Source: a bacterium | Lineage (GTDB): Bacteria; Actinomycetota; Thermoleophilia; Solirubrobacterales; Solirubrobacteraceae | NCBI GenBank assembly: GCA_021323635.1 | Contig: JAJPKQ010000014.1 | Location: 1 to 45,793 of the forward strand | Length of the DNA stretch: 45,793 nucleotides | Direction: 5' to 3' | Shown here: one piece after another, positions 1-45,793 of the stretch | How the letters are laid out: each line of letters begins with the position of its first letter | Numbering within the stretch: position 1 is the stretch's first letter | Notes under the pieces: generated by a model | Database searches by the model: none | Told to the model about the DNA's origin: nothing | Seen by the model: only the letters and a program-made list of their open reading frames with translations | Translations under genes and position numbers: made by a program

Positions 1-41
1 TCAGCAGAGGTTGCCGATCGAGACCCAAGCTCGGACGAGCA

Positions 42-67
42 GGCCGCCGGCGCGAGCACCGGCGGCC
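42..67 (-). terminator. GC-rich hairpin downstream of tRNA-Phe
   Basis: A perfect 9-bp inverted repeat (GGCCGCCGG at 42-50 and CCGGCGGCC at 59-67) encloses an 8-nt loop, about 45 nt past the 3' end of the tRNA on the minus strand. A second weaker pair, AGAGGTC at 77-83 with GACCTCT at 101-107, lies closer to the tRNA. Neither is followed by a T-run, so termination is an inference from position and stem strength. Confidence 0.4.
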
Positions 68-111
68 CAAACGTGAAGAGGTCCCGTGTTGAAACGTGAA
101 GACCTCTGCGA

Positions 112-184
112 TGGCGAGACCCGGAATCGAACCGGGGACACCACGATTTTCAGTCGTGTGCTCTACCAACTGAGCTATCTCGCC
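112..184 (-). tRNA. tRNA-Phe (GAA anticodon)
   Basis: Read on the minus strand, the 73-nt sequence folds as a standard cloverleaf: acceptor GGCGAGA pairs with TCTCGCC, the D arm is GCTC...GAGC, the anticodon arm CACGACTGAAAATCGTG carries GAA, and the T arm contains GGTTCGATTCC. The discriminator base is A. The CCA end is not encoded, as is usual in actinobacteria, and must be added after transcription. Confidence 0.97.
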
Positions 185-201
185 GACGGCAGCAACCGAT
201 G

Positions 202-1821
202 CTAGCGGCTTGCGGCGCCGGCCGGCATGCGCGCGCAGAGCAGCGACTGCACCGCCGGCAGGCAGCGCTCGAGCGGCTCGACCGTGGTCACGCCTGAGGC
301 CTCTGGCCCGAGCCTACGGGCGGCCGCGCCGCCAACCAGCACCGGAAGCTCCGGGCGCTCCTCGGCGATCGCCCTGATCAGCCGCGTCAAGGTCGGAGCC
401 AGCGCCTCGCTGCTGCCGGCAAGCAGCACCGCCGCCGGTGCCTGGCTGGCAAGCGTCGCGGAGAGGCGCTCCGGGGAGAGATCGGTCACCAGCACCGCCC
501 GAAAGCCCGCCGCGGCAAGCTGGTCGTGGGCCATCTGCAGCTCAAGCGTCTGGCGCTCTCCTTCCACGCCCGCAACAAGCACGCGCTCGCGATCCTGCTC
601 CACCCCCGAGATCATCAGCCGAAACAGCGTTGCCAGCACCCGCCGTGCGATCGCAAGGGCACGCTGCTCGCTCTCGCCGTCGATGTCGCCTGCGGCGCGA
701 AGAGCATAGATGCGCCTGATCGCGGGGCCGATCAGCTCCGCGTGCAGCGAGGCCGCCTCGAGGCCGTCATCGATCGCCTGGGCGATCGCGCCCTCGGCCG
801 GCTCGGGATCGCCCTGCTCGAGCGCCTTGCTGAAGACCTCTAGCAGCCCGCCGATCAACGCACGCGGGTTGGCGCGGATCTGAGCGCGACTGTCGGTGCG
901 GGTGCCGATCACTTCGAAGAAGGCATCGAGCAGGTAGGGGTCGAAGTGGCGGCCGCGCTGTTCGCGCATCAGCGCGATCGCCTGCTCGAGCGGATAGGCC
1001 TTGCGGTAGACGCGGTCGCTTGTGAGCGCGTCGAAGACGTCCGTCACCGCCACGATCCGTCCCTCGAGCGGGATCTCTTCGCGCGCGAGCCCGCGCGGGT
1101 AGCCGCCGCCGTCCCAGCGCTCATGGTGGCTCAGGGCGATCGATGCCGCCAGCTCGAGAATCGAGGATGAGGAGCGCGAAAGCAGGCGGTAGCCCTCCTC
1201 CGCATGGGCCTCGACGATCGCCCGCTCCTCCTCGCTGAGGGGACCGGGCTTGAGCAGCACCGCATCCGGGATCGCCACCTTGCCGACGTCGTGCAGCGGC
1301 GCAGCATGAAGGATGCGGCTGCAGAAGCGCTCGTCCATCCCGACCTGTTCGGCAAGCAGCGCCGAGAGGCGGCCGATCCTTTCGATGTGGGCACCCGTGT
1401 CCTCGTCGCGGAACTCGACAGCCATCGAGAGCTTGCGCACGGTCTCCGCCTGCGCGACCTCCAGCTCGGCGAGTGCGTGCCAGAGCTCGTGTGAGCGGTC
1501 TTCGATGTCGCGCTCAAGCTCCAAGCGCAGGTCGGAGCCTGCGGAGCGGCCGATCGCCACCCCGCCCGCCAACAGCAGCAGCGCGCCTACAGCCAACGGC
1601 GCTGCCGAGGCGCCCGCAAGCGCGACGAGCGCCACCGCGCCGCCAATGCACGCGAGCGGCAGCACCAGGCGGCGCGGCGGCGCGATCGCAAGATGCCTTG
1701 CATAACGCTCCAAGCGGCCGGGCAGCAGGCCCGGGCGAGCATGCGCCCGCGGCAGGTCCACCTCACCGGAGGTCAGGTAGGCCTCAGCGCTCGCGTTGCT
1801 GTCCCAAGCTGCACTTGCCAT
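202..1821 (-). CDS. Membrane HD-GYP domain protein with C-terminal B12-binding-like domain
   Basis: The 539-residue protein has two predicted membrane helices (about 51-70 and 74-92), a short linker helix, and an HD-GYP phosphodiesterase domain (about 130-310). The metal-binding HD pair lies in HDVGK (177-181), and the GYP signature in HHERWDGGGYPRGL (232-245). Such domains hydrolyse cyclic di-GMP, and all hallmark residues look intact. The C-terminal part (about 330-539) resembles the helical cap plus Rossmann domain of cobalamin-binding proteins, but the usual histidine in the PEGExH-type motif is Gln at 424 (VEGERQTLEL, 419-428), so cobalamin ligation through His is unlikely. A GGAAGG sequence about 8 nt before the ATG is a plausible ribosome site. 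Function as a membrane-attached c-di-GMP hydrolase with a sensory tail is inferred. Confidence 0.88.
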   Translation of the reverse strand: MASAAWDSNASAEAYLTSGEVDLPRAHARPGLLPGRLERYARHLAIAPPRRLVLPLACIGGAVALVALAGASAAPLAVGALLLLAGGVAIGRSAGSDLRLELERDIEDRSHELWHALAELEVAQAETVRKLSMAVEFRDEDTGAHIERIGRLSALLAEQVGMDERFCSRILHAAPLHDVGKVAIPDAVLLKPGPLSEEERAIVEAHAEEGYRLLSRSSSSILELAASIALSHHERWDGGGYPRGLAREEIPLEGRIVAVTDVFDALTSDRVYRKAYPLEQAIALMREQRGRHFDPYLLDAFFEVIGTRTDSRAQIRANPRALIGGLLEVFSKALEQGDPEPAEGAIAQAIDDGLEAASLHAELIGPAIRRIYALRAAGDIDGESEQRALAIARRVLATLFRLMISGVEQDRERVLVAGVEGERQTLELQMAHDQLAAAGFRAVLVTDLSPERLSATLASQAPAAVLLAGSSEALAPTLTRLIRAIAEERPELPVLVGGAAARRLGPEASGVTTVEPLERCLPAVQSLLCARMPAGAASR

Positions 1822-1861
1822 TGTCGTTGCCTTCCCGATAACGGCCCTTGACGCCCGTCAT
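1784..1861 (-). CDS. Possible 25-codon leader ORF overlapping the HD-GYP start
   Basis: An ATG at 1861 follows a strong ribosome-binding sequence (GAGGAGG, ending about 5 nt before it), better than the one in front of the HD-GYP gene. The frame runs 25 codons to a TGA at 1784-1786 and is out of frame with the HD-GYP gene, whose ATG (1821) it overlaps. It may be a translated leader that couples or limits translation of the downstream gene. There is no peptide similarity to argue from, and chance is possible. Confidence 0.35.
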   Translation of the reverse strand: MTGVKGRYREGNDNGKCSLGQQRER

Positions 1862-2017
1862 TCGACCTCCTCGCACAGCCACTTTTGCAGCTCTTTCACT
1901 GCTCAGCAGATAGCGTAGCGACCGGTATCGAAGATCGCGACCGACGTCGCTTAGTCAGCCCTTTTCGGGTCGAAAGCCGCCGCCGCGTCGCGGGCAGGCG
2001 CCCCGCTCCCGGACGCT

Positions 2018-2038
2018 CGGAGCGACGCGGTCGCTCCG
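2018..2038 (-). terminator. Hairpin downstream of the lipoprotein gene
   Basis: A perfect 9-bp stem (CGGAGCGAC at 2018-2026 and GTCGCTCCG at 2030-2038) with a 3-nt loop lies about 28 nt after the lipoprotein stop codon on the minus strand. No T-run follows. The remainder of 1862-2065 holds no recognisable gene; it separates the lipoprotein from the HD-GYP gene and should contain the promoter of the latter. Confidence 0.45.
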
Positions 2039-2065
2039 CGAGGCGCTCGCGCCGCCCGGTGCTGG

Positions 2066-2767
2066 TCAGGAATGCTGCAGTTCGCTGACGTTGATCGCGC
2101 CGGCGGGCGCCTTCAGCGCCACCGGGCGGCCCCATTCGGTGAAGGTGATGCGCCCGCCTTCAGAGCCGCTCTTTGCCACCAGCAGGGGGTAGGGGCTGCC
2201 ATGGGTCGCAAGCAGGATTTCGCCACCATGCGCGGTTTCCTGGAGCCTCAGCGCACGTTGTCCTTCGAAGCTTGTGAGGCCGCCGTAGCGCAGCGCCGAC
2301 GCGTGTTCGAAGAGCTTGCCGGTCAGCGCCTGAAGGTTGGTCAGCGACGTGAGGGACGAGAATTCGGGAGCGCTGGCAGAGGCCTGCAGCCACTTGCCCG
2401 CGAACAGCTTTGCCGCCGCCGAGCCGCCGAAATGGCTGTAGAAGGCGGGTGAGCCGTAGATGTAGACCTTCCCGCCCACCTCGATCAGCTTGAAGGAGAG
2501 CCCCTGCTCGGAGACGGTGCCGGTCGCGCCCCTGCCCGAGGCGATATGCAGATCCAGCGAGACCGTTGACCCCGCGCTGTGCGCGATCCCTGCGACATGC
2601 ACCGAGCTTGCCTTTGCAACCGCCGCCTGGGCAGCACGAACCGCCGCCGAGGGGCTCTCCTTGGCGATGCCGTTTTCGCCGTTGCCCGAGCCGCCGCAGC
2701 CGGCGATCGCAAGCACCGCAGACAGTGACGCGCCGGCAAGCGCAGCTCTCCTCCGTGCTCTTCGCAT
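2066..2767 (-). CDS. Secreted lipoprotein, LolA/LppX/LprG-like
   Basis: This 233-residue protein starts with a basic stretch, a hydrophobic segment and a lipobox ending IAGC, with Cys24 as the lipidation site, so it should be anchored on the outer face of the membrane. A Gly/Ser/Asn-rich linker follows. The rest (about 45-230) is predicted beta-rich, with repeated hydrophobic strands such as KVYIYGSPAFY, reminiscent of the LppX/LprG/LolA-like fold that shuttles lipids in actinobacteria. The assignment to that fold comes from general pattern and size, not a diagnostic motif. TAGGCT stands 10 nt before the ATG and no good ribosome site is visible. Confidence 0.7.
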   Translation of the reverse strand: MRRARRRAALAGASLSAVLAIAGCGGSGNGENGIAKESPSAAVRAAQAAVAKASSVHVAGIAHSAGSTVSLDLHIASGRGATGTVSEQGLSFKLIEVGGKVYIYGSPAFYSHFGGSAAAKLFAGKWLQASASAPEFSSLTSLTNLQALTGKLFEHASALRYGGLTSFEGQRALRLQETAHGGEILLATHGSPYPLLVAKSGSEGGRITFTEWGRPVALKAPAGAINVSELQHS

Positions 2768-2838
2768 GTGGCGCGACAGCCTAGCGGCAGCGGCGGACGA
2801 CTGCTGCGCGCCTCCTGCTCGGTCGACCCTGCGCGCCG

Positions 2839-4314
2839 CTACAGCGAGAGCGCGAGGTAGCGCGTCGAGAGGTACTCGCCGATGCCCTCGAAGCCGCCCT
2901 CGCGCCCGAGGCCAGACTGCTTCACGCCGCCGAACGGGGCAGCCGGGTTTGAGACCACGCCCTGGTTGACGCCGACCATGCCGAACTCGAGCGCCTCGGA
3001 GACACGCAGCGCGCGCTCCAGGCTCTGTGTGTAAAGGTAGGCGACGAGACCGTACTCGGTGCCGTTTGCAAGCGCGAGCGCCTGCGCCTCGGAGTCGAAG
3101 GCGTAGATCGCCGCGACCGGGCCGAAGATCTCCTCGCGCGCGATCTCAGCCTCGGCGGGAACGTCGCTGAGCACGGTGGGCGGGTAGAAGTAGCCAGGGC
3201 CCTCCGGCACCTGGCCGCCGCAGAGCACGCGCGCGCCGCGCCCACGCGCCTCCTCCACCAGCCGTGCGACCTTCGCGCGCTGCGCCCCGTCGATCAGCGG
3301 GCCGAGGTCGCTGTGCGGGTCGCTGAAGCGCCCGCTGCGAAGCGTGCGCATCCGCTCGGCAAGCTCAGCGGCAAAGCGCTCTGCGATCGAAGCCTCGACG
3401 AGGAAGCGGTTGGCGGCGGTGCAGGCCTCGCCGATGTTGCGCAGCTTGGCCGCGAGCGCGCCGCCGATAGCCTGCTCGATGTCCGCGTCGGCGAAGACGA
3501 GGAAGGGCGCGTTGCCGCCGAGCTCCAACGAAAGGCGCAGGAGGCCGCCTGCGGCGCGCCCCATCAGTGCGCGCCCGACCGCGGTCGAGCCGGTGAATGA
3601 GAGCTTGCGCAGGCGCGGGTCGTCAAGCAGCGGCTCGACCACCGCGGCGGAGTCGCTGGTGGTGACCACATTCAGCGCTCCGGGCGGCAGGCCCTCTTCG
3701 CGCAAGATCTCGGCGATCGCCAGAGTGCAGAGGGGGGTCTGCTTGGCGGGCTTGACCACCATCGTGCAGCCGGCCGCCACCGCCGGCGCGATCTTGCGCG
3801 CCGCCATCGCCGCGGGGAAGTTCCAGGGCGTGATCAGCAGACATGGCCCGACCGGCGCACGCATCGTCAGGATGCGGCCCGCCCCCGTCGGGTTGCGCAT
3901 GTAGGTGCCGTGGATGCGCACAGCCTCCTCGGCAAACCAGCGAAAGAACTCCGCCGCGTAGAGCACCTCCGCGTCTGATTCGGCGAGGGTCTTGCCCATC
4001 TCAAGGCTCATCAGCAGCGCGATCCGCTCGCGCTCGGCGATCATGCGCTCGTAGGCGCGGCGCAGGATCTCACCGCGCTCGCGCGGCGCCATCGCGGCAA
4101 ATCCCGCCTGCGCGTCTGCCGCAGCGCCAAGCGCCGCGCGCGCCTCAGCGAGCGTTGCGTCGGCGACCTCAGCGATCGTCTCACCGCTCGCGGGGTCCTC
4201 AACCGCGATGCTTCTGCCGCCCTCCCCGGGGCGCCAGGTGCCGCCGATCAGCAGCTGCTTCCTGACGCTCGCCAGCGCGCTCTGCTCCTCTGCGGGGCCG
4301 CTTGCAGCGCTCAT
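2839..4314 (-). CDS. NAD(P)-dependent aldehyde dehydrogenase, succinate-semialdehyde type
   Basis: The 491-residue protein is a complete ALDH-superfamily enzyme. It has the coenzyme motif TPWNFP (162-167), the catalytic base Glu264 in LELGG, and the nucleophile Cys298 in GEACTAANR. The sequence style, including MGKTLAES and ELGGNAPFLVF, is closest to succinate-semialdehyde dehydrogenases (GabD-like), which oxidise succinate semialdehyde to succinate; glutarate semialdehyde or other aldehydes are possible. The open frame continues upstream to 4878 but would overlap the divergent SpoIID gene, and the upstream translation is Arg/Pro/Ala-rich noise. The ATG at 4314 gives the normal family length and N-terminus. 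Only 32 bp separate it from the divergent SpoIID start, so the two promoters must be interleaved. Confidence 0.9.
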   Translation of the reverse strand: MSAASGPAEEQSALASVRKQLLIGGTWRPGEGGRSIAVEDPASGETIAEVADATLAEARAALGAAADAQAGFAAMAPRERGEILRRAYERMIAERERIALLMSLEMGKTLAESDAEVLYAAEFFRWFAEEAVRIHGTYMRNPTGAGRILTMRAPVGPCLLITPWNFPAAMAARKIAPAVAAGCTMVVKPAKQTPLCTLAIAEILREEGLPPGALNVVTTSDSAAVVEPLLDDPRLRKLSFTGSTAVGRALMGRAAGGLLRLSLELGGNAPFLVFADADIEQAIGGALAAKLRNIGEACTAANRFLVEASIAERFAAELAERMRTLRSGRFSDPHSDLGPLIDGAQRAKVARLVEEARGRGARVLCGGQVPEGPGYFYPPTVLSDVPAEAEIAREEIFGPVAAIYAFDSEAQALALANGTEYGLVAYLYTQSLERALRVSEALEFGMVGVNQGVVSNPAAPFGGVKQSGLGREGGFEGIGEYLSTRYLALSL

Positions 4315-4346
4315 CCCGCCGCCGCACCCTTCCGATCGCAGACGTG

Positions 4347-5441
4347 ATGGCACTTCGCGCACGCACGATGGCGATCGCGCTCTGCACGGGGTTGCTCGCG
4401 CTGCAGCTGCAGCCCGCTGCAGCGCTCGCCGGCAGCTTGGCTGGACAGCGATCGCGCGCGCACAGAGAGAACCTAGCCGATCGACGCTCGCCGCCACCGC
4501 TGCTCGTGATCCGCGGGGCAGGCGATGGCCACGGCGTGGGAATGAGCCAGTATGGCGCGCTCGGCTACGCGCAGCACGGGGCCACCTACACGCAGATCCT
4601 CGCCCACTACTACACCGGCACCGCGATCGGGCACGTCGGGGCAGGCCGGGATGTGCGCGTCCTGCTGGGCAGCCGCGTCGTGCGGATCCCGCTGGAACGC
4701 TACGTCCGGGGCGTGGTCGGCGCGGAGATGCCCTCCTCCTGGCCGCTGGCTGCGCTTGAGGCTCAGGCGGTCGCAGCCCGGACCTATGCGCTGAGCGTCC
4801 ACGCGGGCGGCGCGCGCTTTGATGTCTACGCCGACGCCCGCTCGCAGGTCTACGCCGGGAGCCGCGCCGAAACGGCAAGCACGAACGCCGCGGTCGCGGC
4901 GACCGCAGGCCAGATCCTCACCTACGAAGGCAAGCCCGCGATCGCCTACTACTTCTCCTCCTCGGGGGGGATGACAGAAGATGTGCAGAACGCCTTCCCG
5001 GGCGCTTCGCCCGAGCCCTGGCTGGTGGGCGTGCCGGATCCCTATGACGGCGGCCCGCTGCACAGCTGGACCCTCACGCTCTCCTTCCCCGCCGCAGAAC
5101 GACGTCTCTCAGGCCTTCTTCGCGGCAGGCTGCGCGCAATCGAAGTGACCAAGCGCGGCTACTCGCCGCGCATCTTGGCCGCAACCCTGGTGGGCTCGCG
5201 CGGCCGCAGCGAGGTCAGCGGCGCGCAGCTTGCCGAACGCCTCGGCCTCTACAGCACCTGGGCCTACTTCTACGTGCGCAGCGCTCATAGGAGCGCTGCC
5301 GAGCCCGATGCCTCCGGCTGGCAGGCCCCCACCGCAGGCGGCGGCGAAGCCGAGGGCGGCGGGGAGGCGAGCGGTGGAGCGCCTGCTGCCGCGGGCGGGC
5401 AGGCATCGGTGAGCGCGAGCGGCGGCGCGCAGGCGCGCTAG
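4347..5441 (+). CDS. Secreted SpoIID/LytB-domain protein
   Basis: From the ATG at 4347 the product is 364 residues with a signal peptide (about 1-30, hydrophobic core MAIALCTGLLALQLQ). The mature part carries the GHGVGMSQYGA motif (about 61-71), then the SpoIID core with the essential Glu127 in AEMPSSW followed by LKAQAVAARTY-type sequence (here LEAQAVAARTYAL). SpoIID is a lytic transglycosylase acting on denuded peptidoglycan glycan strands during sporulation; in non-sporulating actinobacteria the family is thought to remodel the cell wall. The C-terminal 60 residues are a low-complexity Gly/Ala/Glu-rich tail. An alternative start is the ATG at 4368. Confidence 0.85.
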   Translation: MALRARTMAIALCTGLLALQLQPAAALAGSLAGQRSRAHRENLADRRSPPPLLVIRGAGDGHGVGMSQYGALGYAQHGATYTQILAHYYTGTAIGHVGAGRDVRVLLGSRVVRIPLERYVRGVVGAEMPSSWPLAALEAQAVAARTYALSVHAGGARFDVYADARSQVYAGSRAETASTNAAVAATAGQILTYEGKPAIAYYFSSSGGMTEDVQNAFPGASPEPWLVGVPDPYDGGPLHSWTLTLSFPAAERRLSGLLRGRLRAIEVTKRGYSPRILAATLVGSRGRSEVSGAQLAERLGLYSTWAYFYVRSAHRSAAEPDASGWQAPTAGGGEAEGGGEASGGAPAAAGGQASVSASGGAQAR

Positions 5442-5474
5442 CGGTCGGGGAGCCGCCTGCGCCGATCGACCGCT
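5440..5474. terminator. Inverted repeat between convergent genes
   Basis: AGCGGTCG (5440-5447) and CGACCGCT (5467-5474) form an 8-bp inverted repeat with a 19-nt loop, in the 41-bp gap between the convergent SpoIID-like gene and the acetone carboxylase gamma gene. Position suggests a bidirectional terminator. There is no T-run. Confidence 0.4.
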
Positions 5475-5482
5475 CTGGCTGC

Positions 5483-5983
5483 TCAGGCGGGGCCGCCGGG
5501 CAGCTCGCGGCCCAGCCAGTCGCGGTAGAAGCCCTCCAGATCGGGCAGGAAGTCATGTATCACCGGGTAGCCCGGCGGCACGGCCTCGACCTCGAGCAGC
5601 GTCAGACAGCCGGGGCAGAAGTACTCGCGCAGCGAGTTGTAGTCGGGATGGCCGTGCATCTTCTCCGGGTAGATCTCGGCGAGCTCGGCAGGGGTTGCGC
5701 GGACATTGATGAGCGCCTCGAGCTTCCAGTTGCTGCGGTAGTCGCCGAGCTCCTGCCCACAATCGCACTTGATGACGTAGCGGCCGGCGCCCTTGGCGAC
5801 GATGTAGAGGTGCTCGCCGAAGGGCAGCACGATCGGCTCGGGCCAGGGCACGCGCTGCTGGAGGATCGCGACGTACTTATCGAAGCGATCGGCATCCTTG
5901 TAGGCGGACTGGATCGCGCGCACCTGAGCGCGCGGGAGCCGCTCATCGAGCAGGTCGCGAAGCATGGCCGGGTCGACCTTCAA
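5483..5983 (-). CDS. acxC: Acetone carboxylase gamma subunit
   Basis: The small subunit (166 residues, normal length) of the acetone carboxylase alpha2-beta2-gamma2 complex, which makes acetoacetate from acetone and bicarbonate with ATP. Two cysteine pairs, CDCG (Cys73, Cys75) and CPGC (Cys123, Cys126), form the expected zinc site. The sequence YIVAKGAGRYVIKCDCGQ and the tail HDFLPDLEGFYRDWLGREL are typical of the family. It overlaps the alpha-subunit gene by 4 bp and is last in the operon. The related acetophenone carboxylases have a different subunit set, so acetone (or another short ketone) is favoured as substrate. Confidence 0.92.
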   Translation of the reverse strand: MKVDPAMLRDLLDERLPRAQVRAIQSAYKDADRFDKYVAILQQRVPWPEPIVLPFGEHLYIVAKGAGRYVIKCDCGQELGDYRSNWKLEALINVRATPAELAEIYPEKMHGHPDYNSLREYFCPGCLTLLEVEAVPPGYPVIHDFLPDLEGFYRDWLGRELPGGPA

Positions 5984-8226
5984 GGCGATGCCTCCCGCGT
6001 GCCCTCTGCAGCGTTGCCCGCGAGCATCGCCTTGGATAGCTCGACCTCGGGGGTGGCAACCGGGAATTCGAACTCCTCGGGCAGCTCCCAGAAGGCGCGC
6101 AGCTCACGCGCGAAGCGCTCGGAGAGCCGCATCGACTCGGCGTACATCCGCTGCACCGGCTCGATCATGTCGAGCTCGAGGATCCGCTCGCGCTCGCTCT
6201 TCATCCACTCGCGCACCGGCACGGCCTTTGCGCGGCGGTGCTCGCGCAGCTCGCCGCGGCGGCGCTCGGTGGCCTGTGGATCCCCTGGCACGACGCCGTA
6301 GATCGAGTCCGCGTAGCGCTCGAGCAGGAAGCCGCCGGCGATGTCCGCCATGACCGACTCATATGGCCGCTCGAGCGGGTCGCCGAGGCCGGCGCCGCCG
6401 CGGTAGATGGAGAGGTAGAGGTCGCCGTGGGCCATCACTTCCGGAAGGGTCGTGGCCTCGATGTCGAAGTCGTGGCGACCGGCGATGCCTGCGGCAAGCT
6501 CGGAGGCGCCCGGGTCGGGCTCGCTCTGCGGATAGGGCGCACGCGCCTGGATCAGGTCGAGGAAGTCGCTGCCGCGGATGTTGTGGCGGTAGCCGGTCGC
6601 CGCCGGGTAGCCGCCCCACAGCCCCGCCTGGATGAAGCAGTAGCCGTTGCCGATGTTCTGCATCTCGTAGAAGGGGGTGCTCCAAGCCAGACGCAGGCAC
6701 TCGTAGCCGGATCCGCCGCGGTGGCGCCCCGGCCCGGCCGTGTTGGGCTTCACGCGCTGGGAGAGGTAGAGAAAGGGCTCGATCATCTCCCACATCTCCA
6801 TGTCGCCCATGTCGCCCTCGGGGTTCCACATCGCCGCGGCGTAGTCCAAGCCGTCGAGGATCATCTTCGCGCCGCCGCCGACGCACGAGAGCCCGAAGTT
6901 GGTTGTCGCCGACTGGCGGCCGTACTGGTCGATGCCGCCGCCCTGAAACGCGTTCGCGGTGAGCCCGTATGGCGCCAGCACCTCCTCGACGAAGCCGCGC
7001 GCCTGCAACGCGCGCGAGATCGACTTGACAAAGCCGGTGAAGGAGGGGATCAGGAAGCTCCAGGCGATCCCGGTCGAGCACTGCGGGTTGGAGTGGTTGG
7101 ACCAGGTGCCGGGCGGGAAGTTGGAGCGCAGCGCCAGATAGGCGCCGTCGTTGACCTTGTCATTGCAGATCAGCAGCTGTGTCAGCTGCACCCAGATCGC
7201 CCCCTGCATCGCCGAGGGGGTGCAGTTGCAGGAGTGGTGTCCCCACGCGGAGGCGCCGTCGTAGTCGAGCTCGAGCATCCCCTCGCGCGTGATCCTCAGC
7301 TCAAGCGGAGCGTGCATCAGCGTGTCGCGGCGCGCGTAGGAGGGCAGCTGTGCCTCCTTGGCGAAGGGAACCTCGCTGAAGGCCGGCGCGCGGTAGCGGC
7401 CGGGCACGGTCATCTCGCGCAGTCGGGCCTGGAAGGAGCGGCGCCCATCCTCGATGACCTCGCGGATGAAGCGCTTGTAGACGTCGACCCCCTCCTGGGC
7501 GATGACGCGCTCGACCGCATCACGGATCATGTGCGCGCCGGCGAGGCGCGTCTTCTCATCGAGGGTCCAGTACATCGGTGTCCGCGTGCCGCGCAGGCCG
7601 GCCAGAACGTGGTCGCGCCAGAGCTCGTCATGCGAGCCGATCTTGCGCGCGGGCAGGTCGATCCCGTCCTCAAAGCGCGAGATCGGCCCGATCGGGACCG
7701 ACCCCGGCGTCTTGGCGCCGATGTCGATCTCGTGCGTCACGCCCGCCGCCCACCCCACCAGCTCCGACTCCCAGAAGATCGGGACGAACGTCTGCACGTC
7801 GGCGTTGTGCACGTCGCCGATCATCGCGTCGTTGTTGGTGAAGATGTCTCCGGGCGCGATGCCCGGGTTCTCCTCGTAGCGCTGCCGGATCATGTACTTG
7901 ATCGCGTCCGACATCGTGTGCACGTGGACGATGATCCCGGTGGAGAGCGCGACCGAGTCGCCCTCGGGGGTGTAGAGCGCAAAGCAGAGCTCGCCGATCT
8001 CCTTGACGATCGGCGAAGCGGAGATGTTCAGAGCGGTCTCACGCGCGCTCACCAGCCCGCCGCGCAGCCGTGAGAAGAGCTTCTCGTAGCGGATCGGGTC
8101 GCTGCGCTTGAGCGTCAGCTCCTCCAATCCCTGGTAGCGGCCGGTGGCCGCAAGCAGCTGCTCAGAGCGCTCGAGCATGGCAAGCAGGCTCTGGCCCTCC
8201 CAGCCGATCGCGCCGCGCGCGCTCAC
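5980..8226 (-). CDS. acxB: Acetone carboxylase alpha subunit (hydantoinase B/oxoprolinase family)
   Basis: The 748-residue subunit belongs to the HyuB-type family and matches the length of acetone carboxylase alpha. In the solved acetone carboxylase, this subunit holds the Mn ion that activates acetone enolate chemistry, bound by two His and one Asp. The likely equivalents are His140 and Asp143 in DVHNAD and His165 in THEID. The motif YEKLFSRLRGGLVSARETALNISAS near the N-terminus is shared by family members. It overlaps both neighbours by 4 bp, which fits equal expression of the three subunits. Gene letters follow the Xanthobacter convention as I recall it (acxA beta, acxB alpha, acxC gamma); other organisms letter them differently. 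Confidence 0.93.
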   Translation of the reverse strand: MSARGAIGWEGQSLLAMLERSEQLLAATGRYQGLEELTLKRSDPIRYEKLFSRLRGGLVSARETALNISASPIVKEIGELCFALYTPEGDSVALSTGIIVHVHTMSDAIKYMIRQRYEENPGIAPGDIFTNNDAMIGDVHNADVQTFVPIFWESELVGWAAGVTHEIDIGAKTPGSVPIGPISRFEDGIDLPARKIGSHDELWRDHVLAGLRGTRTPMYWTLDEKTRLAGAHMIRDAVERVIAQEGVDVYKRFIREVIEDGRRSFQARLREMTVPGRYRAPAFSEVPFAKEAQLPSYARRDTLMHAPLELRITREGMLELDYDGASAWGHHSCNCTPSAMQGAIWVQLTQLLICNDKVNDGAYLALRSNFPPGTWSNHSNPQCSTGIAWSFLIPSFTGFVKSISRALQARGFVEEVLAPYGLTANAFQGGGIDQYGRQSATTNFGLSCVGGGAKMILDGLDYAAAMWNPEGDMGDMEMWEMIEPFLYLSQRVKPNTAGPGRHRGGSGYECLRLAWSTPFYEMQNIGNGYCFIQAGLWGGYPAATGYRHNIRGSDFLDLIQARAPYPQSEPDPGASELAAGIAGRHDFDIEATTLPEVMAHGDLYLSIYRGGAGLGDPLERPYESVMADIAGGFLLERYADSIYGVVPGDPQATERRRGELREHRRAKAVPVREWMKSERERILELDMIEPVQRMYAESMRLSERFARELRAFWELPEEFEFPVATPEVELSKAMLAGNAAEGTREASP

Positions 8227-10385
8227 AGCTCCTCCAGGTGCCAGATCCGCCGCTCGTCAAGCTGCGCGCGGCGGCCGGGCGCAAGCGCGAAGGTGTCGGC
8301 GGGCGACTCGATGATCGCCGGGCCGCTGATCGCGCTGCCCGCGCAAAGCTGCGACTGCTCGAAGATCGCGGTCTCGCTCCAGCCGCCGCGCCACCAGACC
8401 GGCCTGGTCGCCTTGGGGGTCGCAGCCACGCCGCTCGCCTGGCGGCTCTCTGCGGGCAGCGCCGGCTTCTCCACCGGCACGGCCGCAGTGACGATCACGT
8501 TGGTGACCAGATAGCCCAGCTCCGGCGAGCGGGAGCTGCGCGCGTAGAGCTTGGCGTAGGCCTGCTCGAAGGAGGCGATCAGCTCGTCAACCTGCTCGCC
8601 GTCGACGAGCTCCCCGTGCGCAGAGGCGATCTCGAGGTCGTTGAGCTGCCCGAGGTACTGCATGCGGGCGAAGTGACGGTAGGTGATCGCGTCCTCCGCA
8701 AAGCCAGACTTGGCGAGCTCGGCGGCAAGGCGCTCGCGCAGGGTCCGCCAGCCGGCGCTGATGAACGCGCCGACCCCCGCCTTGGCCTGGGCGTCGGCTG
8801 CAGGCAGGATCGGCATGTCGACCGTGAGGTCGCCGCGATAGGCGAAGTCGCCGCAGGCACAGCCGAACGCCGAGAAGCCCGCCGCCCACGCCGGCACCAG
8901 CACCTCGCGGTAGCCCACGCCCTCGGTGTAGCCGGCGACGTGCAGCGGCCCGCCGCCGCCATAGCACAGCAGCGTGTAGTCGACCGGCGAGTAGCCCTTG
9001 CCGAGCACCTGCGCGACCGCCTCGTAGCGCAGGGTCTCGTCGAAGAGCTCGATGATCCCGGCCGCGGCCTCCTCGACCACCATCCCCAGCGGGCGGGCGA
9101 TCTGCTCGGCTACCGCCGCGCGAGCGCGCTCGGCGTCGAGGCGGATCTCCCCGCCCAGGAAGTAGTCGGGGTTGATGCGGCCGAGCACGAGGTTGAGGTC
9201 GGTGATGGTGGGCGTCTCCAGACCGCCGTCAGGCCAGCAGACGCCGATCGCCGCACCCGCGGAGTCAGGCCCCAGCTCCGGCCTGCCGGAGCTGGGGTTG
9301 ATGCGCACGAAGGAGCCGGTGCCGGCACCGATCGAGTCGACCTGCACCAGCGGCAGGTTGAGGACGAAGCGCGCGATGTCCGGGGTCTGCCGGATCGTCA
9401 GCTCGCCGTCGGTGATCAGCGAGACGTCGAAGCTCGTGCCACCGATGTCGCTGCAGACGATGTTGCGCTCCGCGCGATCGGCATAGAGGCTCTCGGCCAG
9501 ATGCAGCGCTCCGACGACGCCGCCGATCGGCCCGGAGATCAGCGTCCGGCCGAGCTCGCGGGCATCGATCGAGATCGACCCGCCGTGCGCCGCCATGATG
9601 CGCAGGTCGAAGCCCGCGCCCGCCTCACGGGTGGCCGCGCGCACGCGCTGGAGCTGCTCCCGCGAGGGCTCGGCCGCGTAGGCCTCGATCAGCGTCGAGT
9701 TCAGGCGGGGCAGATCGCGCCGCATCGGATACAGCTCGCTGGAGAGGAAGATCGCAAGCTCGGGATGATGCTCGCGCGCAAGCTCGCGCACACGCTGCTC
9801 GTGGACGGGATTGCGGTAGCTGAAGAGAAAGCAGACGACGACCCCTTCGACGCCGGCGGCCACCAGCGCCTGCAGCGCGCTGCGCGCCTCCTCCTCGTAG
9901 AGGGGCACCGCCGGAGTGCCGAAGAGGTCGATGCGCTCGCGCACGCCGTAGACTCGCTCGCGCGGGACCAGCGGCTCGTTGTGGTGGTGGGTGGCGACGT
10001 GCAGGCGGTCGGAGTAGGGGTAGCCGAGGTAGGTCTGGATCCCTCGCTCCAAGCGCAGCATGTCCTCCATCCCGCCGGTCACGATCAGGCCGATGCGCCG
10101 CCCCTTGCGCTCGAGCAGGCGGTTGAGCATCGCCGTGCCCGAGTAGATGCCCGCGACAAGGCGCGGGAACGCCTGAGCGGGATCCAGCTGCCATTGCGCA
10201 AGCGCATCGGTGGCAGACGCCATGAACCCGACCGCCTCATCGGCGGGGGTCGACTGCGCCTTGCCGACCACGAAGCTGCCATCGCGGTCGACGATGAAGG
10301 TGTCCGTCATCGTGCCCCCGGCATCGATCGCAAGGACGCGCGGCTCGCGCCGCACCCCGTCTGCGATCGCCGGCTCTGCGGGCAT
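8223..10385 (-). CDS. acxA: Acetone carboxylase beta subunit (hydantoinase A family)
   Basis: The 720-residue HyuA-type subunit contains the ASKHA-type nucleotide-binding loop DAGGTMTD (21-28) and the second phosphate loop CSDIGGTSFDVS further on. It uses ATP to phosphorylate bicarbonate and the ketone during carboxylation. It is the first gene of the beta-alpha-gamma operon. An in-frame TAG lies three codons upstream, so the ATG at 10385 is the earliest ATG-type start. There is no ribosome-binding sequence, but TAGTAT ends 6 nt before the ATG, which suggests a leaderless message. The downstream product, acetoacetate, would feed central metabolism after CoA activation by enzymes not seen here. 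Confidence 0.93.
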   Translation of the reverse strand: MPAEPAIADGVRREPRVLAIDAGGTMTDTFIVDRDGSFVVGKAQSTPADEAVGFMASATDALAQWQLDPAQAFPRLVAGIYSGTAMLNRLLERKGRRIGLIVTGGMEDMLRLERGIQTYLGYPYSDRLHVATHHHNEPLVPRERVYGVRERIDLFGTPAVPLYEEEARSALQALVAAGVEGVVVCFLFSYRNPVHEQRVRELAREHHPELAIFLSSELYPMRRDLPRLNSTLIEAYAAEPSREQLQRVRAATREAGAGFDLRIMAAHGGSISIDARELGRTLISGPIGGVVGALHLAESLYADRAERNIVCSDIGGTSFDVSLITDGELTIRQTPDIARFVLNLPLVQVDSIGAGTGSFVRINPSSGRPELGPDSAGAAIGVCWPDGGLETPTITDLNLVLGRINPDYFLGGEIRLDAERARAAVAEQIARPLGMVVEEAAAGIIELFDETLRYEAVAQVLGKGYSPVDYTLLCYGGGGPLHVAGYTEGVGYREVLVPAWAAGFSAFGCACGDFAYRGDLTVDMPILPAADAQAKAGVGAFISAGWRTLRERLAAELAKSGFAEDAITYRHFARMQYLGQLNDLEIASAHGELVDGEQVDELIASFEQAYAKLYARSSRSPELGYLVTNVIVTAAVPVEKPALPAESRQASGVAATPKATRPVWWRGGWSETAIFEQSQLCAGSAISGPAIIESPADTFALAPGRRAQLDERRIWHLEEL

Positions 10386-10391
10386 GGGCGC

Positions 10392-10397
10392 ATACTA
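10392..10397 (-). promoter_or_regulatory. Candidate -10 element of the acetone carboxylase operon
   Basis: TAGTAT (minus strand) ends 6 nt before the acxA ATG, the spacing expected for an actinobacterial promoter giving a message that begins at the start codon. The last G of the first TAG is part of the in-frame stop that blocks any longer protein. A -35 element 17 bp further upstream would fall inside the palindrome at 10409-10424. Confidence 0.5.
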
Positions 10398-10408
10398 GCC
10401 CACGTCCG

Positions 10409-10424
10409 GTTAGGAGCACCTAAC
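10409..10424. promoter_or_regulatory. TTAGG-N4-CCTAA palindrome before acxA (candidate operator)
   Basis: GTTAGG (10409-10414) and CCTAAC (10419-10424) form a perfect 6-bp inverted repeat with spacer AGCA. It lies 24 bp upstream of the acxA ATG and would overlap the -35 region of the putative promoter, so it reads as a repressor operator. The same TTAGG-N4-CCTAA architecture occurs upstream of the amidohydrolase gene. Confidence 0.6.
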
Positions 10425-10442
10425 TGCGCGATCGGCGCTCGC

Positions 10443-12206
10443 CTACGCACCACCCGGCTGAGCTGCGTCGCGCGCCGCGTAGGCGAGATGCCCATCTACA
10501 TACGTGCGCAGTATGCGCAGCGATGTCAGCGCCTCCGGGCCGCAGGCGAGGGGATCGCCCGAGAGCACCACCAGATCGGCCTCCTTGCCCGGCGCGAGGC
10601 TGCCGGCCCGCTCAAAGACGCCAAGCGCATGAGCGCCACCAGCGGTGTATGCGCGCAGCAGGCTCGCCACATCGACGGCCTCCTGTGCTTCGAAGCAGTC
10701 GCCTGAGCAGGTCATGCGGGTGCTGCCGGCGCGCAGCGCCGCCAGCACGTCATATGAGGAGACCGGGTAGTCCGAGCCCCCCGCCAGCTCCACCCCCGCG
10801 CTTTGAAGCGTGCGCAGCGCCAGCGCGCGCAGACCCCCCGGCAGCGGCATCGCGGCCAGCTCGTCGCCGATGTCGAAGACGAAGTGGGGGTTCACAACTG
10901 CGATCGCGCCGACCGCCGCGATGCGCGCCGCAAGCTCGGAGTCGAGGATCATCGCATGCTCGAGTCGGGGCGCGCCGGGCAGATCGGAGAGCGCTGCGCC
11001 GGCGGCCTCAAGCGCTGCGACCGCAACCGTGATCGCCTCGTTGCCGAGCGCGTGCTGAGCCACCTGCGCCCCCACGGCAGCAGCCTCGGTGATCGTAGTT
11101 GCGATCTGTTGGTGTGAGTGAAACAGCATCCCGTGATGCAGATGCCCGCCTCGGTCGGGGCGCCAGCCACTGCCAAGGCGCGCAGACGCACGCAGCGCTG
11201 CAAGCCCGCCGCCGCCAAGCGCGCGGCGCAGCACCGCCGTGAGCGATCCGATCAGGTGCAGAGGCGAGGCGCAGATCGCGCACTGGTCGGCGCCGTCGAG
11301 GAAAAGCTTCGCCGGGCCGATCGGCGCGCGCCTTGGCCCGCTGCCGCTCGGCGCGGCAAAGCGCTCGACGATCAGCGAGTCAGCGCCGACCGGCATCCGG
11401 TGGACCTTGACCGGAAGCATTCCCGCAGCGACTGCGCGCTCGTAGAGGGCGTCGATCGCCGGCGGCACCGCCGCGTCGCCCACGCGGACGATCCCCGCGC
11501 GCAGGAGCGCGCGCCCGTGCGCCTGGCACTCGGCAAGCCAGGCATCCCCGGCGTGCGCCAGAAGCGCGTCGCGCGAGCGCGCCTCGGCGGCGAAGAACGG
11601 CGCCTCGATGACCTCGCCGGTGAGCCGGCCACGCCGGCGCCCGAGCCGACCACCGGGCGGGTCGGGGCTGGCGGCGGTGAAGCCCATCAGCTCCAGCCCA
11701 GCGGAGTTGAGCACGCCCTCGTGGCAGGAGTAGGCCATCAGCAGCAACGGCCGCTGCGGGCAGATCTCGTCAAGCTCCTCCCGGCGCGGGGCACGCCTCT
11801 CGGCAAGCTTGTGAGGATCGTAGCCCTGCGCGCGCACCCAGGGGGTCTCGCACCTCTCCACGAACGGCTTCAGGCGCGCGATCAGAGCCGCCAGCGGCTG
11901 GCCCGGCAGGCAATGCAGATCGGGCGCGCGGCGATCGAGCGCCGCCAGGCAGTAGTGATGATGGGCGTCGATGAAGCCGGGCAGCAGAGCCGCGCCGTCA
12001 AGCTCGACGCGCTCGAATGGCTCCCCGAGGGCGGCCGCGACCGCTTGCTCGCTCCCCCAGGCGCTGATCAGCCCGCCACTTACGCCGAGCGCATCCACCC
12101 GCGGCCGCGCGGCATCCATCGTGATGATCGGGCCGCCGCAGAGCAGCAGGCGCGGCGGCGCTTGCGCCGCTCTCTCTCCGCCGGGTTCTCGCTCGCGATC
12201 CTCCAT
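10443..12206 (-). CDS. YtcJ-like metal-dependent amidohydrolase
   Basis: The 587-residue protein belongs to the amidohydrolase_3/YtcJ group. It shows the beta-sandwich entry LLCGGPIITMD, the metal-binding HxH in GFIDAHHH (His82, His84), a HALGN motif in place of the common HAIGD, RLEHAMIL, the catalytic Asp in GSDYPVSS, and the closing GSLAPGKEADLVVL. Such enzymes hydrolyse exocyclic amide or carbamate-like bonds in the cytoplasm, but substrates are largely unknown. Its stop is 57 bp before acxA, with the TTAGG palindrome between them, and it has its own copy of that palindrome upstream. Start ATG 12206 is the only sensible one before an in-frame TGA near the upstream palindrome. Confidence 0.87.
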   Translation of the reverse strand: MEDREREPGGERAAQAPPRLLLCGGPIITMDAARPRVDALGVSGGLISAWGSEQAVAAALGEPFERVELDGAALLPGFIDAHHHYCLAALDRRAPDLHCLPGQPLAALIARLKPFVERCETPWVRAQGYDPHKLAERRAPRREELDEICPQRPLLLMAYSCHEGVLNSAGLELMGFTAASPDPPGGRLGRRRGRLTGEVIEAPFFAAEARSRDALLAHAGDAWLAECQAHGRALLRAGIVRVGDAAVPPAIDALYERAVAAGMLPVKVHRMPVGADSLIVERFAAPSGSGPRRAPIGPAKLFLDGADQCAICASPLHLIGSLTAVLRRALGGGGLAALRASARLGSGWRPDRGGHLHHGMLFHSHQQIATTITEAAAVGAQVAQHALGNEAITVAVAALEAAGAALSDLPGAPRLEHAMILDSELAARIAAVGAIAVVNPHFVFDIGDELAAMPLPGGLRALALRTLQSAGVELAGGSDYPVSSYDVLAALRAGSTRMTCSGDCFEAQEAVDVASLLRAYTAGGAHALGVFERAGSLAPGKEADLVVLSGDPLACGPEALTSLRILRTYVDGHLAYAARDAAQPGGA

Positions 12207-12257
12207 CGCTCTGTCGGCTTGCCAGGAGCGCCTGCCCCACGCTCCTCTTGACGATGC

Positions 12258-12276
12258 TTAGGTCAGCCTAACGCAA
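12258..12276. promoter_or_regulatory. DtxR/IdeR-like box upstream of the amidohydrolase
   Basis: TTAGGTCAGCCTAACGCAA (plus strand) matches the mycobacterial IdeR consensus TTAGGTTAGSCTAACCTAA at 16 of 19 positions. Its core, TTAGG (12258-12262) with CCTAA (12267-12271), is a perfect palindrome with a 4-nt spacer. It lies 52 bp upstream of the amidohydrolase ATG in the gap after ychF. A DtxR-family (iron or manganese) repressor is the natural candidate, but another regulator with the same half-site cannot be excluded. Confidence 0.6.
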
Positions 12277-12308
12277 TGCTCGCCGCAGCGCGCCCGAACG
12301 CCCGTGTG

Positions 12309-13397
12309 CTAGGGAGTGAAGCGCACCGTGATCACATCGCCGTCGTGGACCAGGTACTCGCGCCCCTCCAGGCGCAGGGTGCCGCGCTCGCGCGCCCCGG
12401 CCCAGCCGCCCGCCTCGACAAGCGCATACCAGGGCACCACCTCCGCGCGCACGAAGCCCCGCTGAATGTCGGAGTGGATCTGCCCGGCCGCCTCGTAGAC
12501 GCTTGCGCCCGCACGCAGATGCCAGGACTGCGCAGGCTTGCCCTCGCCCGCGGTGAAGAAGGCGATCAGCCCCAGCAGCTCGAAGGCAGCGCGCACAAGC
12601 CGCGCGAGCGAGCCCTCCTCGCCGAGGCCAAGCTCGGAGCGCATCACCGCGGCTTCCTCGTCGGGCAGCTCCGCCAGCTCGGCCTCGGCACGCGCAGAGA
12701 TTGCGACCACGGGGGCGTTGCGCTCGGCGGCCGCCTGGCGCAGCGCCGCAGGGGCCTCGCTCTCGCCCTCGGCGACGTTGGCGACAAAGAGCACCGGCTT
12801 GCCCGTGATCAGCCCCAGCGCACGCGCCGCCCCCTGCGCGTCCTCAGGAACCGCGACCGCGCGCGCCGGCTGTCCGCCGTCAAGCGCTGCGATCACCTGT
12901 GCCAGCCATGCCTGCTCGGCGATCGCCTCCTTTGCCCCGCTGCGCGCCTGGCGCGCCACCCGCTCGGCGCGCCGCTGCGCCTGCTCGAGATCGGCAAGCG
13001 CAAGCTCGGTCTCGATCACCTCGATGTCGCGCACGGGGTCGACGCTGCCCACCGGATGGACGACGCTCTGCACCTCGTGGGCGCGGACGACGTGCACGAT
13101 CGCGTGGGTCTCGCGAATGTGGGAGAGGAAGCGGTTGCCGAGCCCCTCGCCCTTGTGCGCGCCCGCGATCAGCCCAGCGATGTCATGGAAGGCGATCGTG
13201 TCGAAGATCACCTCCGAGGCGCCGACCGTTGCGGCGACCTGCTCGAGGCGCTCGTCGCTCACCGGCACCACCGCGACATTGGGCTCGATCGTCGTGAAGG
13301 GATAGCCGGCCGTCTGCGCGCCCGCCTTCGTGAGCGCGTTGAAGAGCGTCGACTTGCCCGCGTTCGGCAGCCCGACGATGCCGATCCGCGTGCTCAC
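12309..13397 (-). CDS. ychF: Ribosome-binding ATPase YchF (OLA1 family)
   Basis: The 362-residue protein has the P-loop GLPNAGKST (9-17), G3 motif DIAGL (72-76), and NVAE (207-210) in place of the NKxD guanine motif, which is the hallmark of this ATP-preferring Obg-family member. A C-terminal TGS domain (about 278-362) follows. YchF is a nearly universal cytoplasmic ATPase that binds ribosomes and affects translation and oxidative stress responses. Its GTG start overlaps the TGA of the PAP2 gene (GTGA), placing it last in the long minus-strand run. Confidence 0.97.
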   Translation of the reverse strand: MSTRIGIVGLPNAGKSTLFNALTKAGAQTAGYPFTTIEPNVAVVPVSDERLEQVAATVGASEVIFDTIAFHDIAGLIAGAHKGEGLGNRFLSHIRETHAIVHVVRAHEVQSVVHPVGSVDPVRDIEVIETELALADLEQAQRRAERVARQARSGAKEAIAEQAWLAQVIAALDGGQPARAVAVPEDAQGAARALGLITGKPVLFVANVAEGESEAPAALRQAAAERNAPVVAISARAEAELAELPDEEAAVMRSELGLGEEGSLARLVRAAFELLGLIAFFTAGEGKPAQSWHLRAGASVYEAAGQIHSDIQRGFVRAEVVPWYALVEAGGWAGARERGTLRLEGREYLVHDGDVITVRFTP

Positions 13398-13981
13398 GTG
13401 CGCACTCCGGCGGTGCCGGCCGCCCTGGCCCTGGCCACACGCGGCCGCAGGAGGTGAGCGATCGCGCTGCCTAGCAGCGCGCCACCGATGAGGTCGCTCG
13501 GGTAGTGAACCCCCAGGTAGATGCGCGAGTATGCGAATGCGCCCGCGAGCGCATAGAGCGGCGCAGCGGGCAGCGAGAGCTCCGAGTAGAGCGCGGCCGC
13601 AAGCACAGAGGTGGTGGTGTGGGCGCTTGGAAAGCTCAACCCCGAGGGCGTGCTCGTCAGCGGGGGGAGCCCTGGCAGCGATGGGCGCCTGCGGCGGACT
13701 GTGAATTTGATCGCGGTGTTCAGGACGTATCCTCCGCCGACCGCCGCCGTCGCAAGCCGCCAGGCGCGGGCGCTGCCGCCGCGCTGCATCGAGCCGGCGG
13801 TGCCCAGCGCAAGCCAGAGCGCCGCGTGCTCGCCAAGCCGCGAGAAGCGCGCCACCGCGCGCTCGGCGCCAGGGCTGTGGCCGGCGGTGCGCGCAAAGAG
13901 CAGCAGCGCGCGGTCGCAGCTGCTGGCCGTCGCAAGGATCCCTGCCTGCCGGCGCGGCGCTCGGCCGCGTCGCCTAGGCAC
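13394..13981 (-). CDS. PAP2-family membrane phosphatase
   Basis: With the GTG at 13981 the product is 195 residues with several membrane helices. All three acid-phosphatase motifs are present: Kx6RP in KFTVRRRRP, PSAH in FPSAHTTTS, and SRxxxxxHxxxD in SRIYLGVHYPSD. PAP2 enzymes remove phosphate from lipid phosphates such as undecaprenyl pyrophosphate or phosphatidate. The GTG overlaps the TAG stop of the upstream small gene (GTGCCTAG), supporting this start over the ATG at 14062, which would bury 80 bp inside that gene and adds only Ser/Arg-rich sequence. Substrate cannot be told from the sequence. Confidence 0.85.
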   Translation of the reverse strand: MPRRRGRAPRRQAGILATASSCDRALLLFARTAGHSPGAERAVARFSRLGEHAALWLALGTAGSMQRGGSARAWRLATAAVGGGYVLNTAIKFTVRRRRPSLPGLPPLTSTPSGLSFPSAHTTTSVLAAALYSELSLPAAPLYALAGAFAYSRIYLGVHYPSDLIGGALLGSAIAHLLRPRVARARAAGTAGVRT

Positions 13982-14198
13982 GGAAGCCGACGTGGTGCTC
14001 CTCGCTCTCGATGCGCACGTAGAGGACGCTCGAGAGATCCAGCGCAAGCGTGCCATCCTCATCGCACAGCTCGTGCCAGCGCGCGCTCGCCTCGCCGCCG
14101 CGGAGCGCCCCGCGCAGGCGCTCGAGCTCCTCTGCGCTCACGCGCGCGCTGACCGCCTGGCCGCCGCGGAAGCCGATCGATATCGCCTGCGCCGCCAC
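13974..14198 (-). CDS. Small protein of unknown function (74 aa)
   Basis: A GTG-started gene of 74 codons lies 4 bp after the epimerase gene and overlaps the PAP2 start. The protein looks like a compact alpha/beta fold: a strand (AISIGFRGG), a helix (SAEELERLRGALR), and a paired-strand end (ALDLSSVLYVRIESEEHHVGF). I do not recognise a family. The tight coupling on both sides and normal codon use argue that it is real. Confidence 0.65.
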   Translation of the reverse strand: MAAQAISIGFRGGQAVSARVSAEELERLRGALRGGEASARWHELCDEDGTLALDLSSVLYVRIESEEHHVGFRA

Positions 14199-14202
14199 CC
14201 GA

Positions 14203-14610
14203 TCAGTGCTCCGCCGGCTGGACGACCTCGACGAGCACGCGCTCCAGTCCGCGCGGGTCCAGGAAGGCGACGCGCGAGCCGCGAATGCCCACGCGCGGGC
14301 GCTGGTCGAGCAGCGTCACGCCCTCCTCTGAGAGCTGAGCAAGCGTCGCATCGATGTCATCGACCTGGTAGGCGATGTGGTGCAGCCCGGGGCCGCGCCT
14401 GGCGAGGAACTTTCCCACCGGCGTGTCCTCGTGCAGCGGCGCGAGCAGCTCGACGTGGTTCTCGCCGACATCGAGCAGCGCTGCCTCCACCCCCTGGGAC
14501 TCGACGCGCTCGCGATGAGCGAGCGCAAGGCCGAGGCGCTCGGACCAAAGCGCGATGCCCGCCTCCAGATCCTCCACTGCGATGCCGATGTGATCGATGC
14601 GCTTGAACAC
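14203..14610 (-). CDS. mce: Methylmalonyl-CoA epimerase
   Basis: This 135-residue VOC-superfamily protein has the doubled beta-alpha-beta-beta-beta fold and the expected start RIDHIGIAVEDL. Likely metal ligands are His7, Glu54, His77 or His78 in GLHHIAYQVDD, and Glu128 in VLVEVVQ. It interconverts (R)- and (S)-methylmalonyl-CoA in the propionyl-CoA to succinyl-CoA route. No mutase or propionyl-CoA carboxylase is in the window. It begins at GTG 14610, 12 bp after the peptidase stop. Members of the VOC superfamily are easily confused, but the motifs and length fit the epimerase well. Confidence 0.88.
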   Translation of the reverse strand: MFKRIDHIGIAVEDLEAGIALWSERLGLALAHRERVESQGVEAALLDVGENHVELLAPLHEDTPVGKFLARRGPGLHHIAYQVDDIDATLAQLSEEGVTLLDQRPRVGIRGSRVAFLDPRGLERVLVEVVQPAEH

Positions 14611-14622
14611 CGGCAGCGGAGT

Positions 14623-15954
14623 CTAGCGGGAGGCGCTCCCGAGCACGGCAAGCGCAAGGTCGCGGTAGAGCTCCGCCGCAAAGGCGAGGTCGCGCACGTC
14701 GATGCGCTCGTCAGCGCCGTGCACGAGCGGGGCGGCCTCAAGCAGCGTCTGGTGGCGCTGAGGAAAGAACCCGTAGGCGACGCAATCCGGAAAGGCGGCG
14801 CGGAAGTGGCGCGAGTCCGAGAAGCCCGCGAGCATCACCGGGACCAGCCGCGCTCCCGGGTCGGCTCGCGCCAGCCAGCCGGCGATCGCATCGGCAAGCT
14901 CGCTCTGCACCGGCGAGGCGTTCGCGGGCATCTGCTCGGTGAACTGCAGCCGATAGCGCTCGCCCTCCGGCCCCTGCGCGGGGCCGAGGATCTGCGCAAC
15001 CGCAGCTTCGACATCGCTCGCGCCCCCACCCGGGGGGACGCGGCAGTCGACCTTCAGCTCCGCGCGGCTGGGGATCACGTTGATCTTCTCCGATGCGGTG
15101 ATCCGCGTCGGCGCGAAGGTGATCCCAAAGAGCGGCTCGAAGATCGCAGCCAGCCGCTCGTCGGCCGCGCGCAGCCTGGCAAGCAGCGGCGCGGGATCGC
15201 CGGCCTTCTCGCCGAGGGCGGCAAGCAGCGCCTCAGACTGCGGTGAGGGCAGGTAGGAGATCGAGCGCTCGGCAAAGCGCGCAAGCAGCGGCGCCATCTT
15301 CAGCAGAGCGTTCTCGCCGAGCGCAGGCAGCGAGGCGTGCGCGGCGACGCCGCTCGTCGTCAATGTGAAGCGGAAGACGCCCTTCTCGGCGCAGCAGAGG
15401 CCGTAGCAGCGGGCGCCCTCAACCTCGAAGAGCTCGCCGGCCCCCTCGTTGATCAGCATGTCGCAGCGAACCTCCTCGGCGTGCTCGCGGGTGATCCACT
15501 GCGCGCCGAGCTCCCCGCCGGTCTCCTCGTCCACGACGCTCACGATCAAGAGCTCTCCGCGCCGCGGGCGCCAGCCCGCTCGTGCCAGCTCGGCCGCAGC
15601 GGCGGCCTCGGCGGCAACCTGCGACTTCATGTCGATCGCCCCGCGCCCCCACAGGAACCCGTCGATGAGCTCGCCGCCGAAGGGGTCGTGGCGCCACTCG
15701 CGCGGGTCTGCCAGCACCGTGTCGACGTGCCCGAGGTAACAGAGGGTCGGACCGGGAAGCTCGCCGCGCAGGCGCGCGACGAGATTGGGGCGCTCAGGCT
15801 CGGCGGCCAGCAGCGAGCACTCAAAGCCTGCGTCGCGCAGGTACGCAGCGAGGTGCTCCTGGGCGGGGCGCTCCGCGCCGGGCGGGTTGACCGTTTTGAA
15901 GCGCAGCAGCTCTGCCAGCAGCCGCTGGGCGGCAGCGGAGGGGTCGACGCTCAT
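14623..15954 (-). CDS. M20-family metallopeptidase/deacylase (ArgE/DapE-like)
   Basis: The 443-residue protein shows the dinuclear zinc pattern of M20 enzymes: His76 and Asp78 in GHVDTV, bridging Asp108 in GRGAIDMKS, and the catalytic Glu143-Glu144 in VVDEETGG. A dimerisation insertion occupies the middle third. The family includes acetylornithine deacetylase, succinyl-diaminopimelate desuccinylase and carboxypeptidases; sequence alone does not choose among them. Its place directly behind a peptide ABC transporter suggests a peptidase or aminoacyl-amide hydrolase acting on the imported substrate. TAGGAT ends 6 nt before the ATG and no ribosome site is visible, so it may also have its own leaderless promoter. 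Confidence 0.88.
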   Translation of the reverse strand: MSVDPSAAAQRLLAELLRFKTVNPPGAERPAQEHLAAYLRDAGFECSLLAAEPERPNLVARLRGELPGPTLCYLGHVDTVLADPREWRHDPFGGELIDGFLWGRGAIDMKSQVAAEAAAAAELARAGWRPRRGELLIVSVVDEETGGELGAQWITREHAEEVRCDMLINEGAGELFEVEGARCYGLCCAEKGVFRFTLTTSGVAAHASLPALGENALLKMAPLLARFAERSISYLPSPQSEALLAALGEKAGDPAPLLARLRAADERLAAIFEPLFGITFAPTRITASEKINVIPSRAELKVDCRVPPGGGASDVEAAVAQILGPAQGPEGERYRLQFTEQMPANASPVQSELADAIAGWLARADPGARLVPVMLAGFSDSRHFRAAFPDCVAYGFFPQRHQTLLEAAPLVHGADERIDVRDLAFAAELYRDLALAVLGSASR

Positions 15955-15960
15955 CGGCCG

Positions 15961-15966
15961 ATCCTA
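15961..15966 (-). promoter_or_regulatory. Candidate -10 element before the M20 peptidase
   Basis: TAGGAT on the minus strand is followed by a 6-nt spacer and then the ATG at 15954, the same layout as in front of acxA. It would allow the peptidase and the genes behind it to be transcribed apart from the transporter. Confidence 0.4.
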
Positions 15967-15997
15967 CGCGCTGGGCGTCCGGAGGGAAGCCGCGCGC

Positions 15998-16831
15998 TCA
16001 GCTTGCGGCCTCCGGCAGCGTCGCTGAGAGCTGCGCCGGGTCGGCCGCGAGCAGGGCGGCGGTGCACGGATGCCTTGGCGCGGCAAAGACCTGCGCGAGC
16101 GGCCCCTCCTCGACTATGCGCCCGTGCTCCATCACGGCGACGCGCTCGCAGAGGTGGCTGACGGCCGCCAGATCGTGGGAGATCACCAGCAGCCCGAGGC
16201 CGCGCTGGGCGCTTTGCTGCGCAAGCAGGCTCAGCACCTGTGCCTGCACCGAGAGGTCGAGCCCGACGGTCGGCTCGTCAGCGATCAGCAGCTGCGGAGA
16301 GAGCGCCAGCGCACGGGCGATCCCCACACGCCGGCGCTGGCCGCCGGAGAGCTCATCGGGAAGACGGTCGTAGAGGTCAGCCGCCAGGCCGACGGAGGAG
16401 AGCAGCTCCTCCACGCGCGCGCGCCGCTGCGCCCGCGTGGGGCAGATCCCGTGAAGCGCGAGCGGCTCGGCGATCGCCGAGCCGATCGAGCGCCGCGGGT
16501 TGAGCGAGGCGTAGGGGTCCTGGAAGACGATCTGGACGCTGCGACGAAAGGCAAGCCGCTCGGCGCGATCGAGCGCGCTGAGCGGGCGCCCGTCGAAGCG
16601 CACGGCTCCCGCGCTTGGCGCAAGCAGGCCGAGCAGCAGCCGTGCGGTCGTGCTCTTGCCGCAGCCGCTCTCGCCGACGAGCGCAAGCGACTCGCCCGGC
16701 GAGAGCGCAAGCGAGAGGTGGTCCACCGCCAGCACACCCGCCCCGCGCGCGCGAGCTGGCAGCGCCAGCAGCCGCCTGCGCGCGCCAAAGCGCTTGCAGA
16801 GCTCACGCGCCTCAAGCAGCGGCGGGGCCAT
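15998..16831 (-). CDS. Oligopeptide/dipeptide ABC transporter ATPase (OppF/DppF type)
   Basis: From the ATG at 16831 the product is 277 residues with Walker A GESGCGKST (53-61), the FQDP Q-loop, signature LSGGQ (161-165) and Walker B LLIADEP (181-187). VGLDLSVQAQVL is typical of the Opp/Dpp subfamily. It forms the ATPase pair with the preceding gene, overlapping it by 20 bp. The frame is open further upstream to 16936, but that part lies inside the neighbouring gene and is not conserved-looking. The protein is short at its C-terminus compared with OppF proteins that carry the Cys-rich tail. Confidence 0.92.
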   Translation of the reverse strand: MAPPLLEARELCKRFGARRRLLALPARARGAGVLAVDHLSLALSPGESLALVGESGCGKSTTARLLLGLLAPSAGAVRFDGRPLSALDRAERLAFRRSVQIVFQDPYASLNPRRSIGSAIAEPLALHGICPTRAQRRARVEELLSSVGLAADLYDRLPDELSGGQRRRVGIARALALSPQLLIADEPTVGLDLSVQAQVLSLLAQQSAQRGLGLLVISHDLAAVSHLCERVAVMEHGRIVEEGPLAQVFAAPRHPCTAALLAADPAQLSATLPEAAS

Positions 16832-17897
16832 GGAAGAGCTCGGCGCGGCGAGCGGGCTCGAGGTGGCAGGCGGCAAGATGACCGCTGCGTCCGGGCAGCG
16901 CCGCCAGCGGCGGCTCGCGCTCAGAGCAGGGCGCAAAGGCGTAAGGGCAGCGCGGATGAAAGCGACAGCCGGGAGGCGGCGAGCGCATGTCAGGCCCCTC
17001 GCCCGGGATCGCCTGCAGCGCGCTCACCCAGCTGCGCGCACCGGCGCGGTCGCGGATCGGCGTGGGCATTGCAGCCAGCAGCGCCGCCGTGTAGGGGTGC
17101 TCGGGAGCGCGCAGCAGCTCGCGCGCGCTTGCGCGCTCGATGACCCTGCCCGCGTACATCACCGCGACCTCGTCACAGAGCGCGGCGACCACGCGCAGAT
17201 CGTGGCTGATCAGCAGCAGCGCCATGCGCCGCTGCGCGCGCAGGCCCCCGAGCAGCCTCAGAATCTCCATCTGGACGGTCAGATCGAGCGAGCTGGTGGG
17301 CTCATCGGCGATCAGCAGCCGCGGCTCGCCCGCGAGGGCGATTGCGATCAGGACACGCTGGCGCATGCCGCCTGAGAGCTCATGGGGGTAGCGCGCGTAG
17401 AGGGCATCAGCCTCATCGAGGCCGACTTCGGCAAGCAGCGCCTGGGCCCGCTCGCGCGCCTGCCGGCGCGAGAGCGGGCGATGCGCGCGCAGTGCCTCGG
17501 CGACCTGAGCGCCGATGCGCTTGAGCGGATGAAGGGCGGAGAGCGCCTCCTGAAAGACCACGCCGATCCGCGCTCCGCGCAGCTGCTGCAGCTCTCGCTC
17601 GCGCGCCTGCAGAAGATCGCGGCCTTCAAGCTCGATCCGCCCGCGCACGCGAGCCTGGCCTGGGTCAAGCAGCGCGGGGAGGGCAAGCGCAAGGGTGCTC
17701 TTGCCTGCGCCCGACTCGCCCACCAGGCCGAGCGCCCGGCCCGCGCGCAGCTCTAGCGAGACGCGATCGACCGCGCGCAGGAGGGCGGGCGGCTGACCGT
17801 ACTCGACGATCAGCTCCCGCACCCGCAGCAGCGCATCCTCGCCCTGTGGCGCGCCCTCGGCGGGCACCTGCGCCGGTCCTCTGGTCCCGCTAGGCAA
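16812..17897 (-). CDS. Oligopeptide/dipeptide ABC transporter ATPase (OppD/DppD type)
   Basis: The 361-residue ATPase has Walker A GESGAGKST (60-68), signature LSGGM (174-178), Walker B LLIADEP (194-200) and the Opp/Dpp C-terminal extension with the CRFHPRCPYAF motif. It probably starts at TTG 17897, which overlaps the TAG of the permease gene (TTGCCTAG); a GTG eleven codons in is an alternative. It acts in the cytoplasm with the OppF-type partner to drive peptide uptake. Confidence 0.92.
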   Translation of the reverse strand: MPSGTRGPAQVPAEGAPQGEDALLRVRELIVEYGQPPALLRAVDRVSLELRAGRALGLVGESGAGKSTLALALPALLDPGQARVRGRIELEGRDLLQARERELQQLRGARIGVVFQEALSALHPLKRIGAQVAEALRAHRPLSRRQARERAQALLAEVGLDEADALYARYPHELSGGMRQRVLIAIALAGEPRLLIADEPTSSLDLTVQMEILRLLGGLRAQRRMALLLISHDLRVVAALCDEVAVMYAGRVIERASARELLRAPEHPYTAALLAAMPTPIRDRAGARSWVSALQAIPGEGPDMRSPPPGCRFHPRCPYAFAPCSEREPPLAALPGRSGHLAACHLEPARRAELFHGPAAA

Positions 17898-18852
17898 GGC
17901 GCACCCGCGGGTCCAGCCAGACGTAGAGGAGATCGACGATCGCGTTCATCACCACGATGAAGATCGCGCCGACGAGCACCGTCCCCTGGATCATCGGCAG
18001 ATCTCCGTTGAGCACCGCTTCATAGAGCAGGCGCCCGATGCCGGGGATGTTGAAGGCCGTTTCGGTCAGGATCGCGCCACCCAGCAGCAGCGCGATGTCC
18101 ATGCCAGCCGCGGTCAGGAAGGGGGTCAGCGCCGGGCGCAGCGCGTGGCGCAGCAGCACCTGCGCCTGCGAGATGCCCTTGGCACGCGCCGTGCGGATGT
18201 AGGGCTCGGCAAGGACCTCGGTCAGGTTCGCGCGCAGCAGGCGGGCGTAGAAGGCGCCGAGCGATATCGCAAGCACGAGCCAGGGCAGCACGAGCGACTC
18301 CAGCCACTGCAGCGGTTCTTCGCTGATCGGAACGTAGGAGCCCGCGCCGGGAAGCAGATGAAGCTTGCCCGTGACGTCCGCGAAGAGGAACAGCGCGAGC
18401 AGGGCGAGCCAGTAGACCGGCGCTGAGATCCCAAGCAGCGTGAGGGCGCCCACCAGCCGATCGAGCAGCGAATGGCGCCGCAGCGCCGCAAGCGTGCCGA
18501 GCGCAAGCGCGCCCGCCAGCCACAGCAGCGCCGCGCCGAGCGTCAGCGAGATCGTCGCCGGCAGCCTTTCGGCGAGCGCGGAGCGCACGGAGATGTCGTA
18601 TTGATAGGAGTAGCCGAGATCAAGGTGGAAGAGGAGCCGGTCGAGGAAATGCAGATACTGGTCATACCACGGCCGCTGCAGCCCGAGCGTCTGGCGGATG
18701 TGGGCGAGCAGCGCGGGGCTCGGCGTCTTGCCCGCCCGCAGCGCCGCCGGTTCCACGGCGGGCAGGAGGTAGAAGATGATGAAGGTGATGAAGGTGACCG
18801 CGACTAGAACCGCGACCATCCAGAGCAATCTGCGGGCGATGTAAGCGGGCAT
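17890..18852 (-). CDS. Peptide ABC transporter permease (OppB/DppB type)
   Basis: The 320-residue inner-membrane protein has the typical start YIARRLLWMVAVLVAVTFI, a long extracytoplasmic loop, and about six membrane helices. The coupling EAA-type loop reads YIRTARAKGISQAQVLLRHA. It pairs with the OppC-type permease encoded at the head of the operon. The order is unusual because the binding-protein gene lies between the two permeases. Confidence 0.93.
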   Translation of the reverse strand: MPAYIARRLLWMVAVLVAVTFITFIIFYLLPAVEPAALRAGKTPSPALLAHIRQTLGLQRPWYDQYLHFLDRLLFHLDLGYSYQYDISVRSALAERLPATISLTLGAALLWLAGALALGTLAALRRHSLLDRLVGALTLLGISAPVYWLALLALFLFADVTGKLHLLPGAGSYVPISEEPLQWLESLVLPWLVLAISLGAFYARLLRANLTEVLAEPYIRTARAKGISQAQVLLRHALRPALTPFLTAAGMDIALLLGGAILTETAFNIPGIGRLLYEAVLNGDLPMIQGTVLVGAIFIVVMNAIVDLLYVWLDPRVRLA

Positions 18853-18874
18853 GGTCCGCCTGGAGGGCGCAGGC

Positions 18875-20641
18875 TCACTTGAGCGAGCTTGCGGTCAGGT
18901 CCCAGGCGCCGCCGTTGAACGCCCACGGCACTCCCTTGACGTTCGCGGAGGCGAAGGAGACCTGGTTTTCCCACAGCCACGGGATCACATAGGCTTCGGC
19001 CGTAAGCTCGCGGTCGAGCCTGCCCCACGCCTGCGCGCGCGCCCGTTCGCCGATGACCTCCTTCGCCGCCTCTATCTGTGCGTTGTAGGCCGGGTTGTCC
19101 GCAAGCGAGGTGTCGGTGTTTGCCTGTTCCTGGATCAGATTGCCGTCGAAGATCGGCGCGATCATGCTCTGGGAGTCGAAGAAGTCCTTGCCCCAGGAAA
19201 GATTCGGACAGATCGCTATGTGCGCCTTCGGGACCGTGCAGTACTTGGTCAGCATCGTCGTATGCGGGACCTCGTGCAGTTCCAGATTGATGCCGATCTG
19301 GGCCAGCTGGCTCTGAATCGCTTCGGCGACGTTCTTCTGCGGCGCTTCGTCGGCGGCGACCGCGCTCAGCGGCGGCCCTTCGTAGCGCCCGCGCCTATAG
19401 CCCGCCAGGCGCATGTAGTGCTGCGCCAGCGCCAGGTCCCCTTCGGGGTGGGAGAGAAAGTCGTAGCCGGGCCCCCGATAGCCGCCGGCGACGTTGAAGC
19501 CGGGCATTTCCGGCGCCAAGAAGTGGGTCGCGATGGCTCCGAGCGTCGGCCCGCCGATCAGCCGCAAGAGCGCGGAGCGGTCGATCACCGCGCCGATCGC
19601 GCGACGCACATCGACGTTGTCGAGGGGCTTGACGCGCGTGTTGAGCGAGATGTAGCGCGTCGCCTGGGCCGGGGTTATGTAGAGCTGAGAGCGGCGGCTG
19701 CTGAGGGCTTCGGCGAGGATCGCCGGCGGTGGAGCGGTGAAGTCGCCGCTCATCAGCGAAGTCCCTTCAAGGACCTCGCGGCTTGCGACCGTCTTGGAGT
19801 AGCCGCCGCGGAAGATGATCGCGTTGAAGTACGCCGAGCGGATCGGGTCGCTTTCCCGCCGCCACGAGCGGTTTCGTTCAAGCGCCAGCAAGCGGCCGGG
19901 CGCGTAGGAGGAGTGGGGCACGGTGCCGCTGCCCGCGCCCGCGATCATGTAGGGGCCGGTGAAGAGCTGGTGTTCGCCGTAGGTTGACTGTGCGCCGCGG
20001 TCGAACCTTTCGGCATAGCTCTGCGGCACAGGCGCCGTGCAGGGCAGCGCGAGCGCGTCGGCATCGTCAAGCACGCCGACCGGAACGCTCGTGTGTATGA
20101 CGAGCGTCGTCGCGTTCGGCGCTCTGATCCCGGGGATGTTGACCAGGTGCGAGACCGGTTCATGCGGCGCGCCTTCGATCTCCCCGTAGTAGTCGAAGGC
20201 GTAGCCGTTGCCCACCGATGCCAAAAAGCAGCGCTCGATCGCGTACTTGATGTCTGCGGAGCTGACCGTGCGGGCTGCAAGCGGAGGGCTGTAGTGAATG
20301 CCGCTCCTGATGTGGATCGTAAGCGTCCTGCCCCCGTCCGAGAGCGCCGGCATCGCGGTGGCCAGATCGGGCACGGGGGTCAGCGAGCGCGCGCGCCAGC
20401 CGTAGAGCCAGCGCTGGGTGGTCTGTGCAAGGTCTGTGTAGTCGGTCTGGTAGTACCAGAACCCTGGGTCCAGCGAGTCGACGCCGCCGTTGACCTCCAG
20501 CACGGTGACCGTGCCGCCGCTGCGCCCGGCAATCTTGCCCGTCGAGGTGCCACAGCCGGCGACCAGGAGAGCGCTGATCAGCGCCAGCGCGCATCCGCGC
20601 GTGAGGAGGGCCGCTGCCGGCACCCGCACGTGGGCGCTCAC
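18875..20641 (-). CDS. Peptide ABC transporter substrate-binding lipoprotein (family 5)
   Basis: Starting at GTG 20641 (GGAG 8 nt upstream) the product is 588 residues with a signal peptide and lipobox LVAGC, Cys30 being lipidated. The body is an extracellular solute-binding protein family 5 (OppA/DppA-like) with recognisable elements such as GGVDSLDPGFWYYQTDYTDL near the N-terminus and DVRRAIGAVIDRSALL in the middle. It would capture peptides, or possibly nickel or sugars as some family members do, and pass them to the permeases. An upstream ATG at 20707 is in frame but lies inside the OppC-type gene. Confidence 0.92.
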   Translation of the reverse strand: MSAHVRVPAAALLTRGCALALISALLVAGCGTSTGKIAGRSGGTVTVLEVNGGVDSLDPGFWYYQTDYTDLAQTTQRWLYGWRARSLTPVPDLATAMPALSDGGRTLTIHIRSGIHYSPPLAARTVSSADIKYAIERCFLASVGNGYAFDYYGEIEGAPHEPVSHLVNIPGIRAPNATTLVIHTSVPVGVLDDADALALPCTAPVPQSYAERFDRGAQSTYGEHQLFTGPYMIAGAGSGTVPHSSYAPGRLLALERNRSWRRESDPIRSAYFNAIIFRGGYSKTVASREVLEGTSLMSGDFTAPPPAILAEALSSRRSQLYITPAQATRYISLNTRVKPLDNVDVRRAIGAVIDRSALLRLIGGPTLGAIATHFLAPEMPGFNVAGGYRGPGYDFLSHPEGDLALAQHYMRLAGYRRGRYEGPPLSAVAADEAPQKNVAEAIQSQLAQIGINLELHEVPHTTMLTKYCTVPKAHIAICPNLSWGKDFFDSQSMIAPIFDGNLIQEQANTDTSLADNPAYNAQIEAAKEVIGERARAQAWGRLDRELTAEAYVIPWLWENQVSFASANVKGVPWAFNGGAWDLTASSLK

Positions 20642-20669
20642 GCGAGCATCTCCGCTGCGATGGCGATCG

Positions 20670-21599
20670 CTAGGCAATCCGCACCCGCTGCGCAACCGGG
20701 CGCGCAAGCGCCGCCTGCACGCCTTCGCCGAGGAGGTTGAACGCGAGCACGGTCAGCAGCAGCGCAGCTCCCGGAAAGGCCATGTACCACCAGGCGCTGT
20801 TGAAGATCGGCGTCGCTTCGGCGAGCATCTGACCCCAGCTTGGCGTCGGCGGCTGCACGCCGAGGCCGAGATAGGAGAGCGCGGCCTCCAGCAGGATGTT
20901 CTGCGGGATCGCATAGGTCGCGTAGACCGCCACCGGCGCAGCGAGGTTGGGCAGCAGCTCGCGGACGATGATGCGCAGATGCGAGCAGCCGATCGCGCGC
21001 GCAGCCTCGATGAACTCCAGCTCGCGCAGCGCCAGCACCTGGCCGCGCACCAGCCGCGCGACGTAGGTCCAGGTGACCAGCACGATCACGAAGACGACCG
21101 CGCCGGTTCCCGGATGCACCAGGCCGCCCACGCAGCCCTTGCCAAGCTCGCAGGCGCTGGCGAGGCCGATCGCCAGCAGGAAGGCCGGAAAGGCTAAGAA
21201 CAGGTCGGTCAGCCGCGAGATCACGGTGTCGAGCACGCCGCCGAAGTAGCCGGCTGCCGCGCCGAGCAGCACGCCGATCAGGAGCGCCAGCGCGGTCGCA
21301 AGGAGCGCCACCTCCAGCGAGGCGCGCGCGCCATAGATCACCCTGCTGAAGACGTCCCGACCGAGCGGGTCGACGCCGAAGATGTGCCCGCCGGCGAGGC
21401 TCGGGCCAGTCGGCGTGCCGAAGCTGCTCAGCGCCGCATAGTCGGGGCGATCGGGCCCGGGTGCGCCAACCACGCTGACGACGATTGGAGCCGCCGCGGC
21501 AACCGCCACCAGCAGCAGGATGAAGGCAAGGCCCAGGAGCGTTGAGCGCCGAGCCGCAAAGCGCCGCCAAAAGCTCGCGCGTGGCGCACTGCCAGCCAT
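20670..21599 (-). CDS. Peptide ABC transporter permease (OppC/DppC type)
   Basis: The 309-residue permease has the OppC_N segment (helix LLGLAFILLLVAVAAAAPIV), the GTPTGPSLAGGHIFGVDPLGRDVFS-type loop of the family, and the EAA region EFIEAARAIGCSHLRIIVRE. It is the first gene of the ten-gene minus-strand run. A good ribosome site GGAGGA stands 5 nt before the ATG. The 191 bp between it and the divergent rarA gene (21600-21790) should hold both promoters; I see no clear operator there. Confidence 0.93.
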   Translation of the reverse strand: MAGSAPRASFWRRFAARRSTLLGLAFILLLVAVAAAAPIVVSVVGAPGPDRPDYAALSSFGTPTGPSLAGGHIFGVDPLGRDVFSRVIYGARASLEVALLATALALLIGVLLGAAAGYFGGVLDTVISRLTDLFLAFPAFLLAIGLASACELGKGCVGGLVHPGTGAVVFVIVLVTWTYVARLVRGQVLALRELEFIEAARAIGCSHLRIIVRELLPNLAAPVAVYATYAIPQNILLEAALSYLGLGVQPPTPSWGQMLAEATPIFNSAWWYMAFPGAALLLTVLAFNLLGEGVQAALARPVAQRVRIA

Positions 21600-21790
21600 C
21601 GTCGTCCTCCGCGTGTTGTCGCCCTGTGCGCCGGTATTCCATTGCTCTGCAGCGCCTCCTTCGCAGAGCCGCCACCATCATTGCGCGGCGGCTGCCGCTC
21701 TGTTGCAGGTTCGACGCCCGGGCGCCGCGTCCTGCCGGCGCTCAACGCTTCGGGGGCGACGCGCCGCGATCGAGCAATACTCGAAGGGCA

Positions 21791-23122
21791 GTGCAGACGC
21801 TCTTCCCCGCCCAGGAGCCCGCTCCGACCGCAGCCGGCGAGCTGCCGCTTGCCGCACGCCTGCGCCCATGCGAGCTCGATGCGATCGTCGGCCAGGGTCA
21901 TCTGATCGGACCGGGCGCGCCCCTGCGCAGCGCGCTGGAGCGCGGGCAGCTGCACTCGATGATCCTCTACGGCCCGCCCGGCAGCGGCAAGACGACGCTG
22001 GCGCGCGTGCTCGGGCGCACGCCGGGCTACCTCTTTCAGGAGCACAGCGCCGTGGGCGTCGGGCTGGCGCAGGTGCGCGCGGTGATCGAGCGCGCCCGCC
22101 GCGCTCGATCGGCGGGCGCCGGCCAGCGCACGCTCTACTTCCTCGATGAGATCCACCGCTTCAACCGCGCCCAGCAGGATGCGCTGCTTCACGCCGTCGA
22201 GGAGGGGCTGATTACGCTGATCGGCGCAACCACCGAGAACCCGGCATTTGCGATCAACAACGCCCTGCTCTCACGCGCGCGCGTCTATACGCTGCGCGCG
22301 CTCTCGGAGCCGGAGCTCGAAGAGGTCCTTGTGGGCGCCTGCGCGCGGCTGCGCGAGCAGGACGCCGAAAGCGGGCAGATTGGCGCCGGCACGCACGTGA
22401 GCGATGAGGCGATCGCGATCATCGCCGGCGCGGCGGAGGGCGACTGCCGGGTGGCGCTGCAAACGCTCGAGCTGGCGCTCGAGCTGGCGCGAGCGCAGGG
22501 CTCAGAGGTCGCCCGCGCGCAGGCCGCTGCAGCGCTTGCGCGTCGCACGAGCCGCTACGACCGCGCGGGCGATCGCCACTACGACTACATCTCAGCCTGG
22601 ATCAAGGCGACGCGCGGGTCAGACGCCGACGCCGCGCTGTACTACCTCGCGGTGATGCTCGAGGGCGGCGAGGAGCCGCGCTTCATCGCCCGACGGATGG
22701 TGATCCTCGCCTCCGAGGACATCGGCAATGCCGATCCGCAGGCCCTTGCGGTCGCGGTGCACGCTGCGCACGCGCTCGAGCTGGTGGGCATGCCGGAGGC
22801 AGCCTACGCGCTTGCGCAGGCCGCGATCTACCTGGCGCTCGCGCCCAAGTCCAACGCCGCGGGCGCCGCGCTCGCGCGCGCTCGCGAGCACGTGCGCGAG
22901 CATGGCCCAGCGCCCGTCCCCGCGCACCTGGTCTCCGGCCCGCGTCCGGGCCTTGAGCGTGGCGAGCGCTATGACTACCCCCACGAGCACCCCCACCAGC
23001 TGAGCGCACAGGAGCTGCTGCCGAAGGCGCTCGCGGGCATCTCCTTCTACGAGCCGCGCTCCAGCGAAGCGGCGCTGCGCGAGCGCCTTGCAGAGATCGC
23101 GCGGCTGCGCCCCCGCAGCTAG
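21791..23122 (+). CDS. rarA: Replication-associated recombination ATPase RarA/MgsA
   Basis: Starting at GTG 21791 the protein is 443 residues, the normal length. It has Walker A GPPGSGKT (61-68), Walker B LYFLDEIHRFN (115-125), sensor 1 GATTEN (145-150), and the C-terminal tetramerisation region with SEDIGNADPQAL and SNAAGAAL-type motifs. RarA acts at stalled replication forks with SSB and the clamp loader. The frame stays open upstream to 21542, but that stretch overlaps the divergent oppC-type gene and reads as noise. A weak AAGGG precedes the GTG. It leads the plus-strand run; the gap to the next gene is 18 bp. Confidence 0.95.
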   Translation: MQTLFPAQEPAPTAAGELPLAARLRPCELDAIVGQGHLIGPGAPLRSALERGQLHSMILYGPPGSGKTTLARVLGRTPGYLFQEHSAVGVGLAQVRAVIERARRARSAGAGQRTLYFLDEIHRFNRAQQDALLHAVEEGLITLIGATTENPAFAINNALLSRARVYTLRALSEPELEEVLVGACARLREQDAESGQIGAGTHVSDEAIAIIAGAAEGDCRVALQTLELALELARAQGSEVARAQAAAALARRTSRYDRAGDRHYDYISAWIKATRGSDADAALYYLAVMLEGGEEPRFIARRMVILASEDIGNADPQALAVAVHAAHALELVGMPEAAYALAQAAIYLALAPKSNAAGAALARAREHVREHGPAPVPAHLVSGPRPGLERGERYDYPHEHPHQLSAQELLPKALAGISFYEPRSSEAALRERLAEIARLRPRS

Positions 23123-23126
23123 GGGC

Positions 23127-23132
23127 TACCCT
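23127..23132 (+). promoter_or_regulatory. Candidate -10 element before the precorrin-2 dehydrogenase gene
   Basis: TACCCT lies 8 nt before the ATG at 23141, in the 18-bp gap after rarA, and there is no ribosome-binding sequence. It could start a leaderless message for the tetrapyrrole/ccm operon independent of rarA. Confidence 0.35.
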
Positions 23133-23140
23133 TTCTGCAT

Positions 23141-23896
23141 ATGTCAGCCGAGGCCTACGCTGGAAGGCGTTGCGTCTGCGCTCTGCGCCGGGAGAGCTGC
23201 GATGAGTCCTGCGTGCGGGAGCTGCGCGAGACGCCGCTCTACATCGCCTGCCTGCGCCTTGCCGGGCGCCGCTGCGTGGTGGTCGGCGGCGGCGCGGTCG
23301 GTCGCCAGAAGGTCGAGGGGCTGCTTGCCTGCGACGCCCAGGTGACGCTGATCGCGCCGCGGGCGACTGCAGAGCTCGCCGACTACGCCGAGCAGGGGAC
23401 GATCGCCTGGGAGCGGCGGCCATACGCCGGGGAGGGCGACCTTGCAAACGCCTTTCTGGTGATCGCCGCCACCGAGCAGGCGGATCTGAACATGCGCATC
23501 TTCGCCGATGCCGAGCGGCGGGCGATGCTCGTGAACGTGGTTGACGTGCCGCCGCTGTGCAACTTCATCCTGCCCGCGATCGTCCGCAGCGGCCCGCTTG
23601 CGATCGCGATCTCCACGGCAGGCAGCTCTCCTGCGCTGGCCAAGCGCATCGCGGCGGAGGTGGCTGAGCGCTTCGGCGCCCCCTACGCACGCCTTGCGGA
23701 GATCCTCGCCGAGTCGCGCGGCTGGGCGAAGGCGACGCTCCCGACCTACCAGCACCGCAAGCGCTTCTTCGAGGCGATCGTTGCCGGCGACCCGGACCCG
23801 ATCGCGCTGCTTGCCGCCGGCGAAGATGACCGACTGCGCGCGCTGATCGCGGACGCCCGGGAGCAGGCACTTGGAGAGCTCCTCGCCAGCGCTTGA
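23141..23896 (+). CDS. Precorrin-2 dehydrogenase/sirohydrochlorin ferrochelatase (Met8/CysG N-terminal type)
   Basis: The 251-residue protein has an NAD-binding Rossmann motif VVVGGGAVGRQKVEGLL (47-63), the VNVVDVPPLCNFILPA segment with the catalytic Asp135, and the STAGSSPALAKRI segment (158-170). It oxidises precorrin-2 to sirohydrochlorin and probably inserts iron to give siroheme. The usual family start aligns with TPLYIACLRLAGRRC (31-45), so this protein carries about 30 extra residues containing four cysteines (11, 13, 20, 24). GTG 23213 is an alternative start that would remove them. The matching methyltransferase is in the cobA-hemD fusion downstream. Confidence 0.9.
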   Translation: MSAEAYAGRRCVCALRRESCDESCVRELRETPLYIACLRLAGRRCVVVGGGAVGRQKVEGLLACDAQVTLIAPRATAELADYAEQGTIAWERRPYAGEGDLANAFLVIAATEQADLNMRIFADAERRAMLVNVVDVPPLCNFILPAIVRSGPLAIAISTAGSSPALAKRIAAEVAERFGAPYARLAEILAESRGWAKATLPTYQHRKRFFEAIVAGDPDPIALLAAGEDDRLRALIADAREQALGELLASA

Positions 23897-24563
23897 GCTG
23901 CGCGCGCTCGGCAGGCGCTTTGGCGAACGCGCGGTCCTGCGATCGCTGACGCTCACGCTCGAGCATGGTCAGACGCTTGCGGTGCTTGGCTCAAACGGCG
24001 CCGGCAAGACCACGCTGCTGCGCGTGCTGGCGGGGCTGCTGGCTCCGCACAGCGGGCGGGCGCGCGTGCTTGGCGCGGAGCTGCCGCGCGAGCGTGAGCT
24101 GCTGCGGGGGCGCATCGGCTGGATCGGTCATGAGCCGCTGCTCTATCGCGCGCTCACGGTCTCAGAGAACCTGAGCTTCCACGCGCGCCTCCACGGGCAG
24201 GGGCGGCGGCGCGTCGCGGAGCTGCTCGAGGCGGTCGGGATGAGCGCGCGTGCGAAGACGCCCGTCCGCGAGCTCTCCCGGGGGATGCTCCAGCGGGTAG
24301 CGGTCGCGCGCGCCCTGATCGGCTCACCGCAGCTGCTGCTGCTGGACGAGCCGGAGGCAAACCTCGACCCGGGAGCGCGCGAGGCGCTTGAGCCGCTGAT
24401 CGGACGCGACAGCCGCTGCACGCGCGTGCTCACCTCCCACGACCCGCAGGCGGCGCTAGAGGAGGCCGACCTCGTGCTCGGCCTGCGCGACGGAGCGCCG
24501 CTGCTGCTGGAGCCGCCGGCAAGCATCGACCGCGACCGCCTGAGCGCTCTCTACTCGCCATGA
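23871..24563 (+). CDS. ccmA: Haem exporter ATPase CcmA
   Basis: The 230-residue ABC ATPase starts at TTG 23871, with GGGAG 7 nt upstream, inside the end of the previous gene. It has Walker A GSNGAGKTT (40-48), a signature region ELSRGMLQRVAVARAL and Walker B LLLLDEPEANLD. The LSRGM signature and short size fit CcmA, which with CcmB powers release of haem-loaded CcmE in System I cytochrome c maturation. The assignment is supported by ccmB, ccmC and ccmD immediately downstream. Confidence 0.9.
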   Translation: MESSSPALELRALGRRFGERAVLRSLTLTLEHGQTLAVLGSNGAGKTTLLRVLAGLLAPHSGRARVLGAELPRERELLRGRIGWIGHEPLLYRALTVSENLSFHARLHGQGRRRVAELLEAVGMSARAKTPVRELSRGMLQRVAVARALIGSPQLLLLDEPEANLDPGAREALEPLIGRDSRCTRVLTSHDPQAALEEADLVLGLRDGAPLLLEPPASIDRDRLSALYSP

Positions 24564-25333
24564 GCACGCTGCCTGAGAACGCGTTGAGCGCGCCCCCACG
24601 GGCATCCGTGCACCAGCCCGCCAGCGGGCGGCCGCCCGGGGCGGCGCGGGTTGCGCTGATCCTGCTGGGCAAGGAGCTGCGACTGGAGCTGCGCACGCTG
24701 GAGTCGGTGCCAGGCATGGCGCTCTTTGCGCTCTCAGCCTTCGTGATCTTCCACTTTGCGCTCAACCGTGCCGCGCTGCAGGGCGACCTCGCCGCGGGGG
24801 TGCTGTGGGTGACGATCCTGCTGGCGGCGCTGCTTGCGATCAACCGCCTTTTTGTCGCCGACGCCCAGCAGGGCGGGTTTGAGGCGCTCGCGCTCGCGCC
24901 CGTGCCGCCGGGGGCGATCCTGGCCGCGAAGGCGGCTGCGCTGCTCATCTACCTGCTCGTTCTCGAGCTCTTAGCGCTGCCGGCGTTCGCGCTGCTGCTG
25001 CTTGCGCAGCCGCTGGCGGCGGCAGCTTTTGGCGTGCTGGCCACGCTGCTCTTGGGTGACATCGCGATCGCGGTCATCGGGACGCTGGTGAGCGCGCTTG
25101 TGATCCGCTCGCGCGCGCGGGACCTGCTCGGCCCGCTGCTGATGCTGCCGCTCTTGATCCCGGTTGTGATCGGCGCCACCAGCGCGCTCTCACCGCTGCT
25201 TGCGCCGCATGCTCCGGACCTCTCAAGCTGGCTGTCTGCCACCGGGCTGCGCTGGCTTGCCGTGCTCGGCCTCTATGATCTCTTATTCGGGCTGATTGCC
25301 TACGCCCTATTCGAGTTCCTCTTGGAGGATTAG
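24560..25333 (+). CDS. ccmB: Haem exporter membrane protein CcmB
   Basis: The 257-residue protein overlaps ccmA by 4 bp (ATGA) and has about six membrane helices. The sequence KELRLELRTLESVPGMALFALSAF, followed by WVTILLAALLAINRLF, is characteristic of CcmB. It is the membrane partner of CcmA. The N-terminal 25 residues are a variable cytoplasmic tail. Confidence 0.92.
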   Translation: MSTLPENALSAPPRASVHQPASGRPPGAARVALILLGKELRLELRTLESVPGMALFALSAFVIFHFALNRAALQGDLAAGVLWVTILLAALLAINRLFVADAQQGGFEALALAPVPPGAILAAKAAALLIYLLVLELLALPAFALLLLAQPLAAAAFGVLATLLLGDIAIAVIGTLVSALVIRSRARDLLGPLLMLPLLIPVVIGATSALSPLLAPHAPDLSSWLSATGLRWLAVLGLYDLLFGLIAYALFEFLLED

Positions 25334-25337
25334 GTTC

Positions 25338-26171
25338 GTGGATTCCACTCAGAAGCCACCGGCGCGCCTGCTGCGCACGGCATGGCTGCCGGTGACGACG
25401 GCGCTGATGATCGCCGCTGCGCTGGCGCTGACGTTCTTCTACGCCCCGCTTGAAGCGCAGGAAGGCTTCCTGCAGAAGATCTTCTACCTGCACGTGCCGT
25501 TAGCGATCGTCACGCTCTGCGGCTTCGTCTACGGCGGGCTGCTCGCGATCGCGCACCTGCGCACGCGCGAGGTGCGCTACGACGTGCGCTCGTATGTTGC
25601 AATCCACATGAGCTTGATCTTCGGCGTCTGCGTGCTGATCACGGGCTCGATCTGGGCGAAGGGCTCCTGGGGCCACTGGTGGGTGTGGAACGAACCGACC
25701 CTCGACTCCTTCCTGATCATCATGCTCCTCTACTGCACCTACCAGCCGCTGCGCTTCGCGATCGAGGACCGCGAGCGTCAGGCGCGCTACGCATCGGTGT
25801 TTGCGATCACCGCCGGCGCGTTCGTGCCGATGGCGATGATCGTCGTGCGGCTCGCCCCGCAGTACGTCCATCCGCGGGTGCTCTCGAGCGCCAACAACCT
25901 GCCGGCGCCGATGGGGGCGACGTTCGTGGTCGCCCTGCTTGCGTTCAGCCTCCTCTATGCGACGCTCTGGCGCTTGGAGGTGCGCGTGAAGCTCGCCCGC
26001 TTCCGGCTGCGGGCGCTCCAGCGCCTGGCGCTGGAGCGCGCCCAGGCGCCGCTGCGCGCCCCTCTTGCGAGCCCCGGCGCACCGCTGCTGGTCCCATCGA
26101 CCGCAAGTGCCGATCGCTCATCCGGGCGCCGGCGTCAGCTAGCGGAGCGAGGCGAGGTGATCGTGCCGTGA
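25338..26171 (+). CDS. ccmC: Haem-handling membrane protein CcmC (WWD domain)
   Basis: From GTG 25338 (GGAGGA upstream, 4 bp after ccmB) the protein is 277 residues with six membrane helices. The haem-binding tryptophan-rich loop reads WGHWWVWNEPTLDS; the more common form is WGTWWVWDARLTS, so the Asp after the last Trp is Asn here. Two conserved His flank it, in FYLHVPLA and in APQYVHPR. CcmC loads haem onto CcmE. About 60 polar residues extend past the last helix, longer than typical CcmC. An ATG at 25296 is in frame but would lie inside ccmB. Confidence 0.92.
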   Translation: MDSTQKPPARLLRTAWLPVTTALMIAAALALTFFYAPLEAQEGFLQKIFYLHVPLAIVTLCGFVYGGLLAIAHLRTREVRYDVRSYVAIHMSLIFGVCVLITGSIWAKGSWGHWWVWNEPTLDSFLIIMLLYCTYQPLRFAIEDRERQARYASVFAITAGAFVPMAMIVVRLAPQYVHPRVLSSANNLPAPMGATFVVALLAFSLLYATLWRLEVRVKLARFRLRALQRLALERAQAPLRAPLASPGAPLLVPSTASADRSSGRRRQLAERGEVIVP

Positions 26172-26404
26172 GCCACCTGCTGGGGCTGATCGGCAGCCCC
26201 GCGCTGCCGCTGGGAACGGCTGGAAGGTACGTCGCTGCGGCCTATATCGTCGCCTTCGTGATCGTCGCGGCATATGTGGCGATCATGGCGCTGCGCCTGC
26301 GCCGCATCGAGCATGCGCTGGGAGAGCTCGCCGCCGACGCCCACGCGCGCCACGACGGCGAGGACTCCATCTCGGCCCTCACGGGCGAGCGCTTGGAGGG
26401 GTGA
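26168..26404 (+). CDS. ccmD: CcmD-like small membrane protein
   Basis: A 78-codon gene begins at GTG 26168, overlapping the ccmC stop (GTGA). The protein has one membrane helix (about 22-44, AAAYIVAFVIVAAYVAIMAL) followed by a charged helix LRRIEHALGEL. Size, topology and position after ccmC match CcmD, which holds CcmE and the CcmABC complex together. Sequence conservation in CcmD is low, so context carries most of the weight. Confidence 0.78.
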   Translation: MSHLLGLIGSPALPLGTAGRYVAAAYIVAFVIVAAYVAIMALRLRRIEHALGELAADAHARHDGEDSISALTGERLEG

Positions 26405-26408
26405 GCCG

Positions 26409-27812
26409 ATGAACGAGCTGCTCGCGCTGGGCATCTCCTACAAGACAGCGCCGCTCGCGCTCCGCGAGCGCCTCGCCTTCACGGACGAGCGCGCGCTGCA
26501 GCTCGCAGCCCGGCTCCGCGAGAGGCTCGAGGGCGAGGCGGAGGCCGCGATCGAGGAGGCGGTGATCCTCTGCACCTGCAACCGCAGTGAGCTTTACCTC
26601 GTCTGCGCAGACCCGGTGCGAGCGGAGGCCAGGGCGCTCTCGCTGCTTGCGGAGGCCAGCCAGATACGGCCGACGGAGCTGGCGGAGGCCACCTATTCGC
26701 CGCGCAACTGCGATGCGGCACGCCATCTCTTCCGCGTCACCGCGGGCCTGGAGTCGATGGTCCTGGGCGAGGCGGAGATCCAGGGACAGGTGCGCCGCGC
26801 CTACGAGCGCGCGCATGCCGCAGAGCACACGGGGCCGCTCACCGACAGGCTCTTCACCGCGGCGATCGCCGCCGGGAGGCTGGTGCGCGCGCGCACGGAG
26901 ATCGGCGCCAGCCATCTGAGCGTGCCCGCGATCGCGGTCGAGCTGGCCTCCCAGCTGCTCGGCGACCTCGAGGACCGCTCGGTCGTGATCCTGGGTGCCG
27001 GCGAGATGAGCGAGCTCACCGCACAGGCGCTGGCGCGCCAGGGTGCCGGGACCGTCTTCGTCGCCAACCGCCATGCGCGGCGGGCGCGGGCGATAGCGGA
27101 GCGCTTCGGCGGAAGCGTGGTGAATCTCGAGCGCCTGCCCGAGCAGCTTGTGGAGGCTGACATCGTGCTCTCCTCCACCGCCTCGCCGCACTGCATCGTC
27201 GGCGCAGAGGAGCTGGCGCTGGTGATGGAGCGCCGACGCGAGCGCCCGTTGCTGATGATCGACATCGCCGTGCCGCGCGACATCGAGCCTGGCTGCGGGG
27301 AGCTGCCGGGCGTCAGCCTCTACGACATCGACGACCTCAAAGGCGCCGTCGACGAGAGCCGCGCGGCGCGCGCGGCAGAGCTGCCCAAGGCGGAGGCGAT
27401 CATCGAGGCGGAGCTGCGTCGCTTCGCGCGTTGGCTTGGCGAAGCGGACATCCTCCCGACCGTCGCCGCGCTGCGGGCACAGGCGGCAGAGATCGTGGCG
27501 GCGGTGGTAGCCGAGAACGCGGGCCGCTTTGAGAGCGCCTCCGAGCAGGACCTGCGGCGCGTGCAGGCGATGGCAGAGGCGATCGCGGGCAGGCTGCTGC
27601 ATGCTCCGACGAAGACGCTGCGCTCGCTCTCCGGAGCGCGTCGACACGCGACGCTGGCGCTCGTCCGCGAGCTCTTCGGGCTGGAGGGCGAGGAGCCATC
27701 CGCGCGCGTGGGCGCTCTGGCGCCACGGGCGCACACAAAGCAGCCGGAGGGCACGCAGCAGTCGGGAGCGCTCGCGCCGGTCTACTCGCTGCGCGAGCGC
27801 CGCGGGCGCTGA
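26409..27812 (+). CDS. hemA: Glutamyl-tRNA reductase
   Basis: The 467-residue enzyme reduces Glu-tRNA to glutamate-1-semialdehyde with NADPH, the first committed step of C5-pathway tetrapyrrole synthesis. It shows the start LALGISYKTAPLALRERLAF, catalytic Cys57 in LCTCNRSELY, GLESMVLGEAEIQGQVR, the NADPH-binding VVILGAGEMSELTAQAL and a C-terminal dimerisation helix. The true start is the ATG at 26409, 4 bp after ccmD; the open frame extends further upstream without similarity. The C-terminus has about 40 extra low-complexity residues. Confidence 0.97.
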   Translation: MNELLALGISYKTAPLALRERLAFTDERALQLAARLRERLEGEAEAAIEEAVILCTCNRSELYLVCADPVRAEARALSLLAEASQIRPTELAEATYSPRNCDAARHLFRVTAGLESMVLGEAEIQGQVRRAYERAHAAEHTGPLTDRLFTAAIAAGRLVRARTEIGASHLSVPAIAVELASQLLGDLEDRSVVILGAGEMSELTAQALARQGAGTVFVANRHARRARAIAERFGGSVVNLERLPEQLVEADIVLSSTASPHCIVGAEELALVMERRRERPLLMIDIAVPRDIEPGCGELPGVSLYDIDDLKGAVDESRAARAAELPKAEAIIEAELRRFARWLGEADILPTVAALRAQAAEIVAAVVAENAGRFESASEQDLRRVQAMAEAIAGRLLHAPTKTLRSLSGARRHATLALVRELFGLEGEEPSARVGALAPRAHTKQPEGTQQSGALAPVYSLRERRGR

Positions 27813-28747
27813 TGCGCGTAGGCACACGCGGCAGCGCGCTTGCCATGGCCCAGACGCGGGCGCTGCTGGCGCTGATCGGCGAACCGGATGTGGAGGTGCT
27901 GACCACCGCGCAGCTGGCCGGAGCGGATCGCGAGCGACACGATGCGCCTCAGGACAAGTCGCGCTGGGTCGCAGATCTCGAGCGCGCGCTGCTGGCGGGG
28001 AAGATCGATCTCGCCGTGCACTCCGCCAAGGATGTCCCCGGCGATCTGGCCGAGGGCCTGGAGCTGATCGGCGCGCTCGCGCGCGCGCCCGCGATCGACC
28101 TGCTCGTGCTCCGGCCCGGCGCCTGCGAGCAGCTTCCGCGGCAAGCGCGGGTCGGAACCGGCAGCCTGCGCCGGAGCGCCCAGCTGCGCGCCTGGCGCCC
28201 CGACATCGAGGTGGTCACGGTGGCCGGCAACGTGGACACCCGCCTGGCGGCGCTCACCGCGGGCGCGGCGGAGGTCGATGCGCTCGTGCTTGCCGCGGCC
28301 GGCCTGCAGCGGCTGGGGATCGAGCCTGATCGATCGATGCCCCTGCGCGGGCCCTGCTTCGTGCCGGCCCCCGGGCAGGGGACGATCACGCTGCAGGCGC
28401 GCTGCAAGGATCGCGCGCTGGCGGCGGCGATCGCTCCTCACTGCGACCGCGATGCCTTCGCCTGTCTGCGCGCCGAGCGGGCGCTTGCGCGCGCGCTTGG
28501 CGCATCATGCGATCTCCCGCTCGGCGCCCACGCTCAGATTCAGGCCGCCAGCGCGCCGGGCGGCGCACAGATGCGACTGCGCGGGTGGGTCGGCCTCCCT
28601 GACGGCTCGCAATGGATCGCCGATCAGGCAAGCGGAGATCCCACCGAGCCGGAGGCGCTCGGCATGTTGCTTGCAGAGCGCATGCGCAGCGCGGGCTGCG
28701 AGCAGATCCTGCGGCGCGCGTTGGCGGAGGTGGGCGGCGATGTCTGA
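27812..28747 (+). CDS. hemC: Porphobilinogen deaminase (hydroxymethylbilane synthase)
   Basis: The 311-residue enzyme joins four porphobilinogen units into hydroxymethylbilane. The start is RVGTRGSALAMAQT, HSAKDVP (70-76) carries the catalytic Asp74, RVGTGSLRRSAQL binds the substrate, and Cys233 in LGASCDLPLGA holds the dipyrromethane cofactor. Its ATG overlaps the hemA stop by 1 bp. Confidence 0.97.
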   Translation: MRVGTRGSALAMAQTRALLALIGEPDVEVLTTAQLAGADRERHDAPQDKSRWVADLERALLAGKIDLAVHSAKDVPGDLAEGLELIGALARAPAIDLLVLRPGACEQLPRQARVGTGSLRRSAQLRAWRPDIEVVTVAGNVDTRLAALTAGAAEVDALVLAAAGLQRLGIEPDRSMPLRGPCFVPAPGQGTITLQARCKDRALAAAIAPHCDRDAFACLRAERALARALGASCDLPLGAHAQIQAASAPGGAQMRLRGWVGLPDGSQWIADQASGDPTEPEALGMLLAERMRSAGCEQILRRALAEVGGDV

Positions 28748-30305
28748 GCAGCGCGCGCCCGGGCGCGTCTACCTGGTCGGCGCGGGCCCGGGCGCGTCAG
28801 GGCTCCTGACGCTGCGTGCACGCGAGCTGATCGAAGGCGCCGATGTGATCCTCTACGACCGCCTGATCGCCCCGGAGGCGCTCGACCACGCGCGGCCGGA
28901 TGCGGAGCTGCTCTATGTCGGCAAGGATGGCGCGGCCGGCAAGGACCTCTCGGTGGCGCAGGAGCAGACGATCGCGCTGATGCTCGAGCGCGCGCGCGCG
29001 GGCAGGTCGGTGGTGCGCCTGAAGGGAGGCGACCCGCTGCTGTTCGGCCGTGGCGGCGAGGAGGCGCAGGCGCTTGCGGCCGCGAAGATCGGCTTTGAGA
29101 TCGTTCCAGGCATCACGGCAGCGCTCGGCGCAGGCGCCTATGCGGGCATCCCGCTCACCCAACGGCACCTGGCAAGCGCAGTCGCGCTCGTCACCGCCCA
29201 CGAGGACCCGAGCAAGGAGGGCAGCGACATCGACTGGGAGGCGCTTGCGCGGTTTCCGGGCACGCTCGTCCTCTACATGGGCGTGCGCCGACTCGATGCT
29301 GCGGTCGGCGCGCTGATCGCCGGCGGTCGCTCGGGGGATGAGCCGGCGGCGATCGTGGAAGCGGCGACGCTGCCCCATCAGCGCACGCTGCGCTGCGCCC
29401 TCGCGCAGCTGCCGGAGCTTGCGCGCAAGGCGTCGGTGCGCGCGCCGGCGCTGACCATCATCGGCGCTGTCGCAGAGCTTGCCGATCAGCTGCAGTGGCG
29501 TGCGCCCGGTGAGCTGCCGCTGGCCGGCCTCTCGATCGCGGTCACGCGCGCCCGCGCCCAGGCGAGCGCGCTTGCCAAGCGCCTGCGGGCGCTGGGCGCA
29601 GAGGTGATCGAGGCGCCTGCGATCGCGATTCGCGAGCTTGCGCTGCAGCCGCTCGATCCCGCTCCCTACGACCTCATCTGCCTGACATCAGCCAACGGTG
29701 TCGCACCCTTCTTCGACCGCCTGGCGAGCGCCGGCTGCGACGCTCGCTCGCTCGCCCACGCGCGGGTGGCTGCGATCGGGCCGGGCACCGCACGCGCGCT
29801 CTTTGCGCGCGGCATCCGCGCGGACCTGATACCGACGCGCTATGTGGCGGAGGGACTGCTGGAGATGATCGCCGAGCGGCGTGAGGGCGATCTGGCGCAC
29901 ATCAGCCGCGCCCTGGTGGCGCGCGCACGCGAGGCGCGCGAGGAGCTTCCGCAGGGGCTGCGCGCGCTGGGGATCGAGACCGACGTCGTGGCGCTCTATG
30001 AGACGGTCGCAGTCAGCCCGCCACGGGCGCTGATCGGCGCGGCTGCCGGATGCGACTACATCACCTTCACCTCCTCCTCCACGGTGCGCAACTTCCTCGA
30101 CGCGCTGGGCGCGGCGGAGGGCGGGGACCCTGAGCGCCTGCGCGCGCGGGTTGTCTCGATCGGCCCGGTCACAAGCGCGCAGCTTGCGGAGCGCGGCGTG
30201 AGCGTCGACGTTGAGGCTGAGCGCCACGACATCGAGGGCCTGATCGACGCCCTGCTTGCAGATGTCCAAGCGCACGGCGGCGCCGCAGGCATAAAGCGGC
30301 CATGA
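28740..30305 (+). CDS. cobA-hemD: Uroporphyrinogen-III C-methyltransferase / uroporphyrinogen-III synthase fusion
   Basis: The 521-residue protein has an N-terminal SUMT domain (about 8-250) with VGAGPGASGLLTLRA (13-27) and the SAM-binding RLKGGDPLLFGRGGEE (93-108). The C-terminal HemD domain (about 260-521) starts LAGLSIAVTRARAQA and contains DLICLTSANGV and CDYITFTSSSTVRNF. It cyclises hydroxymethylbilane to uroporphyrinogen III and then methylates it twice to precorrin-2, the entry to siroheme and cobalamin. The fusion is common in actinobacteria and Firmicutes. The ATG at 28740 overlaps hemC by 8 bp. Confidence 0.95.
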   Translation: MSEQRAPGRVYLVGAGPGASGLLTLRARELIEGADVILYDRLIAPEALDHARPDAELLYVGKDGAAGKDLSVAQEQTIALMLERARAGRSVVRLKGGDPLLFGRGGEEAQALAAAKIGFEIVPGITAALGAGAYAGIPLTQRHLASAVALVTAHEDPSKEGSDIDWEALARFPGTLVLYMGVRRLDAAVGALIAGGRSGDEPAAIVEAATLPHQRTLRCALAQLPELARKASVRAPALTIIGAVAELADQLQWRAPGELPLAGLSIAVTRARAQASALAKRLRALGAEVIEAPAIAIRELALQPLDPAPYDLICLTSANGVAPFFDRLASAGCDARSLAHARVAAIGPGTARALFARGIRADLIPTRYVAEGLLEMIAERREGDLAHISRALVARAREAREELPQGLRALGIETDVVALYETVAVSPPRALIGAAAGCDYITFTSSSTVRNFLDALGAAEGGDPERLRARVVSIGPVTSAQLAERGVSVDVEAERHDIEGLIDALLADVQAHGGAAGIKRP

Positions 30306-31183
30306 GCTTCGTGACCTTCCTCTCCGACTACGGCCTGCAGGATGAGTATGTCGGCGTCTGCCACGGCGTGATCCTGCGCCGCGCGCCGCAGGCGCAGATC
30401 ATCGACATCACGCACTCCATCCCCCGCCACGAGATAGCAGCGGGGGCGCTGCTGCTGGCCGCGGCGCTGCCCTACACGCCTGCAGCGGTGCACCTGGCGG
30501 TGGTCGACCCCGGCGTCGGCGCCAGCGCGCGCAGGGCGGTTGCGATCGCCTGCCGCCCCCGACAGGGTGGCGAGACGCATCACCTGGTGGGGCCAGACAA
30601 CGGGCTGCTGCCCGCGGCCGCACGGCGCCTTGGCGAGATCACCGAGGTGGTCGAGATCAGCGACTCGCCGGTCCGGCTGCAGCCGACCAGCGCGACCTTT
30701 CATGGGCGCGACATCTTCGCGCCGGTGGCAGGGGCGCTTGCGGCTGGCACGCCGCTGCGCGCCCTCGGGGAGCCGCTGGCGGCAAGGTCGCTCGTTGAGC
30801 TGCCGAGCGCCGCGGGTGCGCCGGCACGCAAGGATGCGCTGCCCGCAACCGTCGTGCACGTGGACGCGTTCGGAAACCTCACCCTCGACCTCGCCCCGCA
30901 GGCGCTCCTCGCAGCGGGCTGCAAGCCCGGCGCGGAGCTCCAGATCGAGCCGCTGCCGGCGCCCGGCGAGCGCGCGCAGAGGCCGCCGCTGCGCGCCCGG
31001 CTGGGCAGCACCTTCTCAGATGTGCCGCCAGGCGCAGCGGTCCTGCACACAGACAGCCGCAACCTGCTTGCGCTTGCGATCAACTGCGGCTCGGCGGCGC
31101 AGGCGCTCGGGGTGGGCCATAGAGCCAGGCTTCTGATCAGGCTGGCCGACGACGGCCACGAGCGGTCTCGACGCGCCCGATGA
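30302..31183 (+). CDS. S-adenosyl-L-methionine hydrolase (SAM hydroxide adenosyltransferase, DUF62)
   Basis: The 293-residue protein belongs to the fluorinase/chlorinase-like family. Key motifs are FLSDYGLQDEYVG with conserved Asp9, DITH (35-38), VVDPGVG (67-73), GPDNG (97-101), FHGRDIFAPVA and VDAFGNLTLDL. Characterised hydroxide-forming members split SAM with water into adenosine and methionine; halide use is not suggested. It overlaps the cobA-hemD gene by 4 bp, so a SAM-consuming methyltransferase and a SAM-degrading enzyme are translated from adjacent frames. The physiological role of the family remains unsettled. Confidence 0.9.
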   Translation: MSFVTFLSDYGLQDEYVGVCHGVILRRAPQAQIIDITHSIPRHEIAAGALLLAAALPYTPAAVHLAVVDPGVGASARRAVAIACRPRQGGETHHLVGPDNGLLPAAARRLGEITEVVEISDSPVRLQPTSATFHGRDIFAPVAGALAAGTPLRALGEPLAARSLVELPSAAGAPARKDALPATVVHVDAFGNLTLDLAPQALLAAGCKPGAELQIEPLPAPGERAQRPPLRARLGSTFSDVPPGAAVLHTDSRNLLALAINCGSAAQALGVGHRARLLIRLADDGHERSRRAR

Positions 31184-32058
31184 GCGCCGATCGCCAGCGC
31201 GAGGAGCGCGCGCCGCTCCTGGGTCATCCCCGCGTCCATCTGCGCGCCACCGACTCCACGAACGCGCGCGCGAAGGAGCTTGCGCTTGCCGGCGCCCCGG
31301 GCGGCACGCTGATCAGCGCCGATCACCAGAGCGCCGGGCGCGGGCGCCAGGGGCGCTCCTGGTGGGCGCCGCCGGGATCATCACTGCTGTGCTCGCTGAT
31401 CCTGCGCACAGAGGCCGCCTCGCCGCTGGCGGCGCTGCGCGACGAGCAGGGGCTCGAGCTGCTGCCGATCCTCGCCGCCACCGCGCTCGCCCAGGTGCTT
31501 GGCCCCCAGGCGCAGATCAAGTGGCCCAACGACGTCCTCTACCCGCGATCGGACGGACGCCTGGGGAAGGTTGCAGGCATCCTGATCGAGCGCCGGTCGC
31601 CCGATCGCTTCGCGGTTCTCGGCATCGGCGTGAACGTCTGCGCGTCGATCGAGCAGGCGCCGCTTGAGCTGCGTGGAGAGATCGCGACGCTCGCTCGCGA
31701 TCAGGCCGCGATCGAGCCGTTGCTGCAAGCGCTGCTGACCGCGCTTGAGGCGCAGCTCCTGGCAGCGCCCGAGCGGGCGCTGGCGGACTTCCGCGCCCGC
31801 GACGCGCTCTACGGCAGGGAGATCGCCTGGCGCACGACCGCGGGCGCCTCGGCGCCCGCCACGCGTGGGCTTGCGCAGGGGATAGACGGCCGCGGCCGGC
31901 TGCTCGTGCGCAGCGCTGAGGGGATGCTAGCCCTCTCCTCCGGCGAGGTGCATCTGTGCGGGGATGGGCGACCGGCGGGCGGGCAGCCCGTGCTCGCGCG
32001 CGGCGCAGGGCTCGGGCTGGCTCAGGATCGGGCTCCGGATCAGGGGCAGCGGCGCTAA
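31180..32058 (+). CDS. birA: Biotin--[acetyl-CoA-carboxylase] ligase, catalytic form without DNA-binding domain
   Basis: The 292-residue ligase has the biotinyl-AMP loop GRGRQGRSW (53-61), KWPND (114-118), and Lys130 in GRLGKVAGILIE, then a small C-terminal SH3-like domain. It attaches biotin to carboxyl carrier proteins. It lacks the N-terminal helix-turn-helix of E. coli BirA, so it should not act as a repressor. It overlaps the SAM hydrolase gene by 4 bp and ends the plus-strand run. The last 35 residues are Gly/Ala/Gln-rich. Confidence 0.92.
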   Translation: MSADRQREERAPLLGHPRVHLRATDSTNARAKELALAGAPGGTLISADHQSAGRGRQGRSWWAPPGSSLLCSLILRTEAASPLAALRDEQGLELLPILAATALAQVLGPQAQIKWPNDVLYPRSDGRLGKVAGILIERRSPDRFAVLGIGVNVCASIEQAPLELRGEIATLARDQAAIEPLLQALLTALEAQLLAAPERALADFRARDALYGREIAWRTTAGASAPATRGLAQGIDGRGRLLVRSAEGMLALSSGEVHLCGDGRPAGGQPVLARGAGLGLAQDRAPDQGQRR

Positions 32059-32318
32059 GCTGCGGCGCGCTCTCGCTCAGATCCGCATCTAGTCAGTATC
32101 GATGCCGAGTGGGGCTGGCGCTCGGCGTTCGCATTTGTCGCGGATGGCGACGTGATCGGCTCAACGATCATCGACGCTCGGCGGAGGCTGGAGCGCGACG
32201 GCCACCTGACGATCACGTTGCCTGACGCGTTACGCGCCGAGGGGGACGAGCTCGCAGCCGGTGTTGACTGCGTAGCCGATCCGCCTGGGCCGCATCACGA
32301 ATCCCGTGGACGATCGAG
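32059..32318. other. Gene-free stretch between birA and fic
   Basis: These 260 bp separate the convergent birA and fic genes. A plus-strand frame through about 32092-32300 reads as a plausible peptide (for example ...STIIDARRRLERDGHLTI...) but has no proper start and no family I recognise; it may be a gene remnant. No strong terminator hairpin was found. Confidence 0.4.
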
Positions 32319-33515
32319 TTACGCCGCCTCGGTCGTCTGCGTGGGCGAGGGGTCCTCGTTTGCCTGACTCGGCTCATCGAAAAGCTGGAGATATTGCTCG
32401 TAGCGGAACAATCTCGAGCGGCGCTGTCCAGTCACCTCTCGCAGCAGGCCGAGCTCCTCGAACTTCGCAACGAGTCGATTGGCGGTAGGGAAAGTGACGT
32501 CGAGCGCCTGACTCACGAACTTGACATTTACGAGTGGCCGCTGAAAGAGATTCGAAAGCAGCTTGAGGCCGTTTGCTCCCGCGTTCTCCATGACCAGCGT
32601 GCGGTGTCCTTCGCGAAGCTCGAAGATCCGCTCAGCCGTCTCGGCTGCTTCTTCGGCGGTCTCGGCCACGCCTTGGAGGAAGAAGCGCAGCCAGCCCTCC
32701 CAGTCGCCCTTTGTTCGTATCGCGGTGAGTCGGTCGTAGTACTCCGAGCGATGGAGCTTTAGGTAGTGGCTGAGGTAGAGGAGCGGCTCTCGGAGGGCTC
32801 CGCCATGAACGAGCAGGAACGTGATCAGCAAGCGTCCGACCCGTCCGTTGCCATCAAGAAACGGGTGGATGCTCTCAAACTGAGCGTGGGCCAAACCGGC
32901 GGTGATCAGGAGCGGCAATGGCTCTTCAGCGTGCAGGAAGCGCTCGAAGTTGTCAAGAGCCTCCGTCATCTCAGGAACAGGGGGCGGCACGAATGTGGCT
33001 TTCTGAAGGGAGGCACCGGCCGGGCCTATCCAGTTCTGTGTCCGTCGAAACTCGCCGGGTGTCGCGTGTCCGCCTCGGCCGTCCTTCAAGAGTTGAGCAT
33101 GGATCTCGCGGATGAGCCGCAGCGACAGCGGCAGCTCATCGAGCCGTCGTAGGCCGTGGTTCATGGCGGCGACGTAGTTGACTATGTCGCCGACGTCGCC
33201 GAGGCGCCCCGGTGCCTCTGGCTCGAGCTCGACTTCGAGAAGATCCTCGAGCGTGCTCTGCGTACCCTCGATCTGCGAGCTGAGGACGGCCTCGCGTCGC
33301 ACGTACATCGCGACGAAAAACTGAGGGTCGGGGATGACCTTGATGACGCCGTCGAGACGACCGAGCGAGAGGTCGGCCTTCGATAGAAGCGCCAGGAGGT
33401 CGTCCTCCAGCACCAACGGCGGATCGGGAGGAAGTGGCGCCGGGACGAAGGCTGTGTAGCCACTCGACTGCGGGACGAAGCGCCCCGAGCGGTCTCTAGG
33501 CGGCGACGAAGCCAT
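32319..33515 (-). CDS. Fic-domain protein with C-terminal winged helix
   Basis: The 398-residue protein has the Fic_N region (GRFVPQSS...FVPAPLPPDPP), a class II inhibitory motif SxxxEG (Ser79, Glu83, Gly84), the Fic core with the complete active site HPFLDGNGRVGR (His217-Arg228), and a C-terminal winged helix-turn-helix (about 305-385). Fic enzymes usually transfer AMP to a target protein, and the glutamate blocks ATP until relieved. The winged helix may bind the paired inverted repeats upstream. Base composition is visibly lower in GC than the flanks, and no antitoxin gene accompanies it. A role in stress, phage defence or toxin-like control is possible but unproven. Confidence 0.92.
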   Translation of the reverse strand: MASSPPRDRSGRFVPQSSGYTAFVPAPLPPDPPLVLEDDLLALLSKADLSLGRLDGVIKVIPDPQFFVAMYVRREAVLSSQIEGTQSTLEDLLEVELEPEAPGRLGDVGDIVNYVAAMNHGLRRLDELPLSLRLIREIHAQLLKDGRGGHATPGEFRRTQNWIGPAGASLQKATFVPPPVPEMTEALDNFERFLHAEEPLPLLITAGLAHAQFESIHPFLDGNGRVGRLLITFLLVHGGALREPLLYLSHYLKLHRSEYYDRLTAIRTKGDWEGWLRFFLQGVAETAEEAAETAERIFELREGHRTLVMENAGANGLKLLSNLFQRPLVNVKFVSQALDVTFPTANRLVAKFEELGLLREVTGQRRSRLFRYEQYLQLFDEPSQANEDPSPTQTTEAA

Positions 33516-33540
33516 GGCTCCTCAAGCCACGTTTGGAACG

Positions 33541-33572
33541 TTATTTGCGCAGAAGGCCATAATCCGAAATAA
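33541..33572. promoter_or_regulatory. Inverted-repeat element, copy 1, upstream of fic
   Basis: TTATTTGCGCA (33541-33551), a 10-nt spacer, and ATCCGAAATAA (33562-33572) form an imperfect dyad (7 of 11 positions pair), starting 26 bp before the fic ATG. The left arm is identical to the left arm of the second copy 90 bp away, so it is probably an operator half of a two-site system. Confidence 0.5.
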
Positions 33573-33630
33573 GACTAGCAACGGGAACGGCTGCTTTCGG
33601 CGGCGTGCATAAGAAGTGGAGCGAGGCCCA

Positions 33631-33662
33631 TTATTTGCGCAGATTCGCCAATGCGTAAATAA
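33631..33662. promoter_or_regulatory. Inverted-repeat element, copy 2, upstream of fic
   Basis: TTATTTGCGCA (33631-33641), a 10-nt spacer and TGCGTAAATAA (33652-33662) form a dyad in which 10 of 11 positions pair. It has the same 11-10-11 layout as copy 1 and lies exactly 90 bp from it. Both are markedly AT-rich for this window. The rest of 33663-33812 shows nothing identifiable except that it may include the worn left end of the neighbouring insertion sequence. Confidence 0.55.
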
Positions 33663-33812
33663 AGGTCGGCCCGAGGACCCCACACGAAAGCGCATTTGAA
33701 TAGCACTGGATGAGCAGTGCCACGACCTGCTCGGCCGTGGCGGCAGAAGGGACCGGCAGCAAGCAGCCCGAAGTCAGCGGTGTAGCGAAGCGCCGCCGAC
33801 CCAGGGGCCACC

Positions 33813-34428
33813 ATGAACGCCGACCTCGAGCTGCTGTGCACTGCATCGCCGACGATTTCCTGCCCAAAGCACGTCCCAATGCACGCCGGAAGATCACCGA
33901 CGCTGAGATCGCAACGCTGCGCGTGGCCCAAGCGATCATGGGGATCCGATCCGATCCACTCTTCCTGGCGGTCGCTGCCAGACGCCTCTGCCATCTCTTC
34001 CAGCTCCTGGCGGAGCGAGCCGCTGCTCACAAGCACCGGCTGCATCTTGCTGATCAGATCGAGGCCCTGATCGCACATTTCGCCCGCCAGAGCCCGGCTT
34101 CTACGCTCAGCTGCTGGTCGTGATCGGTGGCAAGAGCTTCCGCGGCAAGGACTTCGAGGGGCAGATGAGAGCGCTTGGGTCACAGGCGATGCGCCCCCGG
34201 CGCAAGGACGAGCCTGGGCGCGGCCCGCACCTGGCTCCGATCCCTCAGCGCATCGAGTCGATCTTCTGGAGCGCCAAGGAGATCCTCGCGCTCGAGCGTC
34301 ACGGCGCTCGCACACTCAGGAACCTGCGCGTCCGTCTCCGTGCCCGCTTCGCTGCGCTTGCCACGGCGGTTGCGCTCAATCATCGTCTTGGCCGTCCCAG
34401 CCGCTCGTTGGCCTGCTGTGCGGCCTGA
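33813..34428 (+). pseudogene. Decayed IS982-like transposase
   Basis: Three reading frames together give a recognisable transposase. The start MNADLELLCTA is in one frame. The segment DDFLPKARPNARRKITDAE through AVAARRLCHLF is in a second. From about 34100 the third frame gives PGFYAQLLVVIGGKSFRGKDFE through RRKDEPGRGPHLAPI, QRIESIFW and LERHGARTL, up to GRPSRSL. Two frameshifts are therefore present. The middle is also missing: the family has about 100 residues, including the catalytic Asp in a DSTP-type motif, between the YAQLL-like and VVIGDKG-like parts. It cannot make active transposase. It ends 10 bp short of the helicase stop codon. No clear terminal repeats were found. Confidence 0.82.
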
Positions 34429-34438
34429 CGCCGTGGCA

Positions 34439-37135
34439 CTAGTCAACTAGATTCGCCTGCTGCTCGGCCTCTGCGCCCTGCTCGGTCACTGTCGCAGGCT
34501 CCTTTGCGCTCCCGGCGCCCGCCTGCCTGTGCCGGCGACGAGCGCCCTTGCCAGCGCGCTTGGGGAAGTTGCGCAGCAGCTCGCGCGCCAGCGCCGAGGG
34601 CTTGCGGGCCATCCTGGTGCGCGCAGCCCGCAGCGCCTCCTCGGCCTCGGGCGTGTGCGCAAGCGCCGCCGCCAGCAGCGCTGCGGCGACGCGCTTGTCC
34701 TGCTTGCGCGTGGCATGCACCAGCCGGCGCGCGTTGCGCCCGTGCGCGGGCCCCGAGGAGTTGACAAGCAGCCCCAGCAGGCGCTTGGTCTCCGGCCAGC
34801 GCGCTACGGCGTACTGCTCATGGACCTCGCGCGTGTACTCCGCCAGGCGCCAGATCCAGGCATTGGCCTGATCGCGGCGGCCGATCTGCCGCTCGGCAAG
34901 CGCGCGCAGGAGGATCTTTGCCGCCTCGCGGCGCTCCTCGCGCGGCCAGGAGCCGATGATCTCGACAGCCTCGTCGAAGGAGTCAGGGTCGCGGAGCGCG
35001 GCGATGTCGGCGAGCGCGCGGACGCGCACCTGCAGATTGCGGTTGCGCTGCATCGCGGTGAGCAGGAAGACCCGCTTGAGCTCGCCGGAGCGGTCGAAGT
35101 GCAGCATCGTGCGCGCCCGCCGCCAGTTTGCGGGCGTGACGCGATCGCCCGCCAGCGCCGCCCAGAGGTGCTGCTCGGCGCGGTCGAGGTGCTCGACCGC
35201 GATGCGCCACAGCTCGCGCTTGAACACTTCAAAGCGCCGCTCCTCATCTGCGGCGACAGGCACCACCCGTCGCTCCACGCGCACGCGGCGGCCGCGCCCA
35301 CGCCGCACCGGCCCGACCACGATCGCTCCGCCACGGTAGACATCGCGATCGAGGAGCGAATGCAGGGTGACGACCGGGTCGTCGTTCTTCGTGGCGGGAT
35401 GTACGAAGTCGACCACGATCCCCGCCTCCTTGCCGGGATGCCGGCGCGTGACGCGTCCGACGCGCTGCTGGTAGACACGCTTGGAGGCCGTCGGCGCCAG
35501 GTGCATGCAGACGGTCGCGCGGGGGGAGTTCCAGCCCTCCGCGAGCAGCTGCGCGTTGATCAGCACGTCGATCTCGCCGCGCTCGTAGCGCGCGAGCGTC
35601 TGCGCAAGCTCACGCTTGGGTGTCTCGCCGGAGACCGCCTTCGCCTTCAGCCCGGCCTCGCGAAACGCCTGCTCGAGGTTGTAGGCGTGGCGGACGCCCG
35701 CCGCGTAGACGACGCCGGGCAGGGTGTTGAAGCGGGTCTTGTACAGGTCCGCGACAGCCTTGTTGAAGGGGTGCTGGTCGAGCAGCTCGGCAAGCATCTC
35801 CTGGTCGAACTCGGTGTCTACCTCCCCCCGGCGCAGCGGCACCTTGGCGATCGTGCGCACCCCTGGCCCGGGCGGGATGCGGACACATCGCAGCGGCGCG
35901 ATCACGCCGCGCCGCGCCGCCTGGGCGAGGTCGAAGCGGGAGGTCTGCGTCGGGAACAGGTCGGTGACATGGCGCGCGATCAGCGCGCCCGTCGCGGTCA
36001 TGCCGATGAAGACGGGGCCCGTCCAGGTGCGGATCGCGGCGCTCGTCTTCTCGCCCAGCGCGGTGTGCGCCTCATCGCAGATGACGATCGTGTAGGCGCT
36101 TGAGATCGAGCCGGCGTTGCGCACGAACCACTGGTAGGTCTCAACCGTCACCGGCCCGCGCGCCGAGTCCTCGCCCTTGAGCAGCGGACGGCTGATGCGC
36201 TTGGCATAGCCGCGCGTGCGCAGCTCCCCGAGGAACTGGTCGACGAGGTTGCGCCGGTGGGTCAGGATCAGGACGCCGCCGGTGCGCGAGGCCTCGACGA
36301 AGCCGAGCGCGGCAACGGTCTTGCCCGCGCCCGTGGCATGCTCGAACCAGAAGCGCTTGCCGGCGTTGGGGTCCTCCGGACGATCGACATACTCGGCTTC
36401 CTCCTCTTCAGACCAATCGCGCGGCTCCTCCTCCTCGCCTTCGGCATCCTCCTCCTCGAGCGCTGCCGCGGAGGCCTCAAGCTCCTGCTCGCTCTCCTCC
36501 TCGGCTGCGATCAGCTCGATGTCCTCCGCGAGCACCGCCTCTTCAGGCTCGCCCTCGCTGGGGCGGGCCTCCGCTGCGGGCGCTGCGCGCGCACGCCGCC
36601 GCGCGCCCCCTGCCGCGGAGGCGGGCGCCGCCGCAGGCGAGCCGTTGGGCAGGTGCCCGTTTGCGGCCGCCTGAGCGGGCCGAATGCCCTCCGGCGCCCG
36701 CGCGCCGGCCGGCGTCGATCCGGAGAGGCCGTTGGCGGCCTCGCCCGGGTCGGCGCCATGCTGGCCGTTGCCGGCGAGCTCGCGCCCGGACTCCATCAGC
36801 AGCGCCGCAAGGGTGCCCGAGAGCGCATCGACCTGGTGCGCCGAGAGCACGGTGCCGTCTGCCAGCTTGGGCTCCTCCTCTGAGAGCAGGCGTTCGAGGC
36901 CGAGCAGCAGCGAGAAGCTTCGTCGCCAGTCGGTGGAGGGCTCACGCGCGCCCTCCTCCAGCTCGCGCAGCGCCTGGTCTAAAGCGCGGCGGCGCGGCGT
37001 GCCCGGGGCGAGCACGCTGGCGGCGTCCTCGCCCTCATGGAGGAAGCGCTCGCGCGCAAAGCTCTCCGCCCTGGCGAGCTGCTCGGGCTCGATTGTCGGC
37101 GCGGCCGTTGTGGCCGCTGAGGATGTATCAGCCAT
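34439..37135 (-). CDS. SF2 DEAD/DEAH-box helicase with long acidic insertion
   Basis: The 898-residue protein has Walker A HATGAGKT (266-273), DECH-type motif II as DEAH (354-357), motif III MTAT (379-382), and a second RecA domain ending in QRVGRVTRRHPGK, followed by about 330 residues of helical C-terminal region with Arg-rich tracts. Before Walker A, residues 118-258 are Gly/Ala/Pro-rich and then strongly acidic (Glu-rich about 197-250), splitting the Q-motif-like segment LADGTVLSAHQVDAL from the first RecA domain. It is likely a DNA or RNA translocase related to type III restriction-like helicases. The exact role is unknown. Confidence 0.88.
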   Translation of the reverse strand: MADTSSAATTAAPTIEPEQLARAESFARERFLHEGEDAASVLAPGTPRRRALDQALRELEEGAREPSTDWRRSFSLLLGLERLLSEEEPKLADGTVLSAHQVDALSGTLAALLMESGRELAGNGQHGADPGEAANGLSGSTPAGARAPEGIRPAQAAANGHLPNGSPAAAPASAAGGARRRARAAPAAEARPSEGEPEEAVLAEDIELIAAEEESEQELEASAAALEEEDAEGEEEEPRDWSEEEEAEYVDRPEDPNAGKRFWFEHATGAGKTVAALGFVEASRTGGVLILTHRRNLVDQFLGELRTRGYAKRISRPLLKGEDSARGPVTVETYQWFVRNAGSISSAYTIVICDEAHTALGEKTSAAIRTWTGPVFIGMTATGALIARHVTDLFPTQTSRFDLAQAARRGVIAPLRCVRIPPGPGVRTIAKVPLRRGEVDTEFDQEMLAELLDQHPFNKAVADLYKTRFNTLPGVVYAAGVRHAYNLEQAFREAGLKAKAVSGETPKRELAQTLARYERGEIDVLINAQLLAEGWNSPRATVCMHLAPTASKRVYQQRVGRVTRRHPGKEAGIVVDFVHPATKNDDPVVTLHSLLDRDVYRGGAIVVGPVRRGRGRRVRVERRVVPVAADEERRFEVFKRELWRIAVEHLDRAEQHLWAALAGDRVTPANWRRARTMLHFDRSGELKRVFLLTAMQRNRNLQVRVRALADIAALRDPDSFDEAVEIIGSWPREERREAAKILLRALAERQIGRRDQANAWIWRLAEYTREVHEQYAVARWPETKRLLGLLVNSSGPAHGRNARRLVHATRKQDKRVAAALLAAALAHTPEAEEALRAARTRMARKPSALARELLRNFPKRAGKGARRRHRQAGAGSAKEPATVTEQGAEAEQQANLVD

Positions 37136-37212
37136 TAGAGGCGGTTAGCTTCCGAGATCCAGCAGTCGCGGCATCTTCTGCTCCACGCGACTGATTCCGA
37201 CCGGCACCTCCC

Positions 37213-37231
37213 ACCGGCGACTTCCGCCGGT
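37213..37231. repeat. Hairpin in the helicase/galT divergent intergenic region
   Basis: ACCGGCG (37213-37219) and CGCCGGT (37225-37231) form a perfect 7-bp inverted repeat with a 5-nt loop. The 158-bp gap (37136-37293) must hold the divergent promoters of the helicase and the GalT-like gene. Whether this hairpin is an operator or an RNA structure is open. Confidence 0.4.
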
Positions 37232-37293
37232 CAGATCGCTTGCGCTGAGTCCGGCTTCGTGAGTAGAGGATACAACACCGCCGGACGGAAGCC

Positions 37294-38373
37294 GTGGATG
37301 GCGCCGAGGAGCGCATAATTCGTGCCTTGCCCGAGGTTCGCACAGATCCCTTGAGCGGCGCGCAGGCGATCATCGCCGCCGACCGCGCACAGCGACCGGG
37401 CGGCGCCCCGAGCTGCGCGCCGGCAGCCCCGATCGACCCCGCAAGCGACCCGTTCGCAGAGGGCAACGAGCACATGACCCCGCCGGAGCTCTTCGCGCTG
37501 CGCGATCCGCAGCTGCCCGCCGATGGCCCTGGCTGGCAGGTGCGCGTGGTGCCCAACCTCTACCCGGCGCTCGCTCCTCTCAGCGCGGAGGAGCGGGGGC
37601 ACCGGCCGCCGGAGGCCGATCAGGGCCAGGCCCGACGCGAAGCGGGGCCGCTTGCCGCACACAACGCCCACCTGGGGCTCTTCACGAGCACCCCCGCCCG
37701 CGGCGGCCACGAGGTGATCGTCAACTCTCCCGCATCGGTCGCGTCGCTGGGGGATCTCTCGCCTGCACAGCTCAGTCGTGCTCTGTCTGTGTGGCGGGAG
37801 CGCATGCGCAGCCACTCCGGCGCAGCGTGCGTGCAGCTGATCGTCAACGAGCGGCTCGAGGCCGGCGCCTCGCTGCCGCACACCCACGCACAGCTCTATG
37901 CGCTGCCCTTTGTCCCGGCGCAGGTCGCGCGCGAGCGCGAGCGGTTCGGCGCCTGGGCTGACCGCACAGGAGGCTCCAACCTGCTTGCGGATCTGCTCGC
38001 TGAGGAGATCCGCCATAAGGAGCGCGTGGTCGCGCTCGATGCGCAGGCAGCGCTGATCGCGCCATTCGCCTCGCGCCTTCCTTATCAGCTGATGCTCGTC
38101 CCGCGCCTGCCCGCACCCCGCTTCGAGGATCAGGAGGGCGACTGCGGCGCAGCGCTCCTGGGAGAGGCGCTTGCACGGCTGCGCGCGCTGCTCGGCGCAA
38201 GCCCGCCCCTGAACCTCTATGTCCGTACCGCCCCGGCGGGGGCTGAGCATTTCTGCTGGCGGATCGACATCATGCCGCGGCTGACGCATATCGCCGGCCT
38301 GGAGCTCGCCACGGACATCTACCTGAACATCGTCTCGCCTGAGCGCGCCGCAAGCTCGCTGCGCGCCCTCTAG
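37294..38373 (+). CDS. GalT-like (HIT-superfamily) nucleotidyltransferase
   Basis: The 359-residue protein, starting at GTG 37294, resembles galactose-1-phosphate uridylyltransferase. It has LPEVRTDPLSGAQAIIAADRAQRP at the N-terminus, NLYPAL, an active-site HTHAQ (196-200) where GalT has HPHxQ, and the C-terminal HFCWRIDIMPRLTHIAGLE. The N-terminal structural-metal segment DPFCPGNE is DPFAEGNE here, so one zinc cysteine is lost. It may transfer nucleotides to sugar phosphates, but galactose specificity is not assured. It sits 4 bp before dtd. Confidence 0.82.
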   Translation: MDGAEERIIRALPEVRTDPLSGAQAIIAADRAQRPGGAPSCAPAAPIDPASDPFAEGNEHMTPPELFALRDPQLPADGPGWQVRVVPNLYPALAPLSAEERGHRPPEADQGQARREAGPLAAHNAHLGLFTSTPARGGHEVIVNSPASVASLGDLSPAQLSRALSVWRERMRSHSGAACVQLIVNERLEAGASLPHTHAQLYALPFVPAQVARERERFGAWADRTGGSNLLADLLAEEIRHKERVVALDAQAALIAPFASRLPYQLMLVPRLPAPRFEDQEGDCGAALLGEALARLRALLGASPPLNLYVRTAPAGAEHFCWRIDIMPRLTHIAGLELATDIYLNIVSPERAASSLRAL

Positions 38374-38377
38374 CTCG

Positions 38378-38794
38378 ATGCGCGCCCTCCTGCAGCGCGT
38401 CTCAGCGGCCTCAGTCCGCTGCTCGGGCGAGCAGGTCGCAGCGATCGGCCCCGGGCTCCTGATCCTGCTCGGCGTGGGAGCGGGCGACAGCGCGCAGAGT
38501 GCCGAGCGCCTCGCCGGCAAGGTGCGCACGCTGCGCATCTTCGCCGACAGCGCGGGCCGCATGAACGAGCCGCTGGGCGACCGCGAGGTCCTCTGCGTCA
38601 GCCAGTTCACGCTCTACGCCGACACCCGGCACGGCAACCGCCCAAGCTTCAGCGGCGCCGCGGAGCCGCAGCTTGCAGCGGCGCTCTATGAGCGCTTCTG
38701 CGATGCGCTACACGCCAAGCGCGGTCGCTTCGGCGAGCACATGGAGGTGGCGCTGGTCAACGACGGGCCGGTCACGATCCTGCTTGAGCTCTGA
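38378..38794 (+). CDS. dtd: D-aminoacyl-tRNA deacylase
   Basis: The 138-residue protein is a canonical Dtd: start MRALLQRVSAASV, active-site SQFTLY (75-80), and the NDGPVT motif near the C-terminus containing the cross-subunit Gly-Pro pair. It clears D-amino acids, and glycine from tRNA-Ala, off mischarged tRNAs. Four bp separate it from the GalT-like gene, so the two are probably co-transcribed. Confidence 0.96.
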   Translation: MRALLQRVSAASVRCSGEQVAAIGPGLLILLGVGAGDSAQSAERLAGKVRTLRIFADSAGRMNEPLGDREVLCVSQFTLYADTRHGNRPSFSGAAEPQLAAALYERFCDALHAKRGRFGEHMEVALVNDGPVTILLEL

Positions 38795-38799
38795 CGCTC

Positions 38800-38821
38800 A
38801 CCTGAGATGCCGCTGTCAGGT
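38800..38821. terminator. Inverted repeat between convergent dtd and GH76 genes
   Basis: ACCTGA (38800-38805) and TCAGGT (38816-38821) form a perfect 6-bp inverted repeat with a 10-nt loop, in the 29-bp gap between two convergent stops. Position suggests a weak bidirectional terminator. No T-run is present. Confidence 0.4.
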
Positions 38822-38823
38822 CG

Positions 38824-40098
38824 CTAGCGGACCGGAGCGACCGCGCTTGCGGCATGCGCTGAGGTGTAGACGTCAGTCCAGGCAAAGAGGCTTGCCGTGG
38901 CACCAACCGTTCGCAGCATCCGCGGGTGGGTTTCGGGGTCCGGGATCGGTCCGCCCCACCAGGAGGAGAGCCAGAGGCCATCTTCGCCACGCGCATGGCG
39001 CGCCGCCGCCGCAGCGTTCACCTCGGCCAGCCGCAGCCAGTAGCTCTCGCCGGTGGCCTGGCCATAGGCCATCATCCACTGCAGGTAGATCGCGTCGTAC
39101 TCGGGGCCGTAGTTGTAGCGGTAGCCGTTCTTGTTGACCCGCTGCTCGGCCATCGTCGCGGCTATCCGTCCCGCCTGCGTGCAGTAGCCCTGGCCCTTGC
39201 CGTCCTTGCAGAGCAGGTACTGGGCATAGACGAGCGGAGCCTGGACGTAGTCGTTCACCGACAGTGGTTCGTTGGGCTTCTCCAGGTAGAGCTTGCGTTC
39301 GTCGTGGTTGTCGTTGGCGTTCGCCCAGCCCACCCAGGTCTGGACGTCTTCGAGCTGAGCGGCTTCGTGGTCTTCTTCATAGAGGAGCATCCCCAGCAGC
39401 GCGTCGGAGGCAAGCGCGGGCCCGGAGTGGTAGGGGTGATCGGTGTTCCACCACATGCCGCCGCCCGTCGCATCCCAGCCGTTGGCGGCGATGAAGTGAA
39501 ACGCCCGCTGGGCGTCGCGCAGCCAGCGCGGGTCCTGCGTGGCTCGGTATGCGTTCACGAAGGCGATGCCAAGCCAGCCGTTGTCGTCAAACCAGGCCTC
39601 GACGTTGGGTTCGCGGTCGCCCGGGTAGGGGGCAAACCCGCCCAGGCGCCGGTCCCAGAAGCGCTCCGCTTCGCGCCCGAGGCGCTCGACGAGCGCACGA
39701 TGCGCGCCGGAGGGCGAGGCGATCTGCAGCGCGTCCGCGGTCTCCATGACACCGACGCTGCCCCAGATCGTGGCAAGCGGGTAGGGCCCGCCGGTGCAGC
39801 CGAGGTATTCGCAGTACCAGCCGCCACGCGCAAAGCGATGCGCCTGCCTGATCCCCGCTGCGGCCAGCCCGGAGTAGTCGATCGGGCGCGGGTCCGGGAG
39901 CGCCACCGGCGGCTGGTGCCACCAGGTGAAGGGTTCGTAGCCGTAGAGCCCGCTGCCGCGCGCGGGCGCCGGCGGCGCAGCGAGCGCCAGCAGCGCAAGC
40001 GCGCCGGCGCTGGCCAGCACGCACGTGCGCGCCGAGGCCGCCGGGGCTCCGACAAACGTCCGCACCTGCTTCATCGCCCTTGCAAGGCTCATGGCCAT
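38824..40098 (-). CDS. Secreted glycoside hydrolase family 76 protein (alpha-1,6-mannanase-like)
   Basis: The 424-residue protein has a signal peptide (hydrophobic core LASAGALALLALAAPP, cut likely near Ala46) and a GH76 (alpha/alpha)6 catalytic domain. The catalytic Asp pair is Asp171-Asp172 in AWFDDNGWLG, and GGMWWNTDHPY is also typical. GH76 enzymes cut alpha-1,6-mannan backbones, so the target may be fungal mannan or the cell's own lipomannan-like glycans. TAGGAT overlaps the first ATG (40098), so the true start may be the ATG at 40074, which gives a more usual signal peptide. Confidence 0.88.
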   Translation of the reverse strand: MAMSLARAMKQVRTFVGAPAASARTCVLASAGALALLALAAPPAPARGSGLYGYEPFTWWHQPPVALPDPRPIDYSGLAAAGIRQAHRFARGGWYCEYLGCTGGPYPLATIWGSVGVMETADALQIASPSGAHRALVERLGREAERFWDRRLGGFAPYPGDREPNVEAWFDDNGWLGIAFVNAYRATQDPRWLRDAQRAFHFIAANGWDATGGGMWWNTDHPYHSGPALASDALLGMLLYEEDHEAAQLEDVQTWVGWANANDNHDERKLYLEKPNEPLSVNDYVQAPLVYAQYLLCKDGKGQGYCTQAGRIAATMAEQRVNKNGYRYNYGPEYDAIYLQWMMAYGQATGESYWLRLAEVNAAAAARHARGEDGLWLSSWWGGPIPDPETHPRMLRTVGATASLFAWTDVYTSAHAASAVAPVR

Positions 40099-40104
40099 CC
40101 TATC

Positions 40105-40139
40105 GAGCGCCTGAGCTCTCTGATTTAGAGCATGCGCTC
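40105..40139 (-). terminator. Two-tier hairpin after the SLAC1-type gene
   Basis: Outer arms GAGCGC (40105-40110) and GCGCTC (40134-40139) enclose inner arms GCTCT (40115-40119) and AGAGC (40127-40131). It lies 38 nt past the SLAC1-type stop and just upstream of the GH76 start. It may terminate the first transcript or regulate the second. There is no T-run. Confidence 0.4.
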
Positions 40140-40176
40140 CGCAGCGGCCGAATGTCCGCTATCGACGCGCTCCCGG

Positions 40177-41349
40177 TCAGAGCTCGAGCGCGGCCGCCGC
40201 CGGCGCCGATGGCGGGGCGAGCAGCTGGCCCGAGAGCACCCCGTGCAGGGTGCGCGCCCCCGCCGCAAGCCAGCCCAGCAGGAGCAGCCCGTAGAGCGCG
40301 CAGGCGATCCAGACGAGCGCGTGCAGATGGGTGTAGAGCGCAAGCTCCGCCGTGCCGGTCACGACCGTGCCGACCGGAAAGGTGAAGCTCCACCAGCCAA
40401 GCGTGAAGGGAAGCCCGCGCGCTGCGGTGCGCAGCGTGATCGCCGCCGCGAGCGCCAGCCACAGCATCGCAAAGCCCCAGGTCGGCACGCCGTAGAGCAG
40501 CGCCAGGGTGTGCATCGCCGTGGCGTCGCGCGCTGCGATCGCATGCGGCGCGGCAGCGCCGAGCAGGCTGACGGCCGTCACCGACTGCCCGAGCGGGCCG
40601 AGGCCGATCCACAGCGTCGGCACGGTCTGCGCCGATCCGACGCCTCTGTAGACCAGACGCGCCCAGAGCGCGGCAAAGACGAGCAGCGCGATGAGCAGGC
40701 TCATCCCGAACAACGCGTAGCAGCCGAGCAGCAGCGCCAAGCGATCCTGGCCGGCGGGAAGGCGGGCGATCAACGCCGCTCCGGTCGCAGCGGAGACCAT
40801 CGGCGGGACGATCGGGATCAGCCAGCTTGCAAGCGTCATCTCTTCGCTGACCTCATGGGCGGTGAACATCAGGTAGGGCACGGCGAAGGTGCTGGTGAGC
40901 CCTGTCACGGTGCCGATCGACCACAGCGCCGCGTAGCCGATCAGCGCGAGGTGGGCGCCGATCACAAGCTTGCCCGCAAGCATCGTCCCGGAGCCGACCG
41001 TCAGGAAGGCCATCGGCGGCGCGCCGTAGAACTGCGCCATCAGGGGGTCGCGTGCGTGATTGCGAGCGTGCGCGCCGTGGCGCAGCCAGTGGATGGCGGT
41101 GGCGATGATGCAGAGCGCAAGCAGCACTGCCGCAAGGCCCCAGAAGAGGATGGCCAGCGCACGCAGGATGCTGCTGTGGACGGGCAGCAGCATCGCCGCG
41201 TTGGCGACGATCCCGGTTCCCATGACAGCGGCAAACCAGTTGGGGCCGAAGCCCGCCAGACGACCGCCCGCGCGCCCCCGACCGCCCGATGGAGAGCGGC
41301 GCTGCGCGAGGCGCAGCCGGCGCGGCGGGGTCTCTGCTGTCGTGCTCAT
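40177..41349 (-). CDS. SLAC1/TehA (TDT) family transporter
   Basis: From ATG 41349 the protein is 390 residues with about ten membrane helices. It starts GFGPNWFAAVMGTGIVANAA, a hallmark of the TDT family (tellurite-resistance TehA, plant SLAC1 anion channels, yeast sulfite pump Ssu1). The transported anion is unknown; sulfite or a dicarboxylate are the usual guesses. It is divergent from a LysR gene with 88 bp between, containing dyads likely bound by that regulator. The open frame continues to 41598 but that part is inside the LysR gene and Ser/Arg-rich. Confidence 0.88.
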   Translation of the reverse strand: MSTTAETPPRRLRLAQRRSPSGGRGRAGGRLAGFGPNWFAAVMGTGIVANAAMLLPVHSSILRALAILFWGLAAVLLALCIIATAIHWLRHGAHARNHARDPLMAQFYGAPPMAFLTVGSGTMLAGKLVIGAHLALIGYAALWSIGTVTGLTSTFAVPYLMFTAHEVSEEMTLASWLIPIVPPMVSAATGAALIARLPAGQDRLALLLGCYALFGMSLLIALLVFAALWARLVYRGVGSAQTVPTLWIGLGPLGQSVTAVSLLGAAAPHAIAARDATAMHTLALLYGVPTWGFAMLWLALAAAITLRTAARGLPFTLGWWSFTFPVGTVVTGTAELALYTHLHALVWIACALYGLLLLGWLAAGARTLHGVLSGQLLAPPSAPAAAALEL

Positions 41350-41394
41350 CGCAGTGAGCATTGCCCAGCCGGGCGCCGATGCCAAGTCGGATGT

Positions 41395-41426
41395 GGAATC
41401 TTTGGATTCCGATCTGGAATACTTCC
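41395..41426. promoter_or_regulatory. Probable LysR operator (paired dyads)
   Basis: GGAATCTTTGGATTCC (41395-41410) is a perfect 6-4-6 palindrome, followed at 41416-41426 by a second dyad GGAATACTTCC. The GGAA half-sites recur at helical-turn-like spacing in the gap between the divergent transporter and regulator genes, the normal place for LysR autoregulatory and activating sites. Confidence 0.6.
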
Positions 41427-41437
41427 TCGCACCTGAC

Positions 41438-42385
41438 ATGACCCCACCAAGAGCCGCCGCAGATCCCGAAGACGGCGTTTTTGCCGACCCGCTTGCCGGT
41501 GGCGACCTTGCCGCCTTCGTCTGCGCGGTCGAGGCCGGCACGCTACGCGGCGCAGCCGATGCGCTCAACCTGACGCAGTCGGCGGTGACCAAGCGCATCC
41601 AGTCGCTCGAGCGCCGGCTGGGCGGGCGCGTGCTGGAGCGCGGGCGGCTGGGCGCGCGCCCGACGCCCCTCGGCGGCGCGATCTACGCACCGGCCAAGCG
41701 CGCGCTCGGCGCGCTCGGCGAGGTTGCAAGCAGCGCCGCGCAGCAGCGCCGCAGCGCGGTGATGGAGCTCTCGCTGATCGCCAGCCTGACGATCGGCGAG
41801 CTGCTGCTTCCAGGCTGGCTCGGACGCTTCCGCGAGAGCCGCCCGGATGTGCGCCCGCGCTTGATCGTGATCAACTCGCAGGCGGTCCTCGCGGGCCTGC
41901 GCGCCGGAGGGGCGGAGATCGGCTTCTTCGAGGGGCCCGGCTCGCTCGAGGGCCTGCGCACGCTCACGGTCGCGCAGGATGAGATCGTCGCGGTCGTGGC
42001 GCCCGGGCATCGCTGGGCGCAGCGGCGATCGATCCGCGCCGCGGAGCTGCCCCGTGAGCGCTATCTCACCCGCGAGGCGGCGTCGGGGACGCGCGCGGTC
42101 GTGAGCCGCGCGCTCGCCGAGCGCGGGATGACGCTCGAGCCCGCCGCTGAGATCGCAAGCCTGCAGAGCCTCAAGCGCGCGCTTGCGGGCGGTGGCTTCA
42201 CCCTGATCTCCAACCTCGCCGTCCGCGAGGAGCACGCGCGGGGGGCGCTGGTGGCGCTGCCGGTCGCGGACCTCGACCTGCGGCGGCAGCTGTTGGCGAT
42301 CGCCCGGCGGCGCCCTGCGCTCTCCGAGCCAGCGCGCTCCTTCTGGCGCTGGCTTGAGCGGAGCGTCGCCGGCGCTCCGGGGTGA
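41438..42385 (+). CDS. LysR-family transcriptional regulator
   Basis: The 315-residue protein has an N-terminal winged helix-turn-helix (about 22-82; ADALNLTQSAVTKRIQSLERRLGGRVLER) and a periplasmic-binding-like effector domain (from about 105, ELSLIASLTIGELLLPGWL). ATG 41438 gives the normal spacing to the helix-turn-helix; the longer open frame upstream crosses into the transporter gene. It probably controls the divergent SLAC1-type transporter. The effector is unknown. Its stop overlaps a GTG that could extend hemB. Confidence 0.92.
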   Translation: MTPPRAAADPEDGVFADPLAGGDLAAFVCAVEAGTLRGAADALNLTQSAVTKRIQSLERRLGGRVLERGRLGARPTPLGGAIYAPAKRALGALGEVASSAAQQRRSAVMELSLIASLTIGELLLPGWLGRFRESRPDVRPRLIVINSQAVLAGLRAGGAEIGFFEGPGSLEGLRTLTVAQDEIVAVVAPGHRWAQRRSIRAAELPRERYLTREAASGTRAVVSRALAERGMTLEPAAEIASLQSLKRALAGGGFTLISNLAVREEHARGALVALPVADLDLRRQLLAIARRRPALSEPARSFWRWLERSVAGAPG

Positions 42386-42391
42386 GCGATC

Positions 42392-42397
42392 TATCCT
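42392..42397 (+). promoter_or_regulatory. Candidate -10 element before hemB
   Basis: TATCCT lies 8 nt before the hemB ATG at 42406, just after the lysR stop, with no ribosome-binding sequence in between. It suggests a separate leaderless transcript for hemB-ahbAB-hemL. Confidence 0.4.
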
Positions 42398-42405
42398 CTC
42401 TCGCG

Positions 42406-43383
42406 ATGGCTTTCCCAAAGGCGCGCCCGAGGCGACTGCGGGCGAGCGCTGCGCTCAGGGCGCTCGTGCGCGAGAGCCACCTCGTCCCCGAGCAGCTGGT
42501 GCTGCCGCTGTTTGTCTCCGAGAGCGCCAGCGCGCCGGAGCCGATCGCCGGGATGGATGGCATCGCCCGCCTGCCGCTGCGCGATGCGGTCGCCGTCGCC
42601 GGCCAGGCGAGAGAAGCGGGCGTCGGCGGCGTGATCCTCTTTGGCATCCCCGCTCGCAAGGACGTCCGCGGCAGCGGCGCCTGGGCAGCCGACGGGATCG
42701 TGCAGCGCGCGCTTGAGGCGATCCGCTCAGCGCACCCGGAGCTGGCCCTGATCACCGATGTCTGCCTCTGCGAGTACACCGACCACGGTCACTGCGGCCT
42801 GCTCGACCGCTCAGGCGCAGTGGACAACGACGCGACGATCGAGCTGCTTGCGCAGGTTGCCGTCAGCCATGCGCAGGCGGGCGCTGACATCGTTGCGCCC
42901 TCCGACATGATGGACGGACGGGTCGGCGCGATCCGCTCCGCGCTCGAGCAGACGGGGCACACCCAGACGGCGATCCTGGCCTACTCGGTGAAGTTCGCCT
43001 CCGCCTTCTACGGGCCCTTCCGCGACGCCGCCGGCTCGGCGCCCGCCTTCGGCGACCGGCGCGCCTACCAGATGGACCCCGCCAACGGCCGCGAGGCGCT
43101 GCGCGAGGCGCTGCTGGACGTGGAGGAGGGCGCGGACATCCTGATGGTCAAGCCCGCCCTTGCATACGGCGACCTGATACGCCTCCTTCACGAGCACACG
43201 AGCCTGCCGGTCGCCGCCTACAACGTCAGCGGCGAGTATGCGATGGTCAAGGCGGCCGCCGCGGCGGGCGCGCTCCAAGAGCGCGCGGCGGTGCTCGAGC
43301 TGCTCACCTCGCTGCGCCGTGCCGGCGCCAGCACGCTGATCACCTACCATGCACTCGATGCAGCACGATGGCTGAGCGAGTGA
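42406..43383 (+). CDS. hemB: Delta-aminolevulinic acid dehydratase (porphobilinogen synthase)
   Basis: From ATG 42406 the product is 325 residues starting MAFPKARPRRLR, as in most HemB proteins. A GTG at 42382 overlapping the lysR stop is an in-frame alternative. The zinc triad is present as Cys120, Cys122 and Cys130 in DVCLCEYTDHGHCG. The two Schiff-base lysines are Lys196 (YSVKFASAFYGPF) and Lys249 (MVKPALAY). It condenses two ALA into porphobilinogen, supplying HemC of the other cluster. Confidence 0.97.
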   Translation: MAFPKARPRRLRASAALRALVRESHLVPEQLVLPLFVSESASAPEPIAGMDGIARLPLRDAVAVAGQAREAGVGGVILFGIPARKDVRGSGAWAADGIVQRALEAIRSAHPELALITDVCLCEYTDHGHCGLLDRSGAVDNDATIELLAQVAVSHAQAGADIVAPSDMMDGRVGAIRSALEQTGHTQTAILAYSVKFASAFYGPFRDAAGSAPAFGDRRAYQMDPANGREALREALLDVEEGADILMVKPALAYGDLIRLLHEHTSLPVAAYNVSGEYAMVKAAAAAGALQERAAVLELLTSLRRAGASTLITYHALDAARWLSE

Positions 43384-44453
43384 TCGATCGCGGCAAGGCG
43401 CGCGCGCGGCGTCGCGGCGCGGCGGCGGAGCTCGATCGCACCGATCGCGAGCTCCTGAACCTGCTGCAGGGCGCCTTTCCGCTTGCGGTGCGGCCGTTCG
43501 CAGCGATCGCCGAGCAGGCGGGCATCACCGAGCAGGAGGCGATCGCGCGCAGCGAGCGCCTGCTTCGCGAGCGCATCATCCGCCAGCTCACCCCGATCTA
43601 CGACACCCGCGCGCTCGGCTACTCCTCGATGCTGGTCGCGGCGAAGGTCGATCCCGAGCACCCCTGGCGGGCGGCGCGCGCGATCAACGCCCACCCCGGC
43701 GTCTCGCACAACTACCTGCGCAACCACGAGTTCAACATCTGGTTCACGATCGCGACGCCGCCCGACTCGCGCCTCGGGCTCGACCAGACGCTTGCGGTCC
43801 TGGCGGAGGAGGCGGGCGCAAGCTCGCTGCGCAAGCTCCCGACGCTGCGCCTGTTCAAGATCAGGATGGACCTTGAGATGGTGGGCGGCACGGAGGACCT
43901 TGCGCGCGCGGGCGCAATCGAGGAGCTGCGCGACCCCGAGCCCGTCCCCTATGACGAGCAGGACATCGCGGTGATCCGCGCCACCCAGGGCGACCTGCCG
44001 GTCAGCACGGAGCCCTTCGCCCCGGCTGCAGCGCGCCTTCGCATGCGCCAAGAGGCGCTGCTCGAGCACCTCGCGGGGATGCGCGAGCGTGGCATACTGC
44101 GCAGGGTCGCGGCGATCCTCTTCCATCGCCGCGCCGGCTTCTCGGCCAACGGCATGGGCGTCTGGAAGGTGCCGCCCGAGCGGAGGCTTGAGCTTGGGCC
44201 GAAGATGGCCTCCTTCCGCGGCATCTCGCACTGCTACGAGCGCCCGACCTACCCCGACTGGCCATACTCGATCTTCACGATGTCGCACGGACGCTCGCCT
44301 GAGGAGTGCGAGCAGGTGCTCGCTGCGATCGCCGAGCAGACCGGGATCCACGAGCGCGCGGTGCTCTACTCCTCGACCGAGTTCAAGAAGATCCGACTGC
44401 TTTACTTCACCGACGAATATGCCGCCTGGGAGCGCGAGCATGGCGGCGTCTGA
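43368..44453 (+). CDS. ahbAB: Fused siroheme decarboxylase AhbA-AhbB (Lrp/AsnC-like, NirDLGH family)
   Basis: The 361-residue protein contains two tandem Lrp/AsnC-like modules. The first (about 20-175) has GVSHNYLRNHEFNIWFT (111-127), typical of AhbA/NirD-type proteins. The second (about 195-361) has SHCYERPTYPDWPYSIF (287-303) and the end SSTEFKKIRLLYF, typical of AhbB. AhbA-AhbB removes two acetate carboxyls from siroheme to give 12,18-didecarboxysiroheme in the alternative haem pathway; the related Nir proteins do the same for haem d1. These proteins are often mis-annotated as transcription factors. It overlaps hemB by 16 bp (GTG 43380 is an alternative start) and precedes hemL by 45 bp, which supports the tetrapyrrole role. 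Confidence 0.9.
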   Translation: MAERVIDRGKARARRRGAAAELDRTDRELLNLLQGAFPLAVRPFAAIAEQAGITEQEAIARSERLLRERIIRQLTPIYDTRALGYSSMLVAAKVDPEHPWRAARAINAHPGVSHNYLRNHEFNIWFTIATPPDSRLGLDQTLAVLAEEAGASSLRKLPTLRLFKIRMDLEMVGGTEDLARAGAIEELRDPEPVPYDEQDIAVIRATQGDLPVSTEPFAPAAARLRMRQEALLEHLAGMRERGILRRVAAILFHRRAGFSANGMGVWKVPPERRLELGPKMASFRGISHCYERPTYPDWPYSIFTMSHGRSPEECEQVLAAIAEQTGIHERAVLYSSTEFKKIRLLYFTDEYAAWEREHGGV

Positions 44454-44498
44454 GCGCCGCAGCGGCGTCCCCCGCACGGGCGCTGCGCCCCGCGCGCG

Positions 44499-45773
44499 GT
44501 GAGCGAGGAGCGCTCGCAGGCGCTCTTCGAGAGCGCCCGCCGCGTTCTGGTCGGCGGCGTGAACTCGCCCGTGCGGGCGATGCGGGCGATCGGCCGCGAG
44601 CCGCTCTTCATCGCCGCCGGCGAGGGCGCGGAGCTGATCGATGTCGACGGCAACCGCTACGTCGACTACGTCTGCTCCTGGGGTCCGCTGATCGCCGGCC
44701 ACAGCCACCCAACGGTGGTGGGCGCAATCGAGCAGGCAGCGCGCGCGGGCACGAGCTTCGGCGCGCCGACCGAAGGCGAGGTGATCCTTGCCGAAGAGGT
44801 GCGCGCGCGCATCCCCTCCGCTGAGATGGTGCGCATGACCTGCTCAGGGACGGAGGCGACGATGACCGCGGTGCGTCTGGCGAGGGCGGTGACGGGCAGG
44901 GAGCGGATCCTCAAGTTCGCAGGCGCCTACCACGGACATGTGGACGCCCTCCTGGCCGCAGCGGGCTCAGGGGTCGCCACCGGCGCGCTGCCCGACTCCG
45001 CCGGCGTGCCGCCCGCGGTGACCGCCGCCACCATCGTCGTGCCCTGGAACGATGCGCAGGCACTGCGCTCAGCGTGCTCGGGCAGCGAGCTGGCGGCGAT
45101 CATCTGCGAGCCGATCCCCGCCAACATGGGCCTCGTGCCGGCCGCCCCGGGGTTCCTCGAGCTGATCTCCGAGCAGGCGCGCGCAAACGGCGCGCTGCTG
45201 ATCGCAGACGAGGTCATCTCCGGCTTCCGCGTCGCCCGCGGGGGCGCCCAGGAGCTGCTTGGCCTGCGGCCGGACCTGACAACGCTTGGAAAGATCATCG
45301 GCGGCGGACTGCCCGCGGGAGCGCTGGCCGGAGCAGGCGAGCTGATGGAGCGTCTTGCCCCTTGTGGGGACGTCTATCAGGCGGGGACGCTCTCCGGCAG
45401 CCCGCTGGCGGTCGCGGCGGGGCTCGCAACGCTTGCGCTGCTCGACGATGCAGCCTACGGGCGCCTGGCGCGGGCGACCGCGCTGCTGGCGGAGGGGCTG
45501 CGCGCAGCCGCCGGCGACCATCCGGTCTCGGTGGTCAGCGTTCCCGGACTGCTGTGCCTCTTCTTCGCGCCAGCGCCCCCCACCCGTCTCTCCGAGGTGA
45601 GCGCCTGCGACCTGGCCGCGCACGCCCGCTTTGCCCGTGCGATGCTGGCCGAGGGCATCTACCCGCCGCCCTCGCAGTTCGAGGCCTGGTTCCTCTCCTT
45701 GGCGCACAGCGACGCCCACATCGAGCGCACGATCGAGGCGGCGCGCCGCGCGTTTGCCGCGCTTGGCGCCTGA
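44499..45773 (+). CDS. hemL: Glutamate-1-semialdehyde 2,1-aminomutase
   Basis: The 424-residue PLP enzyme starts at GTG 44499 and carries VGGVNSPVRA, YVDYVCSWGPLIAGHSHP, GTEATMTAVRLAR, the cofactor-contacting DEVISGFR and the Schiff-base Lys265 in TLGKIIGGGLPAGA. It converts the HemA product to 5-aminolevulinate, so hemA and hemL are in separate clusters about 18 kb apart. No ribosome-binding sequence precedes the GTG. The last 20 bp of the window after the stop hold nothing recognisable. Confidence 0.97.
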   Translation: MSEERSQALFESARRVLVGGVNSPVRAMRAIGREPLFIAAGEGAELIDVDGNRYVDYVCSWGPLIAGHSHPTVVGAIEQAARAGTSFGAPTEGEVILAEEVRARIPSAEMVRMTCSGTEATMTAVRLARAVTGRERILKFAGAYHGHVDALLAAAGSGVATGALPDSAGVPPAVTAATIVVPWNDAQALRSACSGSELAAIICEPIPANMGLVPAAPGFLELISEQARANGALLIADEVISGFRVARGGAQELLGLRPDLTTLGKIIGGGLPAGALAGAGELMERLAPCGDVYQAGTLSGSPLAVAAGLATLALLDDAAYGRLARATALLAEGLRAAAGDHPVSVVSVPGLLCLFFAPAPPTRLSEVSACDLAAHARFARAMLAEGIYPPPSQFEAWFLSLAHSDAHIERTIEAARRAFAALGA

Positions 45774-45793
45774 GGCGCAGCCTGCACGCCCAA

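Follow-up and report, generated by a model that had tools for sequence, protein, structure and literature searches.

Paired 32-bp dyads upstream of a SoFic-type fic gene as candidate operators for autorepression

A SoFic-type fic gene and its product

The window, i.e., the whole 45,793-nucleotide stretch of DNA analyzed here, encodes on its minus strand a Fic protein whose domains and motifs were placed as follows.

32319..33515, minus strand: fic, encoding a 398-aa SoFic-type Fic AMP-transferase with a C-terminal winged helix (Pfam, PADLOC, and structure model)
32376..32579, minus strand: winged-helix codons, residues 313–380 (HTH_13 at residues 319–368 and model helices; coordinates computed by hand from residue numbers)
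32454..32492, minus strand: recognition-helix codons, residues 342–354, FPTANRLVAKFEE (model; the window LDVTFPTAN gives the top partial correlation with the candidate operator)
32832..32867, minus strand: codons of the catalytic Fic motif HPFLDGNGRVGR, residues 217–228, (nearly) invariant in A1 and A2
33264..33281, minus strand: codons of the inhibitory motif SSQIEG, residues 79–84, class II Fic, (nearly) invariant in A1 and A2
33518..33523, minus strand: GAGGAG, resembling a ribosome-binding site, before the fic ATG (read from the sequence)

Fic_N, Fic, and HTH_13 were each detected above their Pfam cut-offs, the latter at 26.7 bits for a cut-off of 26.1, and the PADLOC SoFic profile aligned to residues 19–380 (E = 1.7e-121, 404 bits). 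Against the NCBIfam SoFic equivalog (NF046030), the protein scored 157 bits for a curated cut-off of 550, i.e., it is a relative rather than a strict equivalog, and we therefore refer to it as "SoFic-type". In an AlphaFold2 model built from 36 sequences (pLDDT 87.9), the C-terminal helices (residues 313–325, 331–338, and 342–354) adopt a winged-helix-like arrangement, and the best PDB matches of the model were the Shewanella oneidensis Fic structures 3zcn and 3eqx. Foldseek also matched the model to 7xux (E 8.6e-12), which we take to be the structure of CccR. A preliminary description of this locus had ascribed to the Fic protein a winged helix-turn-helix (HTH) of its own, and both the HTH_13 match and the three model helices bear this out. 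Both the Fic motif and the inhibitory motif near the N-terminus are intact, with SSQIEG following the class II pattern. Taken together, these intact motifs, the SoFic profile match, and the SoFic-like model indicate a class II, SoFic-type AMPylase, so that by its sequence this protein is a SoFic-type anti-phage AMPylase and a putative self-toxic defence enzyme.

Several other reading frames surround fic. At or after its 3′ end, two short ORFs (53 and 54 aa) overlap each other on the minus strand (32055–32377); they look arginine-rich by eye and may be due to chance. AS1, a 47-aa antitoxin whose small downstream gene is described only for E. coli H397 in the available text of PMC12249575, was not identified at the window locus. 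Directly ahead of the promoter region of fic, two plus-strand ORFs (33710–34123 and 34120–34428) have the look, by eye, of a broken transposase and had no Pfam match. Farther upstream, a helicase-like protein of 898 aa is encoded at 34439–37135 on the minus strand (ResIII and Helicase_C in Pfam).

Layout of the paired dyads and the predicted promoter

Upstream of fic, three features could be delineated.

33541..33572, no strand assigned: dyad A, the proximal candidate operator, imperfect with 7/11 arm pairs (genome-wide match to YTATTW-N20-WAATAR)
33631..33662, no strand assigned: dyad B, the distal candidate operator, near-perfect with 10/11 arm pairs (sequence and pattern searches)
33630..33659, minus strand: candidate sigma-70-like promoter TTTACG-18-AATAAT within dyad B (a weak match, predicted)

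Both dyads are 32 bp long with an 11-10-11 layout, open with TTATTTGCGCAGA (at 33541 and 33631, i.e., 90 bp from start to start), and end in AAATAA. Read in the direction of the gene, A is TTATTTCGGATTATGGCCTTCTGCGCAAATAA and B is TTATTTACGCATTGGCGAATCTGCGCAAATAA, and A starts 26 bp, B 116 bp, before the fic ATG (33515). The pair of 32-bp dyads 90 bp apart that had been described in front of fic was thus confirmed from the sequence, along with the layout, common start, and common end. Full dyad symmetry holds for B, with 10 of the 11 arm positions symmetric, but only in part for A, which at 7/11 is a partial dyad recognizable mainly through the outer arms it has in common with B. To call the two elements AT-rich islands in a GC-rich genome was also fair, as the GC fraction is 0.54–0.55 across 33500–33699 compared to 0.60–0.68 in most flanking blocks.

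When searching for the ideal dyad with ≤3 mismatches, B was the only match both in the window (0 of 100 shuffles yielded any) and in the whole genome. The degenerate pattern YTATTW-N20-WAATAR had exactly two matches across the 2.64-Mb assembly, A and B, and the reversed control pattern had none, while the single arm TTATTTGCGCA with two mismatches allowed was unremarkable (3 found vs 3.2 expected). The genome also encodes a second, distant Fic (G000:C27:6656-7474; 29% identity, E 9.7e-16), and this gene does not carry the N20 dyad, since the only two sites in the genome adjoin the fic gene of the window.

TTTACG-18-AATAAT was the sole promoter-like match in 33480–33760 (0.0 expected in shuffles), although a weak one, and the window fic thus has an inverted repeat at its own, predicted promoter. 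A divergent gene sharing this promoter was considered as a reason for the sites and dropped, the ORFs at 33710–34428 being the plus-strand pair with no Pfam match and a broken-transposase look. Among related fic loci (see below), TATAAT follows at +22 from the dyad center in six (L130, L135, L140, L147, L150, and L169), so that the dyad lies in or before the promoter there, and TTGACA falls within the dyad center in two others (L115 and L162). Inverted repeats such as these can in principle also pair as RNA, in which case the dyads would act as hairpins, i.e., as an attenuator or an mRNA stability element. However, their folding was no better than that of shuffles (z = −0.61 for B and +0.89 for A), and arm mismatches across 88 dyads showed no clear G-U excess (7 G-U, 4 A-C, and 19 other, vs 890 Watson-Crick pairs). 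Together with the promoter-like site inside dyad B and the dyad position at TATAAT loci, this makes a role as RNA hairpins extremely improbable.

Dyads and operator arms across fic genes

Next, we evaluated where this site occurs in other genomes. Across 299 genomes of the class, TTATTW-N20-WAATAA was found at 14 places in 12 genomes, and 9 of these 14 sites were directly upstream of a fic gene (by comparison with the fic matches listed, with the site in genome G030 checked separately). The remaining five all belonged to a single family (f9), with no fic in the ~3 kb fetched around each, and outside of this family all eight sites were at fic. As a control, the same pattern with N21 was searched in the same 299 genomes and yielded 12 places, none of them at a fic place among the matches listed; a phylum-wide N21 scan covered a different genome set and was not used for this purpose. 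The reversed pattern likewise gave 12 matches (table sum). Since such totals are alike (14 vs 12), the signal lies in the position of the sites and not in their number. The site in genome G030 is a fully symmetric 32-bp dyad, TTATTTCACTTTTTGGCCCTAAAGTGAAATAA, at a SoFic-type fic gene (L186:440-1669) that sits downstream of an ORF resembling HsdM by eye, and this locus may represent a type I restriction system.

With ≤1 mismatch, exact TTATTTGCGCA was found in the window genome only among the first 31 loci, i.e., arms diverge between loci, and we therefore relied on symmetric-dyad scoring and spacing histograms. For the former, the best gapped dyad in the 200 bp upstream of each gene was compared to dinucleotide shuffles. 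The class set included 90 fic loci (L002–L031 and 60 further stretches) picked down the list of matches; fragments at contig ends, several disrupted reading frames, and the majority of the weakest matches were not included. A significant upstream dyad was detected for 46/90 of these loci at p ≤ 0.05 and 24/90 at p ≤ 0.01, against 3/90 and 1/90 for coding controls and 3/29 and 1/29 for downstream controls. For 80 named loci from many phyla, the corresponding numbers were 45/80 and 26/80 upstream, against 10/76 and 6/76 downstream. About half of the fic loci (44/90 in the class, 35/80 in the multi-phylum set) had no significant dyad. Among seven plasmid-borne relatives examined later, fetched as distinct species or lineages from 40 listed of 1162 found, and including the well-studied strains Agrobacterium fabrum C58 and Picosynechococcus sp. 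PCC 7002, three had a dyad at p ≤ 0.05 and one (Rhizobium acidisoli) had the N22 form described below. A dyad is thus present in cultured strains, namely on plasmid pAQ6 of PCC 7002 (L189, p = 0.015) and, outside the plasmid set, in Delftia tsuruhatensis NBRC 16741 (L139).

Spacing was then compared across 167 pooled loci, from which the duplicates L092, L093, and L095 (identical to L004, L005, and L007, and still inside the 80-locus count) had been removed. YTATT-N(g)-AATAR was found upstream of 31 of these loci at g = 22, and of no more than 6 at any other g between 6 and 36, while YTATT-N22-AATAR was not found downstream of fic at any non-duplicate locus. A search for dyads upstream of other fic genes had been set beforehand as a test able to refute the reading proposed for the window, and the dyad survived it in this N22 form. 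Judging from record titles, the 31 loci include Desulfobacteraceae, Bacteroidota, Omnitrophota, Atribacteria, Gastranaerophilales, Delftia, Chloroflexi, and Synergistaceae, and in most g = 22 rows an AAATA precedes the dyad, at positions −24 to −20. Relaxing the pattern to YTAT-N24-ATAR, i.e., the same 32-bp frame, gave 36 of the 167 loci vs ≤9 at any other spacing, and this frame was present in 9 of the 10 closest loci. A scan of 30 loci restricted to 11-10-11 dyads was merely suggestive, and the spacer scan had no sharp peak at 10, because the symmetric extent varies between loci; the outer-arm spacing test was sharp.

The arms themselves vary by clade while symmetry is kept. In groups drawn by eye, with loci having <120 bp upstream skipped, arms pair with recognition-helix residues as follows: CTTTGAAA with SNPTAR, CCTAACG with RPTALR, TTAATTAA with APTVN, TTCAAGGTT with SVQA, TTATTTCAATTT with FNT, and TTATTT with Y/F-V/P-TA. 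Across 88 dyads, similarity of the symmetric arms correlated with similarity of the recognition-helix core once Fic-domain similarity was accounted for (partial r = 0.164, permutation p = 0.0005), as it did for the 49 strongest dyads (partial r = 0.124, p = 0.0175), with the correlation for the Fic domain given the helix being as large or larger (0.169 for the 88 dyads and 0.268 for the subset of 49). In a scan of nine-residue windows along the protein, the top score was obtained for LDVTFPTAN, where the recognition helix begins (0.121), with LLEVELEPE, far from the HTH, scoring nearly the same (0.119). This suggests that operator arms modestly track the recognition helix, which is supporting but not decisive.

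These patterns also bear on whether the dyads may instead be operators for a separate regulator encoded elsewhere, with the winged helix of Fic regulating catalysis only. Such a role for the C-terminal domain has a precedent in E. coli Sofic, where it is reported to control toxicity by contacting the AMPylase domain, and neither HTH nor transcription is mentioned in the available text of that paper (PMC12249575); moreover, a Coxiella burnetii Fic with a C-terminal HTH, CbFic2, was studied on random DNA with no known specific site (PMC10628234). However, in the window genome fic alone carries the site, the sites accompany fic in distant phyla with arms that differ between clades, and the arm sequence follows, if modestly, the Fic protein. 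We thus consider a separate regulator unlikely.

Probable autorepression by Fic and its relation to known systems

A precedent for autoregulation by a Fic protein is provided by CccR of Yersinia pseudotuberculosis, which combines a Fic domain with a C-terminal HTH and is reported to use inverted repeats close to the −35/−10 elements to repress its own promoter, as established by lacZ fusion, EMSA, footprinting, and ITC; dimerization is needed, and the regulatory and toxic activities are described as independent (PMC9755527). The window locus resembles this system in that a Fic AMP-transferase is fused to a C-terminal HTH and an inverted repeat lies at the gene's own (here predicted) promoter. 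The operators differ, as that of CccR spans 46 bp as AGATAATCAT-N26-ATGATAATCT (10-N26-10), whereas the window has two copies of a 32-bp, 11-10-11 element with other arms, and the likeness would therefore be in how the system works and not in the type of operator. In addition, CccR is reported to be a secreted T6SS effector and is a shown DNA binder, whereas the window Fic is known here from sequence and model.

With SoFic proteins (PADLOC PDLC03963; E. coli H397 Sofic; S. oneidensis SO_4266, 3eqx/3zcn), the window Fic shares domain order, fold, the class II inhibitory motif, and an intact Fic motif. Sofic is described, in an account that also covers class II Fic, as a single-gene, self-toxic abortive-infection defence against phages, dimeric in solution for the E. 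coli protein, the wild-type form of which reportedly proved difficult to clone, even with a lac operator in control (PMC12249575). The same account calls both its regulation in uninfected cells and its activation by phage elusive and, in the text available, differs from the window fic in reporting no operator or autoregulation (PMC12249575). DNA binding by SoFic is stated as not yet demonstrated, while CbFic2, likewise a Fic with a C-terminal HTH, binds DNA at nanomolar affinity and has its (de)AMPylation altered by DNA; it differs from the system proposed here in that no specific site is known and in that the study addressed DNA-stimulated (de)AMPylation rather than autorepression (PMC10628234). 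In the open-access literature searched, largely at the level of titles and abstract openings, we found no operator at SoFic genes, and CccR was the only Fic-HTH protein found with a mapped operator. An operator at a Fic-HTH gene is thus known from CccR, and the candidate operator class conserved at SoFic genes, with its 32-bp geometry and clade-specific arms, would represent a new variant.

Given a dyad over the predicted promoter, the CccR precedent, and the dimeric state of E. coli Sofic, we interpret A and B as autorepression operators, i.e., as sites through which the winged helix of Fic probably represses fic. From these sequence comparisons, we infer that Fic would bind the dyads, that binding would repress the gene, and that the purpose would be to restrain a phage-defence toxin. 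Specifically, a Fic dimer would place its two winged helices in major-groove faces ~21 bp apart, i.e., two DNA turns, on one face of the DNA. Once bound, the dimer would cover the fic promoter and block the polymerase, repressing its own gene and limiting the amount of a self-toxic defence enzyme. Dyad B would be the strong site, covering the only sigma-70-like promoter, and dyad A a weaker second site between promoter and start codon that could act as an additional roadblock.

The preliminary description had gone further and proposed autorepression by looping, in which Fic dimers on A and B would hold a 90-bp repression loop. Two sites 90 bp apart would suit such a loop, and paired dyads are also found at L115, L156, and L134. 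However, the spacing across these four loci with two N22 dyads varies from 90 bp in the window to 80 (L115), 51 (L156), and 41 bp (L134), 90 bp amounts to 8.57 helical turns (10.5 bp each), the closest homologs have a single dyad, and the repeats are equally well explained by independent or cooperative side-by-side binding. With a 90-bp distance that other loci do not share, looping is unsupported, and we regard it as highly unlikely, while the autorepression part of the proposal has good comparative support, given dyads at fic across phyla, fic beside most sites, the modest tracking of the recognition helix, and the CccR precedent. The same description also suggested that AMPylation state might affect DNA binding; among other Fic-HTH proteins, CbFic2 is reported to change its (de)AMPylation upon DNA binding (PMC10628234), while for CccR regulation and toxicity are reported as independent (PMC9755527). 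Several half-sites are arrayed at the fic promoters of L156, L115, L134, L020, and L190, and such half-site repeats suggest cooperative arrays.

Beyond autorepression, the operator might itself belong to the phage sensor: operator-bound SoFic dimers might be held by the DNA in a non-toxic state, either deAMPylating or autoinhibited, such that loss of operator DNA during infection, through degradation of the host DNA or through titration by that of the phage, would both derepress the gene and free the enzyme to AMPylate. We see this as a speculative extension with little chance of being correct. If it were true, the clade-specific operators would be insulated, self-addressed switches of one defence gene across phyla.

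Overall, a 32-bp candidate operator conserved in many phyla offers a concrete and cheap test of whether SoFic genes are under transcriptional self-restraint, and the dyads predict a DNA target for the winged helix of each clade. Autorepression by the Fic protein itself would mean that the mode of control demonstrated by experiment for CccR, the single such case we found, extends to a broad defence family.
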